From Sphingomonas sp. AOB5 (GTDB lineage Bacteria; Pseudomonadota; Alphaproteobacteria; Sphingomonadales; Sphingomonadaceae): 64,000 nt of DNA. Position 1 is the stretch's first letter, and the number at the start of each line of letters is the position of its first letter. The position numbers and the translations under genes were made by a program. Location: assembly GCF_029433115.1 (NCBI RefSeq), contig NZ_JARNTV010000002.1, forward strand, positions 1 to 64,000. The letters run 5' to 3'. This document shows, piece after piece, positions 1-64,000 of this stretch. The notes beneath the pieces were generated by a model, which made no database searches, was not told the DNA's origin, and was given only the letters and a program-made list of their open reading frames with translations.

Positions 1-284
1 CGGCGGCCGCGCGTGCCGGCCTGCGGGCGCTCGTCGGCACCGATCTTGCCGTCCTTGTTCGTGTCGCGCTTGGCGAAGCGGGCTTCGGCGTCGGCGATCA
101 TCTCGGCGCGGGTGACGATGCCATCCTTGTTGGTATCGGCACGCAGCAGGATGCCGCCGCCGCGCGGGGCCGGGGCGTCCTGTGCGGACTGGGCGGGGGA
201 CAGTGCATAGGCGCTGCCGCCGATGGTGAGCGACGCGGCGAGTGCCGCTGCGAACAATCGGGTCTTCAACGGGCGGGTATTCAT
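1..284 (-). CDS. Secreted EF-hand calcium-binding protein (partial)
   Basis: The gene starts at 284 and runs off the left edge, so only about 94 residues are visible. Residues 1-27 form a signal peptide (basic MNTRPLKTR start, hydrophobic core, AYA end). Two EF-hand loops follow: DTNKDGIVTRAE at 50-61 and DTNKDGKIGADE at 74-85. Both have Asp at loop positions 1 and 5, Gly at 6 and Glu at 12, so calcium binding is likely. An AGGAG ribosome site lies about 10 bases upstream of the ATG. Secreted multi-EF-hand proteins of this kind are common in sphingomonads, but their targets are not known. The C-terminus cannot be judged from this window. Confidence 0.85.
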   Translation of the reverse strand, partial: MNTRPLKTRLFAAALAASLTIGGSAYALSPAQSAQDAPAPRGGGILLRADTNKDGIVTRAEMIADAEARFAKRDTNKDGKIGADERPQAGTRGR

Positions 285-411
285 TGGGGCTGAACTCCTG
301 GCTTTTCTACGGCCGGGTTCTGCCCCGCCGTTGTTGCCTTTCTGTCGGATGCCTGTCGCAACCGTTTGTCAGCCGTTCAGGAAAGTGTCGCGAATTGTCG
401 CAGGGAGAATG

Positions 412-536
412 ATCCTCCCCCGCAAGGGGGAGGTATCAGCCAAAGGCTGACGGAGGGGGAGGAGTCCCAACGCTGCGCAGTGATTCCGCCCCCTCCGTCG
501 CGCTTCGCGCGCCACCTCCCCCTGGCGGGGGAGGAT
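412..536. repeat. Intergenic inverted repeat, family A, copy 1
   Basis: The ends mirror each other: ATCCTCCCCC on the left and GGGGGAGGAT on the right. Inside, two arms each hold a small hairpin built on CCTCCCCC/GGGGGAGG and a GACGGAGGGGGAGG core, separated by a short non-repeated middle. A second copy with the same ends and core lies at 11646-11768. It fills most of the space between the EF-hand gene and the thioesterase. It resembles REP/BIME-type palindromic units, and nothing here codes for protein. Confidence 0.8.
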
Positions 537-546
537 TTGGAACGAA

Positions 547-1320
547 TCAGGCGAAGATCGCGACGGCCTGCATCGCCTCGGCGATCTGGTCGCCGGCGGC
601 GTTCCACATCGTCATGCGCTGGCTCGAATAGCCGTCGCTTGCCCGATCCGCGACAGCATGGAGCAGCCACCAGCCGTCATCGGTCGTCGGGTTGGCCGTA
701 GTGAAGTTGATCTGCCAGTTGAGCGAGCTGAGCGGCGCCTGCTGGCCTTCGATCAGCTTGAACGCGGCCGGGGGCAGGGCATCGCCGATGGCCATCAGCT
801 CGGTCATCGGATGCAGGCCGTCGCGCTCTCGCAGTCGCGCCCAGCGGAGCCATTCGGCGGGGCCTTTGGCTTCCTTGGGATCGAAGAAATTGAAGTTGCC
901 GGTGAAGAAGTCCTCCGGGCCGGTATAGAGCTTTGCGTCAGGCGCGGGCGGGGCGAGCGGCGCGCGGGCGGCCTGGTCATGGGCGATCCGGGACTGGAGC
1001 GCCGCCATGAAGATGAAGGTCGCGCGATAGCCAAGGCCGGCTTCGGAGACGATGTCCGACTGGATGAAGGCGGCGTTGCGGCCGCGGCGCAGCTTGGTGG
1101 CGGTGACAGTTACCTCGCCCGCCAGCGGACCGATGAACGCGACCTGCGCCGAACGCAGCGGCGGCAGGTCCGGCTCGATCGCCATCGCGGCTTCGAGCGC
1201 GAGCGCGGAGGACAGGCCGCCATAGGCCGTGCGGCCCTGAAGCCATCCGGCGGGAATCGCGGCGCGCATGCCCGTATCGGTGCGTTCGGCGGCGGCGAGG
1301 ATCTGGGTGATGGAAGTCAT
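547..1320 (-). CDS. Acyl-CoA thioesterase, double-hotdog (TesB-like) family
   Basis: This 257-residue protein is the size of double-hotdog TesB-like thioesterases. The first hotdog shows LQGRTAYGGLSSALALEAA at about 28-46 and the second carries LNWQINFT and a DGWWLLHAVADRASDGYSS stretch at about 210-235, typical of the family (4HBT_3 type). It probably hydrolyses an acyl-CoA to the free acid and CoA in the cytoplasm. Its ATG overlaps the stop of the upstream acyl-CoA ligase by four bases (ATGA at 1317-1320), so the two are translationally coupled and probably act on the same substrate class. The substrate is unknown. Confidence 0.8.
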   Translation of the reverse strand: MTSITQILAAAERTDTGMRAAIPAGWLQGRTAYGGLSSALALEAAMAIEPDLPPLRSAQVAFIGPLAGEVTVTATKLRRGRNAAFIQSDIVSEAGLGYRATFIFMAALQSRIAHDQAARAPLAPPAPDAKLYTGPEDFFTGNFNFFDPKEAKGPAEWLRWARLRERDGLHPMTELMAIGDALPPAAFKLIEGQQAPLSSLNWQINFTTANPTTDDGWWLLHAVADRASDGYSSQRMTMWNAAGDQIAEAMQAVAIFA

Positions 1321-2807
1321 GCGAGATACCGGTCACGAAGTTCGCGCTTCAGCACCTTGCCGATCGCGCTGCGGGGAAGCTCGTCGACCTTTTCCAGCGC
1401 GGTGAGGCGCTGGGTCTTGCCGACCTGGGCATTGAACCACTCGAGGATGGCGGGGGCGTCGCCATCGCCGGCATAGAAGCCGACCGGCGTCTCGCCCCAT
1501 TGTTCGGACGGCACGCCGACCACGGCGCAGTCCTTTACCTGCGGGTGCCCGATCAGGATCGCCTCGAGGTCCGAGGGATAGATGTTGAACCCGCCTGAGA
1601 TGATCATGTCCTTCTTGCGGTCCATGAGGATCAGGAACCCGTCCGGATCGAAGCGGCCGACATCGCCGTGGCGGATGAAGGCGTTGCCCTCCGCATCGTG
1701 CCATGTCGCGGAGCTCGTGGCGTCGCTGCGACCATGATAGCCGGACATCATCGCCGGGCTGCGGCCGACGACTTCGCCCGCCCCGCCGAGGCCGACTTCA
1801 CAGCCATCCTCGTCTATCAGGCGGATGTCGTGACCCTCGACCGGGCGGCCGACCGTATGGAGCTTGTCCGGGAACATGTTGCACACCAGCACACAGGTGC
1901 CGCCGCCTTCGGTGAGGCCGTAATACTCGATCAGCGCGCCGGGCCAGCGGGCGATGATGTCGGCCTTCAGCGCTGGCGAGAAGGGCGCGCTGGTGCAGGA
2001 TTTGAACTGGAAGCTCGACAGGTCGAAACTGTCGAAATCGGGCAGGGCCATGATCCGCTGATACTGGACCGGCACCAGCATCGCATGGGTGGCGCGATGC
2101 TTCTCGGCCATGATGACATAGGCGCGCGCATCGAATTTTGGCAGCAGCACCGCGGTGCCGCCCCAGGCGAGCGTGGGCAGGAAACTGACCAGGGTCGTGT
2201 TCGAATAGAGCGGGGTGGCGATCATCGTCACCGCTTCGGCAAAGCTCGGCGGGGCGCGGACGATATGCTGCCAGCGCATCGCGTGCGACTGGACGATGCC
2301 CTTGGGCGTGCCGGTGGTGCCCGAGGAATAGATGATGTTGAACGGATCACCGGGGGCAAGGATCACCGGGGCAGGGGTGGCGTCGCTCAGCCAGGCGGCG
2401 AAGGCTGGGCCGTCCAGAGCGATCTTGCGCGCGCCGGTCTCGATCCCGGCCGAGGCTGCGTCGTGGAACAGGATCGGGGCGGCGCAATCGGCGACCATCG
2501 CGGCGAGCTGTTCGGGGGTGGCGGAGGGCTGGAGCGGTGCTGCGACGCAGCCGGCCCGGATCGCGCCGAGGAACACCTGCGCATATTCGATCGAGCTGGC
2601 CGAGGCGATGGCGATGGCGCTGCCGCGGGGAATGCCGTCGCGCTGGAGGGCGGCTGCGACCCGATCCATGCCGCGATCCAGCTCGGCATAGGTCAGCCAT
2701 TGATCGCCGCAGACGACGGCGGCCTTCTGCCCGCGCCCGGCGGCATGGGCACGGATCAGTTCCGGCAATGTCGCAAAGCTGTCCGTCAGGATCGTCTCGG
2801 CACTCAT
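1317..2807 (-). CDS. AMP-dependent acyl-CoA synthetase/ligase
   Basis: This 496-residue protein belongs to the class I adenylate-forming family: acid + ATP + CoA gives acyl-CoA + AMP + PPi. The P-loop-like motif YSSGTTGTPKG is present in the middle of the N-terminal domain, followed by EYYGLTEGGG (A5 motif), the GDVGRFDPDGF hinge region and a C-terminal SAIGKVLKREL with the catalytic lysine. It is the first gene of a two-gene operon with the thioesterase and is divergent from a short-chain dehydrogenase, with an 83-base shared promoter region. Its substrate cannot be read from the sequence; the neighbours suggest a catabolic acid. Confidence 0.88.
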   Translation of the reverse strand: MSAETILTDSFATLPELIRAHAAGRGQKAAVVCGDQWLTYAELDRGMDRVAAALQRDGIPRGSAIAIASASSIEYAQVFLGAIRAGCVAAPLQPSATPEQLAAMVADCAAPILFHDAASAGIETGARKIALDGPAFAAWLSDATPAPVILAPGDPFNIIYSSGTTGTPKGIVQSHAMRWQHIVRAPPSFAEAVTMIATPLYSNTTLVSFLPTLAWGGTAVLLPKFDARAYVIMAEKHRATHAMLVPVQYQRIMALPDFDSFDLSSFQFKSCTSAPFSPALKADIIARWPGALIEYYGLTEGGGTCVLVCNMFPDKLHTVGRPVEGHDIRLIDEDGCEVGLGGAGEVVGRSPAMMSGYHGRSDATSSATWHDAEGNAFIRHGDVGRFDPDGFLILMDRKKDMIISGGFNIYPSDLEAILIGHPQVKDCAVVGVPSEQWGETPVGFYAGDGDAPAILEWFNAQVGKTQRLTALEKVDELPRSAIGKVLKRELRDRYLA

Positions 2808-2890
2808 GATTTACATACCCTCACGAACCAACCGCTAGGCGAGCGCCATGCGGAATGCCATAACCAATGTTCGAAAAATATGGAGTGGGC

Positions 2891-3682
2891 ATGACGGATC
2901 GGATGGATGGCTCGGTTGCGATCGTGACCGGCGGCGGAACCGGGATCGGCGCGGCGACGGTTCGGATGCTGGCGGCGCGGGGCGTGCGCTGCGTGATCAA
3001 CTATGCGAGCAGCCGTGAGGATGCCGAGGCACTGGCGGGCGAGACCGGCGGGATCGCGGTTCAGGCCGATGTGGGCGACGATGCGGCGTGCCGGGAGCTT
3101 GCGGCGAAAGCGGTCGCGGCGTTCGGGCGGATCGACTTCCTGGTCAACAATGCGGGCAAGACCAAGTTCGCCAATCATGAGGATCTGGAGGCGCTGTCGG
3201 CCGACGACTTTCTCGACATATACCGGCTGAACACGGTGGGCGCGTTCCAGATGATCCGGGCCTGTGCCCCGGCGATGCGGGAGGGGCCGCACAGCGCGGT
3301 GGTCAACATCGCTTCGGTCGCGGGGATTTCCGGACATGGCTCGTCGGTGGCCTATGCGGCGTCGAAGGGCGCGCTGGTGACCATGACGCAGAGCCTGGCC
3401 CGGGTGCTGGCGCCGGCGATCCGGATCAACGCGGTGGCGCCGGCCTATGTCGGGACCGGGTGGTTCGAGAAACGGCTGGGTGCGGCGGGCTTTGCGGCGC
3501 TGAACGAGCGGATCGCGGCGGGTGTGCCGATGGCGCTGGCGACCATGGCCGACGACATCGCCGTCCATATCGTCCACCTGCTCGACCCCGCCAGCCGGTC
3601 ACTGGTCGGCGAGGTCGTGCGGGTGGATGCCGGGGCGCATCTCGACATCGGTCAGTCGAGAAGGCCCGGGCGGGAGATCTAG
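2891..3682 (+). CDS. SDR family oxidoreductase
   Basis: This 263-residue classical short-chain dehydrogenase/reductase has the NAD(P)-binding motif TGGGTGIG at 13-20, an NNAG motif and the catalytic YAASK. I chose the ATG at 2891 because a GGAG sits 5 bases upstream; the in-frame ATG at 2867 has no ribosome site. It probably oxidises or reduces a hydroxy/keto group on the substrate of the surrounding acyl-CoA pathway. It is divergent from the ligase at 1317-2807. Its TAG stop overlaps the TAG stop of the opposing GST gene in the palindrome CTAG at 3679-3682. Confidence 0.88.
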   Translation: MTDRMDGSVAIVTGGGTGIGAATVRMLAARGVRCVINYASSREDAEALAGETGGIAVQADVGDDAACRELAAKAVAAFGRIDFLVNNAGKTKFANHEDLEALSADDFLDIYRLNTVGAFQMIRACAPAMREGPHSAVVNIASVAGISGHGSSVAYAASKGALVTMTQSLARVLAPAIRINAVAPAYVGTGWFEKRLGAAGFAALNERIAAGVPMALATMADDIAVHIVHLLDPASRSLVGEVVRVDAGAHLDIGQSRRPGREI

Positions 3683-4386
3683 GCCTTCGCGGTGCTCGCG
3701 GCGGTCTGGCCGAACAGGACGGCCTTCTGCTCGTCGGTGAGCGGCTTCTGATAGGCCTGGACTTCCTTGCCCTTCTCGTACGCGCGGATCGTGGCGGGGC
3801 GGGCGGCCACGGCTTCGAACCAGCGCTTCACATTGGGGAAGTCGTTCAGGTCCTGCTTGTGCGCCTCGTGCGGGACGATCCAGGGGTAGATCGCCATGTC
3901 GGCGACCGAATAATCGCTGCCCGCGACGAACTCGCGGCCTTCCAGACGGCGGTCGAGCACGCCGTAGAGGCGGTTGGTCTCGTTGGTGTAGCGGTTGATA
4001 GCGTACTCGACCTTTTCGGGCGCGTAGATGTTGAAATGGCCGTTCTGCCCGGCCATCGGGCCGAGGCCGCCCATCTGCCACATCAGCCATTGCAGGATAT
4101 CGGTGCGCTCGCGCGGGGTCTCGCCGTAGAATTTGTTCGCCTTGAGCGCGAGATAGATCAGGATCGCGCCGCTTTCGAACACCGTCACCGGCTCGCCGCC
4201 ATCGGCAGGCGCGCGGTCGATGATCGCGGGCATGCGGTTGTTCGGGCTGAACTTCAGGAAGTCGGGATCGAACTGCTCGCCCTTGCCGATATTGACGGGC
4301 TTGATCTCGTAATCGAGGCCGGCTTCCTCGAGGAACAGGGTGATCTTGTGGCCGTTCGGGGTGGGCCAATAGTAAAGCTCGATCAT
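3679..4386 (-). CDS. Glutathione S-transferase family protein (YfcG/YghU-like)
   Basis: The 235-residue protein starts with a thioredoxin-like glutathione-binding domain (MIELYYWPTPNGHKITLFLE, the NNRMPAI cis-proline region and the FESGAI loop) and continues with an all-helical C-terminal domain containing SDYSVADMAIYPW. This order and length match the Nu-class YfcG/YghU group, which acts as a glutathione-dependent disulfide reductase or conjugating enzyme. GGAGGAG precedes the ATG. In sphingomonad catabolic clusters GSTs often serve ring-cleavage or detoxification, but a direct role in this pathway is only inferred. It is convergent with the SDR gene. Confidence 0.85.
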   Translation of the reverse strand: MIELYYWPTPNGHKITLFLEEAGLDYEIKPVNIGKGEQFDPDFLKFSPNNRMPAIIDRAPADGGEPVTVFESGAILIYLALKANKFYGETPRERTDILQWLMWQMGGLGPMAGQNGHFNIYAPEKVEYAINRYTNETNRLYGVLDRRLEGREFVAGSDYSVADMAIYPWIVPHEAHKQDLNDFPNVKRWFEAVAARPATIRAYEKGKEVQAYQKPLTDEQKAVLFGQTAASTAKA

Positions 4387-4481
4387 GGGGAACTCCTCCG
4401 TGGTGGCGCAGAAGTGGGTGGCTCCGTTTCGTTACGCAACCGGGCGCTTCGCTCTTTTTGTTGGCACTTCGGGCAACAGCC

Positions 4482-5693
4482 CTACGTGCGGGGCAGTAGT
4501 TTCCCTCTCACCCGGAAAAGAACGATCAGCAGCGCGGTAAAGGCGATGGTTGCTGCCACCACGAAATTGCCGCCCGAGAAGCCGTTGCGGGTGCCGATGG
4601 CCAGCGAATAGCCGAGCAACAGGGGCGCCATGATCGCGGCGACCGCGGCGAGACTCTGCATGCCCCCCTGAACCGCGCCCTGATGCGATGCGTCGACCGA
4701 GCGCGAAACCAGCGCGTTGATCGAAGGCTGGACGAAGCCCTGAAAGGCGCTGGGGATGATCAGCAGGAATACGATCCAGCCCTGGCTGGTGAAGGCGAAA
4801 GCGGTGAACACCAGTCCCGCGGCGATCATGCCGATCACCACCGTATTCTCCTCACCCCAGCGGGTGATCGCGCGGCCGGTGATCAGCGCCTGGACCAGCA
4901 CCATCGCCACGCCCGAGGCGGTGAGCGAATAGCCGATCATCTTCGGGTTCCAGTCGAGCGCGATCTCGGCCCAGAAGGCCCAAGTGGCGGGATAGACCAT
5001 GTGCGCGAACTGCCAGCAAAAGGCGGCAAGGATCAGCCAGCGCGCCGCGCCGGATTCGCTCACCAGCGGTCGGAACGCGCCGACGATATGCGCCTGCTTC
5101 CATTTGAACGGGCGGCGCTTCTCCGGCGTCATGGTCTCGGGCAAGGCGAAGATGATCCAGATCGCGTTGAGCCCGGCCAGCACCGCCGCGGCGATGAACG
5201 GTGCGCGCGGACCGAAATCGGCGAGCATGCCGCCGATGCCGGGACCGAGGATGAAGCCGCCGCCGAACGCCGCGCCCATCAGGCTGTAGACCTGTCCGCG
5301 CTTTTCGGACGGGGTCACGTCGGCAAGGACGGCGTTGGCCGGGCCATAGACCGCGCCGGCGAGGCCCGCGACGACACGGCCGAGGAACAGCCAGCCGACC
5401 GTGGGCGCGACCGCGAGCAGCGCATAATCGATCGAGAAGGCGATCATCGAAAAGAGGATCACCGGCCGCCGTCCGATGCTATCGCCAAGGCTGCCGACGA
5501 TGGGCCCGGCGAAGAATTGCGCGGCGGCATAGGCGGCCAGCATCCAAACCCCGATCTCGGTCGCGGTGGCGAGCGTCACGCCGCTCAGCTCGACGATGAG
5601 GTTCGGGAGCACCGGCATGACGATGCCGAACCCGATCGAATCGATGAGGATCGCGGTCAGCACGATCGGCACGGCACGGTGGTGGAAAGTCAT
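4482..5693 (-). CDS. MFS transporter, TetA-like (TCR/Tet) family
   Basis: The 403-residue polytopic membrane protein has about 12 hydrophobic segments. The N-terminal IDSIGFGIVMPVLP and the loop 2-3 motif GDSIGRRPV (MFS motif A) are typical of the TetA-type drug:proton antiporters. GPGIGG at the start of helix 5 fits the antiporter motif C. It may export an inhibitory compound or a pathway intermediate; resistance to tetracycline itself should not be assumed, because many chromosomal sphingomonad members have this similarity without a known drug. It is transcribed towards the GST with a 95-base gap. Confidence 0.82.
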   Translation of the reverse strand: MTFHHRAVPIVLTAILIDSIGFGIVMPVLPNLIVELSGVTLATATEIGVWMLAAYAAAQFFAGPIVGSLGDSIGRRPVILFSMIAFSIDYALLAVAPTVGWLFLGRVVAGLAGAVYGPANAVLADVTPSEKRGQVYSLMGAAFGGGFILGPGIGGMLADFGPRAPFIAAAVLAGLNAIWIIFALPETMTPEKRRPFKWKQAHIVGAFRPLVSESGAARWLILAAFCWQFAHMVYPATWAFWAEIALDWNPKMIGYSLTASGVAMVLVQALITGRAITRWGEENTVVIGMIAAGLVFTAFAFTSQGWIVFLLIIPSAFQGFVQPSINALVSRSVDASHQGAVQGGMQSLAAVAAIMAPLLLGYSLAIGTRNGFSGGNFVVAATIAFTALLIVLFRVRGKLLPRT

Positions 5694-5845
5694 TCGGCCC
5701 CCTGTTCGGTGACGGTTCTAGCGGCGGTTTTGGCGGGCGAAAGTCACAAGAGTCACACTGGCTATGCGTGCGCGCACGAGGTGGGATCCTCATCGTCGCA
5801 GGAATGGGGTGTGGTCCTACCGGTCGGCTTGGAAGCAAGAGCGCC

Positions 5846-5918
5846 GTGCTCCGGCGAAGGCCGGAGCTTTGGCCGCGCGGTCCGCTGACTGCCAACGCTC
5901 CGGCCTTCGCCGGAGTAC
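5846..5918. repeat. Intergenic inverted repeat, family C, copy 1
   Basis: The left arm contains GCTCCGGCGAAGGCCGGAGC and the right arm CTCCGGCCTTCGCCGGAG, each itself a hairpin, and together they form a larger inverted repeat around a spacer with GGCCGCGCGG. Related copies lie at 8497-8566 and 23565-23640. The rest of the 382-base gap between the MFS gene and the next acyl-CoA dehydrogenase shows no credible coding sequence; the open frame that crosses it upstream of 6076 looks accidental. Confidence 0.8.
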
Positions 5919-6010
5919 AGGGATTCTGGGAATTTGGAAACATATAGAGAACATCGCAGACTTCTCACCGGTAGGACAGCGGATTCTGCAGCAGGACGCG
6001 ACGCACCCGC

Positions 6011-6039
6011 TTGACGTCCGCGCGAGCATACCGCATTTT
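6011..6039 (+). promoter_or_regulatory. Candidate promoter for the acyl-CoA dehydrogenase pair
   Basis: TTGACG at 6011-6016 is followed after 17 bases by CATTTT at 6034-6039. This resembles an alphaproteobacterial sigma-70 promoter and lies 37 bases before the chosen TTG start at 6076. The -10 half is weak, so this is a guess from spacing and position. Confidence 0.3.
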
Positions 6040-6075
6040 CGAAACAACGAATTCAGGCCTATCGGGAGAGAGACA

Positions 6076-7299
6076 TTGGCCACCGCACCCGAAATCGACG
6101 CACCGGCGAATCCGCTGGAGGCGTTCCGCACCGAAGCTCGCGACTGGCTGGCGGCGAATTTCTCGCCCGATCTGCGCGGCAAGGACAATTCCATGTCCGC
6201 GGTGGAAGGCCCCAATGACGACACGCCTGAACAGGCGGCGTGGAAGAAGGCGATGGGCGACAAGGGCTGGTCGGTGCCGACCTGGCCGAAGGAATATGGC
6301 GGTGGCGGGCTGAGCCGTGCCGAGGCGCGCGTGCTGCAGGAGGAAATGGCCAAGGTCGGGGCGTGGAACCCGATGGGCGGATCGATGGGCGTGATGATGT
6401 TCGGCCCGACCCTGCTGGAATATGGCAGCGAGGAGCAGAAGCAGGAACATATCCCGCCGATCGTCCGCGGCGAGCTGCGCTGGTGCCAGGGCTATTCCGA
6501 GCCGGGCGCGGGATCGGATCTCGCGTCCTTGCAGATGTTCGCCGAAGATGCCGGCGATCATTACATCGTCAACGGCCAGAAGACCTGGACCAGCGGCGGG
6601 CAATGGGCCGACAAATGCTTCGCGCTGGTTCGCACCGACAAGACCAAGAAGCATGAAGGTATCACCTTCCTGCTGATCGACATGACCTCGCCCGGCGTCG
6701 AGGTGAAGCCGATCCAGATGATCTCGGGCAGTTCGCCCTTCTGCGAGACCTTCTTCACCGATGTGAAAGTGCCCAAGGCCAATCGCGTCGGCCCGGAAGG
6801 GCAGGGTTGGACCATCGGCAAGCGCCTGCTTCAGCATGAGCGCAACAGCCTGGGCGGGGGCGGATCGAGCGCATCGCGACTGTTCGCGGGCACGCCGCTG
6901 TCGGCGCTGGCCAAGAAATATATCGGCGTCGATGCCGAGGGGCGGATCGCCGATGGCGAACTGCGCACCAAGATCATCCGGCACGAGATGGATATCCGCG
7001 CCTTCGCGCTGACGCTGCGGCGGGTTCAGCAGGATGCCAAGTCGAATTCGGGGCCGAGTGCGGCGACCTCGATCATGAAGAATGTCGGCGCGCGGATCAT
7101 GCAGGAGCGATCCGAGCTGCTGATCGAGATCCGCGGCATGGCGGGACTCGGCTGGGAAGGCGAGGGCTTCGACGAGGACGCGTTGAAGGACACCCGCCAC
7201 TGGCTCTTCGGCAAGGCGGTGTCGATCTATGGCGGATCGAGCGAGATCCAGAACAATGTGATCGCGAAGCGCATCCTGGGGATGCTGGATCATCAATAG
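6076..7299 (+). CDS. Acyl-CoA dehydrogenase, large partner of a pair
   Basis: The frame is open far upstream, but similarity to the family begins at the TTG at 6076 (reading M-ATAPEIDAPANPLEAF), with GGGAGAGAG just upstream, giving 407 residues. It shows the WCQGYSEPGAGSDLASLQ FAD/substrate-binding segment, TWTSGGQWAD and the C-terminal YGGSSEIQNNVIAKRILG. In MCAD-type enzymes the catalytic glutamate sits in YEGTS; here that position is Gly (YGGSS). It is followed by a smaller dehydrogenase at 7395, the arrangement of the two-subunit steroid-type enzymes. The probable role is alpha,beta-dehydrogenation of a bulky acyl-CoA in partnership with that gene. Confidence 0.87.
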   Translation: MATAPEIDAPANPLEAFRTEARDWLAANFSPDLRGKDNSMSAVEGPNDDTPEQAAWKKAMGDKGWSVPTWPKEYGGGGLSRAEARVLQEEMAKVGAWNPMGGSMGVMMFGPTLLEYGSEEQKQEHIPPIVRGELRWCQGYSEPGAGSDLASLQMFAEDAGDHYIVNGQKTWTSGGQWADKCFALVRTDKTKKHEGITFLLIDMTSPGVEVKPIQMISGSSPFCETFFTDVKVPKANRVGPEGQGWTIGKRLLQHERNSLGGGGSSASRLFAGTPLSALAKKYIGVDAEGRIADGELRTKIIRHEMDIRAFALTLRRVQQDAKSNSGPSAATSIMKNVGARIMQERSELLIEIRGMAGLGWEGEGFDEDALKDTRHWLFGKAVSIYGGSSEIQNNVIAKRILGMLDHQ

Positions 7300-7303
7300 G
7301 AAC

Positions 7304-7384
7304 GTCACCCCAGCGCGGGCTGGGGTCTTTCGACACTAAGCGTGCGCTTGCCGCATGAGATCCCAGCTTTCGCTGGGATGACGG
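7304..7384. repeat. Intergenic inverted repeat, family B, copy 1
   Basis: The left part is GTCACCCCAGCGCGGGCTGGGG and the right part reads CCCAGCTTTCGCTGGGATGAC, so both halves are hairpins and the outer GTCA...TGAC ends pair. It lies between the two dehydrogenase genes of the 6076/7395 pair. Similar copies are at 16974-17053 and 24814-24893. It could act as an mRNA processing, stabilising or partial-termination element, which is inference. Confidence 0.8.
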
Positions 7385-7394
7385 GGACAGAGAA

Positions 7395-8471
7395 ATGGCC
7401 GTACTGACCGAAGAACAGACGATGCTCCGCGACATGGCGCGGGAGTGGGCGGACAATGAATCGCCTGTCACTGCATTCCGGGCGATGCGCGATGGCGCGC
7501 CGGCGGAAATGTTCGCCAGCGATGCGTGGCAGGCGCAGGCCGAGATGGGCTGGGCGGGCATATTGGTGCCCGAGGCGCATGGCGGCGTGGAAATGGGCTT
7601 CGTGTCGCTCGGCGCGGTGCTGGAGCAACTTGGGCGGACGCTGACCGCGACGCCGCTCGCCGCCACCTCAGCGGCGACTGCCGCCATCGTGCTGGGCGGG
7701 TCCGAGGCACAGAAGGCTGCATGGCTGCCGCGTATCGCATCGGGCGAAGTGATCGCCACGCTGGTGATCGACGAAGGCCCGCGCTTTGCGCCGGACAAGA
7801 TCGCGGCCAGCGTTTCCGGCGGCAAGCTTAGCGGGACCAAGGAATTCGTGGCCGAAGGCGACAGCGCCGGGCTGTTCGTGGTGGCTGCTGCGGACGGCCT
7901 GTATCTGGTGGCGGGCGACGATGCGGGCGTATCGCGCGCGACGCGGCATCTGGCGGACTCGCGCAGCCATGCGCAGGTGACGTTCGATGGCGCTGCGGCC
8001 GAGAAGCTGGCCGAGGGCGGCGCGGACCTGCTGACGCAGGTGACCGATCGTGCCGCGGCCGCAACCTGTGCCGAAATGCTCGGCATGGCCGAGGCGGCGT
8101 TCGCGCAGACCAACGACTATCTCAAGACCCGCGTCCAGTTCGGACAGCTGCTGTCGAGCTTCCAGGCGCTGCAGCATCGCATGGCGAAGATGTTCACCGA
8201 GCTGGAGCTGATGCGTTCGGCGGTGGAAGGCGCGTTCGAGGCGATTGACGCTGGCCGGCCCGACGTGCCGCAGGCGGTGAGCCTGGCCAAGGCGATTGCG
8301 GGCGATACGCTGCATCTGGTGAGCCGCGAGATGATCCAGCTTCATGGCGGCATCGGGATGACCGACGAGCATGATGCGGGCTTCTATATCAAGCGTTCGC
8401 GGGTGCTCGAGACGATGTGGGGCAATGCCAGCTGGCACCGCGAGCGCTTTGCCCGGCTGGGCGGCTACTGA
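7395..8471 (+). CDS. Acyl-CoA dehydrogenase, small partner of a pair
   Basis: This 358-residue flavoprotein is shorter than typical acyl-CoA dehydrogenases. It begins MAVLTEEQTMLRDMAREW, has the VQFGQLLSSFQALQHR helix characteristic of the C-terminal domain, and ends with a QLHGGIGMTDEHDAG motif followed by KRSRVLETMWG. Members with this ending usually pair with a larger, degenerate partner, here the product of 6076-7299, to form an alpha2beta2 enzyme. It should use FAD and pass electrons to ETF. A repeat element separates it from its partner. Confidence 0.87.
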   Translation: MAVLTEEQTMLRDMAREWADNESPVTAFRAMRDGAPAEMFASDAWQAQAEMGWAGILVPEAHGGVEMGFVSLGAVLEQLGRTLTATPLAATSAATAAIVLGGSEAQKAAWLPRIASGEVIATLVIDEGPRFAPDKIAASVSGGKLSGTKEFVAEGDSAGLFVVAAADGLYLVAGDDAGVSRATRHLADSRSHAQVTFDGAAAEKLAEGGADLLTQVTDRAAAATCAEMLGMAEAAFAQTNDYLKTRVQFGQLLSSFQALQHRMAKMFTELELMRSAVEGAFEAIDAGRPDVPQAVSLAKAIAGDTLHLVSREMIQLHGGIGMTDEHDAGFYIKRSRVLETMWGNASWHRERFARLGGY

Positions 8472-8496
8472 GCGTCTGATCCTTTCCCGATAGACT

Positions 8497-8566
8497 GATC
8501 CCCGGCGAAGGTCGGGGTCCAGATTGGCCAACGTTCGGCCACTGGACCCCGGCCTTCGCCGGGGAA
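8497..8566. repeat. Intergenic inverted repeat, family C, copy 2
   Basis: GATCCCCGGCGAAGGTCGGG on the left and CCCCGGCCTTCGCCGGGG on the right, with GGTCCAG/CTGGACC extending the pairing inward around TTGGCCAACG. It follows the acyl-CoA dehydrogenase gene and may help end that transcript. The rest of the 309-base gap up to 8781 holds only the receptor's promoter region. Confidence 0.8.
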
Positions 8567-8700
8567 CGGCATTTTGCGGCCAAGGTTCCACCCAAAATGG
8601 TTGGATTCGAAAAACGGTTCGGGGCCGGTCCGGCCGTACCGATATATATGACATTCCTGCAACAGTTGAGAAACGTCCTGCTTTGCAACGGTTGTTATGC

Positions 8701-8729
8701 TTGACGGGCGCTGGGGAACCGGGCTTATT
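8701..8729 (+). promoter_or_regulatory. Candidate promoter of the TonB-dependent receptor gene
   Basis: TTGACG at 8701-8706, a 17-base spacer and CTTATT at 8724-8729. Transcription would start near 8737, which makes the ATG at 8742 nearly leaderless and supports the downstream start at 8781 with its ribosome site. No Fur-like box is visible here, so iron regulation is not indicated. Confidence 0.4.
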
Positions 8730-8780
8730 CGAGGATAGGGTATGGAGCCGCAAAGTGCTCCGGCCATGGTGGGAGAGAAG

Positions 8781-11582
8781 ATGATGATGCGGTTTCGCCT
8801 TTTGACGGCCTGTGCTGTTCCGGCGTTCGTGATGGCGCTGGCTGCGCCTGCCTATGCGCAGGACGCGGCTCAGGATGATAGCAGCACCAACGAAGAGATC
8901 GTGGTGACGGCTCAGGGCCGTTCCGAAGTGCTTTCCGACGTTCCGATCGCCGTTTCGGCAGTGACCGCAGAGTCGCTGGAGCGGACCGGCGCGACCGATA
9001 TTCGCCAGCTGAACCAGGTGGCACCGTCGCTGCTGGTCTCGTCGACCGGTTCGGAAGCGAACGGTTCGGCCCGTATCCGCGGCATCGGCACGGTGGGCGA
9101 CAATCCGGGCCTCGAAAGCTCGGTCGCGACCTTCATCGACGGCGTGTACCGCTCGCGTTCGGGCATCGGCCTGAACGAACTGGGCGAGATCGAACGGATC
9201 GAAGTGCTGCGCGGCCCGCAGGGCACGCTGTTCGGCCGCAACGCTTCGGCGGGTCTGATCAACATCGTCAGCAAGTCGCCGTCCTTCACCTTCGGCGGCA
9301 AGGCCGAGGCGAGCTATGGCAACTATAATGCATGGCGCGGCCAGCTGGGCATCACCGGCCCGCTGAGCGAGACCGTCGCGGCGCGCCTCGACGCCGTCTA
9401 TGTGAAGCGCGACGGCTTCTATGAGAATGTCGACGCTGCCGGCAATGTGATCGATCGCGTCAACGATCGCGATCGCTACTTCCTCCGCGGCCAGTTGCTG
9501 TTCCAGCCGAGCTCGGCACTCAGCGTCCGCCTGATCGGCGACTATACCAGCCGCAAGGAATCGTGCTGTGCCGCGGTCTATACCGGTCTGGCCGAGACCA
9601 CCGATCCGACCCCGGGCGTTCCGGGCGACTATTCGACCGCCGCATCGAACCGCATCGTCGACGTGATGACCAGCCTGGGCTGGCGCAATCCGAGCGCGGG
9701 CAATCCGTACAGCCGCCGTATCGCGACCAACGCCAACCGTCCCTATGACGGCAAGACCACCGACTGGGGCATTTCGGGCCAGATCGATTATGATCTGGGC
9801 GATGTCACGATCACCTCGGTCACCGCCTATCGCGACTATAAGTCGGCAGCAGGCGGCGACGTGGACTATGGCAATGTCGACATCCTGTATCGCGCCGCGG
9901 ACGGGCACAGCTATCGCCAGTTCCGCACCTTCACCCAGGAATTCCGCATCCAGGGCACGGCGTTCGAGGATCGCCTGAACTGGCTGATCGGCGGCTATTA
10001 TGCCAACGAGAAGCTGCACGTTCAGGACAATCTGAAGTTCGGTGCGCAGTACGGTGCGTTCGCTTCGTGCCGTCTGGTCGCGACCGTCAGCCCGAATTCG
10101 CTGCTGCGTGATCCGACCCAGCCGGGCTGCCTTGGCACGACCCCGCAGGTCGCGCTGGGCGGTGCCACCGGCCGTCAGGCCTTCGGTGCGGCGCTGGGTG
10201 CTGCTGCTCCGATCTTCCTTGCCGGTCTCGACCGGTTGAGCACGGTCAACAATGTCGGCGACAATGACGCCAACTATTACCAGAAGAGCTCGAACTTCGC
10301 GATCTTCACCCACAACATCATCAAGTTCACCGATCGCGTGAGCCTGACGCTGGGTGGCCGCTACACCAGTGAGAGCAAGGACTTCAGCGCCACCTTCAAC
10401 AACACCAACACCGCCTGCCCGACGCAGCGCGCGTTCTTCTCGCCCTATCTGACCGGTGGTGCGACCCCGCTTCCCGCGACGCTTCAGGGCCTTGCGGCGG
10501 GCGTGGTCAACCTGACCTGCCAGGGCAATACGTCGAGCAGCCTGAACGGCCTGAACCTCACCGACACGCGCGATGAGGATCAGTTCACCGGAACCGCGGT
10601 GCTGGCATGGAAGCCGACCGATCAGCTGCTGGTCTATGCCAGCTTCTCGAAGGGCTATAAGTCGGGCGGCTTCAACCTCGACCGTTCGGCGCTGGGCCTG
10701 CCGCAGTACGCCGAGAACGACGCTCGCAACATTGGCGGCCGTGGCGCCACCTTCGGCACCGCGAACCTCCAGTTCGACGCCGAGAAGGTCAACGCCTACG
10801 AAATCGGCTTCAAGTATAACGGCCGCAAGTTCAACCTGAACGTCGCCGCTTTCCGTCAGGATTTCAGCGACTTCCAGCTGAACACCTTCAACGGTTCGGT
10901 CTTCCTCGTCCAGAACGTCGCCGGTTGTAAAACGGCGCTGGGCCTGGCCGATCAGGATCCGTCGGCGACCACCGGCTCTTGCGCTCCGGGCGATATCAAG
11001 GCGGGCGTGATCTCGCAGGGTGTCGAACTCGAAGCGACCTTCTACCCCTCGAGCAACATCGCGATCTCGGCGGGCTATACCTACGCGCAGACCAAGTTCG
11101 CCGAGGATCTGGTGGGCCGCAACACCGGCTCGCCGCTCGATCCCGCGCTGTTCCTCCTGCCGGGCGACAATCTGTCGAACGCGCCGGAGCATGTCGTGAC
11201 GACCTCGTTCGCCTGGACCCCGCGTCTTGGCAACAGCGGGTTCAGCGCCCTGTTCTACATCGATCAGCGCACCACGTCGGACTATAACACCGGCTCCGAT
11301 CTGTTCCCCGAGAAGGAGCAGGACGGCTACACGGTGGTGAACGGACGCCTCGGCATCCGCGGTCCGGAAGAGAAGTGGGCCATCGAGATCTGGGGCCAGA
11401 ACCTGTTCAACGAGAACTACCAGCAGGTGGCGTTCAACTCGCCGTTCCAGGGCGCGAACAGCCGGGCGCATATCACGTCGCCGGGCTTCGGATCGCCCAG
11501 CTTCGCGACGGCGAACCAGACCTTCTCGAGCTACCTGGCCGAGCCGCGGACCTACGGCATCACCGGCCGGTTCAAGTTCTGA
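8781..11582 (+). CDS. TonB-dependent receptor
   Basis: Outer-membrane active transporter of 933 residues. I start at the ATG at 8781 because GGGAGAG lies 5 bases upstream. A signal peptide ends near AYAQD, followed by a TonB-box-like EEIVVTAQGR, then the plug domain (VPIAVSAVTAESLERTG, SARIRGIG, ERIEVLRGPQGTLFGRNASA) and a long beta-barrel ending in a terminal phenylalanine (GRFKF), as outer-membrane proteins do. It belongs to the broad sphingomonad group that imports hydrophobic organic compounds rather than only iron chelates. Placed between acyl-CoA dehydrogenases and an MFS transporter, it could bring in the substrate of the catabolic cluster; that is inference. Confidence 0.92.
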   Translation: MMMRFRLLTACAVPAFVMALAAPAYAQDAAQDDSSTNEEIVVTAQGRSEVLSDVPIAVSAVTAESLERTGATDIRQLNQVAPSLLVSSTGSEANGSARIRGIGTVGDNPGLESSVATFIDGVYRSRSGIGLNELGEIERIEVLRGPQGTLFGRNASAGLINIVSKSPSFTFGGKAEASYGNYNAWRGQLGITGPLSETVAARLDAVYVKRDGFYENVDAAGNVIDRVNDRDRYFLRGQLLFQPSSALSVRLIGDYTSRKESCCAAVYTGLAETTDPTPGVPGDYSTAASNRIVDVMTSLGWRNPSAGNPYSRRIATNANRPYDGKTTDWGISGQIDYDLGDVTITSVTAYRDYKSAAGGDVDYGNVDILYRAADGHSYRQFRTFTQEFRIQGTAFEDRLNWLIGGYYANEKLHVQDNLKFGAQYGAFASCRLVATVSPNSLLRDPTQPGCLGTTPQVALGGATGRQAFGAALGAAAPIFLAGLDRLSTVNNVGDNDANYYQKSSNFAIFTHNIIKFTDRVSLTLGGRYTSESKDFSATFNNTNTACPTQRAFFSPYLTGGATPLPATLQGLAAGVVNLTCQGNTSSSLNGLNLTDTRDEDQFTGTAVLAWKPTDQLLVYASFSKGYKSGGFNLDRSALGLPQYAENDARNIGGRGATFGTANLQFDAEKVNAYEIGFKYNGRKFNLNVAAFRQDFSDFQLNTFNGSVFLVQNVAGCKTALGLADQDPSATTGSCAPGDIKAGVISQGVELEATFYPSSNIAISAGYTYAQTKFAEDLVGRNTGSPLDPALFLLPGDNLSNAPEHVVTTSFAWTPRLGNSGFSALFYIDQRTTSDYNTGSDLFPEKEQDGYTVVNGRLGIRGPEEKWAIEIWGQNLFNENYQQVAFNSPFQGANSRAHITSPGFGSPSFATANQTFSSYLAEPRTYGITGRFKF

Positions 11583-11599
11583 TCCGGTTGGCATGAAGA

Positions 11600-11635
11600 G
11601 GGCGCGGACCACGAGGTTCGCGCCCTTCTTCTTTT
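11600..11635 (+). terminator. Rho-independent terminator after the receptor gene
   Basis: GGGCGCGGACC at 11600-11610 pairs with GGTTCGCGCCC at 11615-11625 (11 bp with one G-U pair) around an ACGA loop, followed by TTCTTCTTTT. It lies 17 bases after the receptor stop codon. Confidence 0.85.
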
Positions 11636-11645
11636 GGGCGTGACC

Positions 11646-11768
11646 ATCCTTCCCCGCCAGGGGGAGGTGGCGCCGAAGGCGACGGAGGGGGAGGCACACG
11701 CCGGCCCGTTCGTCGCTTACCGCCCCCTCCGTCAGCTACGCTGACACCTCCCCCTGGCGGGGTAGGAT
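11646..11768. repeat. Intergenic inverted repeat, family A, copy 2
   Basis: Same ends and core as the copy at 412-536: ATCCTTCCCCGCCAGGGGGAGG on the left, CACCTCCCCCTGGCGGGGTAGGAT on the right when read through the arms, with GACGGAGGGGGAGG and its complement inside. The small internal hairpins differ in sequence (GGCGCCGAAGGCGAC against GTCAGCTACGCTGAC) while keeping pairing, which points to selection on structure or recent mobility. It separates the receptor from the downstream MFS gene. Confidence 0.8.
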
Positions 11769-11790
11769 CAAGGTATCGGGTTGGAGTAAG

Positions 11791-13080
11791 ATGACCGAGC
11801 TTTCGCCAGACCAGCGCGACGCGGATGCGCGCGCCATTCGCCGCCGCGGGCTGACGCTGGCGCTGCTCACTTTGACCTATTTCTTCAGCTATATGGACCG
11901 GCAGATCCTCGCGATCCTGCAGGAGGACATCAAGCGCGACCTGATGCTGGTCGACTGGCAGCTCGGGCTGCTGGCGGGGCTGGCCTTTGCGATCTTCTAT
12001 GCGACGCTCGGCATCCCGGTGGCCTGGCTGGCGGACCGGGCAAACCGCAAGGGGATCATCGCGATCAGCCTGGCGATCTGGAGCGCGATGACCGCGCTAG
12101 GCGGCTTGGCGCAGAGTTTCACCCATATGCTGCTGGCGCGGATCGGCGTGGGGATCGGTGAGGCGGGATCATCGCCGCCGAGCCATTCGATGATCGCCGA
12201 TCTCTATCCGCCGGAGAAACGCGCCGGGGCGATGGGCATCTATTCGCTGGGCGTGGTGCTGGGCGCGGCGCTGGGGACGACCATCGGCGGGCTGGTGGCG
12301 CATCATTATGGCTGGCGGACGGCGATGTTCATCATCGGCCTGCCAGGCGTGGCGCTGGCGGTGATCGTCTGGCTGTTCATCGTCGAGCCGCGCCGGGGCC
12401 TGTCCGATCCGCAGCATGCCGCCGCCAGCGCGGCGCCGATGCCCCCGCTGCGCGACGGCTTCATCGCGATCCTGCGTACGCCCGCGGCACTCCATCTGGT
12501 GATGGCGGTCACCGTGACGTCGATGATCGGCTATGGCCTGACCGCGTTCGGGCCGAGCTACATGCAGCGCTCGCTGGGCTTCGACAAGGAACAGATCGCG
12601 CTCTACGTCGCGCTGCCCGCGGGCGTTTGCGGCGTGCTGTCGGCAGTGTTCGGGGGCAGGCTGGCGGACCGGTTCGCGCGGACGCGGGGGCTGTACATGC
12701 AGAGCATGATGGTGGCGGCGCTCAAGACGCTGGCGCTGCCCTTCACCTTTGCCTTCCTGATCTTCGACGAACCGGTGGCGGCGATCGGCAGCTATTTCCT
12801 CTATGTGCTGCTGGCCAACTCCTATCTCGGCCCGACCTTCGCGCTGATCCAGGGGCTGGCGCCGGTTCGGCAGCGGGCCTTGTGGGCGGCGATCACATTG
12901 CTGGTGATCAACCTGATCGGGCTGGGGCTGGGGCCGACTTTGGTCGGTACGATCAGCCATATGCTGAGGCCGTCGCTGGGTGCGGACTCGCTGCGCTGGG
13001 CGATGGTGATCTTTGCGGCGGCGACGCCCTGGGCGATCTTCCATTACTGGCGGGCGGGCGTGCTGCTCAGGCAGGGTTAA
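11791..13080 (+). CDS. MFS transporter, spinster-like family
   Basis: The 429-residue protein has about 12 membrane segments. The first helix contains LTYFFSYMDRQIL, the loop 2-3 region has WLADRANRKGI (MFS motif A variant), and helix 4-5 carries GIGEAGSSPPSHSMIADL, a signature of spinster-like transporters that are frequent in sphingomonad catabolic regions. It sits directly downstream of the outer-membrane receptor, so it could carry the imported compound across the inner membrane. The substrate is not predictable from sequence. GTTGGAGTAAG precedes the ATG. Confidence 0.85.
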   Translation: MTELSPDQRDADARAIRRRGLTLALLTLTYFFSYMDRQILAILQEDIKRDLMLVDWQLGLLAGLAFAIFYATLGIPVAWLADRANRKGIIAISLAIWSAMTALGGLAQSFTHMLLARIGVGIGEAGSSPPSHSMIADLYPPEKRAGAMGIYSLGVVLGAALGTTIGGLVAHHYGWRTAMFIIGLPGVALAVIVWLFIVEPRRGLSDPQHAAASAAPMPPLRDGFIAILRTPAALHLVMAVTVTSMIGYGLTAFGPSYMQRSLGFDKEQIALYVALPAGVCGVLSAVFGGRLADRFARTRGLYMQSMMVAALKTLALPFTFAFLIFDEPVAAIGSYFLYVLLANSYLGPTFALIQGLAPVRQRALWAAITLLVINLIGLGLGPTLVGTISHMLRPSLGADSLRWAMVIFAAATPWAIFHYWRAGVLLRQG

Positions 13081-13104
13081 GGCGCGCGGGCGCTTTCTGC
13101 CTGC

Positions 13105-13461
13105 ATGACAATGACTTCGATCCTGCTCGCCGCGCTTGCCGCAACCACGCCCATCCAGTCGGGCGTTCCCGACAATTGCTCGCTGACCGTCGCGTTCGGC
13201 AGCTATGCCATGGGCATCGACCAGCCGACGCTGGCACGTACCGAGCGGCTGCTTCGCCGCGATGCGGGCGTGCGGCGTACCACCAGCCATCGCTGGGGCC
13301 GCGAAGGCGAAGTGACCCTGTGCGTGATCACCAAACGCGCGAGCGATGCGCGCCGCCTGTTCCAGCGGATCAAGACGACCCTGCCGCGCAATCCGCGCGG
13401 TCCGGTGACGCTGGAGACGAAGAGCGGGCTTAAGTTCACGATGTCCAACCCGCCACGTTGA
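13105..13461 (+). CDS. Hypothetical secreted protein
   Basis: The predicted product has 118 residues; a second in-frame ATG two codons later is equally possible. A short hydrophobic N-terminus (TSILLAALAATTP) suggests export. The mature part is small and basic with two cysteines, at about residues 25 and 73 (NCSLTV and TLCVIT), that could form a disulfide. I do not recognise the family. It follows the MFS gene by 24 bases and precedes a lipoprotein gene on the same strand. Confidence 0.55.
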   Translation: MTMTSILLAALAATTPIQSGVPDNCSLTVAFGSYAMGIDQPTLARTERLLRRDAGVRRTTSHRWGREGEVTLCVITKRASDARRLFQRIKTTLPRNPRGPVTLETKSGLKFTMSNPPR

Positions 13462-13501
13462 AGCGATGGCGTGCGGGATGGGCGCGATATAGGTTGCGCA
13501 T

Positions 13502-14278
13502 ATGGGACTCGGGGGTGGACGCTTCTGGATCGTAACGGCGCTGAGCCTGTCGGCATGCGGAACCGCACAGCCGCAGGGCAATGAGGCCGTAGTTCAGAAC
13601 GCGACCGCCGCCGTGCAGCCGCCGGCCGAGCATTTCACCACCCGATGCTGGGCGGCAGGCAAGTCGCTGGAGCAGGACGCGAAGGGGCTGAACGTGCGCG
13701 CGGAGCCCGATGCAGCGTCGGCGATCCTCGGGGTGCTTCAGTCGGTCGTGGACCCGGAAAGCCATCGCTGGCCCGGGCCGCCTGAATATTACGGGCCGGG
13801 CTTTCGGATCGTCGATGTGCGCGGCGACTGGGTGAAGATCGACGGCACCGATCCGCTATCCGACGGCTTGGGCGACGATATTCCCAATTATACCGGCCCC
13901 GGCTGGGTGCATTCGCGCGGCGTGGTTGCCGATCTGCAGCGGCCGGGCGAGGCGATCGACGGGCCGGCGCGGGCCGGACCCGAGGAGAGCGCAGCGGTGA
14001 TCGATGCCGATGGCGCGCTGAATGCCTATGGAGATCACGACGCAAAGCTGATCGATTGCCGCGGCGAATGGGTCCAGATCGATTATCGCGTGACGTCGCG
14101 GCGCGATGCAGCGGGCAAATGGATCGACCTGACACCCGCCGAGCTGGCCAAGGTTGCGCCGACGCGAGGCTGGCTGCGCAGCTATCCCTTCCGCACCAAT
14201 ATTACCTGCGAGAGCGGTGCGCTCAAATGCTTGCCCGACGGCAGCGTGAACTGGAACGCGACCTTCGGCTACGAGTGA
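13502..14278 (+). CDS. Lipoprotein with SH3-like domain
   Basis: This 258-residue protein has a short signal with a LSAC lipobox (lipidated Cys at about 19). The segment GLNVRAEPDAASAILGVL at about 63-80 is typical of bacterial SH3 domains, and GDWVKIDG and GWVHSRGV continue that fold; a second, weaker repeat (GEWVQIDY, GWLRSY) lies at about 190-235. It probably binds peptidoglycan or another envelope ligand. Its TGA stop directly abuts the TGA of the opposing TetR gene in the palindrome TGATCA at 14276-14281. Confidence 0.7.
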   Translation: MGLGGGRFWIVTALSLSACGTAQPQGNEAVVQNATAAVQPPAEHFTTRCWAAGKSLEQDAKGLNVRAEPDAASAILGVLQSVVDPESHRWPGPPEYYGPGFRIVDVRGDWVKIDGTDPLSDGLGDDIPNYTGPGWVHSRGVVADLQRPGEAIDGPARAGPEESAAVIDADGALNAYGDHDAKLIDCRGEWVQIDYRVTSRRDAAGKWIDLTPAELAKVAPTRGWLRSYPFRTNITCESGALKCLPDGSVNWNATFGYE

Positions 14279-15529
14279 TCAGAGCGTGAGCACGCGATCG
14301 TCGAACAGGCCGTACGCCAGCGTCGAGGCATAGAAGGCCACCGCCTTTTCGCGCGGCATAGTGCTGGCCCATTTGCGCATGTCGAACGCGGCGTTCTGCA
14401 TCGCCATCATCGCCTGTGACGCGACCAGCGGATCGATCGCGCGGATCGATCCTTCGGCGATCCCGTCCGACAGCATGCCGGCATAGCGGCGGGCGATGCG
14501 GTTCGACCGGTCGATCATCGTCGAGCGCTCGCGCGGGGGCAGGCCGGACAGCGCGGTGGTGCGCAACAGCGGGCCGCGTTCGGAGAACTGCACGTCGAGC
14601 AGGGTGGCGATGGTGTTTTCCAGCCGCTGCCAGTGTGATCCGCCGCGTTCCTCGGCCAGCTTCTGAGCATCGGCGATAATATCGAAGCTGCGCTTGTAGC
14701 AGGCGATGACCAGCTCGTCCTTGGCATCGAGATGGTGGTAGAAGCTGCCCTTGGTGACGTTCAACTCGCTGGCGATCTTCTGGACCGATGCGCCGCGATA
14801 GCCGAGTTCGTTGATCAGGCGCGTGGCGGCCAGCAGGAAGGCTTCGCGGCCCGGCTCCGGCTCGTCATGCTCGAGGTCGAGCAGATGCGGTTCCCACTGC
14901 GCGCCGGGGGCGGCGATGCCATGGGTGAAGACCTGGATCAGCCGGGCGAGGACGCGCGGATATTCGTCGATCTCGTACCGCGGCATCCAGGCGGTGAGCC
15001 AGAAGGTGTTTTCGAGCAGCACATGCGCGCGGGCGCCGCGCAGATCGGTTTCGGCGCGCGAACCGTCGCTGCCCCACAGATTGCGGGTCATGCGGAAGAC
15101 GTCACGCCAGCCGGCCAGCAATTCGCGCTTCAGATCGCCGTCCATCGCGCGAAGATCGGAGAGGATGGCGAGCGCCTTTTCCTCGCCGCGCTGAATCGCC
15201 GCGAGCCGTTCGAAGTTGATCGTCAGATAGCGGGCGACGCGGGCTTCCGGCGTCGGTTCTCGCATCGCGTCGGTCAGCATCTCGCGCAACTTGTCGAGCG
15301 TCTGTTCGAACGCAGCGGCGGCAAGGTCTTCCTTGCGCTTGAAATAATAAGTGACCGAAGTCGTGTTCAGTCCGACGCGGCGCGCGACATCGGCGAAGGT
15401 CATGCCTTTTGCGCTCTGCTCGTTGATCGCATCGGCGGCGGCGGCGAGGATCGCGTCGCGCTTCGCCTGGAAGCGCTTGGTTCCCCCTTCCTGACCCTTT
15501 TCCTCTGCAATCTTGTCTGGCGCGTTCAT
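14279..15529 (-). CDS. Regulator with two tandem TetR-family units
   Basis: At 416 residues this is twice the usual TetR length. The first DNA-binding domain is at about 22-75 (MTFADVARRVGLNTTSVTYY then FKRKEDL) and the second at about 228-285 (ASVQKIASELNVTKGSFYHH then LDAKDEL); each is followed by its own helical ligand/dimer domain. It therefore looks like a single-chain pseudo-dimer with two different half-site readers. It is divergent from the ACAD10/11-like dehydrogenase gene at 15681, so it probably controls that gene and possibly the catabolic cluster. Both helix-turn-helix regions appear intact. Confidence 0.85.
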   Translation of the reverse strand: MNAPDKIAEEKGQEGGTKRFQAKRDAILAAAADAINEQSAKGMTFADVARRVGLNTTSVTYYFKRKEDLAAAAFEQTLDKLREMLTDAMREPTPEARVARYLTINFERLAAIQRGEEKALAILSDLRAMDGDLKRELLAGWRDVFRMTRNLWGSDGSRAETDLRGARAHVLLENTFWLTAWMPRYEIDEYPRVLARLIQVFTHGIAAPGAQWEPHLLDLEHDEPEPGREAFLLAATRLINELGYRGASVQKIASELNVTKGSFYHHLDAKDELVIACYKRSFDIIADAQKLAEERGGSHWQRLENTIATLLDVQFSERGPLLRTTALSGLPPRERSTMIDRSNRIARRYAGMLSDGIAEGSIRAIDPLVASQAMMAMQNAAFDMRKWASTMPREKAVAFYASTLAYGLFDDRVLTL

Positions 15530-15623
15530 CCGGCCAGTTTAGCCAATTCGGTGCGATCCAAAAGTGTTTTTTGGAATTTTGCGGGACACGATAAACCACG
15601 CATTTTCGTGGCCTGATGCCCTT

Positions 15624-15639
15624 TACCGAAAAACCGGTA
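15624..15639. promoter_or_regulatory. Candidate operator between the tandem-TetR gene and the dehydrogenase gene
   Basis: Inverted repeat TACCG - 6 bases - CGGTA, centred in the 151-base divergent promoter region. TetR proteins bind such short dyads. The assignment rests on symmetry and position only. Confidence 0.35.
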
Positions 15640-15680
15640 CGCTCTAAGCCCGATTCGAAACAGGATCAGGAGACGATGCC

Positions 15681-16964
15681 ATGGACTTCACGCTGAACGA
15701 GCGCGAGACCTATTTCCGCGACCGCGTGAAAGCCTTCATCGACGCCAATATCCGTCCGCGCCAGCATGACTATCACGCCGAGGCCGAAAGCGGTGAGCGG
15801 TGGAAGGTCAACCGCGTCCTCGAAGAAGTGAAGGCCAAGGCCAAGGCGGAAGGGCTGTGGAATTTCTTTATGCCGCCGCATTCGGGCCAGACCCATGTCG
15901 ACGACAGTTTCGAATTTCGCGGCGAGCAGCTGACCAACCTCGAATATGCGCTGTGCGCCGAGGAGATGGGCCGGATCGGCTGGGCGCCGGAGGTGTTCAA
16001 CTGCTCTGCGCCGGACACCGGCAACATGGAGGTGTTCCACCGCTATGGCACCCGCGCGCAGAAGGGCCGTTGGCTGAAGCCGCTGATGGAAGGCGAGATC
16101 CGCTCGGCATTCCTGATGACCGAGCCGGCGGTGGCATCGTCGGACGCGACCAACATCCAGACCGCAATGGTTCGCGATGGCGATCATTATGTGATCAACG
16201 GCCGCAAATGGTGGTCCTCTGGCGTGGGCGATCCACGCTGCGCCGTCGCCATCGTGATGGGCAAGACCAACACCGAGGCCGCCAAACATGCCCAGCAGAG
16301 CATGATCCTGGTGCCGCTCGACACGCCGGGCGTGAAGATCGAGCGGATGCTTTCGGTCTATGGGTATGATCACGCGCCGCACGGCCATGGCGAGGTGGTG
16401 CTGGAGAATGTGCGCGTGCCGGCGGAGAATCTGCTGCTGGGCGAAGGCCGCGGTTTCGAGATCGCGCAGGGCCGTCTGGGGCCCGGCCGTATCCATCACT
16501 GCATGCGCACCATTGGCGTCGCCGAGGAAGCGATCGAGGCAATGGCCAAGCGGCTGCTGAGCCGCGTGGCGTTCGGCAAGCCGATCGCGTCGCATTCGGT
16601 GTGGGAACAGCGCATCGCCCGCGCACGCATCGATATCGAGATGACCCGCCTGCTGTGCCTGAAGGCCGCGGACATGATGGACAAGGCCGGCAACAAGGCG
16701 GCGCAGCTCGAGATCGCGATGATCAAGGTGCAGGCACCGCTGATGGCGCTGCAGATCCTGGACGATGCGATCCAGGCGCATGGCGGCGGCGGCGTTTCGG
16801 GCGATTTCGAGCTGGCGCACAATTGGGCGAGCGTGCGTACGCTGCGCTTCGCCGATGGTCCGGACGAGGTCCACAACCGCGCGATCGCCCGCAACGAGTT
16901 CGGCAAATATCACGACTTCAAGGCGGACCGGGTGTCGTCGGGGGATGTCGGGGTTTCGCGCTGA
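15681..16964 (+). CDS. Acyl-CoA dehydrogenase, ACAD10/11-like
   Basis: The 427-residue protein starts at [19 protein letters not shown]. It has the acyl-CoA dehydrogenase core ([47 protein letters not shown]) and the ending [19 protein letters not shown]. The ADGPDEVH signature replaces the usual YEGTSEIQ and is typical of the ACAD10/ACAD11 branch, known in mammals and bacteria for turning over 4-hydroxyacyl-CoA after phosphorylation. A matching APH-fold kinase gene lies nearby at 18144. It is divergent from the tandem TetR gene. Confidence 0.87.
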
Positions 16965-16973
16965 ACCACCACG

Positions 16974-17053
16974 TCACCCCGGCGAAAGCCGGGGTCTCGA
17001 GCCACGAGCGCCGCGCTTGCGGCACTAGATCCCGGCTTTCGCCGGGATGACGG
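16974..17053. repeat. Intergenic inverted repeat, family B, copy 2
   Basis: Left arm GTCACCCCGGCGAAAGCCGG, right arm CCCGGCTTTCGCCGGGATGAC, around a spacer with GCCGCGCTTGCGGCA. It has the same outer ends and layout as the copies at 7304 and 24814. It lies between the ACAD10/11-like gene and the alcohol dehydrogenase operon. Confidence 0.8.
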
Positions 17054-17061
17054 AGTAAGGA

Positions 17062-18147
17062 ATGAAAGCCGCAGTCCTTCGAGAAGCGAAGCAGCCGCTG
17101 GAAATCACCGAGGTCGTGCTCGGCGAGCCCGGCCCGCGCGAGGTGGTGATCCGTACCGCGGCGGCGGGTGTGTGCCGGTCCGACCTGCACTTCGCCGACG
17201 GGGCATGGCCGCATCCCGTTCCGACCGTGCTGGGGCACGAGGCCTCGGGCATTGTCGAGCGGGTGGGGAGCGATGTGACGCGGCTGAAGCCGGGCGATCA
17301 TGTCATCACCTTCTTCACCGTGTTCTGCGGCAGCTGCGAGTTCTGTGTTAGCGGGCGACCGTCTTTGTGCGTCGATCCCTCGACCCGGCGCCCGGCCGAC
17401 GCCGATCCGCGGCTGAGCCTGCCCGACGGCACGGCGGTGGCGCAGTTCATCAACCTGTCGTCCTTCGCCGAGCAGATGCTGGTGCACGAGAATGCGTGTG
17501 TCGCGATCGATAAGGCGATGCCGCTGGATCGCGCTGCGCTGCTGGGCTGTGCGGTCATTACCGGGGCGGGTGCGATCTTCCACGACAGCAAGGTCCAGCC
17601 GGGCGAGAGCGTGGCGGTGATCGGTGCGGGCGGCATTGGCCTAAGCGCGATCAACGCGGCGAAGATCGCTGGCGCGGGCATGATCATTGCCATCGATCCG
17701 GTGCCGGAGAAGCGCGAACTGGCGACGAAGATGGGCGCGACCCATGTCATCGATGCGGGCGCGGACGATGTCGCCAAGCAGGTGATGAAGCTGACCGGCG
17801 GCGGCGCACATTATGCCATCGAGGCGGTGGGCCGTTCGAACACCGCGGAGCTCGCATGGAACATCCTGCGCCGGGGCGGTACCGCGACCATTCTGGGCAT
17901 GATCGCGCCGGGCAACACGGTGAACCTGCCCGGGCCGACCTTCCTGAGCGGCAAGAAGATCCAGGGCTCGTCGCTGGGATCCACACGCTTTCCGATCGAC
18001 ATGCCGCGGCTGGTGAAGATGTATCTCGACGGGCTGCTCGATCTCGACACGATGGTGGCCGAGCGGATCGCGCTGGAGGACGTCAACGACGCGCTGGAAA
18101 AGCTGCGCAAGGGAGACACCGCGCGTTCGGTGATCATCTTCCCGTGA
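17062..18147 (+). CDS. Zinc-dependent alcohol dehydrogenase
   Basis: This 361-residue MDR-family enzyme should interconvert an alcohol and an aldehyde/ketone with NAD(H). Catalytic zinc ligands appear as GVCRSD (Cys) and GHEASG (His-Glu); the structural zinc site is CGSCEFCVSGRPSLC with four cysteines; the Rossmann motif is GAGGIG at about 191-196. It is the first gene of a four-gene operon with overlapping junctions: alcohol dehydrogenase, APH-fold kinase, SDR, SDR. GGAGTAAGGA precedes the ATG. The genes around it suggest an alcohol or hydroxy-acyl intermediate as substrate. Confidence 0.9.
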   Translation: MKAAVLREAKQPLEITEVVLGEPGPREVVIRTAAAGVCRSDLHFADGAWPHPVPTVLGHEASGIVERVGSDVTRLKPGDHVITFFTVFCGSCEFCVSGRPSLCVDPSTRRPADADPRLSLPDGTAVAQFINLSSFAEQMLVHENACVAIDKAMPLDRAALLGCAVITGAGAIFHDSKVQPGESVAVIGAGGIGLSAINAAKIAGAGMIIAIDPVPEKRELATKMGATHVIDAGADDVAKQVMKLTGGGAHYAIEAVGRSNTAELAWNILRRGGTATILGMIAPGNTVNLPGPTFLSGKKIQGSSLGSTRFPIDMPRLVKMYLDGLLDLDTMVAERIALEDVNDALEKLRKGDTARSVIIFP

Positions 18148-19163
18148 GCGATCTGGACGAAGCGAAGCTAGGCGATTGGCTGGCGGCGAATGTCGCGGGC
18201 TTTGCCGGGCCGATCACCGTCGCGAAATTCCCCGGCGGGCAGAGCAATCCTACCTATCGCATCGACGCGGCAAGCGGATCGTACGTCCTGCGGCGCAAGC
18301 CGTTCGGGCCGATCCTGCCTTCCGCCCATGCGGTGGAGCGCGAGTACAAGCTGATCGCGGCGCTGTACCCGACCGGTTTTCCCGTCGCGAAGCCCTATGG
18401 GCTGTGCGAGGATGATGGGGTCATCGGTTCGGCCTTCTACATCATGGAGATGGTCGAGGGGCGGACGCTGTGGGACGGATCGCTGCCCGACATGGCCACG
18501 GCCGAGCGGACCGCGCATTACAATGCCATCGTCGATACGCTGGCGGCGCTGCATTCGATCGATGTCGAGGCGGTGGGGCTGGGCGATTATGGCAAGCCCG
18601 GCAATTATTTCGAGCGGCAGGTCGGCCGCTGGTCGAAGCAGTACAAGGCCAGCCAGACCGACGAGCTGCCCGAGATGGAGAAGCTGATCGAGTGGCTGCC
18701 GCGCACCGTGCCCGAGCAGACGCGGATGAGCATCGTCCATGGCGATTTCCGCATCGACAACATGATCTTCGATGCCGCCGGGCCGCGGGTGATCGCGGTG
18801 CTCGACTGGGAGCTTTCGACGCTGGGCGATCCGCTGGCGGACTTCTCCTATTTCCTGATGAGCTGGGTGACCCAGCCCGAGGGGCGCAGCGGCGTGATGG
18901 GGCTGACCGGTCCCGAGACCGGCATTCCCACCATCGAGGAGATCGTGGCGCGATATTGCGCGGCGACGGGGCGTGACGGCGTGCCCGATCTCGACTGGTA
19001 TTTCTCGTACAATCTCTTCCGGCTGGCGGGGATCGTGCAGGGGATCAAGAAGCGGATGATCGACGGCAATGCGTCGAGCGATCAGGCCGCGGCGACCGTG
19101 GCGCGGATGCCGGGGCTGGTGGCGGCGGCATGGGCGTTCGCGGTGAAGGCCGGGGCGAAATGA
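18144..19163 (+). CDS. APH-fold phosphotransferase, ACAD10/11-type kinase
   Basis: The GTG at 18144 overlaps the preceding stop (GTGA) and gives 339 residues; an in-frame ATG further upstream lies inside the alcohol dehydrogenase gene. The kinase motifs are IVHGDFRIDNMIF (catalytic HGDxxxxN) and VIAVLDWELSTLGDPLADFS (metal-binding Asp). This exact style matches the kinase domain fused to the dehydrogenase in mammalian ACAD10/ACAD11 and the LvaA-type kinases of bacterial levulinate catabolism, which phosphorylate 4-hydroxyacyl-CoA. It is not an antibiotic resistance gene in this setting. Confidence 0.85.
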   Translation: MSDLDEAKLGDWLAANVAGFAGPITVAKFPGGQSNPTYRIDAASGSYVLRRKPFGPILPSAHAVEREYKLIAALYPTGFPVAKPYGLCEDDGVIGSAFYIMEMVEGRTLWDGSLPDMATAERTAHYNAIVDTLAALHSIDVEAVGLGDYGKPGNYFERQVGRWSKQYKASQTDELPEMEKLIEWLPRTVPEQTRMSIVHGDFRIDNMIFDAAGPRVIAVLDWELSTLGDPLADFSYFLMSWVTQPEGRSGVMGLTGPETGIPTIEEIVARYCAATGRDGVPDLDWYFSYNLFRLAGIVQGIKKRMIDGNASSDQAAATVARMPGLVAAAWAFAVKAGAK

Positions 19164-19920
19164 ACCTGTTCGACCTGAGCGGAAAGGTCGCGGTCATCAC
19201 CGGATCGACCAAGGGCATCGGCAAGGCCGCGGCCGAGGCGCTGGCCGAACATGGCGCGAAGGTCGTGATCTCCAGCCGCAAGCAGGATGCGTGCGACGAA
19301 GTGGCCGCCGAGATAAACGCGCGGTTCGGCGATGGCACCGCCATCGCGATCGCGGCGAGCATTTCGGACAAGGATGCGCTGCAGGCATTGGTCGACGAAA
19401 CGCGGGCGCTGTTCGGGCGGATCGATATCCTCGTCTGCAATGCGGCTTCCAATCCCTATTACGGGCCGCTCGCCGGGATCAGCGACGATCAGTTCCGCAA
19501 GATCCTCGACAATAATATCCTCGCCAATCACTGGCTGGTGCAGATGATCGCGCCCGAGATGCGCGAGCGGCGCGATGGTTCGATCATCATCGTCTCGTCG
19601 ATCGGCGGGCTGCGCGGATCGCCGATGATCGGGGCGTACAACGTCTCCAAGGCAGCCGACATGCAGCTTGCGCGCAACCTCGCGGTCGAGCTGGGGCCGG
19701 ACAATGTGCGGGTGAATTGCATCGCGCCGGGAGTGATCAAGACCGATTTCGCCCGCGCGCTGTGGGAAGATCCGGACCGGGTGAAGGCGATGCATTCGGT
19801 GCTGCCGCTGCGCCGCTTTGGCGAGGTCGAGGACGTGGCCGGCGCGGTGGTGTTCCTCGCCAGCCGCGCTGGCGCCTATATCACGGGGCAGTCGATCGTG
19901 ATCGACGGAGGGACGACGAT

Positions 19921-19924
<4 letters not shown>
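19160..19924 (+). CDS. SDR family oxidoreductase
   Basis: Start at ATG 19160, overlapping the kinase stop (ATGA); 254 residues. It shows [13 protein letters not shown] near residues 14-26, [11 protein letters not shown], the catalytic serine region IIIVSSIGG and YNVSK, and the C-terminal [12 protein letters not shown] typical of classical SDRs. It likely handles a hydroxyacyl- or ketoacyl intermediate made in this operon. The NNAG motif appears as CNAAS, which is within family variation. Confidence 0.9.
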
Positions 19925-20721
<797 letters not shown>

Positions 20722-20808
20722 TCGCAGCCCCCCTTGGATGAGGGGTTCCGGTTGACTTGGCATCGGTGCCGCTACAGCCTCTCCATATAGTCGAGAGGAG
20801 AGGGTACC

Positions 20809-21525
20809 ATGTCGTTCCTGCTGCGATCCCTGCTTGTGGTTTTGTGCCTGCTGCCAGTTCCGGCGCTGGCGCAGGATTATGCCAATGACGAAGTCGTGGT
20901 GACCGGATCGCGGCGATCTTCAGGCTCCTTCGACGAATCCCGCCCGGTCATCGGGCTGCGCCGCCCCGCCGATTTCGCGATCCTGCAGGTGACCATCGTC
21001 GGCGATACGCGCGACCGCGAAGTGCGCCGGACCGAGATACTGGCGATGGTGCGCAGTGCGATCGATCTGGCGCCGAAGCATCAGGTGGAACTGGCGACCG
21101 GCGATGTGGTGGTCGAACCGCTGACGACGGACAATTATCGCAATCTGGGTTTCACCGGCGACGGCCGCCCGGATACCGATCGCGTGACGTTCCGGGTCAA
21201 GGTGAAGCTCGGCCCCAATGTCGATGGCGTTACGGCGCGCGAGCGGATCCGGAAGTTCCTGAAGGCCGTGCCTGCGGTCGGCCGCGCGGAGATCCGCGGC
21301 GGCGACAACGACCTGACGCTTTCGATTGTCGGGCCGGACAAGTTCCGCGGCGAGATCCTCGACATCATCGCGAAGGATTCCAAGGAAATCTCCGCCCGGT
21401 TGGGGCCGGATTACGGTGTCGAACTGCGAGGGCTGGATCGTCCAGTGGAGTGGAATCAGGTCGGGCTGACCGACGTGTTCCTGTACGTGCCGTACAATAT
21501 GGTCGTTCGGCCCAAGTCGAACTGA
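20809..21525 (+). CDS. Secreted protein with a TonB-box-like N-terminus
   Basis: The 238-residue protein has a clear signal peptide ending at ALAQD. Right after it comes DEVVVTGSRR, the motif usually found at the start of TonB-dependent receptors, but no plug or barrel follows. The rest is a compact alpha/beta protein with a DDLTLSIVG-like strand (reading GGDNDLTLSIVG at about 162) and a C-terminal YVPYNMVV. The middle resembles SIMPL-type (DUF541) periplasmic proteins only loosely. The function is unknown. It has AGAGGG before the ATG and is convergent with the tesB-like gene, 11 bases apart. Confidence 0.65.
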   Translation: MSFLLRSLLVVLCLLPVPALAQDYANDEVVVTGSRRSSGSFDESRPVIGLRRPADFAILQVTIVGDTRDREVRRTEILAMVRSAIDLAPKHQVELATGDVVVEPLTTDNYRNLGFTGDGRPDTDRVTFRVKVKLGPNVDGVTARERIRKFLKAVPAVGRAEIRGGDNDLTLSIVGPDKFRGEILDIIAKDSKEISARLGPDYGVELRGLDRPVEWNQVGLTDVFLYVPYNMVVRPKSN

Positions 21526-21536
21526 GGGCGGCGGCG

Positions 21537-22430
21537 TTAGCGCCGCTGCCGCACAAGGCCTTCCTGCGCGACGCTGGCGACCAGCCGGCCGTCGCGCGTG
21601 AAGATGCGGCCGCGATTGAAGCCGCGCGAATGGCCAGACCATGGGCTGTCGGTGGTGTAGAGCAGCCATTCGTCGAACCGCATCGGCTCGTGGAACCAGA
21701 TCGCATGGTCGAGGCTGGCGGTCTGGATATTGCCGGTCATCCAGCTGACGCCATGCGGCAGCATGCAGGTGCCCAGCAGCGTCATGTCGCTGGCATAGGC
21801 CAGCATGGCGCGGTGGATCGCCGGATCGTCGGGCAGCGGCGCGACGGCGCGGAACCAGCTATGCTGGACCGGCTCGGTCGGCGCGGGGCGGAACCAGTTG
21901 CGCGGCGAAACCGGCCGGATCTCGACCGGGCGGGCGCGCAGGAAGAAGCGGCGGAACTTCTCCGGCACCTGATCGCGCATTTCCTCGCGCAGCTCGCTTT
22001 CGGGGCGCAGCGTGTCGGGATCGGGAACGTCGGGCATCGCGTCCTGATGATGCAGCCCTTCCTCCGGCGCCTGGAAGCTGGCGGCCATGTTGAGGATCGG
22101 CTGGCCCTTTTGCATCGCGATCACCCGGCGGGTGGCGAAGCTGCGCCCCTCGAAATCGCGGACCACGCGGTAGATGATCGGATGATCCTCATCGCCCGGC
22201 CGCATGAAATAGGCGTGGAGCGAATGCGCCGCCTTGCCATCCTCGACCGAACGCTGCGCTGCCTGCAGCGCCTGGCCGATCACCTGACCGCCAAAGACGC
22301 GGCCGACCCCGCCGGGCTGGCGCGCACCGCGATAGAGATCGGTGTCGATCCGCTCGACATCGAGCAGTTCGCCGAGCTGACGGACCAGCCCTGCGGGATC
22401 GAGTGCGCGTTCGGGTGGGGTTGCGTCCAT
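21537..22430 (-). CDS. tesB: Acyl-CoA thioesterase II
   Basis: The 297-residue length and motifs match TesB: a first hotdog with RVFGGQVIGQALQAA at about 44-58, LHAYFMRPGD and a second hotdog with LGTCMLPHGVSWMTGNIQTA and SLDHAIWFHEPMRFDEWLLY, which contains the conserved Asp-x-x-x-Trp region. It releases free acids from acyl-CoA and may protect CoA pools when the pathway stalls. Its ATG overlaps the upstream dehydrogenase stop by one base (TGATG), so it is the last gene of the minus-strand beta-oxidation operon. Confidence 0.9.
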   Translation of the reverse strand: MDATPPERALDPAGLVRQLGELLDVERIDTDLYRGARQPGGVGRVFGGQVIGQALQAAQRSVEDGKAAHSLHAYFMRPGDEDHPIIYRVVRDFEGRSFATRRVIAMQKGQPILNMAASFQAPEEGLHHQDAMPDVPDPDTLRPESELREEMRDQVPEKFRRFFLRARPVEIRPVSPRNWFRPAPTEPVQHSWFRAVAPLPDDPAIHRAMLAYASDMTLLGTCMLPHGVSWMTGNIQTASLDHAIWFHEPMRFDEWLLYTTDSPWSGHSRGFNRGRIFTRDGRLVASVAQEGLVRQRR

Positions 22431-23554
22431 CAGTATCCTGCGGCCAGCGCCAGTTGGTTGGCGTGGAAATTGGTGTCGCCGAACATTTCGGCAAGGACGC
22501 GGGCGCGCTTCATGTAGAAACCGATGTCGAATTCGTCGGTCATGCCGATGCCGCCATGCATCTGCACGCCTTCCTGCACCGCGAGCGTGGTGGCAAGGCC
22601 GGTCATCGCCTTCGCGACCGAAACCGCCTCGCTCGCGTCCGCACCTGCATCGAGCAATTGCTGGGCCTTGAGCACGGCGGCGCGGGCGACTTCCATCTCG
22701 CTGTAGAGATGCGCGGCGCGGTGCTGCAGCGCCTGGAAGCTGCCGATCGGCACGCCGAACTGCTTGCGGTCCTTCAGATAGGCATAGGTCATGTCCGCCG
22801 CGCCACCCGCGACGCCGACCAGCTCGGCCGAAGCACCGGTGCGGCCCGCGGCGAGCAGGCGGTTGAGGATCGTGCCGCCCTGATCGACATCGCCGACCAC
22901 CGCATCGGCATCGACTTCGACGCCATTCAGTTCGAGGCGGGCGGCAAGGCTGGCATCGGCGAGCCGCTGCGGATCGGCAGTGAGGCTGGCCGCGTCCTTC
23001 GACAGCGCGAACAGGGTGATGCCTTCCGCATCGCCGGCCGAACCGGCAGTGCGGGCGGCGACCAGGATCAGGTCGGCGACATGGCCATGCGTCACGAACT
23101 GCTTGGCGCCGGTCAGGCGGAAGCCGTTGCCGGCACGCTCGGCCTTCATCGCGATGGCGCCGTCATGCTTGCGGCCCTCGTCGATCGCCAGCGCGGCGAC
23201 GGTATCTCCGGCGATGATGCCCGGGAAATATTGCTCGCGCACCGCGCTGCCCTTGAGGGCCTCTACCGCCGCCACCGCGGTGGTGAGGAAGGGGGAGGGG
23301 GAGAGGTTGCGTCCAATCTCCTCCAGCACGAGGCCGGCCTCGACATGGCCGAGGCCAAGGCCGCCATCGCCCTCGGGCACCAGCATGCCGGTGAAACCCA
23401 GTTCGGCGAACTGCTTCCACAGATCGCGGCTGAAGCCGGTGGCGTCGTCCGCATCGCGCAGCGCGCGCATATGGCTGACGGGCGCGTGTTCGGCGACGAA
23501 GTCCTTCGCGGTGTCGCGGAGCAGAGTCTGGTCGTCGGTGAGGTAGAGGGGCAT
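22430..23554 (-). CDS. Acyl-CoA dehydrogenase, small partner of a pair
   Basis: This 374-residue flavoprotein begins MPLYLTDDQTLLRDTAKDF and carries QFGVPIGSFQALQHR and QMHGGIGMTDEFDIGFYMKR near the C-terminus, the same layout as the 358-residue protein at 7395. With the large partner encoded immediately upstream (24800-23643) it should form an alpha2beta2 acyl-CoA dehydrogenase. It is coupled to tesB downstream. A family C repeat separates the two dehydrogenase genes. Confidence 0.88.
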   Translation of the reverse strand: MPLYLTDDQTLLRDTAKDFVAEHAPVSHMRALRDADDATGFSRDLWKQFAELGFTGMLVPEGDGGLGLGHVEAGLVLEEIGRNLSPSPFLTTAVAAVEALKGSAVREQYFPGIIAGDTVAALAIDEGRKHDGAIAMKAERAGNGFRLTGAKQFVTHGHVADLILVAARTAGSAGDAEGITLFALSKDAASLTADPQRLADASLAARLELNGVEVDADAVVGDVDQGGTILNRLLAAGRTGASAELVGVAGGAADMTYAYLKDRKQFGVPIGSFQALQHRAAHLYSEMEVARAAVLKAQQLLDAGADASEAVSVAKAMTGLATTLAVQEGVQMHGGIGMTDEFDIGFYMKRARVLAEMFGDTNFHANQLALAAGY

Positions 23555-23564
23555 TTCAGGTCTC

Positions 23565-23640
23565 CGTGTTCCGGCGAAGGCCGGAACGCTGGCTGTCGTG
23601 AGGCCGCGCTGGCCAACGCTCCGGCCTTCGCCGGAGCACG
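23565..23640. repeat. Intergenic inverted repeat, family C, copy 3
   Basis: GTGTTCCGGCGAAGGCCGGA on the left mirrors CTCCGGCCTTCGCCGGAGCAC on the right; the spacer holds GAGGCCGCGCTGGCC. It is placed between the large and small dehydrogenase genes, just as a family B copy is placed in the pair at 6076/7395. Confidence 0.8.
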
Positions 23641-23642
23641 GG

Positions 23643-24800
23643 TCATGACGGGAGGTCGAGGATACGCTTGGCGATGATGTTCAGCTGGATCTCGCTCGTT
23701 CCGCCTTCGATCGAATTGGCTTTGGTGCGCAGCCAGGCGCGCGGCGCGGAGCCGTGGTTCGAGGCGTCGCTTTCCCATTCCAGCTTGTCGCTGCCGCCCG
23801 CGGCCATCAGCAGCTCGTGGCGCGACTTGTTCAGCTCGGTGCCGTAATATTTCATCATCGAGGGCTGGGCAGGATGCGCCTTCCCGGCCTTCAGCTCGTC
23901 GATGAACTTTTCGGAGCATGCGCCGAACGCCTTCGAACGCACGTCGAACAGCGCGATCTGTCCGCGCAGGATCGGGTCGACGCCCTTGCGCGCGGCTTCG
24001 ATCAGCGGGTCGCCGCCCGAGCCGCCCAGACCGAAGCCCGAGATCATCTCGCGCTCATGGCCGAGCAGGAACTTGGCGACGTCCCAGCCCTTGTTCAGCG
24101 TGCCGAGCAGGTTGCCTTTGGGCACCTTCACATTGTCGAAGAAGGTCTCGCAGAAGGGCGAATAGCCGCTGATCAGCAGGATCGGCTTGGTCGATACACC
24201 TTCGCTGGCCATGTCGAACAGGAGGAAGCTGATGCCGGCCTGCTTGGTCGTCTTGTCGGTGCGGACGAGGCAGAAGATCCAGTCGGCTTCGTCGGCGTAG
24301 CTGGTCCACACCTTCTGGCCATTGACGACGAAGTGGTCGCCCGCGTCGTCCGCGCTGGTCTGGAGACCGGCGAGATCGGACCCGGCGTTGGGCTCGGAAT
24401 AGCCCTGACACCAGCGGATTTCGCCGCGGGCGATCTTGGGCAGGTGATCGAGCTTCTGCTCCTCGGTGCCATATTTCAGCAGCGCCGGCCCGAGCATCGA
24501 GATGCCGAACGAGTTGAGCGGATTGCGGCATTTCAGCCGGGCCATTTCCTCGCGCAGGATCTTGGTTTCGGCTGCCGAGAGACCGCCGCCGCCATAGGCT
24601 GCGGGCCAATCCGGCACCGTCCAGCCGCGCGCGCCCATCCGGTCCATCCAGAGCTTCTGGTCGGGATGCGAGAAGTTCGGGTTGCGGCCGCCCCAGTTCG
24701 CATCCTTGTCGCTGCGGACGGGCTGGCGCATCGATTCCGGGCAATTGGCTTCGAGCCAGGCGCGGGTTTCGAGGCGGAATTGGTCGAGGTCTTCAGACAT
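23643..24800 (-). CDS. Acyl-CoA dehydrogenase, large partner of a pair
   Basis: I start at ATG 24800 because GGAG lies 6 bases upstream (an ATG four codons earlier lacks one), giving 385 residues beginning MSEDLDQFRLETRAWLEANC. It has WCQGYSEPNAGSDLAGLQ, VWTSYADEADWIFC and a C-terminal SIEGGTSEIQLNIIAKRIL. The position of the MCAD-type catalytic Glu (YEGTS) is Gly in EGGTS, as in the other large partner at 6076, so the active base probably lies elsewhere or in the partner subunit. It pairs with the gene at 23554-22430. Confidence 0.88.
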   Translation of the reverse strand: MSEDLDQFRLETRAWLEANCPESMRQPVRSDKDANWGGRNPNFSHPDQKLWMDRMGARGWTVPDWPAAYGGGGLSAAETKILREEMARLKCRNPLNSFGISMLGPALLKYGTEEQKLDHLPKIARGEIRWCQGYSEPNAGSDLAGLQTSADDAGDHFVVNGQKVWTSYADEADWIFCLVRTDKTTKQAGISFLLFDMASEGVSTKPILLISGYSPFCETFFDNVKVPKGNLLGTLNKGWDVAKFLLGHEREMISGFGLGGSGGDPLIEAARKGVDPILRGQIALFDVRSKAFGACSEKFIDELKAGKAHPAQPSMMKYYGTELNKSRHELLMAAGGSDKLEWESDASNHGSAPRAWLRTKANSIEGGTSEIQLNIIAKRILDLPS

Positions 24801-24813
24801 TTTCCACTCCATC

Positions 24814-24893
24814 GTCATCCCAGCGCAGGCTGGGATCTCGTGCCGCGAGCGATGCGCCCGCGGCCTGAGACCCCAGTTTTCGCTGGGGTGACG
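24814..24893. repeat. Intergenic inverted repeat, family B, copy 3
   Basis: Left arm GTCATCCCAGCGCAGGCTGG, right arm CCCCAGTTTTCGCTGGGGTGAC, spacer with GCCGCGAGCGATGCGCCCGCGGC. It lies between the fadB/J-like gene and the large dehydrogenase gene of the same operon. Confidence 0.8.
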
Positions 24894-24900
24894 GGTCATT

Positions 24901-26928
24901 TTAGTTGAACCGCTCGCCCTTTTCGGCCTTTTCGCGGAGCAGGGGGGCGACTTCGAAGCCGTGCTTTTCCAGTCCGGCGACGATCTTCTTGAGGCCCTCG
25001 GTATCGGCCCAGAACATCGGGCCGCCGCGATAGACCGGCCAGCCGTAGCCGTAGATCCACACCACATCGATGTCCGACGCGCGCTGGGCCTTGCCTTCCG
25101 CCAGGATCAGCGCGCCTTCGTTGACCATGGTGTAGAGCGTGCGCTCGACAATCTCTTCGTCGGTGATCTCGTGCTGCGGGGTGCCGGTCTTCTCGCGGAA
25201 ATCGGCGATGATCTCGGCGACGCGCGGGCTGGGCGAGGGGTTCCGCTTCTCGTCATAATCGTAGAAGCCCTTGCCGGTCTTCTGGCCCCAGCGGCCTTCG
25301 GCGGCGAGCGCGTCGCGGATATTCTCGATGCGGGTGGGATCGCGGTGCCAGCCGATATCGACGCCGGCGAGATCGCTCATCTGGAACGGACCCATCGGCA
25401 TGCCGAACGCGACATGGACCTTGTCGATCTGCTCCGGCGTGGCGCCTTCGTGGAGCATCTTCATCGCTTCCATCTGGCGCGGGATCAGCATGCGATTGCC
25501 GATAAAGCCGTAGCAGACGCCCGCAACGACGGCGACTTTCTTTATCTTCTTGCTGATCGCCATCGCGGTGGCGAGCACATCGTCGGCGGTCTTGTCGCCG
25601 CGGACGATCTCCAGCAGCTTCATGACATTCGCCGGCGAGAAGAAGTGCATGCCGAGCACGTCCTGCGGCCGCGACGTGGCGGCTGCGATCTCGTTCACGT
25701 CGAGATAGGAGGTGTTCGACGCCAGGATCGCGCCGGGCTTGGCGATCTTGTCGAGACGGCCGAAGATCTCCTTCTTCACGTCCATATTCTCATAGACGGC
25801 CTCGATGATCAGGTCGCACTCGCCCAGATCGTCGAAGTTGAGCGTGGGCTTCAGCAGGCCCATCGCGCCTTCCACCTGCTGGGCGGTCATGCGGCCCTTG
25901 GCGGCAGTGGCTTCGTAATTCTTGCGGATCGTGCCGGTGCCGCGGTCGAGCGCTTCCTGTGCCATCTCGACGATGGTGACGGGGATGCCCGCCGACAGGA
26001 AGTTCATGGAAATGCCGCCGCCCATCGTGCCGGCGCCGATCACGCCGACGCGCTTCACGTCGCGCAGCGCGATGTCGTCGGCGATGCCGTCGATCTTGCT
26101 GGCCTTGCGCTCGGCGAAGAAGATGTGGCGCTGCGCAGCGGACTGGACACCCATCACCAGCTTCATGAAGCCGTTGCGCTCGAGCTTGACGCCCTCGGCA
26201 TAGTCCATGCCGGTGGTCTTCTCGATCAGGTCGACAATGTCGGCCGGTGCCTCGAAGCCGCGGAAGCGCTTGGCGTTGGTCTTGCGGAAGGTTTCGAACA
26301 GCGCGGGATCGGCAGTCGCGGTCTTCTCGCTGGCACGGGGCAGAGGGCGCGTGGCTGCGACTTCATTGGCAAAGGCCACGGCATCGGCGAGCAGGCTGTC
26401 TTCGCCAGCGAGGCGATCGACCAGACCGGCATCCTTGGCCTTGCTGGCCGAAATCGGATCGCCCTTGGCGGCCATTTCGAGCGCGAGTTCGACGCCTGCA
26501 ACGCGAGGCAGGCGCTGGGTGCCGCCTGCGCCGGGCAGGATGCCGAGCTTCACTTCGGGCAGACCGAACTTCGCCGAGGGGACGGCGATGCGATAGTGCG
26601 AGGCGAGCGCGACTTCGCAGCCGCCGCCCAGCGCCGTGCCGTGGATCGCGGCGATCACCGGCTTTTCCGAAGCCTCGATCTCGTCGACCAAAGCCGGGAG
26701 CAGCGGATCGACCGGCGGCTTGGTGAACTCGGTGATGTCGGCGCCCGCGAAGAAGGTGCGGCCGGCACAGTGGATCACCACCGCCTTCACGCTATCGTCT
26801 GCTGCGGCTTCGCGGATCCCGGCCTGGATGCCGAGGCGGACCGCGGCGCCGAGCGCGTTCACCGGCGGGTTATCCGAGGTGATGATCAGGACATCGCCCT
26901 GGCGGCTGGTAGTGATGGGGGAGGTCAT
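24901..26928 (-). CDS. Bifunctional enoyl-CoA hydratase / 3-hydroxyacyl-CoA dehydrogenase
   Basis: The 675-residue fusion starts at the ATG at 26928, which has GGAGAGAAG directly upstream. The N-terminal crotonase half shows the oxyanion-hole [19 protein letters not shown] and a second Glu in [16 protein letters not shown]; the C-terminal half carries the NAD motif GAGTMGGGI at about 295-303 and the active-site His in [16 protein letters not shown]. It performs the second and third steps of beta-oxidation. The layout matches FadB/FadJ alpha subunits; the partner thiolase is not in this window. Confidence 0.92.
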
Positions 26929-27006
26929 TCTTCTCTCCATTTCGGGTTCGTCATGCGGCCTGGGCCGGGGGATGGTGGGGACAAATGGGCGTTCGCCGGA
27001 GGGCAG

Positions 27007-28230
27007 TCAGTCCGTCAACGCAGAATAAATCATCGTCTTGAGTTCCCGGCGGATCGGGAAGGTGGTGGACGGCGAGAATTGCGTCATGAAGACCATCGAG
27101 ATCCGTTCGACCGGATCGACGAAGAAGGCCGTCGAGAACATACCGCCCCAGTAGAATTCGCCGTTGGAGCCGGGGATCAGGGTGCGCGCCACATTGGTGG
27201 TGATCGCGAAGCCCAGACCGAAGCCGACACCGGCATTGGTCGTCTCGCTGAACAAAGATTGCGACATGGTGGCGAGGTCCGAACCGCCGGGCAGGTGGTT
27301 GGTGGTCATCAGCTCGATCGTCTTGCGGCTGACGATGCGCACGCCGTCCAGCTCGCCCTGACTGAGCAGCATGGTGTTGAAGCGGTGATAGTCGAGCGCG
27401 GTCGAGACGAGGCCGCCGCCGCCAGAAACCTGGGTCGGCGGGGTCGCCCACAGGCTTTCCGCGCCGCGATCGAACATCACGCGGCCCTTGCCCGGCGCCA
27501 GCGTCCAGCAATCGGCGAGGCGATCGACCTTGTCGGCGGGCACCTGGAAGAAGGTGTCGCCCATGCCGAGCGGCTTGAAGATGCGTTCCTCGAAGAAGCG
27601 GGGCAGGGGCATGCCCGAGACACGTTCGACGACGAGGCCGAGCACGTCGGTGGAAACCGAATAGTTCCAGGCTTCTCCCGGCGAGAATTCGAGCGGGATC
27701 TGACCCAGCGCTCCGACGAACTCTTCGAGGGTGAGGTGGCCCCACCAATTCTCGATCTTGCCCGCGCGATAGGCGGCATCGACGTTCGAGCGGTTCTGGA
27801 AGCTGTAGGTCAGGCCCGAAGTGTGGCGGAGCAGATCGATCATCCGCATCGGCTCGGCGGTCGGCTTGGTCGCGAACGGAACGCCCGCACCGCCGCCATT
27901 ATAGACGCCGAGGCCCTTGAATTCGGGCAGGACGTGATGGACCGGCGTATCGAGGCTGACCCGCGATTCCTCGACCAGCATCATGAAGGCGAGGCTGGTG
28001 ACCGGCTTGGTCATCGAAGCGATGCGGAACAGGGTGGAGTCGTTCACATCGGCACCGCCTTCGCGCGCGGCACCCTGACTTGAGAAATGGACGATCTCGC
28101 CATTGCGGGCGATCAGCAGCTGGGCGTGGGGCAGCTTTCCCGAATCGAGATAGGTCGCCTTGATGAACGCATCGATACGGGCGAGGCGCGCCGCGTCGAA
28201 CCCCTGTGATTCCGGCTTCGCGACCTTCAT
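27007..28230 (-). CDS. Serine hydrolase, class C beta-lactamase-fold esterase
   Basis: Starts at MKVAKPESQGF (ATG 28230, GGAG upstream), 407 residues. The nucleophile motif SMTKP is at about 72-76 and WNYSVSTDVLG supplies the Tyr; the family includes EstB-type esterases, which cleave short esters or lactones rather than acting as beta-lactamases. There is no signal peptide, so it is cytoplasmic. Transcribed in the same direction as and 78 bases before the hydratase/dehydrogenase gene, it may open an ester or lactone substrate that feeds the pathway. Confidence 0.85.
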   Translation of the reverse strand: MKVAKPESQGFDAARLARIDAFIKATYLDSGKLPHAQLLIARNGEIVHFSSQGAAREGGADVNDSTLFRIASMTKPVTSLAFMMLVEESRVSLDTPVHHVLPEFKGLGVYNGGGAGVPFATKPTAEPMRMIDLLRHTSGLTYSFQNRSNVDAAYRAGKIENWWGHLTLEEFVGALGQIPLEFSPGEAWNYSVSTDVLGLVVERVSGMPLPRFFEERIFKPLGMGDTFFQVPADKVDRLADCWTLAPGKGRVMFDRGAESLWATPPTQVSGGGGLVSTALDYHRFNTMLLSQGELDGVRIVSRKTIELMTTNHLPGGSDLATMSQSLFSETTNAGVGFGLGFAITTNVARTLIPGSNGEFYWGGMFSTAFFVDPVERISMVFMTQFSPSTTFPIRRELKTMIYSALTD

Positions 28231-28386
28231 GCCCACTCCATACCCTAAACTCGAATCTTGTCCGATGCGTTTCCGCGCCCGTCGCATCCCCTATTGCCTT
28301 GAGTGCGGCTTGAATCAACACTAGTTCGATAAGGAATCAGAAAGCGCGGGGCAAACCCGACATTCTACAAATGGAGTGATGCCGCC

Positions 28387-30135
28387 TTGTCGAACGATCC
28401 GATCGTGCCGCTGGACCCTGCCTGGCCCAAGGCTTCCCTAGCGGCAGTCCAGGCCGCGATGACCGCGCCGGGCGCCAAGTTCGAGATGGACACCGTCGAG
28501 ATTCGCGGGGTGCCGACGCGGGTGTGGAAGAATGCGCCCCCCTCGTTGCGGGTGCTGGCGCAGCTGGTGCGGGCCTATGGCGCGCGCGAATTCACCATCT
28601 ATGAGGATGAGCGCGTCACCTATGACGCCAATTATCGCGCGGTGAGCCATCTGGCGCACAAGCTGCGCGAGATGGGCGTGGCCAAGGGCGACCGCGTCGC
28701 GCTGGCGATGCGCAACCTGCCCGAATGGCCGGTGATCTATTTCGCCGGGGTGAGCATCGGCGCGATCGTGGTGCCGCTCAACGCATGGTGGACCGGCGGC
28801 GAGCTGGAATACGCCATGAAGGATTCGGGCGCGAAGGTCCTCTTCGTCGATGGCGAGCGGCACGAGCGGCTGAAGGATTGCTACGAGCGCATGCCCGATC
28901 TGGAGCGCGTCGTGGTGGCGCGCGGCAAGACCGAGATCGTTGCGCCGGCCAGCCGGCTGGAAGTGCTGATCGGTGTCACGAAGGACTGGGCGACGCTGGA
29001 GGATATCGGCTTCCCCGACGCCGATGTTGCGCCGGACGACGATGCGACGATCTTCTACACCAGCGGCACGACTGGGAATCCCAAGGGCGCGCTGGGCACG
29101 CACCGCAATTTCGTGACCAACATCATGTCGAGCGGGTACAGCGCGGGCAGGGCGATGCTGCGCCGGGGCGAGATGCCGCCCGAAATGCCCGATCACAAGA
29201 CCACGCTGCTGGTGATCCCGCTGTTCCACGTCACCGCGTGCAGCGCGGCGATGATGACGCTGATCGCGGCGGGCGGCACCATCGTGTTCATGCGGCGCTG
29301 GGATCCGGTTCTGGCGATGGAGCTGATCCAGCGCGAGAAGATCAACATGACCGGCGGCGTACCGACGATCGCGTGGCAGCTGCTCGAGCATCCCGACCGG
29401 GCGAAATACGATCTCTCGTCGCTGGAGAGCATCTCCTATGGCGGCGCGCCGTCCGCGCCGGAGCTGGTCAAGCGCATCTATGCCGAGTTCGGCGCATTGC
29501 CCGGCAATGGCTGGGGCATGACCGAAACGACCGCGACGGTGACCCAGCATTCGGGCGAGGATTACCTGACCCGGCCGACCAGCGCGGGCGTGCCGGTGGC
29601 GGTGGCCGACCTGAAGATCATGGACGTCGAGGCCAAGGACGAGCTGCCCGTCGGCGAAGTCGGCGAACTGTGGGCGCGCGGGCCGATGATCGTGAAGGGC
29701 TATTGGAACAAGCCCGAGGCGAGCGCCGAGACCTTCGTCAACGGATGGGTGCGCACCGGCGATCTGGCGCGGGTGGACGAGGAAGGCTTCCTCTACATCG
29801 TCGACCGGGCCAAGGACATCATCATCCGCGGCGGCGAGAATATCTACTCGATCGAGGTCGAGGACGTGCTCTACGCCCATCCGGCGGTGACCGATGCGGC
29901 GCTGGTCGGCATCCCGCACCGCTCGCTGGGCGAGGAGCCTGCCGCAGTGGTCCACCTCGCCCCCGGCACCAGCGCGACCGAAGCCGAATTGCAGGACTGG
30001 GTCCGTGCGCGGCTGGCCGGCTTCAAGGTGCCGGTGCGGGTGCTGTTCTCGAAGGACACGCTGCCGCGCAACGCCAACGGCAAGATCCTGAAGAAGGATT
30101 TGAAGGCGCTGTTCGGCGAGGAAGCTGCGGTTTAG
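28387..30135 (+). CDS. AMP-dependent fatty-acid/aromatic-acid CoA ligase
   Basis: The 582-residue class I adenylate-forming enzyme starts at a TTG (28387) with GGAG 10 bases upstream; the ATG at 28379 is in another frame. Motifs: FYTSGTTGNPKGALG, GWGMTETTATV, WVRTGDLARVDEEGF, and the C-terminal NANGKILKKDLK with the catalytic lysine. It activates a carboxylic acid to its CoA thioester and is the second ligase of the region. It is divergent from the serine hydrolase across 156 bases, in which I see no clear operator. Its TAG stop overlaps the opposing TAA at 30132-30135. Confidence 0.9.
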   Translation: MSNDPIVPLDPAWPKASLAAVQAAMTAPGAKFEMDTVEIRGVPTRVWKNAPPSLRVLAQLVRAYGAREFTIYEDERVTYDANYRAVSHLAHKLREMGVAKGDRVALAMRNLPEWPVIYFAGVSIGAIVVPLNAWWTGGELEYAMKDSGAKVLFVDGERHERLKDCYERMPDLERVVVARGKTEIVAPASRLEVLIGVTKDWATLEDIGFPDADVAPDDDATIFYTSGTTGNPKGALGTHRNFVTNIMSSGYSAGRAMLRRGEMPPEMPDHKTTLLVIPLFHVTACSAAMMTLIAAGGTIVFMRRWDPVLAMELIQREKINMTGGVPTIAWQLLEHPDRAKYDLSSLESISYGGAPSAPELVKRIYAEFGALPGNGWGMTETTATVTQHSGEDYLTRPTSAGVPVAVADLKIMDVEAKDELPVGEVGELWARGPMIVKGYWNKPEASAETFVNGWVRTGDLARVDEEGFLYIVDRAKDIIIRGGENIYSIEVEDVLYAHPAVTDAALVGIPHRSLGEEPAAVVHLAPGTSATEAELQDWVRARLAGFKVPVRVLFSKDTLPRNANGKILKKDLKALFGEEAAV

Positions 30136-30485
30136 GCTTCGCCGCGCAGTTCCTCCGGGCTGGTCTGCAGCGCACGTTCCATGTCGGTCGAGGGGCCGAC
30201 GCGGGCGCTGCGCTTGCCGCCTGCCGGGCGCGGGAAGATCGTGTCGATACGGTTCTTCAGCGCCGCCTCGAACTCCTCGTGATTGCGCACGCGCGGGCGC
30301 GACACGGTGATGTCCTGGACGATGGCCAGCTTGATCCGCTCGACCGCATCGTCGCTCAGCACATTGGCGGCGACGAGCTCGGTGCAGAGCTGCGACAGGC
30401 CGACCATCGTCGCCTGGGCGCGCAGGCCGATATATTCGAGGCTCTCGTGCAGGCGCAGCGCCTGCTCGCGTTCATTGTGGTCCAC
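30132..30485 (-). CDS. Hypothetical helical protein
   Basis: This 117-residue cytoplasmic protein is predicted mostly helical in its first 85 residues (MDHNEREQALRLHESLEYI start) with a charged, loosely folded tail. I do not recognise the family. It is transcribed in the same direction as the ATPase-domain gene upstream (30592-31107), with a 106-base gap, and is convergent with the CoA ligase. Confidence 0.6.
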   Translation of the reverse strand: MDHNEREQALRLHESLEYIGLRAQATMVGLSQLCTELVAANVLSDDAVERIKLAIVQDITVSRPRVRNHEEFEAALKNRIDTIFPRPAGGKRSARVGPSTDMERALQTSPEELRGEA

Positions 30486-30591
30486 GCTTCATACTCCAGT
30501 CACTGGCCGGGGCCTGCGTCCGGAGATGCAAGTCAACGGCTGATGACTTGGCGCTAGGCGCGAATCGTTTCGCTACTATGTCTGTGGCGGA

Positions 30592-31107
30592 TCAGCCGGG
30601 AAACAACATCTGCTCTGCGGCATCCTCGGGCACGATCAGCCGTGCGCTGAGGAGCGGTTCGTGACTGTCGCGGCGGTCGAAACGGACAAGGTCCTCGACG
30701 ATCAGCGGATGCGATTTCAGCCCGGCCTGGAAGCGGAGCGACTGCGCGATATCGTCGCCCGCGACGAGGAAGCAGGCGGTCTGGCAGGTCGGGCGGAATC
30801 CGCTGCCCGCCGGATCGATGAAGCCGCCGAACTCGGTGAAGCGGCGCTCGATCGCCGAGTTCTCGATCATGAAGCTGTCGAGCAGGTTCGGCGCGACATG
30901 CGGGGCGAGGGCGAGGATCAGCAGCAGGCGCGCCTCGTCGGCCAAGCACAGGCGCGCGACGATTCCGGCATAGCCCGGCGCGGCTTCCACCAATGGCGGC
31001 GCGGGCGGCAGGTCGATCGCGACCGCCTCTCCATAGGCGTTGAGGCGGCTGCCGATACAAGCCTCCAGCCAGTCCAGTTCGGCCTTGATCACATCGGCAT
31101 TGTTCAC
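30592..31107 (-). CDS. Stand-alone domain like the N-terminus of injection-system AAA ATPases
   Basis: I start at the GTG at 31107, preceded by GGGGGGAAG, giving 171 residues; a longer open frame upstream looks spurious. The stretch LALAPHVAPNLLDSFMIENS, then RRFTEFGGF, GSGFRPTCQTACFLVAGDD and EPLLSARLIVPEDAAEQM reads like the N-terminal winged-helix-containing part of AAA+ ATPases encoded with contractile injection systems. In those proteins an ATPase module follows; here the gene ends at once and no Walker motifs exist nearby. It may be a truncated relic or a domain that works alone. The family match is from memory and should be treated as a strong suggestion. Confidence 0.6.
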   Translation of the reverse strand: MNNADVIKAELDWLEACIGSRLNAYGEAVAIDLPPAPPLVEAAPGYAGIVARLCLADEARLLLILALAPHVAPNLLDSFMIENSAIERRFTEFGGFIDPAGSGFRPTCQTACFLVAGDDIAQSLRFQAGLKSHPLIVEDLVRFDRRDSHEPLLSARLIVPEDAAEQMLFPG

Positions 31108-31329
31108 TTCGTCTTCCCCCCGTCGGTATCGGCAATCACAGAGTGCGGCGCCAGCAGGCCCGCCGGGCGAACGTGTCGCATCCTCGCCCCTCCTTAACCG
31201 GCAATGCGACGATGCGATGTTCCTTGAACTTATGCCAGCGGTTCGACGGTCGGACTCCTCATTGTCCGTCTCCCTTCCGATTGTGGCGGTGTTTGATATC
31301 GTTGGATGGCGAATACTGCGGGGGAAGTC

Positions 31330-31917
31330 ATGCGGAAGGCGGGATTGGTGCGCTGGGTGCTTATCGTCGCAGTGCCGGTCATGGTGCTGCTGCACCTGTT
31401 CTTCGCCTCGCTGCACGGCGTGGGCATCGGCATCGATGATATGGAAGTGACGCTGGCGGTGCCGCCGGCCAGGATCGTCGCGCTTGCTGCCATTGCAACC
31501 TTTCTACTGGCACTCTCCGCCTTGCATGGTTCGCCAGTTGTGAGGCGGAGCGGGCTTGTGGCGGGGCTGGCGGCAACGCTCCTCGTGGGATTGTCGATGC
31601 GCTGGGCGCAATTTGTCAGGCCGGAAAATGGCCCGACGGTCTTCGCGGAGCGGTGGGCGATGTTCGACACCGGACGTGCGGATGAAGCGTTCTATCCGAT
31701 CTGCCGCCGCACCGACGCTTTCTCGTTCCAGCTCTATGATGGCGAAGGCAGGGAATATATCTTCTGGCAGATCTGGCCGGTCAGCTTGTCGACCGATGCG
31801 ATCCGGGACATCGCCTGGTTCGAACTCGATCCGGACGCTGGCGATGGCGACGAAGCGTGCCGCGCGGCGTGGCGGAAACTCATGGAGCGTACTCCGCTCA
31901 AACCCGCTGGCCGATGA
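31330..31917 (+). CDS. Hypothetical membrane protein
   Basis: I choose the ATG at 31330 because GGGGGAAG lies just upstream; it gives 195 residues. There are three hydrophobic segments in the N-terminal half (around VLIVAVPVMVLLHLFF, IVALAAIATFLLALSAL and LVAGLAATLLVGLSM), then a soluble C-terminal domain with two or three Cys/Trp-rich patches (FYPICRRTD, IFWQIWP). The family is not recognised. Its last 20 bases overlap the end of the opposing glpK gene. Confidence 0.6.
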   Translation: MRKAGLVRWVLIVAVPVMVLLHLFFASLHGVGIGIDDMEVTLAVPPARIVALAAIATFLLALSALHGSPVVRRSGLVAGLAATLLVGLSMRWAQFVRPENGPTVFAERWAMFDTGRADEAFYPICRRTDAFSFQLYDGEGREYIFWQIWPVSLSTDAIRDIAWFELDPDAGDGDEACRAAWRKLMERTPLKPAGR

Positions 31918-33367
31918 CGTTCTCGATGGCGCTGCGCCAGCCGGTGAGGCGGGCGTCGCGGGTGGCTGGATCGAGTTGCGCGGTGAACGTCTCGACCTTC
32001 CCGCGCATTGTGGCAGCTTCCTCCAGTCCCGCGAACATGCCGCATCCCACGCCCGCGAGCATCGCCGCACCTAGTGCCGTCGTCTCGGCAAAGTCGGGGC
32101 GCTCCACGGTCACGTCGAGCATGTCCGCCAGATCCTGCGCGATCCAGTCGTTGGTCACCATGCCGCCATCGACGCGCAGCGTGGCCCAGTCGACGCCGTC
32201 CGCGGCGAAGGCGGTCTTCAGGTCGTGGCTCTGGTGCGCCATCGCTTCCAGCGCCGCGCGGACGATATGCGCCTTGCCGGTCGAGAAGCTGAGGCCGGTG
32301 ATCGCGGCGCGCGCCTCGGGCTGCCACCATGGGGCACCCAGGCCGGACAAAGCGGGGACCAGATAGACCCCGCCATTGTCGTCGACCGATTTCGCGATCG
32401 CTTCGGTCTCCTGCGCATTGGCGATCAGCTTCACCGAATCGCGGAGCCACTGGATCAGGCTGCCCGCGACGAACACCGATCCTTCCAGCGCATAGGTGCG
32501 CCGCCCGTCGAGCTGCCACAGACAGGTGGCCAGCAGGCGGTTCTTCGAGCGGGGCTGGGCGGTGCCGGCATTGGTGAGCACGAACGCGCCGGTGCCATAG
32601 GTCGCCTTGGTCTCGCCCTTGGCGAGGCAGGCCTGGCCGATGGTGGCGGATTGCTGGTCGCCGGCAAGGCCGCAGATCGGGATTTCGCCGCCGAACAGGC
32701 TGGTGGTGCCGAATCGGCCCGCGCAATCGACGATCTCGGGCAGGGCATGGCGCGGGGCACCGAACAGGTCGATCAGCCCATCGCTCCACGCGCCGCTGCC
32801 AAGGCCCATCAGCAGGGTCCGAGAAGCGTTGGTGGCATCGGTGACGTGCAAGCCACCCGTCAGCTTCCACACCAGCCAGCTTTCGATGGTGCCCAGCGCC
32901 AGCCGGTCGCCCGCTTCCTTGAGCTGGGGCCAGTTGGCCATGGCCCATGCGATCTTGGTGCCGCTGAAATAGGGATCGAGCAGCAGGCCGGTGCGCGCCT
33001 GCACGCCCGGTTCTTCGCCCGCATCCTTCAACGTGCGGCAAATGTCGGCGCTGCGCCGGTCCTGCCACACGATCGCGGGGGCCAGCGGCTCGCCGGTCGT
33101 CCTGTCCCAGAAGACCAGGGTCTCGCGCTGGTTGGTGATGCCGATTGCGGCGATCCGGTCTGCGCCACCGGCCTTCCCGACCATCGCGCGGGCGCAGGCG
33201 AGGGTCTTTTCCCAGATTTCGGCCGCGTCATGCTCGACCAGCCCCGGCGCCGGATAATGCTGGGTCAGCGCCGCCGATTGCGATCCCAATACGGTGCCGT
33301 CGGGCGCGAACAGCATCGCGCGCGTCGATGTGGTGCCTTCGTCGATGACGAGCAGTATCTCTCCCAT
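31898..33367 (-). CDS. glpK: Glycerol kinase
   Basis: The 489-residue FGGY-family kinase phosphorylates glycerol to sn-glycerol 3-phosphate with ATP. The N-terminal DEGTTSTRAMLF phosphate loop, WDRTTGE, IVWQDRRSA and the glycerol-binding region, followed by GLAGDQQSATIGQ and VDGGMVTNDWIAQ, are diagnostic, and the length matches GlpK. No glpF, glpD or glpR is adjacent, so it stands apart from the usual glp operon; glycerol would enter by diffusion or from lipid turnover. It overlaps the end of the opposing membrane-protein gene by 20 bases. Confidence 0.95.
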   Translation of the reverse strand: MGEILLVIDEGTTSTRAMLFAPDGTVLGSQSAALTQHYPAPGLVEHDAAEIWEKTLACARAMVGKAGGADRIAAIGITNQRETLVFWDRTTGEPLAPAIVWQDRRSADICRTLKDAGEEPGVQARTGLLLDPYFSGTKIAWAMANWPQLKEAGDRLALGTIESWLVWKLTGGLHVTDATNASRTLLMGLGSGAWSDGLIDLFGAPRHALPEIVDCAGRFGTTSLFGGEIPICGLAGDQQSATIGQACLAKGETKATYGTGAFVLTNAGTAQPRSKNRLLATCLWQLDGRRTYALEGSVFVAGSLIQWLRDSVKLIANAQETEAIAKSVDDNGGVYLVPALSGLGAPWWQPEARAAITGLSFSTGKAHIVRAALEAMAHQSHDLKTAFAADGVDWATLRVDGGMVTNDWIAQDLADMLDVTVERPDFAETTALGAAMLAGVGCGMFAGLEEAATMRGKVETFTAQLDPATRDARLTGWRSAIENVIGQRV

Positions 33368-33464
33368 GTATCGAGGCTAGCCGGGTTTTCCCCTCGTGGA
33401 AACGGGGCGGGACTTGTTGCCCCCACGCCCTGCCGCGCCTAACGTACCCCTGCGAGGGTAGGGT

Positions 33465-34712
33465 ATGAACGAGCAAGCCGGAACGACGGGCGCGAACACG
33501 CCGCATACGGGAGCTGCTGCGGCGGCGCCTGCACCCGAGGCTGTGCCGCCGTCGCCGATGCTTCCCGCCGCGGGTGCTGAAGGCGAGATGCAGCGCGACC
33601 GGCTGATGGCGGCGCTGGCGCTGCTCGCGGGGATCGGCCTGCTGCTCGCGCTGCCTTTCGCGCTGAAGGCCGGTAGCGAGTTCTTCCTGCCCCTGACCGG
33701 TGCGGTGGTGATCGCCATCGCGCTGGTGCCCCTGCTCGAATGGCTGGAGCGGCATCGCATCCCTTCGCCGATCGCCGCCTTTACCTGCGTGCTGCTGTTC
33801 CTGGTCGCGGCGAATGTCGCGCTGGCGTCGATCGTGGTGCCGGCGACCCAGTGGATCCGCGACCTGCCGGCCAAGATTCCGCAGATCCAGAACAATCTCG
33901 CGCCGCTGATCGAATTCTATTCGAACCTCGATCAGTTCGTGAACCGCACGCTGATGAACTTCGCAGCCGAGCCGATGAAGCAGCCTGCGGTGATGGCCGC
34001 TACGCCGCCGCGTTCGCTGCTCGATCTGTTTGCCACCTCGGCGCCGTCGGCGATCATCGAGAGCTTCTTCGCGATCCTGGTGATCTATTTCTTCCTGTCG
34101 GGCTGGACCCGGCTGCGGCGCGGCGCAATCACCAGCCGTTCCAGCTTTGGCGGGGCGATGGCGACCGCGCGGGTGATCCAGGACGTGGTCGACGATACCT
34201 CGGCCTATCTGGGCACGATCACGCTGATCAATCTGGTGCTGGGCCTGATCGTTGCCGCCGCGCTGTGGATGATCGGCATGCCCAGTCCGCTGATGTGGGG
34301 CGGGATGGTCGCGCTGCTCAACTATATCCCCTATTTCGGGCCGGTGATCGCGGCGCTGCTGCTGGCGATCGGCGGGCTGATGAGCTTTCCCGAGATTGGC
34401 TGGGCATTGGTGCCGGCCGCGATCATGATCGTCGCGCATCTGATCGAAGCGAATGTGGTGACGCCGCTGATCGTCGGTCACCGCCTGACGATCAGCCCGA
34501 TCCTGATCCTGATCTCGCTCAGCTTCTGGGGATGGGTGTGGGGCACGCCGGGCGCGCTGATGGCGGTGCCGATTCTCATCATCGTCCAGACCGTGATGAA
34601 CGCCGCGGGCAAGCCGGATATCGCCGGATTCCTGTTCGAACACGGCACGCTGACGCATGATCGCACTGCCAGCCGCTTCCGTCGTTCCCCCGGGCGCGAC
34701 AATTCCGGCTAA
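33465..34712 (+). CDS. AI-2E family transporter (PerM/TqsA-like)
   Basis: This 415-residue membrane protein has a disordered, Ala/Pro-rich N-terminal tail of about 40 residues, then about eight membrane helices. LNYIPYFGPVIAALLLAIGG and NVVTPLIVGHRLTISPILIL are signature stretches of the AI-2E transporter family, whose members export signals or ions (for example sodium/proton antiport in some). The exact substrate is unknown. It is divergent from glpK and followed by a tRNA gene with its own promoter. Confidence 0.88.
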   Translation: MNEQAGTTGANTPHTGAAAAAPAPEAVPPSPMLPAAGAEGEMQRDRLMAALALLAGIGLLLALPFALKAGSEFFLPLTGAVVIAIALVPLLEWLERHRIPSPIAAFTCVLLFLVAANVALASIVVPATQWIRDLPAKIPQIQNNLAPLIEFYSNLDQFVNRTLMNFAAEPMKQPAVMAATPPRSLLDLFATSAPSAIIESFFAILVIYFFLSGWTRLRRGAITSRSSFGGAMATARVIQDVVDDTSAYLGTITLINLVLGLIVAAALWMIGMPSPLMWGGMVALLNYIPYFGPVIAALLLAIGGLMSFPEIGWALVPAAIMIVAHLIEANVVTPLIVGHRLTISPILILISLSFWGWVWGTPGALMAVPILIIVQTVMNAAGKPDIAGFLFEHGTLTHDRTASRFRRSPGRDNSG

Positions 34713-34718
34713 AGCGTG

Positions 34719-34747
34719 TTGACAGGGGTGGGACCCGCGTCTAGTGC
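34719..34747 (+). promoter_or_regulatory. Promoter of tRNA-Asp
   Basis: A consensus TTGACA at 34719-34724 is followed after 17 bases by TAGTGC at 34742-34747, about 20 bases before the mature tRNA 5' end. Position and -35 quality make it the best promoter match in the window. Confidence 0.6.
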
Positions 34748-34767
34748 CCGCCTCCTCGCTGGTTCAA

Positions 34768-34844
<77 letters not shown>

Positions 34845-34856
34845 TCGCTCACGAAA

Positions 34857-35288
34857 TCAGGGATTTCGATTGAGGATGGCGTCGGCCGAATAACGGCCCG
34901 CACCGATTGTCGCGAAGATCAATCCGAACAGGATCAGGCATGCGGACGGAAACGCGCCGCGAATGCCCAGCTTTGCGTCCACCATCGCAATCGCCACCGC
35001 GAAATTGATCGCGCAGATCAGTCCGGCCCAGCGCGTGCCGATGCCGGCAAGGAACGCCACGCCGCACATGAACTGCGCATAGACCGAGAGCGGCGCGGCG
35101 ATGCCCGGCATGGGGAAATCGTGAAAGGCGAGGAAGTTGCGGAACTCGCTCATCCGCGCCGGATCGACGATATTGTCCCACACGCCCCAGATCAGAAACG
35201 CGCCGATGGTCAGTCGTGAGGCGAGCAACACGGCATCGCGGCGAATCGCCCAGCCGGGTTGCACGACAATGTGCTTCCAGTCGGACAT
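34857..35288 (-). CDS. DoxX family membrane protein
   Basis: The 143-residue protein has four membrane helices; LLASRLTIGAFLIWGVWDNI and VYAQFMCGVAFLAGIGTRWAGLI are typical of DoxX/SURF4-like proteins. Members associate with respiratory chain or thiol-stress functions, but no activity can be assigned here. GGAGAGGATCGC lies before the ATG at 35288. It ends 13 bases from the tRNA and leads on the minus strand from a run of small membrane-protein genes. Confidence 0.8.
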   Translation of the reverse strand: MSDWKHIVVQPGWAIRRDAVLLASRLTIGAFLIWGVWDNIVDPARMSEFRNFLAFHDFPMPGIAAPLSVYAQFMCGVAFLAGIGTRWAGLICAINFAVAIAMVDAKLGIRGAFPSACLILFGLIFATIGAGRYSADAILNRNP

Positions 35289-35300
35289 GCGATCCTCTCC

Positions 35301-35552
35301 CTATTGCTTCTCCCGGTGACGGATCCGGTCGATCACGAGAACCGGCAGGCCCGCCACCATGGCGATGACGCACAATGTGACGAAACCCGATTCGATCGGC
35401 CAGCGGAAAGCGGGGCCGATGGCGAACCATGCAAGCCCGACGATGATCAGCGAGATCAGTCCGCCGCCGAACGCAAAGGTCGCGGCGACGGTGATCGCTT
35501 CCCAGCGGGGATTGCGCGGGGGCGGTTCAGCGGCTGGCGAGGGACTTCTCAC
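35301..35552 (-). CDS. Small two-helix membrane protein
   Basis: An 83-residue product from a GTG start at 35552, with a proline-rich head (SPSPAAEPPPRNPRWE), two hydrophobic helices and a basic tail (DRIRHREKQ). Its start overlaps the end of the next upstream gene by 26 bases. No family is recognised; a role in the envelope is all that can be said. Confidence 0.55.
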   Translation of the reverse strand: MRSPSPAAEPPPRNPRWEAITVAATFAFGGGLISLIIVGLAWFAIGPAFRWPIESGFVTLCVIAMVAGLPVLVIDRIRHREKQ

Positions 35553-35799
35553 GGCGCGCGTTGCGCCAATCGAGGATCAGGATCGGTGCCGCCAGCACGA
35601 GAGGGATAGCGATGCTGCCGAGTACGGCCAGCGGAAGCCAACCCTCGGCAAATATCTCGAAGCCGGACGTCATGCCTTGCAGCAGCGCTGTGGCAACGCC
35701 GGTACAGGCTATCCACACCAGAAAATGCGCGACCTGCGACAGCGATTCGCGCAGCAGGCGCTTCAGCGGGAAGGGCTGCTTCGGCGGGGTTATTTCCAC
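35527..35799 (-). CDS. Small membrane protein
   Basis: The GTG at 35799, with GGAG 8 bases upstream, gives a product of 90 residues starting M-EITPPKQPFPLKRLL; an ATG at 35817 in the same frame (96 residues) lacks a ribosome site. Two hydrophobic segments are visible (VAHFLVWIACTGVATALL and PLAVLGSIAIPLVLAAPILIL) and the tail is basic (DWRNARREK). The family is unknown. Its start overlaps the DUF2842-like gene and its end overlaps the gene at 35301-35552, so the three are probably co-expressed. Confidence 0.55.
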   Translation of the reverse strand: MEITPPKQPFPLKRLLRESLSQVAHFLVWIACTGVATALLQGMTSGFEIFAEGWLPLAVLGSIAIPLVLAAPILILDWRNARREKSLASR

Positions 35800-36023
35800 C
35801 GCCCCAGCTCCATCCATCGCAGCAACGGCTTGAGCGGCATGATCCAGATGATGCCCAGCACCACATAGATGACGAGTTGCACCAGCACCGGCAGCGATCC
35901 GATCTCGGCCGAGAAGCTGGCGACCGCGACGATCCACACCAGGATCAGCACGAGGATGCCGAACATCCCCGCGGGCTTGCGCCAGCTCGGCTGCGGTCCG
36001 GAATCGGGTCCTATTTGTGACAC
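35790..36023 (-). CDS. DUF2842-like small membrane protein
   Basis: A GTG start at 36023 gives 77 residues. The two-helix core FGILVLILVWIVAVASFSAE and LVQLVIYVVLGIIWIMPLKP with the ending LLRWMELGRWK matches the alphaproteobacterial DUF2842 family, whose function is unknown. Its start lies inside the last codons of the 5-FCL gene (13-base overlap), indicating translational coupling to that gene. Confidence 0.75.
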   Translation of the reverse strand: MSQIGPDSGPQPSWRKPAGMFGILVLILVWIVAVASFSAEIGSLPVLVQLVIYVVLGIIWIMPLKPLLRWMELGRWK

Positions 36024-36559
36024 AGCATGCCTTCCTCGGTGATCACGGCGTGGAGCGGCACATCCCAGATGTCCGTCGGGACCGCGGGGACCTGCTGCAC
36101 GCTCCATGCGATACCGACCCGCCACGCATCGGGATAGCGGGCAAAGGCACGGTCGTAATGGCCGGCGCCCTGACCAAGCCGGTCGAGCCGCGCGTCGAAG
36201 CCGAGCAGTGGCGTCAGGATGATGTCCGGCGTCACTTCCTCGGCGTCCGCACCGGGCTGGCGCAGGCCCAGCTGGCCGGTGACCAGCGGATCGCCCAGGC
36301 TCCAGGCGAGGAAGCGCATCGGGCTGGTGCGATCAGTGACGCGGGGCAAAGCGAGGCGGCAGCCCTTGGCCACCGCCGCGGCCGCGAGCTGGGTGGGATC
36401 GGCCTCGCTGCCGAGCGCGATATAGCTTGTGACGACCAGATCCGGCTTCAGCCGTTCCAGAAATGCTTCGGGTGCTGTGATCGCGCTGACCGATTCGGCC
36501 GCAAACCGGTCGCGTTCGGCGCGGAGCCTTGCCCGGAGGGCCAGTTTATCGGGGATCAT
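36011..36559 (-). CDS. 5-formyltetrahydrofolate cyclo-ligase
   Basis: This 182-residue enzyme converts 5-formyl-THF to 5,10-methenyl-THF with ATP. The C-terminal GFDARLDRLGQGAGHYDRAF loop (GxGxGxYDR) and the basic start KLALRARLRAERD are diagnostic. Its position downstream of zapA with a 6S-like RNA between them is the conserved ygfE-ssrS-ygfA order seen from Escherichia coli to alphaproteobacteria. Confidence 0.93.
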   Translation of the reverse strand: MIPDKLALRARLRAERDRFAAESVSAITAPEAFLERLKPDLVVTSYIALGSEADPTQLAAAAVAKGCRLALPRVTDRTSPMRFLAWSLGDPLVTGQLGLRQPGADAEEVTPDIILTPLLGFDARLDRLGQGAGHYDRAFARYPDAWRVGIAWSVQQVPAVPTDIWDVPLHAVITEEGMLCHK

Positions 36560-36576
36560 ATCTGTCCGATCGGGGT

Positions 36577-36735
36577 GGTGGGACCGCCATGGCCGTTTGC
36601 CTGAATATCCTCTGACGCCAAGTACGTCAGGTGGGGATCATGTACGACAGACCAGGATCTGCGCAGGGACAACCCCCATGGATGATGAATCGCCTCAGGG
36701 ATAATCGCTAAAGCTCGTACCGGGCAGTGCCCACC
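36577..36735 (-). ncRNA. ssrS: 6S RNA (ssrS)
   Basis: The region between zapA and the 5-FCL gene has no coding sequence. On the minus strand, GGTGGGCACTGCC (36735-36723) pairs with GGCGGTCCCACC (36588-36577) as a closing stem, and the two sides between them can form one long interrupted hairpin with an open central part, the 6S RNA shape that mimics an open promoter and binds sigma-70 RNA polymerase. The length of about 159 bases and the gene order support the call. The exact ends are estimates; no covariance search was possible. Confidence 0.7.
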
Positions 36736-36745
36736 GTCAACCTAT

Positions 36746-37048
36746 CTAGGCGCTCGCACTGTCTTCCTCAAGGGCAGCGGCGACGGCTTCGAGACGATCT
36801 GCGATGCGATCGAGCAGGACGGGCGAGACGCCGGAGGGCGGATTCTTCTCCGCCTCGTCGAGCAGGTCGGCCAGGATCAGCGCGAGATAGAGCAGGGTCT
36901 TCTCGGCACTGAGGCCGCCCGAGGCGCGCTGGGCAGTATCGGCATGCTTGGCCAGCAGCGCTTCGAGGTGGCGCAAATGGGACTCGTCACCCTCTCGCGC
37001 GGCGACATTATAGCTTCGGCCGGCGACGGTGAGGGTGATTTCGGCCAT
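36746..37048 (-). CDS. zapA: Cell division protein ZapA
   Basis: This 100-residue protein carries the ZapA fold: N-terminal beta strands (MAEITLTVAGRSYNVAAREG), HLRHLEALLAKHADTAQRAS and a long C-terminal coiled coil (TLLYLALILADLLDEAEKN then LDRIADRLEAVAAALEED). It stabilises FtsZ bundles at the division site. Its ATG overlaps the stop of the upstream small gene (TGATG at 37048). Confidence 0.92.
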   Translation of the reverse strand: MAEITLTVAGRSYNVAAREGDESHLRHLEALLAKHADTAQRASGGLSAEKTLLYLALILADLLDEAEKNPPSGVSPVLLDRIADRLEAVAAALEEDSASA

Positions 37049-37227
37049 CAGTCGCTCCGGCCTTCGCGCGCGATCAGTTCGTCGAGCGAAGCGACGGCGG
37101 TTTCGATGCGTTTGCGCAGGGCGGCGTGGCGGCGGACGATTCGCTCGCTGGAAAATGCGCGAGCCGCTGCGGCCGCCTCGATTCGAGCCAGGGCCTTTTC
37201 GATCCGGTCGGAAGAACTACCCGCCAT
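37048..37227 (-). CDS. Small coiled-coil protein upstream of zapA
   Basis: A 59-residue product starting at ATG 37227 and reading MAGSSSDRIEKALARIEAAA onward, then ERIVRRHAALRKRIETAVAS and LDELIAREGRSD. It is almost entirely helical with heptad-like hydrophobic spacing, no cysteines and no membrane segment. It shares a TGATG junction with zapA, so the two are co-translated; it may bind ZapA or another coiled coil. The function is unknown. Confidence 0.75.
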   Translation of the reverse strand: MAGSSSDRIEKALARIEAAAAARAFSSERIVRRHAALRKRIETAVASLDELIAREGRSD

Positions 37228-37449
37228 AGGCTAGGATTAGGCACCGCGGCGCCGAGCGGCAACCCCTCGTACCTATAGCGCATTCGACACAAGGTATAAC
37301 GAAAGGCGATTGGTGCGGCCGAATCCCCCGATTTCGCGGCGAGCGGCGGGCAAGTTGCAGCGCCCCAAGAAATGCTGGTCCGGCGAGTCGGTTGACGTAT
37401 CGGCGCATGCGTCCCAAAGGCGTGCGCGCCAGCTACCCGGGGAATATAC

Positions 37450-39408
37450 GTGACCGCATCCTTCAGCGACTGCGCCAATGCCATCCGCGCACTCTCGATG
37501 GACGCCGTGGAGGCGGCCAATTCCGGCCACCCCGGCATGCCGATGGGCATGGCCGATGTCGCGACCGTGCTGTTCCAGAATTATCTGAAGTTCGATCCTG
37601 CCGATCCGAAATGGCCGGACCGCGACCGTTTCGTGCTGTCGGCCGGTCATGGATCGATGCTGCTCTACTCGCTGCTGCACCTGACCGGCTATGCGCGCCC
37701 GACGCTGGAGGACATCAAGACCTTTCGCCAGATCGGCAGCCCGTGCGCGGGGCACCCCGAGAATTTCGAGTTGGCGGGCGTCGAATGCACCACTGGCCCG
37801 CTGGGGCAGGGCCTCGCCATGGCGGTGGGCATGGCGATTGCCGAGCGTCACCTGAATGCGGGCTTCGGCGATTCGCTGGTGGATCATCGCACGTGGGTGA
37901 TCGCGGGCGACGGATGCCTGATGGAAGGCATCAACCATGAGGCGATCGGCATTGCCGGCCATCTGAAGCTCGGCCGCCTGATCGTGCTGTGGGACGACAA
38001 CAAGATTACCATCGACGGCGCGGTATCGCTGTCGTCGAGCGAGGATATCCCGGCGCGCTATGCCGCGACCGGCTGGCAGGTGGTGGAATGCGACGGGCAT
38101 GATCCCGTCAGCATCGCCAAGGCGTTCGACCATGCCATCGCCGACGAGCGGCCCTCGCTGGTCCGCTGCAAGACCATCATCGGCAAGGGTGCGCCGAACT
38201 TCCAGGGCACATCCAAGACCCATGGTTCGCCGCTGGGCGGTGCCGAAGTCGCGGCTGCCCGCGAGGAACTGGGCTGGAGCTATCCGCCGTTCGAAGTGCC
38301 GCAGGATATCCGTTCGGCGTGGCTGGAAGCGGGCGCACGTGGTGCCGTTCCTCACGCCGAGTGGAAGCAGCGTCTCGCAAGCGACGCCAATGCAGCCGAA
38401 TTCTCGCGCCGCATGGCGGGCGATTTGCCCGAGGGCTTCTCGCTCGACGCGTTCGTCGCCGATCTGCTCGCCGCGCCGCAAAAGGTCGCGACGCGCAAGG
38501 CCAGTGAGAATACGCTGGGCGCGATCAACGAGCTGGTGCCCGAAACGCTGGGCGGTTCGGCCGATCTTACGGGTTCGAACAACACCAAGACCAAGCAGAC
38601 CACGCCGCTGAGCCGCGACGATTATTCGGGCCGATATGTCTATTACGGCATTCGCGAGTTCGGCATGTCGGCCGCGATGAACGGCATGGCGCTGCATGGC
38701 GGCGTGATCCCCTATGGCGGCACCTTCCTGGTCTTTTCCGACTATGCCCGCGGCGCGATCCGCCTCTCGGCGCTGCAGAATGCCCGTGTCGTCTATGTGA
38801 TGACCCATGATTCGATCGGGCTGGGCGAAGACGGCCCGACGCATCAGCCGATCGAGCATGTCACCTCGCTGCGCATCATGCCCAACCTCGAGGTCTGGCG
38901 GCCGTGCGACACGGTCGAGACCGCGGAAGCCTGGGAAGAATCGCTCAAGCGCGCCAACGGGCCGTCGCTGCTGGCGCTGACCCGGCAGAACCTGCCGCAG
39001 CTCTGCACCGTCGCCGGCAACACTGCGAAGGGCGGCTATCGCCTCGCTACGGCTACTACAGCGCGCAAGGTGGTACTGATCGCGACCGGCTCGGAAGTCG
39101 AGATCGCGGTTGCAGCACGCGAAGCGCTCGAAGCGCAGGGAATCGGCGCGGACGTGGTGTCGATGCCGTGCTGGTCACGCTTCGATGCACAGGACCTGGC
39201 CTATCGCCAGGACGTGCTGCCCGCCGATGTGCTGAAGGTCTCGATCGAGGCCGGTACGACCATCGGCTGGGAGCGCTATACCGGCTTGGACGGGCTGCGC
39301 TTCGGTATCGACCGGTTCGGCGCCTCGGCCCCGGCGCCCGCGCTGTACGAATATTTTGGCCTCACGGCCGCGGCGATCGTGCCGCAAATCCTCGAAAAGC
39401 TGAAATAA
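37450..39408 (+). CDS. tkt: Transketolase
   Basis: The 652-residue thiamine-diphosphate enzyme starts at a GTG (37450). [32 protein letters not shown], the ThDP motif [13 protein letters not shown] ... [10 protein letters not shown] and the FRP-like [17 protein letters not shown] loop are diagnostic. It moves two-carbon units between pentose and hexose phosphates. It heads the tkt-gap-MOSC-pgk run (20-base gap to gap). The 222 bases before it hold no credible gene; I see no sure promoter there. Confidence 0.96.
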
Positions 39409-39427
39409 GAGCAGGAGAAGCAGGGAT

Positions 39428-40435
39428 ATGACGAAGGTTGCGATCAACGGGTTCGGACGCATCGGCCGCCTCGTGGCGCGTGCCATTCTCGAGCGGCCGG
39501 AAAGCGGCCTCGAACTGGTCACGATCAACGATCTCGCCGACGCCAAGTCGAACGCGTGGCTGTTCTCGCGCGATTCGGTCCACGGCAAATATCCCGGCAC
39601 CGTCTCGGCCGATGGCGACGATCTGGTCGTCGACGGCAAGCGCATCAAGGTGACCAAGGAGCGCGATCCGGCGAACCTGCCGCACGCCGCGAACGGCGTC
39701 GAACTGGTGCTGGAATGCACCGGTTTCTTCACCGACCGTGCATCGTGCGAGAAGCATATCGCGGCGGGCGCGAAGAAGGTGCTGATCTCGGCACCGGGCA
39801 AGAATGTCGACCTGACCGTCGTGTTCGGCGTCAACAACGACAAGCTGGAGGCCGGTCACACGATCGTGTCCAACGCATCGTGCACCACCAACTGCCTGGC
39901 GCCGGTCGCCAAGGTACTGAACGACACGGTCGGCATCGAGCGTGGCTTTATGACCACGGTCCACGCCTATACCAACGACCAGAAAATCCTCGACCAGATC
40001 CATGACGACCTGCGCCGCGCCCGCGCCGCCGCGATGAGCATGATCCCGACCACCACCGGCGCTGCCCGCGCGGTGGGCGAGGTTCTGCCCGAGCTGAAGG
40101 GCAAGCTGGACGGTTCGGCGATCCGCGTTCCGGTCCCGGACGGCAGCCTTGTCGATCTGACCTTCACCCCGAAGCGCGACACGACCAAGGAAGAGATCAA
40201 CTCGATCCTGAAGGCCGCGTCGGAAAGCGGTCCGCTGAAGGGCGTGCTCTTCTATTCGGACGAGCCTTTGGTCTCGATCGACATCGTCCACACCCCGGCA
40301 TCGTCGACCATCGACAGCCTGGAAACGACCGTGATGGACGGCAAGCTGGTCCGCGTGGTCAGCTGGTACGACAACGAATGGGGCTTCTCGAACCGCATGG
40401 TCGACACCGCCTCGGCGATGGCCAAGCTGGGGTGA
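39428..40435 (+). CDS. gap: Glyceraldehyde-3-phosphate dehydrogenase
   Basis: The 335-residue type I enzyme has NGFGRIGR at the N-terminus (NAD binding), [12 protein letters not shown] with the catalytic Cys at about 153, HAYTNDQ and [11 protein letters not shown] at the C-terminus. It oxidises glyceraldehyde 3-phosphate to 1,3-bisphosphoglycerate. AGCAGGAGAAGCAGGG precedes the start. Its stop overlaps the GTG of the MOSC gene by four bases. Confidence 0.97.
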
Positions 40436-40890
40436 CCGGCACGCTCGCCGGCATCGCGCTCCATCGCGAGCGGAAAGGCCCGATCGAGACGCTCGATTCG
40501 GTCGCGGTGTCGGTGGAGCGCGGGATCGAGGGATGCTGTCGCGGCATCCTGAGACCCAATAGCAAGAACCGCCGCCAGGTCACTGTGATGGAAGCAGGTG
40601 ACTGGGCGGCGGCCTCGCGCGAAGCGGGTACGTCGCTCGACTGGTGGAACCGCCGGGTGAACCTACTGGTGGACGGCGTGGACCTGCCGCAGAGCGAGGG
40701 CGCCCGCATCCGCATCGGCGGCGAGGTCGTGCTGGAAGTCACGGTCGAATGCGATCCGTGCAGCCGGATGGACGATCTCCATATGGGCCTTCAGCAAGCA
40801 TTGAAGCCCGACTGGCGCGGCGGGGCCTGCACGCGCGTCATCTCGGGCGGACATATCGCCATTGGCGACGAAATCAGGATCGAAGCATGA
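40432..40890 (+). CDS. MOSC domain-containing protein
   Basis: A GTG start at 40432 overlapping the gap stop gives 152 residues. The MOSC fold is indicated by the [17 protein letters not shown] start, [23 protein letters not shown] with the conserved cysteine, and [11 protein letters not shown] near the end. MOSC domains occur in molybdenum cofactor sulfurases and related sulfur carriers; this short single-domain form is of unknown target. It is wedged between gap and pgk with four-base overlaps on both sides, so it is made together with the glycolytic enzymes. Confidence 0.85.
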
Positions 40891-42080
40891 GCCGCAACTT
40901 CAAGACTCTCGACGATATGGGCGACATCACCGGCAAGCGCGTGCTGGTCCGCGAGGATCTGAACGTGCCGATGGCCGATGGCGCGGTGACCGACGACACG
41001 CGCCTGCGTGCTGCGGTGCAGACCGTCGCCGAACTGTCGGACAAGGGCGCGATCGTGATCGTGCTGGCGCATTTCGGACGGCCCAAGGGCCAGCATAACC
41101 CGAGCATGAGCCTGTCGCTTGTGACGCGGCCCTTCTCGCAGGTGCTGGGTCGTCAGGTGCGCTTCATCGACGATCAGGATGCGGGCGACGCTGTGGCGAT
41201 GATGCAGCCGGGCGATATCGGCATCCTCGAGAATACCCGCTTCGATCCCGGCGAGGAGAAGAACGCGCCCGAGAGCATCGCTCGCCTCGCAGCGCTGGGC
41301 GATCTCTACGTCAATGACGCCTTTTCGGCGGCGCACCGTGCCCATGCCTCGACCGAGGGGCTGGCGCACAAGCTGCCGGCGTTCGCGGGCCGTCAGATGG
41401 AAGCCGAGCTGGACGCGCTGGACAAGGCGCTGGGCAATCCGGAGCATCCGGTCGCGGCGGTGGTCGGCGGGGCCAAGGTATCGTCGAAGCTCGACGTGCT
41501 GAAGCATCTGGTCGAGAAGGTCGATCACCTGATCATCGGCGGCGGCATGGCCAACACCTTCCTCGCCGCGCGCGGCGTGGATGTGGGCAAGAGCCTGTGC
41601 GAGCATGATCTGACCGGCACCGCCGAGGAAATCCTCGATGCTGCCGACCGCGCCAACTGCACCGTGCATCTGCCCTACGACGTGGTGGTGGCGAAGGAAT
41701 TCCGCGCCAATCCGCCGGTGCGCACAGTCAATGTCCATGAAGTCGAAGCCGACGAGATGATCCTCGACGTCGGCCCGGCGGCGACCGAAGCGCTGGCCGA
41801 TGTGCTCAAGACCTGCCGTACGCTGGTGTGGAATGGACCGCTCGGCGCGTTCGAGACGCCGCCGTTCGACACCGCCACCGTTTCGCTGGCCAAGACTGCG
41901 GCGGCGCTGACCAAGGAAGGCTCGCTCGTTTCGGTTGCCGGGGGCGGGGACACTGTTGCTGCGCTCAATCAGGCAGGCGTGTCGGGCGACTTCAGCTTCA
42001 TCTCGACCGCGGGCGGCGCCTTCCTGGAGTGGATGGAAGGCAAGGACCTTCCGGGCGTCGCGGCGCTGATCAGGGCCTGA
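40887..42080 (+). CDS. pgk: Phosphoglycerate kinase
   Basis: The ATG at 40887 overlaps the MOSC stop (ATGA); 397 residues. [42 protein letters not shown], the nucleotide-binding [17 protein letters not shown] and the C-terminal [11 protein letters not shown] are family hallmarks. It transfers phosphate from 1,3-bisphosphoglycerate to ADP. It closes the tkt-gap-MOSC-pgk run. Confidence 0.97.
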
Positions 42081-42111
42081 AACCATTCGCCCGTCCGCCG
42101 GTTGAGCGGGG

Positions 42112-42669
42112 ATGGGCGAGACGGCGTTCTGGAAGACGCTCCATACGACAGGACATGACGCCGCCTTGCTGGCCGAGGCGGGCAAGGGCTGGCGGCTGAG
42201 CGGCACGGCGGTGTTCCTCCACGAAGGCGCGCCGGCCTGCCTCCACTATGCGCTGGATCTCGAACCCGATTGGTCGACGCGCCGCGGCCGTATCGACGGC
42301 TTTGTCGGCACGAAGCCCGTGTCCCGCCGGATCGAGCGGGATGCCGAAGGCTGGACTCTGGATGGCGTACGGCAAACCGGCGTCGCGCATTGTGTCGATC
42401 TCGACCTCGGCTTCACGCCTGCGACCAATTGCCCGCAGTTGAAGCGGATGGGACTTTCCGTCGGGCAATCCGCTTCGATCGATGTCGCGTGGCTGGATGT
42501 CGAGTCCGATACGCTGATCGCACTGCCCCAGATCTACAAGCGCACGGGGAACGACACCTACGATTATAACTCGCCGCAAGGGCCGTATCTCGCCACGCTC
42601 CACATCGCCGCCAATGGGTTCGTGAGCGACTATCCCGGGCTCTGGATTTCATGTTGCGCTGCAACATAA
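42112..42669 (+). CDS. Putative glycolipid-binding-fold protein
   Basis: The 185-residue cytoplasmic protein contains the strands expected for the PF06475 family (glycolipid-binding): GLSVGQSASIDVAWLDV, LPQIYKRTGNDTYDYNS, and FVSDYPGLW near the C-terminus, with DLGFTPATNCPQLKR in the middle. The family name comes from a structure-based proposal; a cellular role is not established. It follows pgk by 31 bases. A perfect 7-bp inverted repeat (ATGTTGC - GCT - GCAACAT, 42651-42667) spans its last codons. Confidence 0.75.
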   Translation: MGETAFWKTLHTTGHDAALLAEAGKGWRLSGTAVFLHEGAPACLHYALDLEPDWSTRRGRIDGFVGTKPVSRRIERDAEGWTLDGVRQTGVAHCVDLDLGFTPATNCPQLKRMGLSVGQSASIDVAWLDVESDTLIALPQIYKRTGNDTYDYNSPQGPYLATLHIAANGFVSDYPGLWISCCAAT

Positions 42670-42795
42670 ATGCTGGACAAGCGCGAGCCGGGCTGCCAAG
42701 GGGCGGCTCTGGATTGTGCTGTTTCGTTGGGGCTCGTGAGACCCCGCGGGCGCGGGCGGCGTACCGTACCGTGTTCCACGGCGCAGATCAGACAT

Positions 42796-42866
42796 GAAAA
42801 TGTAGCTCAGCGGTAGAGCACCCGGGGAACCGGGCTGGCGAAGGTTCGAATCCTTCCTTTTTCCCA
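42796..42866 (+). ncRNA. tRNA-like element 1, anticodon arm closed by a tetraloop
   Basis: Acceptor GAAAATG (42796-42802) pairs at six of seven positions with CTTTTTC (42857-42863); D arm GCTC-AGCGGTA-GAGC; T arm GAAGG-TTCGAAT-CCTTC; CCA follows directly at 42864-42866 without a discriminator base. Where an anticodon arm should be there is CCCGG-GGAA-CCGGG, a perfect 5-bp stem with a GNRA tetraloop instead of a 7-base loop, so no anticodon can be presented. This is not an ordinary tRNA; it may be a degenerate copy or a non-decoding tRNA-like RNA. Confidence 0.5.
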
Positions 42867-42867
42867 C

Positions 42868-42944
42868 GCTCAGTGGTTGAGCAGCAGACTGTTAATCTGT
42901 CGGGCGCGCAAGCGTCCTCCGCAGGTTCGACTCCTGCACTGGCC
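42868..42944 (+). ncRNA. tRNA-like element 2, GTT anticodon with long variable arm
   Basis: D arm GCTC-AGTGGTT-GAGC, anticodon arm GCAGA-CTGTTAA-TCTGT with GTT (Asn) at 42891-42893 and the normal T33, T arm GCAGG-TTCGACT-CCTGC. Between them lies a long variable arm GGGCGC-GCAA-GCGTCC, although tRNA-Asn is a short-variable-arm tRNA. The 3' acceptor strand ACTGGCC has no complementary 5' strand: the sequence there belongs to the CCA end of element 1. It is therefore either incomplete or part of a composite RNA. Confidence 0.45.
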
Positions 42945-43280
42945 TTCGAAGCCATTCCTGATGGGAAGGCCGGCAGGGTGTTCACGCCGAGGGAAGGGCG
43001 TTCCGGCTTCGGCCGGCGCGCGCAGCCCGAGGCAGTCGGTGACCGGCTCAGCGCCGGCGAGGATACCGGCAGCGCGCTGAGGGGCGTGCGGCGTTCGTAC
43101 CGGGATCGGGGCTGGCCCCGATATGTCCGCGCGAACGGCAACCGCCCCGGCACCTGCCTCAATCGCCAGCCCGCACGATCATCGGCGAACAACCCGCCGG
43201 CCGACCCTATCCCCCAAGATAACCCGACCTCCATGCCGCGATTTTGCGCCGTGTATCGACGCGTCTTGTCATCGCCACGA
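42945..43280. other. Structured non-coding stretch before the SPFH gene
   Basis: No credible reading frame with a ribosome site was found in these bases. Several strong hairpins are visible: CCGGC-TTCG-GCCGG near 43002 with a UUCG-type tetraloop, GCCGG-CGAGGATA-CCGGC near 43053, and ATCGGGGC-TG-GCCCCGAT near 43105. With the tRNA-like elements upstream they could make one long folded RNA on the plus strand. Confidence 0.4.
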
Positions 43281-43310
43281 CATATAAGGATTTGCAGATT
43301 TCTTTATATG
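43281..43310. promoter_or_regulatory. AT-rich inverted repeat, possible operator
   Basis: CATATAAGGA (43281-43290) and TCTTTATATG (43301-43310) are inverted repeats matching at nine of ten positions around a 10-base spacer. It is strikingly AT-rich for this genome and lies 106 bases before the SPFH gene. It has the look of an ArsR-type regulator site, but that is inference. Confidence 0.35.
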
Positions 43311-43415
43311 CTGCACCGCAGCAAAATAACCGTTGCAATCGTTACTATGCCGGTCTAACGGCGCCGTCCCGCAGCGACACTCAGGTCGCGCGGATGAGCA
43401 AGAGGAGGACCGGCA

Positions 43416-44552
43416 ATGACGTTCGTTATCGCCGAAAACCAGCGCGGCCTCCTCATTCAGGATGGCCGCATCATCGATGTTCTGGGTCCGGGTCGTCACC
43501 GGATCTCGAACTGGCTGGGACGAAAGAGCGTGGAGATCGTTGACGCGATCGGCCTGTTCAACTCGCCCTGGGCCGAGATCATGGAAAAGCGCCATCCCGA
43601 ACTCGCTCAGGCGAATTTCGAGACGGTGCAGCCGGGCGAAGGCCAGGTCTGTGTCGTGTGGCTCGGTGAGCGCGCGGCGTGGATCGTGCGCCCGGGTCAG
43701 GTGATCCGTGTGTGGAAGGTGTTCGATACCGTCCGCGTCGACACGTTCGACGTTCTGGAGCGCCCGAAGCTCGACAAGCGCGAACTGGTGGCGTTCGAGA
43801 AGGCGGCGACGGTCGGCCCGGCCACGCCGGCGGTGATCGCGACCATCTCGGTCGCAGAAGCCGAGGCGGGTCTGGTGTTCTTCGACGGCGAGCTCGTCGA
43901 GACGCTCAGTCCGGGCCGGTACGGCTATTGGCAGATCGGCCGCAAGGTCACTGCCAAGATGCTCGACACCCGCCCGATCCCGGTCGAGGTTACCGCACAG
44001 GAGATCCTGACGAAGGACCGCGTGTCGCTGCGCGTCACCCTGACCTCGTTCGTGCAGATCACGGACGTGCGTCTGGCGGCGCTCTCGACCCCGGACCACC
44101 AGGGTCACGTCTACAAGCTGGTCCAGTTCGCGGTCCGTGAGGCCGTGGGCGGGCGGACGCTCGACGAGCTGCTCAACGATCGCGAGTCGGTCGACGCGCA
44201 GATCGTCGCGCATGTCCGGAACCAGCTTGGCGACATCGGCGTCCGCGTTGCCGAACTCGGCATCAAGGACGTGATCCTGCCGGGCGAGATGCGTGAGCTG
44301 ATCAACAAGGTCGTCGAAGCGGAGAAGGTGGCGCAGGCCAACCTGATCCGCCGGCGCGAGGAGACCGCGGCGACGCGGAGCCTGCTCAACACGGCGAAGC
44401 TGATGGAGGACAACCCCACGCTGCTGCGCCTGAAGGAGCTGGAGACCCTCGAGCGGGTGACCGAGAAGATCGGCCGGATCGACGTCCACACGGGCAGCCA
44501 GGGGCTTGGCGGCCTGCTCGACCAGCTCGTGACCCTCAAGCCGCGGGACTGA
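43416..44552 (+). CDS. SPFH/Band 7 domain protein (slipin-like)
   Basis: The 378-residue protein begins with a repeat-like segment (MTFVIAENQRGLLIQDGRII and again AEAEAGLVFFDGELVETLSP at about 149-168), followed by a Band 7 domain with TAQEILTKDRVSLRVTLTSF, VREAVGGRTLDELLNDRESV and a C-terminal helical region rich in E, R and L. There is no N-terminal membrane helix, unlike classical stomatins, so membrane attachment would need a partner. GAGGAGG lies 7 bases upstream. A strong terminator follows, making it a single-gene unit. It may organise membrane microdomains. Confidence 0.82.
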   Translation: MTFVIAENQRGLLIQDGRIIDVLGPGRHRISNWLGRKSVEIVDAIGLFNSPWAEIMEKRHPELAQANFETVQPGEGQVCVVWLGERAAWIVRPGQVIRVWKVFDTVRVDTFDVLERPKLDKRELVAFEKAATVGPATPAVIATISVAEAEAGLVFFDGELVETLSPGRYGYWQIGRKVTAKMLDTRPIPVEVTAQEILTKDRVSLRVTLTSFVQITDVRLAALSTPDHQGHVYKLVQFAVREAVGGRTLDELLNDRESVDAQIVAHVRNQLGDIGVRVAELGIKDVILPGEMRELINKVVEAEKVAQANLIRRREETAATRSLLNTAKLMEDNPTLLRLKELETLERVTEKIGRIDVHTGSQGLGGLLDQLVTLKPRD

Positions 44553-44570
44553 CGTTCCGCAAAAACGGAC

Positions 44571-44605
44571 GGGAGGCGTGGCGGAAACGCTGCGCCTCCC
44601 TTTCT
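44571..44605 (+). terminator. Rho-independent terminator after the SPFH gene
   Basis: GGGAGGCG (44571-44578) pairs with CGCCTCCC (44593-44600); inside, GCG-GAAA-CGC forms a second small stem. TTTCT follows. It lies 18 bases after the stop codon. Confidence 0.9.
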
Positions 44606-44715
44606 GACACTTGCTGACCAGCGTTGTCAGACTTCCAACTCCAGCGAGTCGCTGCAATAGCGAAGGAATTCGCGCGGCCGATGTGCCGCTAGTTCGAACA
44701 AGGGGATCACGCCAC

Positions 44716-45621
44716 ATGAACACCGCCGAGATGACCGCCAAGATCGCAGAGGGCAACGGCTTCATCGCCGCGCTGGACCAGAGCGGCGGTTCGACCCCGA
44801 AGGCGCTGAAGGGCTATGGCATCGAGGAAGGGTCCTACTCCGGCGAAGACGCGATGTACGGCCTGATCCACGACATGCGCAGCCGCATCATCACCTCGCC
44901 CTGCTTCAACGGCGACAAGGTGATCGGCGCGATCCTGTTCGAGCGGACGATGGACGGCCAGGTCGACGGCAAGCCGACCCCGCAGGCGCTGATCGAGCGC
45001 GGCGTGGTGCCCTTCATCAAGATCGACAAGGGCCTCGAGGACGAAGCCAATGGCGTTCAGCTGATGAAGCCGATGCCGGAACTCGACGCGCTGCTGACCA
45101 AGTCGAAGGCGCTGGGCGTGTTCGGCACCAAGGAGCGTTCGGTGATCAACCTCGCCAATCGCGAGGGCATCGCCGCCATCGTCGCGCAGCAGTTCGAAGT
45201 GGGCCAGCAGGTGCTGTCGCACGGCATGATGCCGATGCTGGAGCCGGAACTGAACATCAAGTCGCCGGAACGCGCCGAAGCCGAAGTGATCCTGCTCGAC
45301 GAACTGCTCAAGGCGCTCGACGCGATGCCGGGCGACGACAAGGTGATGCTGAAGCTGTCGATCCCGGCCAAGCCCGGCCTGTTCGATGCGCTGGTCGATC
45401 ATCCGCGCGTGCTGCGCGTCGTGGCCCTGTCGGGCGGCTTCGCCCGTCCCGAGGCGTGCGCCGAGCTGGCCAAGAACCGCGGCATGATCGCCAGCTTCAG
45501 CCGCGCACTGCTCGAGGATCTGCGCCATCAGATGAGCGAGGACGAGTTCAACGCCTCGCTTGGCGGCGCGATCGACGAGATCCACGCAGCCTCGACCGCC
45601 AAGACGGCGGTTCCGGCCTGA
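44716..45621 (+). CDS. Class I fructose-bisphosphate aldolase
   Basis: I start at ATG 44716 (MNTAEMTAKIAEGNGFIAAL), giving 301 residues. The class I features are AALDQSGGSTPKAL at the N-terminus, the FIKIDKGLE lysine region and MLKLSIPAKPGLF with a further lysine that could form the Schiff base, then VVALSGGFARPEAC. It cleaves fructose 1,6-bisphosphate reversibly. It lies close to the tkt-gap-pgk run but behind its own terminator-separated region. A short monooxygenase-like gene follows two bases downstream. Confidence 0.9.
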   Translation: MNTAEMTAKIAEGNGFIAALDQSGGSTPKALKGYGIEEGSYSGEDAMYGLIHDMRSRIITSPCFNGDKVIGAILFERTMDGQVDGKPTPQALIERGVVPFIKIDKGLEDEANGVQLMKPMPELDALLTKSKALGVFGTKERSVINLANREGIAAIVAQQFEVGQQVLSHGMMPMLEPELNIKSPERAEAEVILLDELLKALDAMPGDDKVMLKLSIPAKPGLFDALVDHPRVLRVVALSGGFARPEACAELAKNRGMIASFSRALLEDLRHQMSEDEFNASLGGAIDEIHAASTAKTAVPA

Positions 45622-45623
45622 TC

Positions 45624-46028
45624 ATGACGGGCCGCCGCCCGGTCCTTGCCGGCCTCGCGCTGGCGATACTGGGCGGCCCCGTATTGGCAAGGGAATTCAG
45701 TGGGGAGTTCGGCGGCGTGGAAGAGATCGAACTCTATGGCCTGATCGGCAAGATGACTGCCCATCCGGGCAAGCGCAACGAGCTGATCAACCTGCTGACC
45801 GCGGGCACCGCCGATATGCCCGGCTGTCTTGCCTATATCGTCGCCGAAGACGTGAAGGACGAGAACGGCATCTGGATCACCGAGGTCTGGCAGACCAAGG
45901 GGTATCATGCGGACTCGCTGAAGCTGCCCGCCGTGCAGGCCGCGATCGCCAAAGGGCGGCCGCTGATCGCCGGCTTCGATACCCATGTCGAAACCCGGCC
46001 GGTCGGCGGCATGGGGATCGCCGGCTAA
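45624..46028 (+). CDS. Exported antibiotic-biosynthesis-monooxygenase-fold protein
   Basis: The ATG at 45624 follows the aldolase stop by two bases and gives 134 residues. A signal peptide with twin arginines (MTGRRPVLAGLALAILGGP) is followed by a dimeric ABM ferredoxin-like fold: LYGLIGKMTAHPGKRNELI, PGCLAYIVAEDVKDENGIWI and TEVWQTKGYHADSL. YgiN-type proteins of this fold act on quinols, but many have no known substrate. Its TAA stop overlaps the opposing TAG in CTAA at 46025-46028. Confidence 0.8.
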   Translation: MTGRRPVLAGLALAILGGPVLAREFSGEFGGVEEIELYGLIGKMTAHPGKRNELINLLTAGTADMPGCLAYIVAEDVKDENGIWITEVWQTKGYHADSLKLPAVQAAIAKGRPLIAGFDTHVETRPVGGMGIAG

Positions 46029-46486
46029 CCCCCATTGCCGGGCGGCGGCGGGGGCGCCTCGACATTGCCGCAACTGATGAACGGCGTGTTCCTGTCGATT
46101 TTCGCGAGCCGCAACTCACGCTCGGGGTCCGGCGCGATCCGGTAGTAGATGGTTCCGTTGCCGTCCTTGGCGAAGGTGACGCTGAAATCGACCTTGGGAT
46201 CGGCGGAATTGTAGCGATAACCTTCGAACGCAACCGCGCCGTCCCCGATCCGGTAGGTACCGTGGGTTCCGCCCCAGCCGCTGAACCAGTCGAATTTCCC
46301 GTCGGCGTGTAGCGCCAGTGCGCCGGCATCGCAGGGATAGGGCCGCTCATCGATGAAATGGCCGGGCAAGAGCCGTTGCAACTCGGCTGCGACAACGGGT
46401 GTTCGCAGTGTCGCCGGACCGGGCGGCGGTTTTGCCGGCGAGCATGCGCCGAGCAGCAACAGGCTTGCGAGGGCGAAGTTTCTCAT
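46025..46486 (-). CDS. Lipoprotein of a tandem paralogue pair (copy 2)
   Basis: A 153-residue product from ATG 46486 with a lipoprotein signal (LLLLGACSP, lipidated Cys about 14). After a proline-rich linker comes LLPGHFIDERPYPCDAGALA, then GDGAVAFEGYRYN and a C-terminal cysteine (FISCGNVE) that could pair with the PYPC cysteine. It shares this plan with the gene just upstream at 46488-46976. The family is not recognised; an envelope role is likely. Confidence 0.65.
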   Translation of the reverse strand: MRNFALASLLLLGACSPAKPPPGPATLRTPVVAAELQRLLPGHFIDERPYPCDAGALALHADGKFDWFSGWGGTHGTYRIGDGAVAFEGYRYNSADPKVDFSVTFAKDGNGTIYYRIAPDPERELRLAKIDRNTPFISCGNVEAPPPPPGNGG

Positions 46487-46487
46487 C

Positions 46488-46976
46488 TCAGCCGGACGCA
46501 TTCCCGGGCTGACAGCTGGATACCGGCTCGTCCACGCCGTTGCGGCCCAGCCTGAGCGGTCGCGGATCGGCCGTGTCGCCTTCCGCGCGATAGAAAGGAT
46601 CGCCGCGGCCGTCGCGGAACAGCATGAGGACCCGCCGGAAATGCTCGGGTCCGGCCCCGTCATCGAATATCGCGGCGCCATCGACGATCTCAACCGTGCC
46701 GCCGGTCACGCCGCTTCCGATGTTGTAGGCTTCGAAACTGCCGTCACCCAGCACGCGCAATGGCCCGTCGAAACAGCCATAAGGGCCTTCATCGATATAA
46801 TGGCCCGACAGCAGCTTCTTGATTTCCGCGGAAGTCAGCGGGACGAACGGTTTGGCTGGCGCCTTCGCTTCGGGAGAGGCTTGCGCGGCCTGATTCTCCG
46901 CCGCATTGGGAGCCGAGCAGGCAGCGAGCACGAAGCAGGACAGGGCGGCGCAAAGCGATATCGAACGTCCGGCCAT
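46488..46976 (-). CDS. Lipoprotein of a tandem paralogue pair (copy 1)
   Basis: A 162-residue product from ATG 46976, preceded by AGGAGG. The signal ends in a lipobox (FVLAACSAP). After a linker it shows LLSGHYIDEGPYGCFDGPLR, then EIVDGAAIFDDG and a C-terminal SSCQPG, matching its neighbour at 46025-46486 in the GH-IDE-PY-C block and the paired cysteines. The two genes are separated by one base and are co-transcribed, so they arose by duplication. The function is unknown. Confidence 0.65.
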   Translation of the reverse strand: MAGRSISLCAALSCFVLAACSAPNAAENQAAQASPEAKAPAKPFVPLTSAEIKKLLSGHYIDEGPYGCFDGPLRVLGDGSFEAYNIGSGVTGGTVEIVDGAAIFDDGAGPEHFRRVLMLFRDGRGDPFYRAEGDTADPRPLRLGRNGVDEPVSSCQPGNASG

Positions 46977-47032
46977 TGGTGCGCCTCCTGTGAAGATATA
47001 GTGTATCATATACGATGCGGGAGCAAGCGGCG

Positions 47033-47695
47033 ATGATGGACGAATGGACCGGCGTCGATGCCTATATCTGCGATCGCCTGCTCGGTAGCGATCCCGCGCT
47101 GGAAGCGGCGCTGAGGAACAACGAAGCGGCGGGACTACCCGCGATCGACGTCTCCGCGGCGCAGGGCAAGATGCTGATGCTGTTTGCGCGGATGGTGGGT
47201 GCGCGGCACATCCTCGAGGTGGGGACGCTGGGCGGCTACTCCACCATCTGGCTGGCGCGGGCATTGCCGGAGGACGGGCATCTGGTGACGCTGGAGATCG
47301 ACCCCTACCATGCCGATGTCGCCCGCGCGAACATCGCCGCGGCGGGGGTGGCGGACAAGGCGGAGGTGCGGACCGGCCCCGCGGTCGAAAGCCTTGCCGC
47401 GCTTCAGGCCGAAGGCGGCGCACCGTTCGACTTCGTCTTCATCGATGCCGACAAGCCGAGCAACACCGCCTATCTCACGGCCGCGCTCGCCATGAGCCGG
47501 CCCGGCACGGTGATCGTACTCGACAATGTGGTGCGCGGCGGGGCGATCCTCGATCCCGGCAGCAGCGATCCTTCGGTGAGGGGCACGCAGGCGGCGTTCG
47601 AGATGCTCGCCGCCGAGCCGCGGATCGACGCGACCGTGATCCAGACCGTCGGTGCGAAAGGCTGGGACGGGTTCGTGCTGGCGCTGGTCCGCTAG
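47033..47695 (+). CDS. SAM-dependent O-methyltransferase (class I, CCoAOMT-like)
   Basis: I use the ATG at 47033 with GGGAG upstream (220 residues); ATGs at 47015 and 47036 are alternatives. The SAM-binding motif ILEVGTLGGYSTIWLARAL, the acidic TLEIDP, FVFIDADKPSN and VLDNVVRGG are the signature of the metal-dependent catechol-type O-methyltransferase family. The substrate is probably a small catechol-like phenol. It is divergent from the lipoprotein pair; a short GTAT-CAT-ATAC dyad lies in the promoter region. The stop overlaps the opposing gene in CTAG (47692-47695). Confidence 0.88.
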   Translation: MMDEWTGVDAYICDRLLGSDPALEAALRNNEAAGLPAIDVSAAQGKMLMLFARMVGARHILEVGTLGGYSTIWLARALPEDGHLVTLEIDPYHADVARANIAAAGVADKAEVRTGPAVESLAALQAEGGAPFDFVFIDADKPSNTAYLTAALAMSRPGTVIVLDNVVRGGAILDPGSSDPSVRGTQAAFEMLAAEPRIDATVIQTVGAKGWDGFVLALVR

Positions 47696-48072
47696 AAGCC
47701 GCCGGCGAACGCGAAGGTGAAGCGATAGTCGCCGGGCTTTAGCGGCTGACCGTGCCGCGTGACCGGCGTCGCGTCGCGCAGGGTCAGCATGCCGTCGGCA
47801 ACCGGGACGGGTTCGCCCAGCGTCAGCACCATCTCCTGCTTGCCCCGGCCGGTGCCGATCTCGGCGCGGATCACCAGCCGCCCGGCCCATATGCACGCCA
47901 CATCGACCGGGCAGCGGCTGTCCTCGACAATCGCCAACGGGCGTACGGTCGGGCCGTCCACCCGAACCGTCTCACCGATCCGCGCCGGGCCTTCCGGAAG
48001 CGCCGGCGTGGCAGCGACCGTGGCGGCACAAGCGGTCAGGAAAGACAGTGGCAGGAGAAGGAGCGGCTTCAT
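47692..48072 (-). CDS. Hypothetical exported protein
   Basis: The 126-residue product has a lipoprotein-like signal (LLPLSFLTACAATVAATP, Cys about 15). The mature part has two cysteines close together (DSRCPVDVACIWAGRLVIRA), a patch that reappears in many small sphingomonad secreted proteins, and a beta-rich C-terminus (GDYRFTFAFAGGF). The family is not recognised with confidence. It is convergent with the methyltransferase gene. Confidence 0.65.
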   Translation of the reverse strand: MKPLLLLPLSFLTACAATVAATPALPEGPARIGETVRVDGPTVRPLAIVEDSRCPVDVACIWAGRLVIRAEIGTGRGKQEMVLTLGEPVPVADGMLTLRDATPVTRHGQPLKPGDYRFTFAFAGGF

Positions 48073-48152
48073 GACGCCAGTCTATCCGCAGCGAGTGAGA
48101 TGCCGGATGAACGAAACTATCCCCGGCCTGCCCGACGCGGTAGGGGAGCGTC

Positions 48153-48839
48153 ATGATCATCGATGAAGAAGACCCGCTGGGCCCGCTCGACCCCAAATTC
48201 GCCGAGCAGTTCGAACGCGACATGCGGCGGCCGCCTTGCCAGCTCTACCTGATCTCGCCGCTCGACGTGACCGGCGGGTTCGACGAGCGGCTGAAGCGCG
48301 CATTGGGTGCTGGCGAAGTCGCGGCGTTCCAGTTCCGCGTGAAGGATGTCGACCAGCACGAGGCCGCACGGCTGGGCGAGCCGCTGCAGCGTATCTGCGC
48401 CGATCATGACGTCGCCTTCGTCGTGAACGACAGCATCGCGCTGGCGAAGCGTCTTGGCGCGGATGGCGTGCATCTGGGGCAGGGCGACGGCGATCCGCGC
48501 GAGGCGCGATCAGTACTCGGTCCCTCGGCCCAGATCGGCGTGACCTGCCACGACAGCCGCCACCTGGCGATGGAAGCGGGCGAGGCGGGCGCGGATTATG
48601 TCGCGTTCGGCGCCTTTTTCCCGACCACCACCAAAGAGGTGCGGCACCATCCCGATCCCTCGATCCTGTCGTGGTGGACGACGATGTTCGAGATCCCCTG
48701 TGTCGCCATCGGCGGCATCACGCCTGCGAACGCGCCAGCACTGGTGAAGGCCGGCGCCGATTTCATCGCGGTGTCGAACGCCGTGTGGGGCGGGGACGAG
48801 GAGGCCGCGGTCAAGGCCTTTGCCGGAGTGCTCGGCTGA
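48153..48839 (+). CDS. thiE: Thiamine phosphate synthase
   Basis: The 228-residue TIM-barrel protein couples HMP-pyrophosphate with the thiazole phosphate. Motifs: CQLYLISPLDV, FQFRVKDVDQHEA, VNDSIALAKRLGADGVHLGQ, GVTCHDSRH, GADYVAFGAFFPTTTKE and the phosphate-binding AIGGITPANAPALVKAGADF. It has an N-terminal extension of about 25 residues compared with the usual ThiE. No other thi gene is adjacent. Confidence 0.9.
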   Translation: MIIDEEDPLGPLDPKFAEQFERDMRRPPCQLYLISPLDVTGGFDERLKRALGAGEVAAFQFRVKDVDQHEAARLGEPLQRICADHDVAFVVNDSIALAKRLGADGVHLGQGDGDPREARSVLGPSAQIGVTCHDSRHLAMEAGEAGADYVAFGAFFPTTTKEVRHHPDPSILSWWTTMFEIPCVAIGGITPANAPALVKAGADFIAVSNAVWGGDEEAAVKAFAGVLG

Positions 48840-48902
48840 CGCGGAAACAAGCGAGCGCTGTGTCGTTGTCCTAGTGATACGAAACAGCAGGAGCTTGAAA
48901 GC

Positions 48903-49901
48903 GTGCGCAAATTTCTCGGATTGGCAACCTGTCTCGCATTTGCCTCGCCCGGTCTTGCTCAGGCGCAGGCGGCGGGAACCCGGCCGCCGATCGATCTCGG
49001 TGTTCTCCACGCGCAGGTGATCCTCGATCATCTCGGTTTCGCGCCCGGCATTCTCGACGGGCGCGAAGGGCAGTCGCTTGTCGCGGCGCTGAAGGGATTT
49101 CAGGAAACCCGCGGCCTGCCCGAAACGGGCAAGCTCGACGCGCGCACGCTGCATGCGCTTCATCCCTATCGCGCGCTCCGTCCGGTCCGCCGGCTCACCC
49201 TTACCGAAGATGCGGTCGCGGGTCCGTTCGTGAACCCGCTGCCCAAGGATCCGGTCGAACAGGGCAAGCTCACCACGCTCGCCTATCGCGATCCGATGGA
49301 GAAGCTGGCGGAGATGTTCCACACCACGCCCGAGGTGCTGGCCGAACTCAATCCGCGGCTGGGCACCCCGAAACCGGGCGTGCAGATGATCTTTCCCAAC
49401 GCGCTGCCCACCTCACGCGCTTATCCCGAAAGCCTCCGCCCCGACTGGCGGCAGACGCTGCATGACCTGAATGTCGACGCGAACCAGCCGCAGGGCGACC
49501 GGATCGTCGTCGACAAATCGGAACGCACGCTGCGCGTCTATTCGGGGGATCGCCTGGTGGCGCTGTTCAGCGCGACGATGGGCAGCGGCAAGGACCCGCT
49601 GCCGATCGGGCGTTGGAAGATCCAGGGCGCCGACTATAATCCCAAATTCCATTACAACCCGGAGCTGTTCTGGGACGTGAGCGACCACAAGCCCAAGGTG
49701 CTGCTGCCGCCGGGACCCAATGGCCCGGTCGGCGTGCTGTGGCTCGATCTGAACAAGCCGCATTACGGCATCCACGGCACGCCCGAACCGCAGACCATCG
49801 GCCGGGCGGAAAGCCATGGCTGTATCCGCCTGACCAACTGGGACGTCGCGCGCCTGTCGCTGATGGTGAAGCCCGGCGTACCGGCGGTGTTTCAGGAGTG
49901 A
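48903..49901 (+). CDS. L,D-transpeptidase with peptidoglycan-binding and LysM-like domains
   Basis: A GTG start gives 332 residues with a signal peptide (LGLATCLAFASPGLAQA). Next come a PG-binding helical domain (LHAQVILDHLGFAPGILDG at about 38-56), a LysM-like segment (MEKLAEMFHTTPEVLAELNP) and a YkuD catalytic domain with HGTPEPQTIGRAESHGCIRL, where the Cys is the nucleophile. It cross-links or anchors proteins to periplasmic peptidoglycan. It overlaps nothing but is 4 bases from the M23 peptidase gene, forming a wall-remodelling pair. Confidence 0.92.
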   Translation: MRKFLGLATCLAFASPGLAQAQAAGTRPPIDLGVLHAQVILDHLGFAPGILDGREGQSLVAALKGFQETRGLPETGKLDARTLHALHPYRALRPVRRLTLTEDAVAGPFVNPLPKDPVEQGKLTTLAYRDPMEKLAEMFHTTPEVLAELNPRLGTPKPGVQMIFPNALPTSRAYPESLRPDWRQTLHDLNVDANQPQGDRIVVDKSERTLRVYSGDRLVALFSATMGSGKDPLPIGRWKIQGADYNPKFHYNPELFWDVSDHKPKVLLPPGPNGPVGVLWLDLNKPHYGIHGTPEPQTIGRAESHGCIRLTNWDVARLSLMVKPGVPAVFQE

Positions 49902-49905
49902 CGCG

Positions 49906-50535
49906 ATGAGCTTCGGCACCTGGATTGCGGGCGGGGTCGCCGGCGGGCTGGTGATGCTGGCCGGTTCGATGGTGCGGGTCGTGCCGCCCGAGCCGGACTC
50001 TGCTGCGACGCCTGCGCACCCGGTCCAGCGGCTCGAGGCACCGGTTACTGCCGCACCCGAAGGAAAGCCGGTCGCGTCGCGGGAGCATCCGTTGCTGACG
50101 GTACCGGTTCAAGGCGTCTCGCGATCCGCATTGTACGACAGCTGGGGCCAATCGCGTGCAGCCGGCGCGCGGGCGCATCAGGGCATCGACATCATGGCGC
50201 CAGGCGGCACGCCGGTGATCGCGGCGGCGAACGGCACCGTGGAGAAGCTGTACTTCTCGAACGGCGGTGGCGGGATCACCCTCTATGTCCGCTCGCCTGA
50301 CCGGCTGTGGAGCTATTATTACGCACATCTTCAGGGTTATGCGCCGGACCTCCACGAGGGTCAGCCGGTGCATGAAGGCGATTTGCTCGCCTATGTCGGC
50401 GATACCGGCAATGCCGGGACCGGCAATTACCATCTTCATTTCGGCGTGGCGCGGATGCAGCCGGGCGACGGGTGGTGGAAGGGCCAGCCGGTCAATCCCT
50501 ATCCCATGCTTGCGGGAGAGGCCGCCCGTCGCTAA
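49906..50535 (+). CDS. M23 family metallopeptidase
   Basis: The 209-residue protein starts with a hydrophobic anchor (WIAGGVAGGLVMLAGSMV) and carries the M23 zinc motifs HQGIDIMAPGG (His and Asp ligands) and YHLHFGVARM (HxH). It is likely an inner-membrane-anchored peptidoglycan endopeptidase, or a regulator if one ligand were lost, though none is. It follows the L,D-transpeptidase by four bases. Confidence 0.92.
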   Translation: MSFGTWIAGGVAGGLVMLAGSMVRVVPPEPDSAATPAHPVQRLEAPVTAAPEGKPVASREHPLLTVPVQGVSRSALYDSWGQSRAAGARAHQGIDIMAPGGTPVIAAANGTVEKLYFSNGGGGITLYVRSPDRLWSYYYAHLQGYAPDLHEGQPVHEGDLLAYVGDTGNAGTGNYHLHFGVARMQPGDGWWKGQPVNPYPMLAGEAARR

Positions 50536-50577
50536 AGGCCCGCCTTCGCTCTTTCTCAAGCTCTATAGGTCTCGATC

Positions 50578-51141
50578 ATGAAGATCAGCGGCGTGGACAT
50601 CCGTCCCGGCAACATCATCGAATATGAAGGCGGCATCTGGCGTGCGGTCAAGATCCAGCACACCCAGCCCGGCAAGGGCGGCGCCTATATGCAGGTCGAG
50701 ATGAAGAACCTGCGCGACGGCCGCAAGAACAATGTCCGCTTCCGCTCGGCGGAAACGGTCGAGCGCGTCCGCCTCGACACCAAGGACTTCCAGTTCCTGT
50801 TCGCCGAGGGCGACACGCTGACTTTCATGGACAAGGAAACCTACGACCAGACCACGCTGCCGCGCGACCTGCTGGGCGATGCGGCTGCCTTCCTGCAGGA
50901 CGGCATGGACGTGGTGATGGAGCTGTACGACGAGGAAGCGATCTCGGTGCAGCTGCCCGATACGATCGAGGCCACCATCGTCGAGGCCGACGCCGTGGTG
51001 AAGGGCCAGACGGCATCGTCGAGCTACAAGCCCGCGATCCTCGACAATGGCGTGCGCATCATGGTGCCGCCGCACATCGCATCGGGCACCCGCATCGTGG
51101 TCGACGTGTACGAGCAGACCTACGTCAAGCGGGCGGACTAA
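50578..51141 (+). CDS. efp: Elongation factor P
   Basis: The 187-residue protein shows the EF-P KOW-like domain ([20 protein letters not shown]) and two OB domains. The modifiable loop reads [11 protein letters not shown] with the lysine at position 33, so a post-translational lysine-type modification is possible; no modifying enzyme gene is in this window. It rescues ribosomes stalled at proline stretches. Preceded by a 42-base gap after the M23 gene; the next gene starts directly at its stop codon. Confidence 0.97.
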
Positions 51142-51528
51142 GTGGGCTACGAGGACGATCCTCGGTTCTCTTCCCATTATCTCGAGGGCAGCTGGGTGCT
51201 GGGTCTCGATGTGGGGGAGAACCGGATCGTCTTCGATCTTGATGCGGTTCTGACGCCCGAACATCCGGAATACCGGCCTGCCGAACCCGGCGAGCAGCAC
51301 TGCTATCTACGTTCGAAATTGATTTTCGAGGGCGTCGCTGATCTGGATTACCGCGCGAGCGGTCGTCCGCCAGCCCATGATGCCTCGGACGAACCTGACT
51401 ACGGTCATATCGACGCGATGAATGTCGAGGGCCAGGATCGCTTCACGCTGGAGGGTGACTGGGGCGAACTCAGCTTTACGGCAGGCAGCGCCCGAATCGT
51501 GGCGCTCGCCGCTGAACTGGAGAATTGA
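51142..51528 (+). CDS. Hypothetical protein following efp
   Basis: A GTG at 51142, immediately after the efp stop, gives 128 residues. The protein is acidic with repeated Asp/Glu patches (GYEDDPRFSSHYLEGSWVLG) and looks beta-rich; a final helix-like LAAELEN ends it. No family is recognised. It is translated with efp and the next gene starts one base after it. Confidence 0.65.
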   Translation: MGYEDDPRFSSHYLEGSWVLGLDVGENRIVFDLDAVLTPEHPEYRPAEPGEQHCYLRSKLIFEGVADLDYRASGRPPAHDASDEPDYGHIDAMNVEGQDRFTLEGDWGELSFTAGSARIVALAAELEN

Positions 51529-51529
51529 A

Positions 51530-52351
51530 GTGGTTTCCCATTCCGGCCTTCTCACCGTCATGGAGCGCGCTGCCCGCAAGGCCGCGCCGCGCCTGCGCCG
51601 CGACTTCAACGAGGTCCAACACCTGCAGGTGAGCCGCAAGGGGCCGGCCGACTTCGTCAGCCTGGCCGACAAGCGTGCCGAGGAAACGCTGGTCGAGGAA
51701 CTGCGCAAGGCGCGGCCCGACTGGGGCTTCCTGCTGGAGGAAGGCGGCGTGATCGAGGGCGATCCGAACAAGCCGCGCTGGATCATCGATCCGCTCGACG
51801 GCACCACCAACTTTCTCCACGGCATCCCGCATGTCGCGATCTCGATCGCAGTCGAGGAGCCGATCGGCGCCGGGGGCAAGCCGGAGATCACCACCGGCTT
51901 GATCTATCAGCCGCTGACCGACGAGAGCTTCTGGGCCGAGAAGGGCCGCGGCGCATGGTTGCAGGACCAGCGCCTGCGCGTGTCGGCGCGCCGCCATCTC
52001 GACGAAGCGCTGATCGCCACCGGCATTCCGTTCCTGGGCCATGGCAATTTCGCACAGTGGAGCCGCATCTTCGGTGCGGTCGCGCCTGAAGTGGCGGGCA
52101 TCCGCCGGCTCGGCTCGGCGGCGCTCGATCTGGCATGGGTCGCGGCGGGCCGTTTCGACGGCTTCTGGGAAAGCGATCTCCAGCCGTGGGATGTGGCGGC
52201 AGGCATGCTGCTGATCCGGGAAGCGGGCGGCTTCGTCACCGATTTCCGCGGGCAGGATCTGGCGCGCGAGCGCAACCAGTATCTCGCCGCGAACGACGTG
52301 TTGCATTCGAAGCTGCACAAGCTCGTGGCAGGCGCGCTCCGCAACGCCTGA
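51530..52351 (+). CDS. Inositol monophosphatase family protein
   Basis: I use the GTG at 51530, which has GGAG 7 bases upstream, giving 273 residues. The metal-binding motif DPLDGTTNFLHGIPHVAISI and the C-terminal WDVAAGMLLIREAGGFVTD are hallmarks of IMPase-like phosphatases. Members hydrolyse inositol 1-phosphate or related sugar phosphates; SuhB-like ones also act in RNA processing. Its TGA abuts the opposing stop in TGATCA (52349-52354). Confidence 0.92.
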   Translation: MVSHSGLLTVMERAARKAAPRLRRDFNEVQHLQVSRKGPADFVSLADKRAEETLVEELRKARPDWGFLLEEGGVIEGDPNKPRWIIDPLDGTTNFLHGIPHVAISIAVEEPIGAGGKPEITTGLIYQPLTDESFWAEKGRGAWLQDQRLRVSARRHLDEALIATGIPFLGHGNFAQWSRIFGAVAPEVAGIRRLGSAALDLAWVAAGRFDGFWESDLQPWDVAAGMLLIREAGGFVTDFRGQDLARERNQYLAANDVLHSKLHKLVAGALRNA

Positions 52352-53341
52352 TCAGGGCGTCAGCGCTCCGGCGAGGAACGCGACGACCTTTGGCCATGAG
52401 TCCGCCCGCGCCTGTGCATTGGCTGCGGGCGTGCCGCCACCGCGGGGATCCTCGCGCGGGTCCGCCGATCCGCCGGCCAGATCGTGGCCCGCCTGCGGAT
52501 AGATCAGCGTCTCGGTCTTCAGCCCCCTGGCATTCCGGGTCGCGGCGATGTTTCGCGACATGCGGCCCGAGTTCCACAGATGATCCCGGTCTCCCGCGAT
52601 CAGCATCAGCGGCCCGCGATAATTCTCGATCGGGATGCGCGCGGCGGTTTCGCGGCCGGGATGATCGGCACGGCCATTCTCATGGATCGCGCGCAGGTCT
52701 GCAGCGGGACCCTTTTGCAGGCCCTCGACGAACCCGCGATAGGGCATGAAGGGCAGGGGCTTGCCGTCGAACGAGAAGGACGAGCGGGTGCCCTCGGCCT
52801 CCAGCGTCTCCAGGCCCCAGCCTTCCCACACCAGATCCGACGGCGCATAGGCGACCACCGCATCGATCCACGGATAGTGGCTCGCGGCGATCAGCGCGAA
52901 TTCCGATCCCTTGGAGCCCGCGAACAGGGCGAACCGCTCGACATCGACGCCGGGCATCCCGGCCAGCGTGGTGCGCAGGCGGGCGAGCTGGTCCACGCGA
53001 ATGTCGATGAAGCTACCCGGCAGGTCGGGATATTCGGGCGGCGGGCCATAGCTGCCCCAGTTCGGCGAGTAGTAAGGCAGGCTGATCGCCGCATAGCCCA
53101 TCTGCGCCAGGATCGGTCCGAAGCGCTTGCCCGCGCCGTCGCCACCCTCCGCACCCGCAAGGATCACCACTACCGGACGCTTCTTCTCCCCGGCCAGCCG
53201 GTAGAGCTTCGCGTGAGGGAATCCGGCGATATCGGCCGTCTCCACCGCGTCCGCGGGTGCGGGCGCCGCTGGGGGCGGCACGGAGGCTGGAGCGATGGCG
53301 GGAAGGGTCAGGGCAAGCGAACAGGCAAGCAGGGCGCGCAT
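52352..53341 (-). CDS. Secreted BAAT-like acyl-CoA thioester hydrolase family protein
   Basis: The ATG at 53341 gives 329 residues with a signal peptide (MRALLACSLALTLPAIAPAS). The alpha/beta hydrolase core shows VVVILAGAEGGDG, the nucleophile elbow-like region LFAGSKGSEFALIAAS (Ser at GSKGS), MLIAGDRDHLW and the C-terminal HDLAGG histidine region, as in the BAAT C-terminal family. Because it is exported, a CoA thioester is an unlikely substrate; an ester or amide is more plausible. The family assignment is good, the activity is not. Confidence 0.75.
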   Translation of the reverse strand: MRALLACSLALTLPAIAPASVPPPAAPAPADAVETADIAGFPHAKLYRLAGEKKRPVVVILAGAEGGDGAGKRFGPILAQMGYAAISLPYYSPNWGSYGPPPEYPDLPGSFIDIRVDQLARLRTTLAGMPGVDVERFALFAGSKGSEFALIAASHYPWIDAVVAYAPSDLVWEGWGLETLEAEGTRSSFSFDGKPLPFMPYRGFVEGLQKGPAADLRAIHENGRADHPGRETAARIPIENYRGPLMLIAGDRDHLWNSGRMSRNIAATRNARGLKTETLIYPQAGHDLAGGSADPREDPRGGGTPAANAQARADSWPKVVAFLAGALTP

Positions 53342-53411
53342 CGTCTTCGTCACTCCGGCAATTCGAAGTGGTGTGTTATGATAATAATGCACCTGCCGCA
53401 ATATGCGGCGT

Positions 53412-55016
53412 TCAGCGCAGCGCGGTCTTCATCTTGCCGACATTCACCGATCCCGAATTCTCGCGGATCAGCGCCAGGTTCGGCTCGACCTGCAGGTTGC
53501 GGCGCGCGATCAGCACGCTGCCCTTGCCCGAGGCGAAGCCCCATTCGGTGAAGGTATAGCCATCGCCCTTGGCCGCGCCCCACAGCACGCGGCTGTGCGG
53601 ATAGGCGTAGCGGTCCAGTTCGGCGGCGGACACCACGCCGCTGGCGCCGATCTCGTCGAGGATCTTGCGCGCCGCGCCGGGCGTCTGTGCGGTCAGCGTA
53701 TAGCCCCGGCCCATGAAGTCGCTGGTCGAAAGCCATTGCGAGGCACGGCTGATCCACACGCGCTTCTCGCCATTATCTGCATGCGCAGCCGCGGCGATCA
53801 GCGCGCCTTCGCCGCCCGCGCGTCCGTCGACCAGCCACAACCCGCCTTCGCGCGCCATGGTGCGGCCGAGTGCCGGAGCGCCGATATCGGGCTTGGCGGG
53901 CAGGACCCAGAGCGCGGCTATGGCAGGCGCAATAGCGGCGAGCGCCGCCACCGGCGTCGCGAAGCGGGCATGGCGGTGCAGCCGCCACAGGTTGAGCAGG
54001 CCGAGGCCCATCAGCACGGTCAGCCAGGGAAGGAGCGGGGTGACGTAGCGCGGCTCGAGCGCGGCGGGGACCGCAGCCTGAAAGATCAGGGTCGCGGCGG
54101 CCACCGCGATCGACAGGCGCGCGACCCGCATCTCGCGGGCGTCGCCGGGACGGAAGGCCGAGACCATCCCGCCGATGGCGAGTGCGATCCCGACCAGTCC
54201 GAAATTGGCGAGCAGCGCGGTACCGTTCGCGCTCAGCGACAGGCCCGCATATTCGAGGCCCGGGGCATAGTTGAACCCGCCTGCGGAGATCTTGAACGAG
54301 AACCAGTACCACGGCGCGACCAGCGCCACGGTGATCAGCGCGGCGACCCACAGAGCGGGCTGCTTCAACAGCCTCCAGCGGTCAGTGAGTGCGATATCGA
54401 TGGCAGGCACCAGCGCGATCAGCGCGCCGTTGCCTTTGGTCAGCGGCGCGGCTGCGGCGAAGACCGCGAACAGCAGGAAGCGGGTCCAGCCCGGTTTGTC
54501 CGATGCGTTCGCCCACAGGATCGCCGCGACCGCGACAACCAGCGCGACCGGCTGGTCGAGCAGCAGGTAGCGCGCACCATCGACCACCAGCGGCAGGAAG
54601 ACATAGGTCAGCGCCAGAATCAGCCCGATCGCGCGATGCCCGATCCGGTCGAACGCCCAGACGATGGCCCCCGAAGGCAGTCCTGCGACGAACGCCGCGA
54701 TCAGCAGTGCGCCATATGGCGAAGGCCGCAGCACCGCGAAGATCGGCGCTTCCAGCAGATACCATCCCGGCGGCCAATGGCCGATCGAGAGGCGCGGGAA
54801 GTGCGCGTAATAATCCTGCGCGAACGCCATGGGCGAAGGGAAGCCCGCCCGGATCCAGTCGCCGATGAAGAGCGCGTTGACATAATGCCCGCCCTCGTCG
54901 GGATTGATCAGGCTCTCCGAAAGACCGCCGCTCAGCGAGGCGAGGATGAGCGAGAGCAACCCGAAAACGGCTGCTGCGACGACGGGGAAGGGAAGGCGGC
55001 GGACGAGCATCTGCAC
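53412..55016 (-). CDS. Glycosyltransferase family 39-like membrane protein
   Basis: The 534-residue integral membrane protein has about ten helices and an N-terminal catalytic loop with SLINPDEGGHYVNALFIGDW, the Asp-Glu pair typical of GT-C glycosyltransferases such as ArnT/PMT. A periplasmic domain follows the last helix. It would transfer a sugar from a polyprenyl-phosphate donor to a protein or lipid A. No partner genes for donor synthesis are adjacent. Confidence 0.8.
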   Translation of the reverse strand: MQMLVRRLPFPVVAAAVFGLLSLILASLSGGLSESLINPDEGGHYVNALFIGDWIRAGFPSPMAFAQDYYAHFPRLSIGHWPPGWYLLEAPIFAVLRPSPYGALLIAAFVAGLPSGAIVWAFDRIGHRAIGLILALTYVFLPLVVDGARYLLLDQPVALVVAVAAILWANASDKPGWTRFLLFAVFAAAAPLTKGNGALIALVPAIDIALTDRWRLLKQPALWVAALITVALVAPWYWFSFKISAGGFNYAPGLEYAGLSLSANGTALLANFGLVGIALAIGGMVSAFRPGDAREMRVARLSIAVAAATLIFQAAVPAALEPRYVTPLLPWLTVLMGLGLLNLWRLHRHARFATPVAALAAIAPAIAALWVLPAKPDIGAPALGRTMAREGGLWLVDGRAGGEGALIAAAAHADNGEKRVWISRASQWLSTSDFMGRGYTLTAQTPGAARKILDEIGASGVVSAAELDRYAYPHSRVLWGAAKGDGYTFTEWGFASGKGSVLIARRNLQVEPNLALIRENSGSVNVGKMKTALR

Positions 55017-55088
55017 GATAGTGACGGCAAGGGCTTAGGAAATCGTGGATTTCGGCTAGAAATGATTCGAACGGGCAGAGGAGGGGTG

Positions 55089-56345
55089 ATGAAGCGGATC
55101 GCAACGAGTGTCGCCGCCGCGCTGATGCTTCAGGCTTGCGCGACGAATCCGCCGATGACCTCGACGCCCGCTGCCGCGCCACCCCATTCCAGCAGCACCG
55201 CACGCCAGCAGATTTCGGAAGCGCTCGAATCGGGCGATCGCGCACAGGTGACCCGGGGTGTGATCGACCTCGCGGCGATGGGCGGCGCGCTTTCCGATGC
55301 CAGTTTCGATCGCGTCACGCCGCTGCTCGATCCCGCCACGCTCGGCGATCCCCGCGCATGGTACGGGTTGCAGCCGTCCGCCGGGCTCGCGCAGTTGCGG
55401 AGCAGGTTTCACGATAATGCCCTGGTCGAGATGCCACCCGCCGCGGATCTGGTGGCAACGGTGCCTGCCGAGTACCGGCTGGTCGAAGGCATCGCATGGG
55501 ACGCTGCGCGCAAGAGGCTGTTCGTCAGTACCGTGATCGATGGCCGTCTCGCCTATCTCGAGAATGGCGCGTGGCACGAGGTCCAGATCGCATCGCCGCG
55601 TGGTGGGCTGTTCGGCATGTCGGTGGATAGGAAGCGCCGGCTGTTATGGATTGCCACCGGCGTGCTCGATCAGGTGGCGGTGACTGGTGAGCGGATGACG
55701 GGATTGATTGCGGTCGATCTCGATACGCTGAAGGTGGTTCGCCGCGTTCCCGTCACCGATCCCAAGCCCGGAATGGTCGGTGACCTTACAGTAGCCCCAG
55801 ACGGCACGGTGTTCGCCAGCAACAGCGTGTCGGGCGCGATCCATCGCTGCAGGCCCGGCTGCACCGAACTGGAAGCGCTGGTGCCCGCCGGGCGCTTCAA
55901 CAGCCCGCAGGGTCTGGCGCTCTCCCCGAGGGGCGACCGGCTGTACGTTGCCGACTATGATTCGGGGCTGTGGATGGTCGACACCACAACCGGCGCCGTT
56001 TCGCCCTTTCGCGTTGCCCAGCCCATCATGCTCGATGGCATCGACGGTCTGATAGCGGCACAAACTGGCGGCGCATTGATCGCGATCCAGAATGGCACGC
56101 GTCCGCGGCGCATCCTCAAACTCTATCCTTCGTCGCACCGCGGACCGGATACGCAGGTTACCGTGCTTCGCAGGCTTTCGCCCGAAGGGCCGGAACCGAC
56201 GCTCGGCACGCTGGTAGGCGGTTACCTCTATTATGTCGGCGATGCGCAGTGGGAGCGGTACGGACCCGCCGGCGCGATCAAGGATGGCCAGCCCGCGCGG
56301 GGCACGCCGATCTACCGGATCGCCGTGACCAATATCGCCACCTGA
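55089..56345 (+). CDS. Lipoprotein with SMP-30/gluconolactonase-like propeller
   Basis: The ATG at 55089 has GAGGGG upstream and gives 418 residues; the long open frame before it is antisense to the glycosyltransferase and not coding. The signal ends in LMLQACAT (lipobox). Beta-propeller blades appear as EGIAWDAARKRLFVST, GLFGMSVDRKRRLLWIAT, GDLTVAPDGTVFASNS and QGLALSPRGDRLYVADYDS. It resembles SMP-30/gluconolactonase-type propellers; whether it has lactonase activity is uncertain. Lipid-anchored, it faces the periplasm. Confidence 0.8.
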   Translation: MKRIATSVAAALMLQACATNPPMTSTPAAAPPHSSSTARQQISEALESGDRAQVTRGVIDLAAMGGALSDASFDRVTPLLDPATLGDPRAWYGLQPSAGLAQLRSRFHDNALVEMPPAADLVATVPAEYRLVEGIAWDAARKRLFVSTVIDGRLAYLENGAWHEVQIASPRGGLFGMSVDRKRRLLWIATGVLDQVAVTGERMTGLIAVDLDTLKVVRRVPVTDPKPGMVGDLTVAPDGTVFASNSVSGAIHRCRPGCTELEALVPAGRFNSPQGLALSPRGDRLYVADYDSGLWMVDTTTGAVSPFRVAQPIMLDGIDGLIAAQTGGALIAIQNGTRPRRILKLYPSSHRGPDTQVTVLRRLSPEGPEPTLGTLVGGYLYYVGDAQWERYGPAGAIKDGQPARGTPIYRIAVTNIAT

Positions 56346-56405
56346 GTGCTTGCCCGTTCGCGCAACTAAGCTATCGTGCCGCGCAAAGGTGTAAGGGGAA
56401 TTGTC

Positions 56406-56882
56406 ATGAAGTGGTTGATTGCGCTCGCATTTGCGTCGGTCGTTCCGGTCGCGGCCCAGGCCCAGGTCAAGGAAATGCCGATGGAGACCGTCGGCGCATG
56501 GAAGGTCAGCGGCAAGGGCGGCGACTGTCTGGTCGGGTTCATGACGCCGCAGGGCATGCTGATGATCGCTTCGCCCGCCACCACCGGCGAGAATCAGGGC
56601 GGCATGATGATCGCCAAGCCCGGCCTGACCGTGGCCGACGGCCCGGGTCAGCCGCTGCAGCTCTCGGGTCCGCCGACCATGGCCGGCGAGCGTCGCGCGA
56701 TCGGTTATAGCGATATGCCGGGCTATTGGCTGTCGTTCCCTGCCGCGACCACCATCGATGCATTTCCGGACAGCTGGCGCTTCAAGGTGACCAAGGATGG
56801 CGCCACCGTCGTCGACCTGAATGTCACCGGTTTTGTGGCTGCCCGCGCTGCGCTGCGCCGCTGCGTTCAGCAGACCAGCTAA
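56406..56882 (+). CDS. Hypothetical secreted protein
   Basis: The ATG at 56406 follows AAGGGGAATTGTC and gives 158 residues with a signal peptide (WLIALAFASVVPVAAQAQ). Two cysteines (GDCLVGF and RRCVQQ) bracket a beta-rich domain with MIASPATTGENQGG and IGYSDMPGYWLSFPAATT. The family is not recognised. A very strong terminator follows it, isolating it from the nuo operon. Confidence 0.7.
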   Translation: MKWLIALAFASVVPVAAQAQVKEMPMETVGAWKVSGKGGDCLVGFMTPQGMLMIASPATTGENQGGMMIAKPGLTVADGPGQPLQLSGPPTMAGERRAIGYSDMPGYWLSFPAATTIDAFPDSWRFKVTKDGATVVDLNVTGFVAARAALRRCVQQTS

Positions 56883-56900
56883 AGCGCTTTTCGGCTTTTG

Positions 56901-56938
56901 CGATCCGTGCCGCGCGACGATGCGGCACGGATCGTTTT
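56901..56938 (+). terminator. Strong rho-independent terminator before the nuo operon
   Basis: CGATCCGTGCCGC (56901-56913) pairs perfectly over 13 bases with GCGGCACGGATCG (56922-56934) around an 8-base loop, followed by TTTT. Confidence 0.93.
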
Positions 56939-56959
56939 GGGCTGCGTATCTGCACTCCA

Positions 56960-56978
56960 ATTGCGAGTCATTCTCACT
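56960..56978. promoter_or_regulatory. Fur-box-like site upstream of nuoA
   Basis: The reverse complement reads AGTGAGAATGACTCGCAAT, close to the GAGAATGATTCTCA / GAATGATTCGCA form of proteobacterial Fur boxes. It lies 71 bases before nuoA, where it could repress an iron-costly operon when iron is low. A hairpin CCCCG...CGGGG follows at about 56980-57001. The match is by eye. Confidence 0.45.
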
Positions 56979-57049
56979 CCCCGAGGCGTTGCTTCGCGGG
57001 GCAGGGAGTCCTAAAGCCCACGTCAGATTCCGCACTCGCGAGATGAGCT

Positions 57050-57436
57050 TTGATCGATCTAATCGAATATCTGCCGATCCTGCTGTTCCTCGGCGTCGCG
57101 ATCGTGCTTTCCAGCGCGTTCGTCTTTCTGCCGATGGCCGTCAGCCGCCTGACCGGCTCGCACAAGCCGACGCCCGAGAAGCTGACTGAATATGAGTGCG
57201 GTTTCCCCGCGTTCGAGGACAGCCGCAGCCAGTTCGACGTTCGCTTCTATCTCGTCGCGATCCTCTTCATCATCTTCGATCTCGAAGCCGCCTTCCTGTT
57301 TCCGTGGGCGGTCACGGTGTTCAAGCTGGGCGCTTCGGCCAGCTGGGTCGCCTGGACCTCGATGATGATCTTCATTGCCGAGCTGGCGCTCGGTCTCGTC
57401 TACGCCTGGAAAGTGGGAGCCCTGGATTGGGAGTAG
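57050..57436 (+). CDS. nuoA: NADH-quinone oxidoreductase subunit A
   Basis: A TTG at 57050 (reading [18 protein letters not shown]) gives 128 residues with three membrane helices. [20 protein letters not shown] and [20 protein letters not shown] are the conserved loop and second helix of complex I subunit A. No ATG gives the right start. It overlaps nuoB by ten bases. Confidence 0.95.
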
Positions 57437-57966
57437 ATCTTACGCAGGCGCCGCCGCCGGGAACCCTCCCGGACGTCGCGTTCCTGAACGACATCAATGC
57501 CGAGCTGGGTGACAAGGGCTTCCTGGTCACTTCGACCGAGGAGCTGTTCCAGTGGGCGCGTACCGGCTCGCTGTGGTGGATGACCTTCGGCCTGGCGTGC
57601 TGCGCGGTGGAGATGATCCACGTCAACATGCCGCGCTACGACATGGAGCGTTTCGGCGCCGCCCCGCGCGCGTCTCCGCGCCAGTCGGACGTGATGATTG
57701 TGGCCGGCACGCTGTGCAACAAGATGGCCCCGGCGCTGCGTCGCGTGTACGACCAGATGTCCGAGCCCAAGTACGTGATCTCGATGGGATCGTGCGCGAA
57801 CGGCGGCGGCTATTACCATTACAGCTACAGCGTCGTGCGCGGCTGCGACCGGATCGTGCCCGTGGACATCTATGTTCCCGGCTGCCCGCCGACCGCCGAG
57901 GCGCTGCTGTACGGCATCATGCAGCTCCAGCGTAAGATCCGCCGCACCGGGACGATCGAACGGTGA
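57427..57966 (+). CDS. nuoB: NADH-quinone oxidoreductase subunit B
   Basis: A TTG start at 57427 inside the end of nuoA gives 179 residues. The N2 iron-sulfur cluster ligands are in [20 protein letters not shown] and [11 protein letters not shown]. It forms the junction that passes electrons to quinone together with NuoD. Its TGA overlaps the nuoC GTG. Confidence 0.96.
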
Positions 57967-58820
57967 GCGTGGTGAAGACCTCTGCTCCCCGTTACGCCTC
58001 GAACGAGGGCGTGATCGACGCGGCCAAGGCTGCGCTCGGTGATATGCTGATCGAGGCGACCGATCTGGTCGGCGAGGTGAACCTGACGGTCGAGCGTACG
58101 CGCCTGATCGAGGCGATGATCGCGCTGCGCGACACCAAGGGCCTCGAATATCAGCAGTGCATGGAGATCGCCGGGGTCGACTATCTCGACCGGGCCGATC
58201 GGTTCGACGTCTGCTACATGCTGCTCTCGCTCACCCGGAACCACCGGCTGCGCGTGCGCGTGACCACCGACGAGGTGAAGCCGGTGCCGTCGGTGACGGG
58301 CATCTGGCCGGTCGCGGGCTGGCTCGAGCGCGAAGTGTACGACATGTACGGCGTGCTGTTCTCGGGCAACACCGATCTGCGCCGCATCCTGACCGATTAC
58401 GGTTTCCAGGGGCATCCGCAGCGCAAGGACTTCCCGCTGACCGGCTATGTCGAGCTGCGCTATTCGGAAGAAGCCAAGCGCGTGGTCTATGAGCCGGTCC
58501 AGCTGGCACAGGACTTCCGCAATTTCGACTTCATGAGCCCGTGGGAAGGGGCGGAATATATCCTCCCCGGCGACGAGAAGTACGTCGCGCCCACACCGCC
58601 GGCACCGCCGCCCGCGCCGCCTGCAGCAGCTCCCGCCAAGGCCGAGCCTGCGCCCAAGGTGACCAAACCGCGCGCGAAGACGCCCAAGACCAGCGACGGC
58701 CCGGCCGATACCGGTATCGGCAAGGCGAGTCCGCATGCAGGCCCCAAGCCGGCCGATCCGGATGTGGTGAAGACGCCGCGCAAGCCGCGTGCGAAGAAGG
58801 CAGGGCCGGACAATGGCTGA
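57963..58820 (+). CDS. nuoC: NADH-quinone oxidoreductase subunit C with Lys/Pro/Ala-rich tail
   Basis: The GTG at 57963 overlaps nuoB and gives 285 residues. The NuoC fold is clear ([40 protein letters not shown]). After about residue 205 a low-complexity tail follows ([17 protein letters not shown], then [12 protein letters not shown] and a basic [12 protein letters not shown] end), about 80 residues longer than the core. It is a peripheral subunit contacting NuoD. The nuoD ATG begins before its stop codon. Confidence 0.94.
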
Positions 58821-60048
58821 GTATCTGGACGAACTGGAAGGCGTCACCGACGCCGGCAAGCCGGAAGCCGGCGATGTCGAAATCAAGAACTACACGATCA
58901 ATTTCGGCCCGCAGCATCCCGCGGCGCACGGCGTGCTGCGCCTCGTCATGGAGCTGGATGGCGAAATCGTCGAGCGGCTCGACCCGCATGTCGGTCTGCT
59001 CCATCGCGGCACCGAGAAGCTGATCGAGTACAAGACCTATTCGCAGGCGCTGCCTTACTTCGATCGCCTCGACTATTGCTCGCCGCTGGGCATGGAGCAC
59101 AGCTATGTGCTGGCGGTCGAGAAGCTGCTCGATCTCGAAGTGCCGCTGCGAGCGCAATATCTGCGCGTGTTCTTCGCCGAGCTGACCCGCATCTGCAATC
59201 ACATGCTGAATCTCGGTTCGCACGTGATGGACGTCGGCGCGATGACGCCGAACCTGTGGATGTTCGAGATCCGCGAGGATTGCCTGAACTTCTTCGAGCG
59301 CGTGTCGGGCGCGCGCATGCACTCCAACTATTTCCGCGTCGGCGGCGTCCATCAGGATGCGCCGGTCAAGCTGCTGGCCGATATCGGCGACTGGCTCGAC
59401 ACGCGTCTGCCCAAGCTGTTCGGCGATGCGATCAGCCTGGTTGCCGAGAACCGCATCTTCAAGCAGCGCAATGTCGATATCGCGGTGGTGAGCCGCGAGG
59501 ACGCGATCAAATGGGGCTTTTCCGGCCCGATGATCCGCGGCGCGGGCATCCCCTGGGATATCCGCAAGTCGCAGCCCTATGACGTGTACGACCGGATGGA
59601 TTTCGAGATCCCCGTCGGCACCCGCGGCGATTGCTATGACCGGTTCATGGTTCGCGTCGAGGAAGTCTATCAGTCCGCGCGCATCATGAAGCAGTGCCTG
59701 GCCGAAATGCCCGAAGGCCCGATCATGACGCTCGACCGCAAGGTCGGCCCGCCCAAGCGCGGCGAGATGAAACAGTCGATGGAAGCGCTGATCCATCACT
59801 TCAAGCTGTATTCGGAAGGCTATCACGTTCCCGCGGGCGAGGTTTACGTGGCCACCGAAAGCCCGAAGGGCGAGTTCGGCGTCTATCTGGTCAGCGACGG
59901 CAGCAACAAGCCGTACCGCTGCAAGATCCGCCCGACCGCGTTCAGCCACCTCCAGGCGATGGACTTCATGTCGCGCGGCCACATGCTGGCGGACACGACG
60001 GCCATTCTGGGTGCGCTCGATATCGTATTCGGGGAGTGCGACCGGTGA
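58813..60048 (+). CDS. nuoD: NADH-quinone oxidoreductase subunit D
   Basis: Start at ATG 58813, eight bases inside nuoC, 411 residues. [20 protein letters not shown] and the C-terminal [20 protein letters not shown] surround the quinone-binding cavity. The protein is the 49-kDa-type subunit of complex I, related to hydrogenase large subunits without the metal cysteines. Its TGA overlaps the GTG of a small membrane-protein gene. Confidence 0.97.
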
Positions 60049-60233
60049 AGTGGCTCATGCTCCTTTCTGCCATCGTCATTGTCGCGGTTACGACTTTCTA
60101 TCTGCTCGAACTAACTGGCATGGAAGTCTTTGCCGCCCTGCCTTTCGTGGCGGGTTGCTGGCTGATCGTGTTGGTTCAGCGGCTTGAGCGGAAAGATAGT
60201 GAAGCAGGCATGCGGAGTGCGACCGGTGAGTGA
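60045..60233 (+). CDS. Small membrane protein inserted after nuoD
   Basis: A GTG overlapping the nuoD stop gives 62 residues with two hydrophobic segments ([19 protein letters not shown] and [17 protein letters not shown]) and a basic tail (QRLERKDSE). It is not a core complex I subunit. It is translationally coupled to nuoD and to the next gene, so it is made with the complex; a role in assembly or stability is only inferred. Confidence 0.75.
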
Positions 60234-60561
60234 TCGCATCGCCCTGATCGACACGCTGATGGCGCATTACAACGCGCTCGATGCGGACGCCTATGCCGAG
60301 ATGTTCGCCGAGGGCGGCAGCGAAGCCATGTATCGCGGCGACGTGGTGCGTGAAGGCCGCGAAGGCGTGCGTTCGGGCATGAAGGCGGTGTTCGCTGAAT
60401 TCCCCGAGAACCGCGCCGACGTGCTCCAGAAATTCCAGCTGGGCGACCGCGTCGTGCTGCACGAGCGGGTTTACCGCTCCAGCACCGCCGAGCCGTTCGA
60501 CGTGATGACCGTCTATTCGTTCGACGGCGATCTGGTTGAGCGGGTGGAGTTCATCCGGTGA
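60226..60561 (+). CDS. NTF2-like (SnoaL-type) protein in the nuo operon
   Basis: The GTG at 60226 overlaps the preceding gene and gives 111 residues. The helix-then-sheet plan ([54 protein letters not shown]) is the NTF2/SnoaL cone fold used by small isomerases and by many non-catalytic binders. Nothing in it is known for complex I. It ends in an overlap with the next gene. Confidence 0.8.
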   Translation: MSDRIALIDTLMAHYNALDADAYAEMFAEGGSEAMYRGDVVREGREGVRSGMKAVFAEFPENRADVLQKFQLGDRVVLHERVYRSSTAEPFDVMTVYSFDGDLVERVEFIR

Positions 60562-60770
60562 AGACGCTGGTCTCCTTCATGGGCCATTTCGCTGGCCAGT
60601 TGCTCGCGGTGCCGCTGGTGGTGCTGGCGTTCGTGCTGCTGAGCGAGATGTCCTACGGCGCTATCCTCGCGATGGCTGTCGCCTATGTCCTGTTGCTTGG
60701 CTTTTTCGGGATGCGCGTGCTGCGCAGGAAAGCGAAGCCGAGCGTGACGAACGAGATTGTGAATGGCTGA
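60558..60770 (+). CDS. Small two-helix membrane protein before nuoE
   Basis: A GTG at 60558 gives 70 residues with two membrane helices (FAGQLLAVPLVVLAFVLL and AILAMAVAYVLLLGFFGM) and a basic tail (RVLRRKAKPS). Both ends overlap neighbours, so its expression is locked to nuoD-nuoE. The family is unknown. Confidence 0.75.
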   Translation: MKTLVSFMGHFAGQLLAVPLVVLAFVLLSEMSYGAILAMAVAYVLLLGFFGMRVLRRKAKPSVTNEIVNG

Positions 60771-61431
60771 GAAACCCCCTCTCGAAGATACCCCCGAACT
60801 GCGCGCTCGCTGGGGCGGGTTTGCGTGGAATGCGGCAAATGTCGCCAAGACGCAGGAAATCTTGTCGCGCTATCCGGCTGGCCGTCAGCAGTCGTGCACG
60901 ATCCCGTTCCTAGATCTGGCCCAGCGTCAGGTCGGTGCGGAGACCGATACGCAGGGCTGGCTGCCGATCCCGGTGATCGAGTTCGTCGCGCGCGAACTCT
61001 CGCTGCCGGTGATCCGCGTGCTCGAGGTCGCCAGCTTCTACACGATGTTCAATCTGCACCCGGTGGGCAAGTTCCACGTCCAGGTGTGCGGCACGACGCC
61101 GTGCATGCTGCGCGGGTCGGACGATGTGATGGCAGCGTGCAAGGCGCGCGGCATGAAGAAGGGCCACACCACCGAGGACGGCATGTTCACGCTGACCGAG
61201 GTCGAGTGCATGGGCAATTGCTCGTCCGCGCCGATGGTCCAGATCAACGACGATAATTTCGAGGATCTGGATTATGATCGCACCATCGCGATCCTCGATG
61301 CGCTGGCGAAGGGCGAAAGCCCCAAGGCCGGAACGCAGGAACCGGGCCGGCACACGGTAGAGCCGGTCGGCGGCGCGACCACGCTGAAGGAAATGGTGAG
61401 CGCCAATCACGATTACCGGGGAGAATGGTAA
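60763..61431 (+). CDS. nuoE: NADH-quinone oxidoreductase subunit E
   Basis: This 222-residue thioredoxin-like [2Fe-2S] protein has cysteine ligands in VQVCGTTPCMLRG and VECMGNCSSAP. The SFYTMFNLHPVGKFHVQVC stretch is typical of NuoE. It sits at the tip of the NADH module with NuoF. A C-terminal extension after about residue 170 (AKGESPKAGTQEPGR onward) is longer than in Escherichia coli NuoE. Confidence 0.95.
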   Translation: MAEKPPLEDTPELRARWGGFAWNAANVAKTQEILSRYPAGRQQSCTIPFLDLAQRQVGAETDTQGWLPIPVIEFVARELSLPVIRVLEVASFYTMFNLHPVGKFHVQVCGTTPCMLRGSDDVMAACKARGMKKGHTTEDGMFTLTEVECMGNCSSAPMVQINDDNFEDLDYDRTIAILDALAKGESPKAGTQEPGRHTVEPVGGATTLKEMVSANHDYRGEW

Positions 61432-61598
61432 TGAGCGGCGACAACAAGAACCTGATCGTCACGATCCTCGCCATCATCGGCGGCCTCGTCGTGCTGGGCT
61501 GGGTGCTGCGCGTGACCTTCGCGCTGCTCGGGCCGCTGCTGCTGATCGGCCTCGCAGTCGCGGTCTACCTGATCTTCTTCAAGGACAAGGGACGATGA
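61431..61598 (+). CDS. Small membrane protein after nuoE
   Basis: A 55-residue product starting at the base where the nuoE stop ends. Two helices (LIVTILAIIGGLVVLGWVL and LLGPLLLIGLAVAVYLIFF) and a basic end (KDKGR). Its TGA overlaps the next ATG (ATGA). Confidence 0.75.
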   Translation: MSGDNKNLIVTILAIIGGLVVLGWVLRVTFALLGPLLLIGLAVAVYLIFFKDKGR

Positions 61599-61696
61599 AC
61601 GGCGCCGTCTGGTTCGCGCTGATCGCGGTGTTCATGGGATCGTTCGTGGCGATTTACGCGTCCACGCAGGCGAAGAAGAAGGGGGGCGGCGAATGA
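61595..61696 (+). CDS. Very small single-helix membrane protein
   Basis: Only 33 residues: one membrane helix (VWFALIAVFMGSFVAIYAS) and a basic tail ([10 protein letters not shown]). Start and stop both overlap neighbours with ATGA junctions, which argues that it is translated. Small single-helix proteins of this size often stabilise membrane complexes. Confidence 0.6.
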   Translation: MNGAVWFALIAVFMGSFVAIYASTQAKKKGGGE

Positions 61697-61866
61697 CGTC
61701 GAAGCCCGTCAAGCTTGGCGTGCCGGTTGTGGGCGTCATCTTCCTCGCGCTGGCCTGCCTCAAATTCTTCCAGGGTGATGCCTGGGTGGTCTGGGCCATT
61801 CTGGGCTTCCTGTTCGGCGGCTTCGGCATCTTCAACCTGAACCGGTCGGAAGGGAACCAGGCGTGA
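61693..61866 (+). CDS. Small two-helix membrane protein before nuoF
   Basis: A 57-residue product with helices [18 protein letters not shown] and [19 protein letters not shown] and a polar tail. It overlaps its neighbours on both sides (ATGA at its start, GTGA with nuoF). Its function is unknown. Confidence 0.75.
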
Positions 61867-63170
61867 GCCTCGCTGACAAGGATCGCATCTTCACCAATCT
61901 GTACGGCTTCCAGTCCTGGGGACTGAAGGCCGCGATGAAGCGTGGCGACTGGGACAAGACCAAGGCGCTGATGCAGCTCGGTCAGGATCCGATCATCGAC
62001 AAGGTCAAGGCGTCCGGCCTGCGCGGCCGCGGCGGGGCAGGGTTCCCCACCGGCATGAAGTGGAGCTTCATGCCCAAGGAACCGCGCCCGGACCGTCCCA
62101 ACTTCCTCGTCATCAATGCCGACGAGTCAGAGCCGGGTTCGTGCAAGGACCGCGAGATCATCCGCCACGATCCGCACAAGCTGATCGAAGGCGCGCTGAT
62201 CGCCGGCTTCGCGATGCGTGCACGTGCTGCGTACATCTACATTCGCGGCGAATATATCCGCGAGGCCGAGACGCTGCAGGCTGCGGTCTACGAAGCCTAT
62301 GAAGCCGGCCTGATCGGCAAGAATGCGTGCAAGTCGGGCTATGACTTCGACGTCGTCGTCCATCGCGGCGCGGGCGCCTATATCTGCGGCGAAGAGACCG
62401 CGATGCTCGAAAGCCTCGAGGGCAAGAAGGGCCAGCCGCGCCTGAAGCCGCCATTCCCGGCAGGCGCCGGCCTCTATGGCTGCCCGACCACGGTCAACAA
62501 TGTGGAATCGATCGCGGTCGTCCCGACGATCCTGCGCCGCTCGCCCGAATGGTTCGCCAGCTTCGGCGCCGAGGGCAATCGCGGGACCAAGCTGTTCCAG
62601 ATCAGCGGTCACGTCGACAAGCCGTGCGTGGTCGAGGAAGAGATGAGCATTCCCTTCCGCGAGCTGATCGAAAAGCATTGCGGCGGCATTCGCGGCGGCT
62701 GGGACAATCTGCTCGCGGTGATCCCGGGCGGCTCGTCGGTGCCGCTGGTGCCTGCGGCCGAGATCATCGACTGCCCGATGGACTTCGACGGCCTGAAGAA
62801 GGTCGGATCGGGCCTGGGCACCGCCGCGATCATCGTGATGGACAAGTCCACCGATATCGTCCGCGCGATCAGCCGGATCAGTTATTTCTACAAGCATGAG
62901 AGTTGCGGCCAGTGCACCCCGTGCCGTGAAGGTACGGGCTGGATGTGGCGTGTCATGGAACGTCTGCGCACCGGCGATGCCGATGTCAGCGAGATCGACA
63001 CGCTCCACCAGGTTACCAAGCAGGTGGAAGGGCACACGATCTGCGCGCTGGGCGATGCCGCCGCCTGGCCGATCCAGGGCCTGATCCGCCATTTCCGACC
63101 TGAGCTGGAACGCCGCATTGCCGAACGCAATGGCGGTGGCGACGCTCCCATGATGGAGGCTGCAGAATGA
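61863..63170 (+). CDS. nuoF: NADH-quinone oxidoreductase subunit F
   Basis: The GTG at 61863 gives 435 residues. The FMN/NADH-binding region is [18 protein letters not shown] with the [15 protein letters not shown] loop; the N3 [4Fe-4S] ligands are in [15 protein letters not shown] and [13 protein letters not shown] is oxidised here. Downstream, nuoG would be expected, but two secreted-protein genes come first. Confidence 0.97.
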
Positions 63171-63781
63171 TTGCTCTTCTCGCTTCTCTGGCGCTGATGA
63201 CCGCGCCGCAACAGGGGAACCGTGTTCCCGTCGCCACCGAAAGCGCCGTGGAATCGACCCAGGCGTTCGTCGCCTGCGCCGCGAACGACCTGACTCTGGT
63301 GCAGGGGCTGTTCGGCGCCATGCCCGGCACGTCGGGCGAGAGCGATGCGATCGCTGCGCTGCTCAGCAAGGGTTGCCGCACCATGGGCGATTTCGCGGTC
63401 GATCCGGCCACGGTTCGCGGCTCGATGGCCGAGGCGTTGTTCGAGCGCGACTACGGCACGCTCGATGGCGCAGCGCGTCCGGGCAAGGTTTCGATGTTCA
63501 CCATGCCGATGCCGGGCAGCTATCAGTCTCTCTATCCGCGCACCCGTTACGCGATCGGCATGCTCGCTTATGGCGATTGCATCGTTCAGGCCGCACCGAA
63601 GGAGTCGGTCGCGATGATGCTGACCGCGCCAGGTTCGTCGAATGAGCGGACCGCCTTCAGCGCACTGGCACCGGTCATGGGCGAATGCCTCAACGATGGC
63701 GACAAGATCACCTTCACCCGCACCCAGCTGCGCGGCGTGATCGCAGAGGCCGCCTATCGCAAGGCGTCCGGTTCGAAGTGA
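63167..63781 (+). CDS. Secreted protein with paired cysteines, paralogue 1
   Basis: The ATG overlaps the nuoF stop (ATGA) and gives 204 residues. A short hydrophobic start ([16 protein letters not shown]) suggests export. It has four or five cysteines ([30 protein letters not shown]) and an [20 protein letters not shown] block that recurs in the next gene. The family is unknown; it is co-translated with complex I although it should leave the cytoplasm. Confidence 0.75.
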
Positions 63782-64000
63782 TGAAGCCGCTCGCCCTTCT
63801 TATCGCCGCTGTGCCGCTCGGTCTGCTTGCGCAGCCCGCCGCGGCGCAGGGGGTCTCGACCTCGGCCTACCGCACGACGCTCGACTATGCGAGCTGTGCG
63901 GTCGGCAAGGACGCGGCTGCCGCCAAGGCGCTGCTGGCGACCGTGCCGGGCAGTGCCGAGGCGCGCGCCGCCGCGGCCAAGGTCACCGCGCTTGGCTGTG
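63781..64000 (+). CDS. Secreted protein, paralogue 2 (partial)
   Basis: Starts at the last base of the preceding stop codon and runs off the window after about 73 residues. A signal peptide (LALLIAAVPLGLLAQPAAAQ) is followed by LDYASCAVGKDAAAAKALLA and TVPGSAEARAAAAKVTALGC, which repeats the Cys - LL - PGS-E - A - L-GC pattern of the gene before it. The two are tandem duplicates between nuoF and whatever follows. Confidence 0.75.
   Translation, partial: MKPLALLIAAVPLGLLAQPAAAQGVSTSAYRTTLDYASCAVGKDAAAAKALLATVPGSAEARAAAAKVTALGC

What the first reader, a model, noticed from the sequence alone, without database searches (positions are those of the whole stretch)
42796..42944. Two abutting tRNA-like structures that break tRNA rules
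Element 1 has acceptor, D and T arms but its anticodon arm is CCCGG-GGAA-CCGGG, a 5-bp stem with a GNRA tetraloop, so it cannot decode; its CCA follows the acceptor without a discriminator base. Element 2 has an intact GTT anticodon loop and T arm but a long variable arm closed by a GCAA tetraloop, and no 5' acceptor strand because that space is the CCA end of element 1. Both keep exact TTCGA T loops and complementary stems, so they are not random decay. They could be a non-decoding tRNA-like RNA, a composite RNA, or eroded tRNAs.
Basis: seen in the sequence. Interest (0 to 1): 0.75.

Follow-up and report, generated by a model that had tools for sequence, protein, structure and literature searches.

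The report
Conserved RNA with two tRNA mimics
The two odd tRNA-like structures are the middle of a conserved RNA of about 480 bases that sits beside a gene for a stomatin-like scaffold protein in many bacteria, probably serving an RNA-repair or RNA-guarding particle rather than protein synthesis.

Summary
The two structures are not decayed tRNAs but the centre of a structured RNA of about 480 nt (42729-43202), absent from Rfam apart from its tRNA-like parts, upstream of an SPFH/Band-7 (stomatin-like) gene (43416-44552). Of 76 loci of that protein family with enough upstream DNA, 75 carry at least one same-strand tRNA-like structure (TLS) upstream; 28 loci of other SPFH genes carry none. An alignment of 27 such RNAs, made without structure, supports 76 pairs, 48 with changes on both sides. 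The pair divides a tRNA: TLS1 usually keeps the acceptor stem and often CCA but has a wrong-sized anticodon loop; TLS2 usually keeps a normal anticodon loop with varied triplets but a shortened acceptor, rarely CCA. In gammaproteobacteria the pair often sits beside RtcB, sometimes RtcR. I recall, but could not read, a 2016 paper naming SPFH modules with 'a novel tRNA-like molecule', so the kind is probably known; the two-part design, full RNA and Rtc-free version look new. Most likely role: RNA partner of an SPFH scaffold that handles or senses damaged tRNA. That role is inferred; no expression data were available.

The parts
42729..42745 (+). 5' hairpin GGGG...CCCC of the RNA (consensus helix 1)
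   Evidence: RNAalifold/pair counts on A6, 96.8% of cells paired, 3 of 4 pairs with double changes
42771..42777 (+). box A, GTGTTCC; its UUCC (42774-42777) pairs with GGAA at 42964-42967 and encloses both tRNA-like structures
   Evidence: alignment A6, though this helix shows no double changes; GTGTTCC present in 59 of 68 alphaproteobacterial loci, 1 of 68 after shuffling
42796..42866 (+). TLS1 (element 1): tRNA-like with acceptor, D and T arms, CCCGG-GGAA-CCGGG anticodon arm, CCA directly after the acceptor
42868..42937 (+). TLS2 (element 2): D arm, 7-nt anticodon loop CTGTTAA, long variable arm, T arm; acceptor stem lost
42941..42953 (+). small hairpin after TLS2 (consensus helix 8)
42964..42967 (+). 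3' side of the long-range helix with box A
42968..43202 (+). 3' domain of the RNA, closed by GGCCG (42968-42972) and CGGCC (43198-43202)
   Evidence: sequence conserved in 7 of 295 genus genomes at E below 1e-11; helices 9-16, double changes in all but helix 11
43061..43068 (+). box B, GGATACCG, core of the 3' domain
   Evidence: box B pattern in 60 of 68 alphaproteobacterial loci, 2 of 68 after shuffling
42654..42664 (+). palindrome TTGC-N3-GCAA upstream of the RNA, possible operator
   Evidence: 5 of 7 Sphingomonas loci; the pattern alone is only mildly enriched in the window, 12 against 6.6 expected
43311..43321 (+). palindrome CTGC-N3-GCAG upstream of the SPFH gene, possible operator
   Evidence: 7 of 7 Sphingomonas loci
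43416..44552 (+). SPFH/Band-7 protein gene, 378 aa, partner gene
   Evidence: PF01145 E 1.4e-26; AlphaFold2 model mean pLDDT 84.7; nearest solved structures stomatin, HflK, prohibitin, major vault protein

Best explanation
The two elements are the central domain of a non-coding RNA of about 480 nt that works with the SPFH/Band-7 protein encoded just downstream. SHOWN by sequence: the RNA is conserved with compensatory changes, it carries two tRNA mimics, and tRNA-like structures are linked to this SPFH family in alpha- and gammaproteobacteria and Acidobacteria. INFERRED: RNA and protein form a particle in which a ring- or cage-forming SPFH scaffold displays the RNA. TLS1 offers a tRNA elbow and CCA end without a usable anticodon; TLS2 offers an elbow and anticodon loop without a usable acceptor end, so neither should decode but each can dock an enzyme that recognises one end of a tRNA. 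The particle probably concentrates, senses or protects damaged tRNAs and their repair or processing enzymes, as suggested by its place beside RtcB and RtcR in gammaproteobacteria. In 9 of the 10 Sphingomonas genomes that carry it, including this one, no RtcR was found.
For: 75 of 76 SPFH-family loci with at least 850 nt upstream have a same-strand TLS at -900 to -150, 56 of 76 have two; ARAGORN alone gives 73 of 76 with one or more, 35 with two. ARAGORN finds 0 in 28 loci of other SPFH genes in the genus. Covariation on an alignment of 27 RNAs made without structure: 93.0% of cells paired against 78.4% shuffled, 292 double-change cells against 91.7, none of 500 shuffles as high, slid controls 0.064-0.092 against a score of 0.416. 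Division of tRNA features between TLS1 and TLS2. Gammaproteobacterial order: 19 of 19 SPFH loci have a TLS upstream, RtcB within 1.5 kb in 10 of 19 and RtcR in 3 of 19; the wider Gynuella, Microbulbifer and Gilliamella loci hold both RtcR and RtcB. A Citrobacter record has rtcR beside the slipin gene. Print: P. aeruginosa PA14_60630, an SPFH gene, lies in the rtc locus (one passage of PMC13086221); Anabaena slipin alr0740 rises with rtcB in the trcR mutant (passages of PMC10272220).
Against: No expression, binding or knock-out data. In Sphingomonas the link to Rtc is weak: RtcB in 3 of 7 genomes with the module and 4 of 14 without, RtcR in 1 of 10. The module is rare in the genus, 10 of 295. 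One of 76 loci (L160) has no TLS at the threshold; 19 of 76 show only one; and in E. coli and Citrobacter only a T-arm-like piece is detected (13.9 bits), so two full TLSs are not essential everywhere. The exact box A and box B patterns were not found in the 4 Acidobacteria and 3 gamma loci tested, so the larger RNA is shown only for Alphaproteobacteria, with a likely E. coli form. That the SPFH protein binds this RNA is inferred from linkage alone.
Confidence: 0.55

Rival explanations
1. Bait or sensor for anticodon nucleases: TLS2 shows a natural-looking anticodon loop that a tRNA-cutting toxin cleaves instead of, or together with, real tRNAs. The cleavage either absorbs the toxin or signals damage; the SPFH scaffold holds the RNA. 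A specific version of the best explanation.
For: TLS2 loops keep 7 nt (47 of 55), U33 (41 of 47) and mostly A37 (37 of 47), while the triplet is the most variable part (entropy 1.4-1.6 bits against 0.6-1.0 elsewhere, 20 triplets). Commonest triplets GTT (17) and TTT (5). RtcR responds to damaged tRNA (PMC7790460: title and start of the abstract; passages). Hughes et al. raise a competitive-inhibitor role for the tRNA-like YrlA (passage).
Against: I identified no nuclease gene beside the module, but most neighbour clusters were not identified (only ten proteins were scanned). GTT dominates, which fits inheritance from a tRNA-Asn-like ancestor as well as selection. In Salmonella, YrlA fragments were not detected (passage).
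Confidence: 0.22
2. Cis-acting leader of the SPFH gene: the RNA is a 5' UTR that senses something, for instance a tRNA-binding protein or uncharged CCA end, and controls the downstream gene.
For: Upstream and on the same strand in the loci counted; in Gilliamella and E. coli a sigma-54-like site lies before the RNA.
Against: In Alphaproteobacteria the 3' domain closes on itself and several loci have a T run right after the closing helix (alignment A6); in Sphingomonas the SPFH gene has its own upstream palindrome. The size and the double tRNA mimicry exceed the leaders I know of.
Confidence: 0.18
3. Two decayed tRNA genes.
For: Window element 2 has lost its acceptor; the genome has ordinary tRNAs elsewhere.
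Against: Recurrence in 75 of 76 loci and strong covariation.
Confidence: 0.01
4. Working tRNAs with unusual shape, processed out of the transcript and used in translation.
For: Some TLS score as near-normal tRNAs (for example L199, 70.4 bits); many TLS1 encode CCA (35 of 56).
Against: TLS1 rarely has a 7-nt anticodon loop (10 of 54); TLS2 outer acceptor pairs are mostly absent (position 1 paired in 17 of 54) and discriminator plus CCA is encoded in 8 of 54; triplets vary among relatives; the window genome already has a tRNA-Asn(GTT).
Confidence: 0.03

Closest known systems
SPFH/Band-7 modules with a cognate 'novel tRNA-like molecule' in RNA-repair systems (Burroughs and Aravind 2016, NAR; recalled from its abstract, paper not held)
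   Same: SPFH protein beside a tRNA-like non-coding RNA, linked to RtcR/RtcB in gammaproteobacteria
   Different: Here uncoupled from Rtc, in a pgk neighbourhood of Sphingomonas; two TLS with split tRNA features inside a larger covarying RNA. Whether the 2016 paper already describes two TLS or the larger RNA I could not check.
YrlA (bacterial Y RNA, RF02553) with Rsr/Ro60
   Same: A tRNA-mimicking RNA in an RNA-repair operon with a scaffold or cofactor protein
   Different: No YrlA match to the window; 15 bits (E 5) in the S. caeni locus against a gathering score of 69; no TROVE protein in 10 of 10 Sphingomonas with the module; partner is SPFH, not Ro.
Stomatin/HflK/prohibitin family and major vault protein
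   Same: SPFH fold; solved relatives form rings or cages (stomatin E 8.4e-31; MVP Foldseek E 1.7e-11, Z 11.9)
   Different: Extra N-terminal beta domains; the model starts with a strand, where stomatin and HflK, by recall, have a membrane anchor; the N-terminal part alone gives only weak matches (Erlin2 Z 6.8 over 43 residues, MVP Z 4.6)

Membership tests
SPFH-associated tRNA-like RNA of RNA-repair systems (recalled kind) | tRNA-like RNA next to an SPFH gene | tested here: met
SPFH-associated tRNA-like RNA of RNA-repair systems (recalled kind) | homologous module linked to RtcR/RtcB in other bacteria | tested here: met
   Gynuella, Microbulbifer, Gilliamella; RtcB near in 10 of 19 and RtcR in 3 of 19 gamma loci
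SPFH-associated tRNA-like RNA of RNA-repair systems (recalled kind) | linked to RtcR/RtcB in this genome (may be context rather than definition) | tested here: not met
   RtcB lies on another contig, no RtcR
SPFH-associated tRNA-like RNA of RNA-repair systems (recalled kind) | RNA bound by the SPFH protein | not testable with these tools
   needs pull-down
Decoding tRNA | 7-nt anticodon loop in element 1 | tested here: not met
   loop is GGAA
Decoding tRNA | 7-bp acceptor stem with CCA end in element 2 | tested here: not met
   no 5' strand
YrlA Y RNA (RF02553) | score above the family's gathering score | tested here: not met
YrlA Y RNA (RF02553) | Ro60/Rsr (TROVE) protein in the genome | tested here: not met
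   0 of 10 genomes; control rings in 1 of 14, Deinobacterium
tmRNA, T-box or any other Rfam 15 family | score above gathering | tested here: not met
   only RF00005 reaches gathering in the window, in S. caeni, in 5 other Sphingomonas loci and in 14 further loci
SPFH/Band-7 protein | PF01145 domain above cut-off | tested here: met
   94.1 bits, cut-off 23.6
Major vault protein | MVP-type repeats before the SPFH domain | tested here: inconclusive
   whole model matches MVP, N-terminal part alone Z 4.6

The most novel reading that the evidence does not exclude
A bacterial vault-like ribonucleoprotein: a soluble SPFH cage carrying an RNA that presents the two working ends of a tRNA on two separate mimics, so that acceptor-end enzymes and anticodon-end enzymes or toxins are captured apart. 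The varied anticodon loops of TLS2 would be evolving bait for tRNA-cutting toxins, and the Sphingomonas version has left the RtcR circuit for another regulator.
Probability: 0.2. Interest if true: 0.88.

Novelty: new variant of a known kind. Interest (0 to 1): 0.7.

Why it matters
The RNA recurs across several bacterial groups and has no Rfam family of its own; a tRNA finder reports its parts as tRNAs with odd or impossible anticodons, and a RefSeq E. coli record annotates nothing there. It gives a concrete, covariation-supported structure for the RNA partner of SPFH proteins linked to RNA repair, and a clear test of why a cell would keep two tRNA mimics that each preserve the half the other has lost. 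A stretch holding the E. coli form and its slipin gene is present at 80% or more of its length in 1,621 of 5,426 complete genomes, so it can be studied in a laboratory species.

Tried and rejected
Decay of tRNAs: rejected by recurrence and covariation. Phage origin: blastn of the pair against phages (59 records) and plasmids (8 records) gave no match over 80% of the query, and the rows listed (20 and 8) cover a third or less; 19 of the 20 listed phage rows lie on annotated tRNA-Asn genes, the rest on nothing annotated. The SPFH protein had no relative among viral contigs matching its peptide patterns and no match in phages. tmRNA, YrlA, T-box and other Rfam families: nothing above gathering except tRNA. 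Terminator reading: the only terminator-like hit in 42560-43430 is the TLS1 T arm with its U-rich acceptor strand, no more than in shuffles; no sigma-70-like site there. A looser promoter-like pattern is seen before the RNA in 9 of 27 RNAs, the window not among them. First genome contigs pattern scan: no match. Defence library PADLOC: no match for three SPFH proteins. Two recurring neighbours that I identified (a GMC oxidoreductase, 13 loci; a threonyl-tRNA synthetase-like protein, 8 loci) are far from universal and were not taken as part of the module; most neighbour clusters were not identified. Literature: seven searches; in the rows listed I saw no paper on this RNA; one search listed all its 4 papers, none holding both 'SPFH' and 'tRNA-like'. 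The library is partial, so absence there is weak.

Limits of the counts: R1 was built from 42 ARAGORN calls in these same loci and the window, and ARAGORN selects for paired stems, so one search is biased. The independent test is the alignment of 27 RNAs, but its structure was derived from that same alignment, its row boundaries I set by hand from conserved boxes, and its shuffles do not correct for relatedness (the slid controls do). The TLS1/TLS2 tables use the two-TLS loci only; the 20 single-TLS loci were left out, and 14 of 18 of those measured have 7-nt loops. The loop script finds 7 nt in 39 of 43 ordinary tRNAs, so about one length in ten is wrong. In one search the TLS1 position of four rows (G033, L158, L160, L169) was estimated.

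Full report
OBSERVATION. The Rfam tRNA model scores element 1 at 54.0 bits and element 2 at 35.5 bits over the whole window, both above the gathering score of 29. ARAGORN reports element 1 as 'tRNA-???'. The genome holds 45 RF00005 matches, these two included; ARAGORN gives an ordinary anticodon to the 43 others, tRNA-Asn(GTT) among them, so the two elements are extra.

IT IS PART OF A LARGER CONSERVED RNA. In 295 genomes of the genus only one besides the window's own (G081; Sphingomonas caeni LB-2 by a contig of the same length) has both elements at E below 1e-8, 81% identical and in the same place between pgk and an SPFH gene. Conservation does not stop at the elements: it runs from about 42729 to 43202. 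Searching with the downstream block alone (42940-43220) finds 7 of 295 genomes, the own included, with E below 1e-11; each of the seven has one or two tRNA matches just upstream and an SPFH gene just downstream. The other 41 of the 48 genomes at E up to 0.001 have short weak matches that I did not follow, except that one (G237) lies at a further SPFH locus found later.

THE LINK TO ONE PROTEIN FAMILY. I scanned genome contigs with an alignment of seven of these SPFH proteins. 144 stretches matched a pattern, 83 encode relatives, the best 80 were kept (L148-L227): mostly Alphaproteobacteria, with Acidobacteria and three gammaproteobacteria (Gynuella, Microbulbifer, Gilliamella). These loci were chosen by protein alone. 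ARAGORN finds a same-strand tRNA-like structure upstream in 73 of 80, or 73 of the 76 with at least 850 nt upstream, two in 35. A covariance model (R1, built from 42 ARAGORN calls in these loci and the window) finds at least one in 75 of 76 and two in 56 of 76, 0-10 nt apart in 55 of those 56, and only six other hits in these loci. L160 is the exception. Control: ARAGORN finds none in 28 loci of other SPFH genes of the genus, each the matched stretch plus 1,500 nt on both sides.

STRUCTURE. A MAFFT alignment of 27 full RNAs (window, G236, G033, G312, L148-L169, L198; A6), made without structure, folds into 76 consensus pairs, 48 of which show changes on both sides. Pair counts: 93.0% of cells paired against 78.4% in shuffles, covariation 0.416 against 0.159, none of 500 shuffles as high; the slid controls, which keep relatedness, give at most 0.092. 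The structure was derived from this alignment, so some advantage is built in. The RNA has a 5' hairpin; box A (GTGTTCC), whose UUCC pairs with GGAA after TLS2 and so would enclose both TLS (no double changes in this helix); TLS1; TLS2; a small hairpin; and a 3' domain closed by GGCCG/CGGCC with a conserved GGATACCG core. Box A is in 59 of 68 and box B in 60 of 68 alphaproteobacterial loci (1 and 2 after shuffling), in none of 4 Acidobacteria and 3 gamma loci by the exact patterns, while the E. coli locus has GTGTTCC and GATGCCGG in the same order.

A tRNA DIVIDED IN TWO. In the 56 two-TLS loci plus the window, TLS1 has a 7-nt anticodon loop in 10 of 54 measured and 4 nt in 21 (GCAA, GTGA, GCGA, GAGA, GGAA, TTCG among them), while TLS2 has 7 nt in 47 of 55, with U33 in 41 of 47 and 20 different triplets, GTT 17 times. 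The same script finds 7 nt in 39 of 43 ordinary tRNAs of the genome. Acceptor (window not included): TLS1 has all 7 pairs in 34 of 56 and at least 6 in 48 of 56; TLS2 has all 7 in 4 of 54, with position 1 paired in 17 and position 2 in 26 of 54. Discriminator plus CCA is encoded in 35 of 56 TLS1 and 8 of 54 TLS2. So TLS1 tends to keep the acceptor end and lose the anticodon, TLS2 the reverse. Single-TLS loci (20) were left out; 14 of 18 measured have 7-nt loops. The window fits, with a further loss: TLS2 in the window and in S. caeni has lost its 5' acceptor strand and gained a long variable arm; L175 shows the same two changes (alignment A4).

PARTNER PROTEIN. The SPFH protein (PF01145) gives an AlphaFold2 model of mean pLDDT 84.7 and pTM 0.60. 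Nearest solved sequences are stomatins. By fold it matches stomatin, HflK, prohibitin and, with longer alignments, major vault protein. The extra N-terminal region alone (pLDDT 91.6) has no Foldseek match at E below 0.001 and only weak partial ones (Erlin2 Z 6.8 over 43 residues, MVP Z 4.6), so a vault-like reading is open, not shown.

RNA-REPAIR CONTEXT. In the three gamma loci the neighbours include RtcR and RtcB. In the order of the Microbulbifer genome 19 of 244 genomes have the SPFH protein at E below 1e-40; all 19 loci (two of them already seen as L225 and L226) have a TLS upstream on the same strand, about 1.0-1.2 kb from the aligned start in three of them; RtcB lies within 1.5 kb in 10 and RtcR in 3. 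In Gilliamella and E. coli a sigma-54-like site lies before the TLS or RNA, and in Citrobacter before the T-arm piece; in Microbulbifer it lies before rtcB; the exact pattern was not found in Gynuella and occurs in 3 of the 19 loci, where I did not check its position. A Citrobacter record has rtcR, slipin and a nucleotidyltransferase; an E. coli chromosome has slipin and the nucleotidyltransferase, and RefSeq annotates no RNA in the gap before slipin. R1 finds full TLS in the Photobacterium and Burkholderia records but only a T-arm-like piece in E. coli and Citrobacter. Papers: PA14_60630 in the rtc locus (PMC13086221, one passage); slipin alr0740 raised in the trcR mutant together with rtcB (PMC10272220, passages). 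Against a strict link: RtcB in 3 of 7 Sphingomonas with the module and 4 of 14 without, RtcR in 1 of 10 and TROVE in 0 of 10.

REGULATION IN SPHINGOMONAS. A palindrome YTGC-N3-GCAR precedes the SPFH gene in 7 of 7 and the RNA in 5 of 7 Sphingomonas loci, and was found in only one of the 20 other RNAs checked (L153, before the RNA). It resembles, from memory, PhaR-type operators. The window as a whole has 12 matches against 6.6 expected, so a single match means little; the repeated position does.

WHAT IS KNOWN. From memory, the abstract of Burroughs and Aravind 2016 (doi 10.1093/nar/gkw722; not held; its reference entry seen) names SPFH/Band-7 modules with 'a novel tRNA-like molecule' among RNA-repair cofactors. 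I could not read it. I therefore rate this a new variant of a known kind: same pairing of protein and tRNA-like RNA, but uncoupled from Rtc here, with a two-part mimic and a covariation-supported larger RNA that Rfam lacks.

MECHANISM. Best supported: a particle of SPFH scaffold and RNA that handles or senses damaged tRNA. Linkage, structure and tRNA mimicry are shown; binding, particle formation and function are inferred.

Noticed in passing
42654-42664 and 43311-43321; loci of G081, G236, G252, G167, G033, G312: Palindrome YTGC-N3-GCAR before the SPFH gene (7 of 7) and before the RNA (5 of 7) in Sphingomonas, suggesting a shared regulator other than RtcR.
   Followed up: partly
L175:4544-4618: TLS2 here lost its 5' acceptor strand and has a long variable arm, as in the window and S. 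caeni, which looks like convergent change.
   Followed up: no
L268:3046-3574, L272:3001-3529: E. coli carries what looks like a reduced form (box A, T-arm hairpin, box B-like piece, sigma-54-like site) before a slipin-nucleotidyltransferase pair; at least 80% of the queried stretch (RNA gap plus slipin) is in 1,621 of 5,426 genomes.
   Followed up: partly
L231:442-2721: The RtcB gene of the window's genome is followed by a gene whose product contains a DQSGSMKG stretch, like a von Willebrand A domain (by eye); ARAGORN finds no tRNA-like structure in that 4.1-kb locus.
   Followed up: no
42112-42669: A putative glycolipid-binding gene (PF06475) lies between pgk and the RNA in this genome; it was not found in the six other Sphingomonas loci compared.
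   Followed up: no
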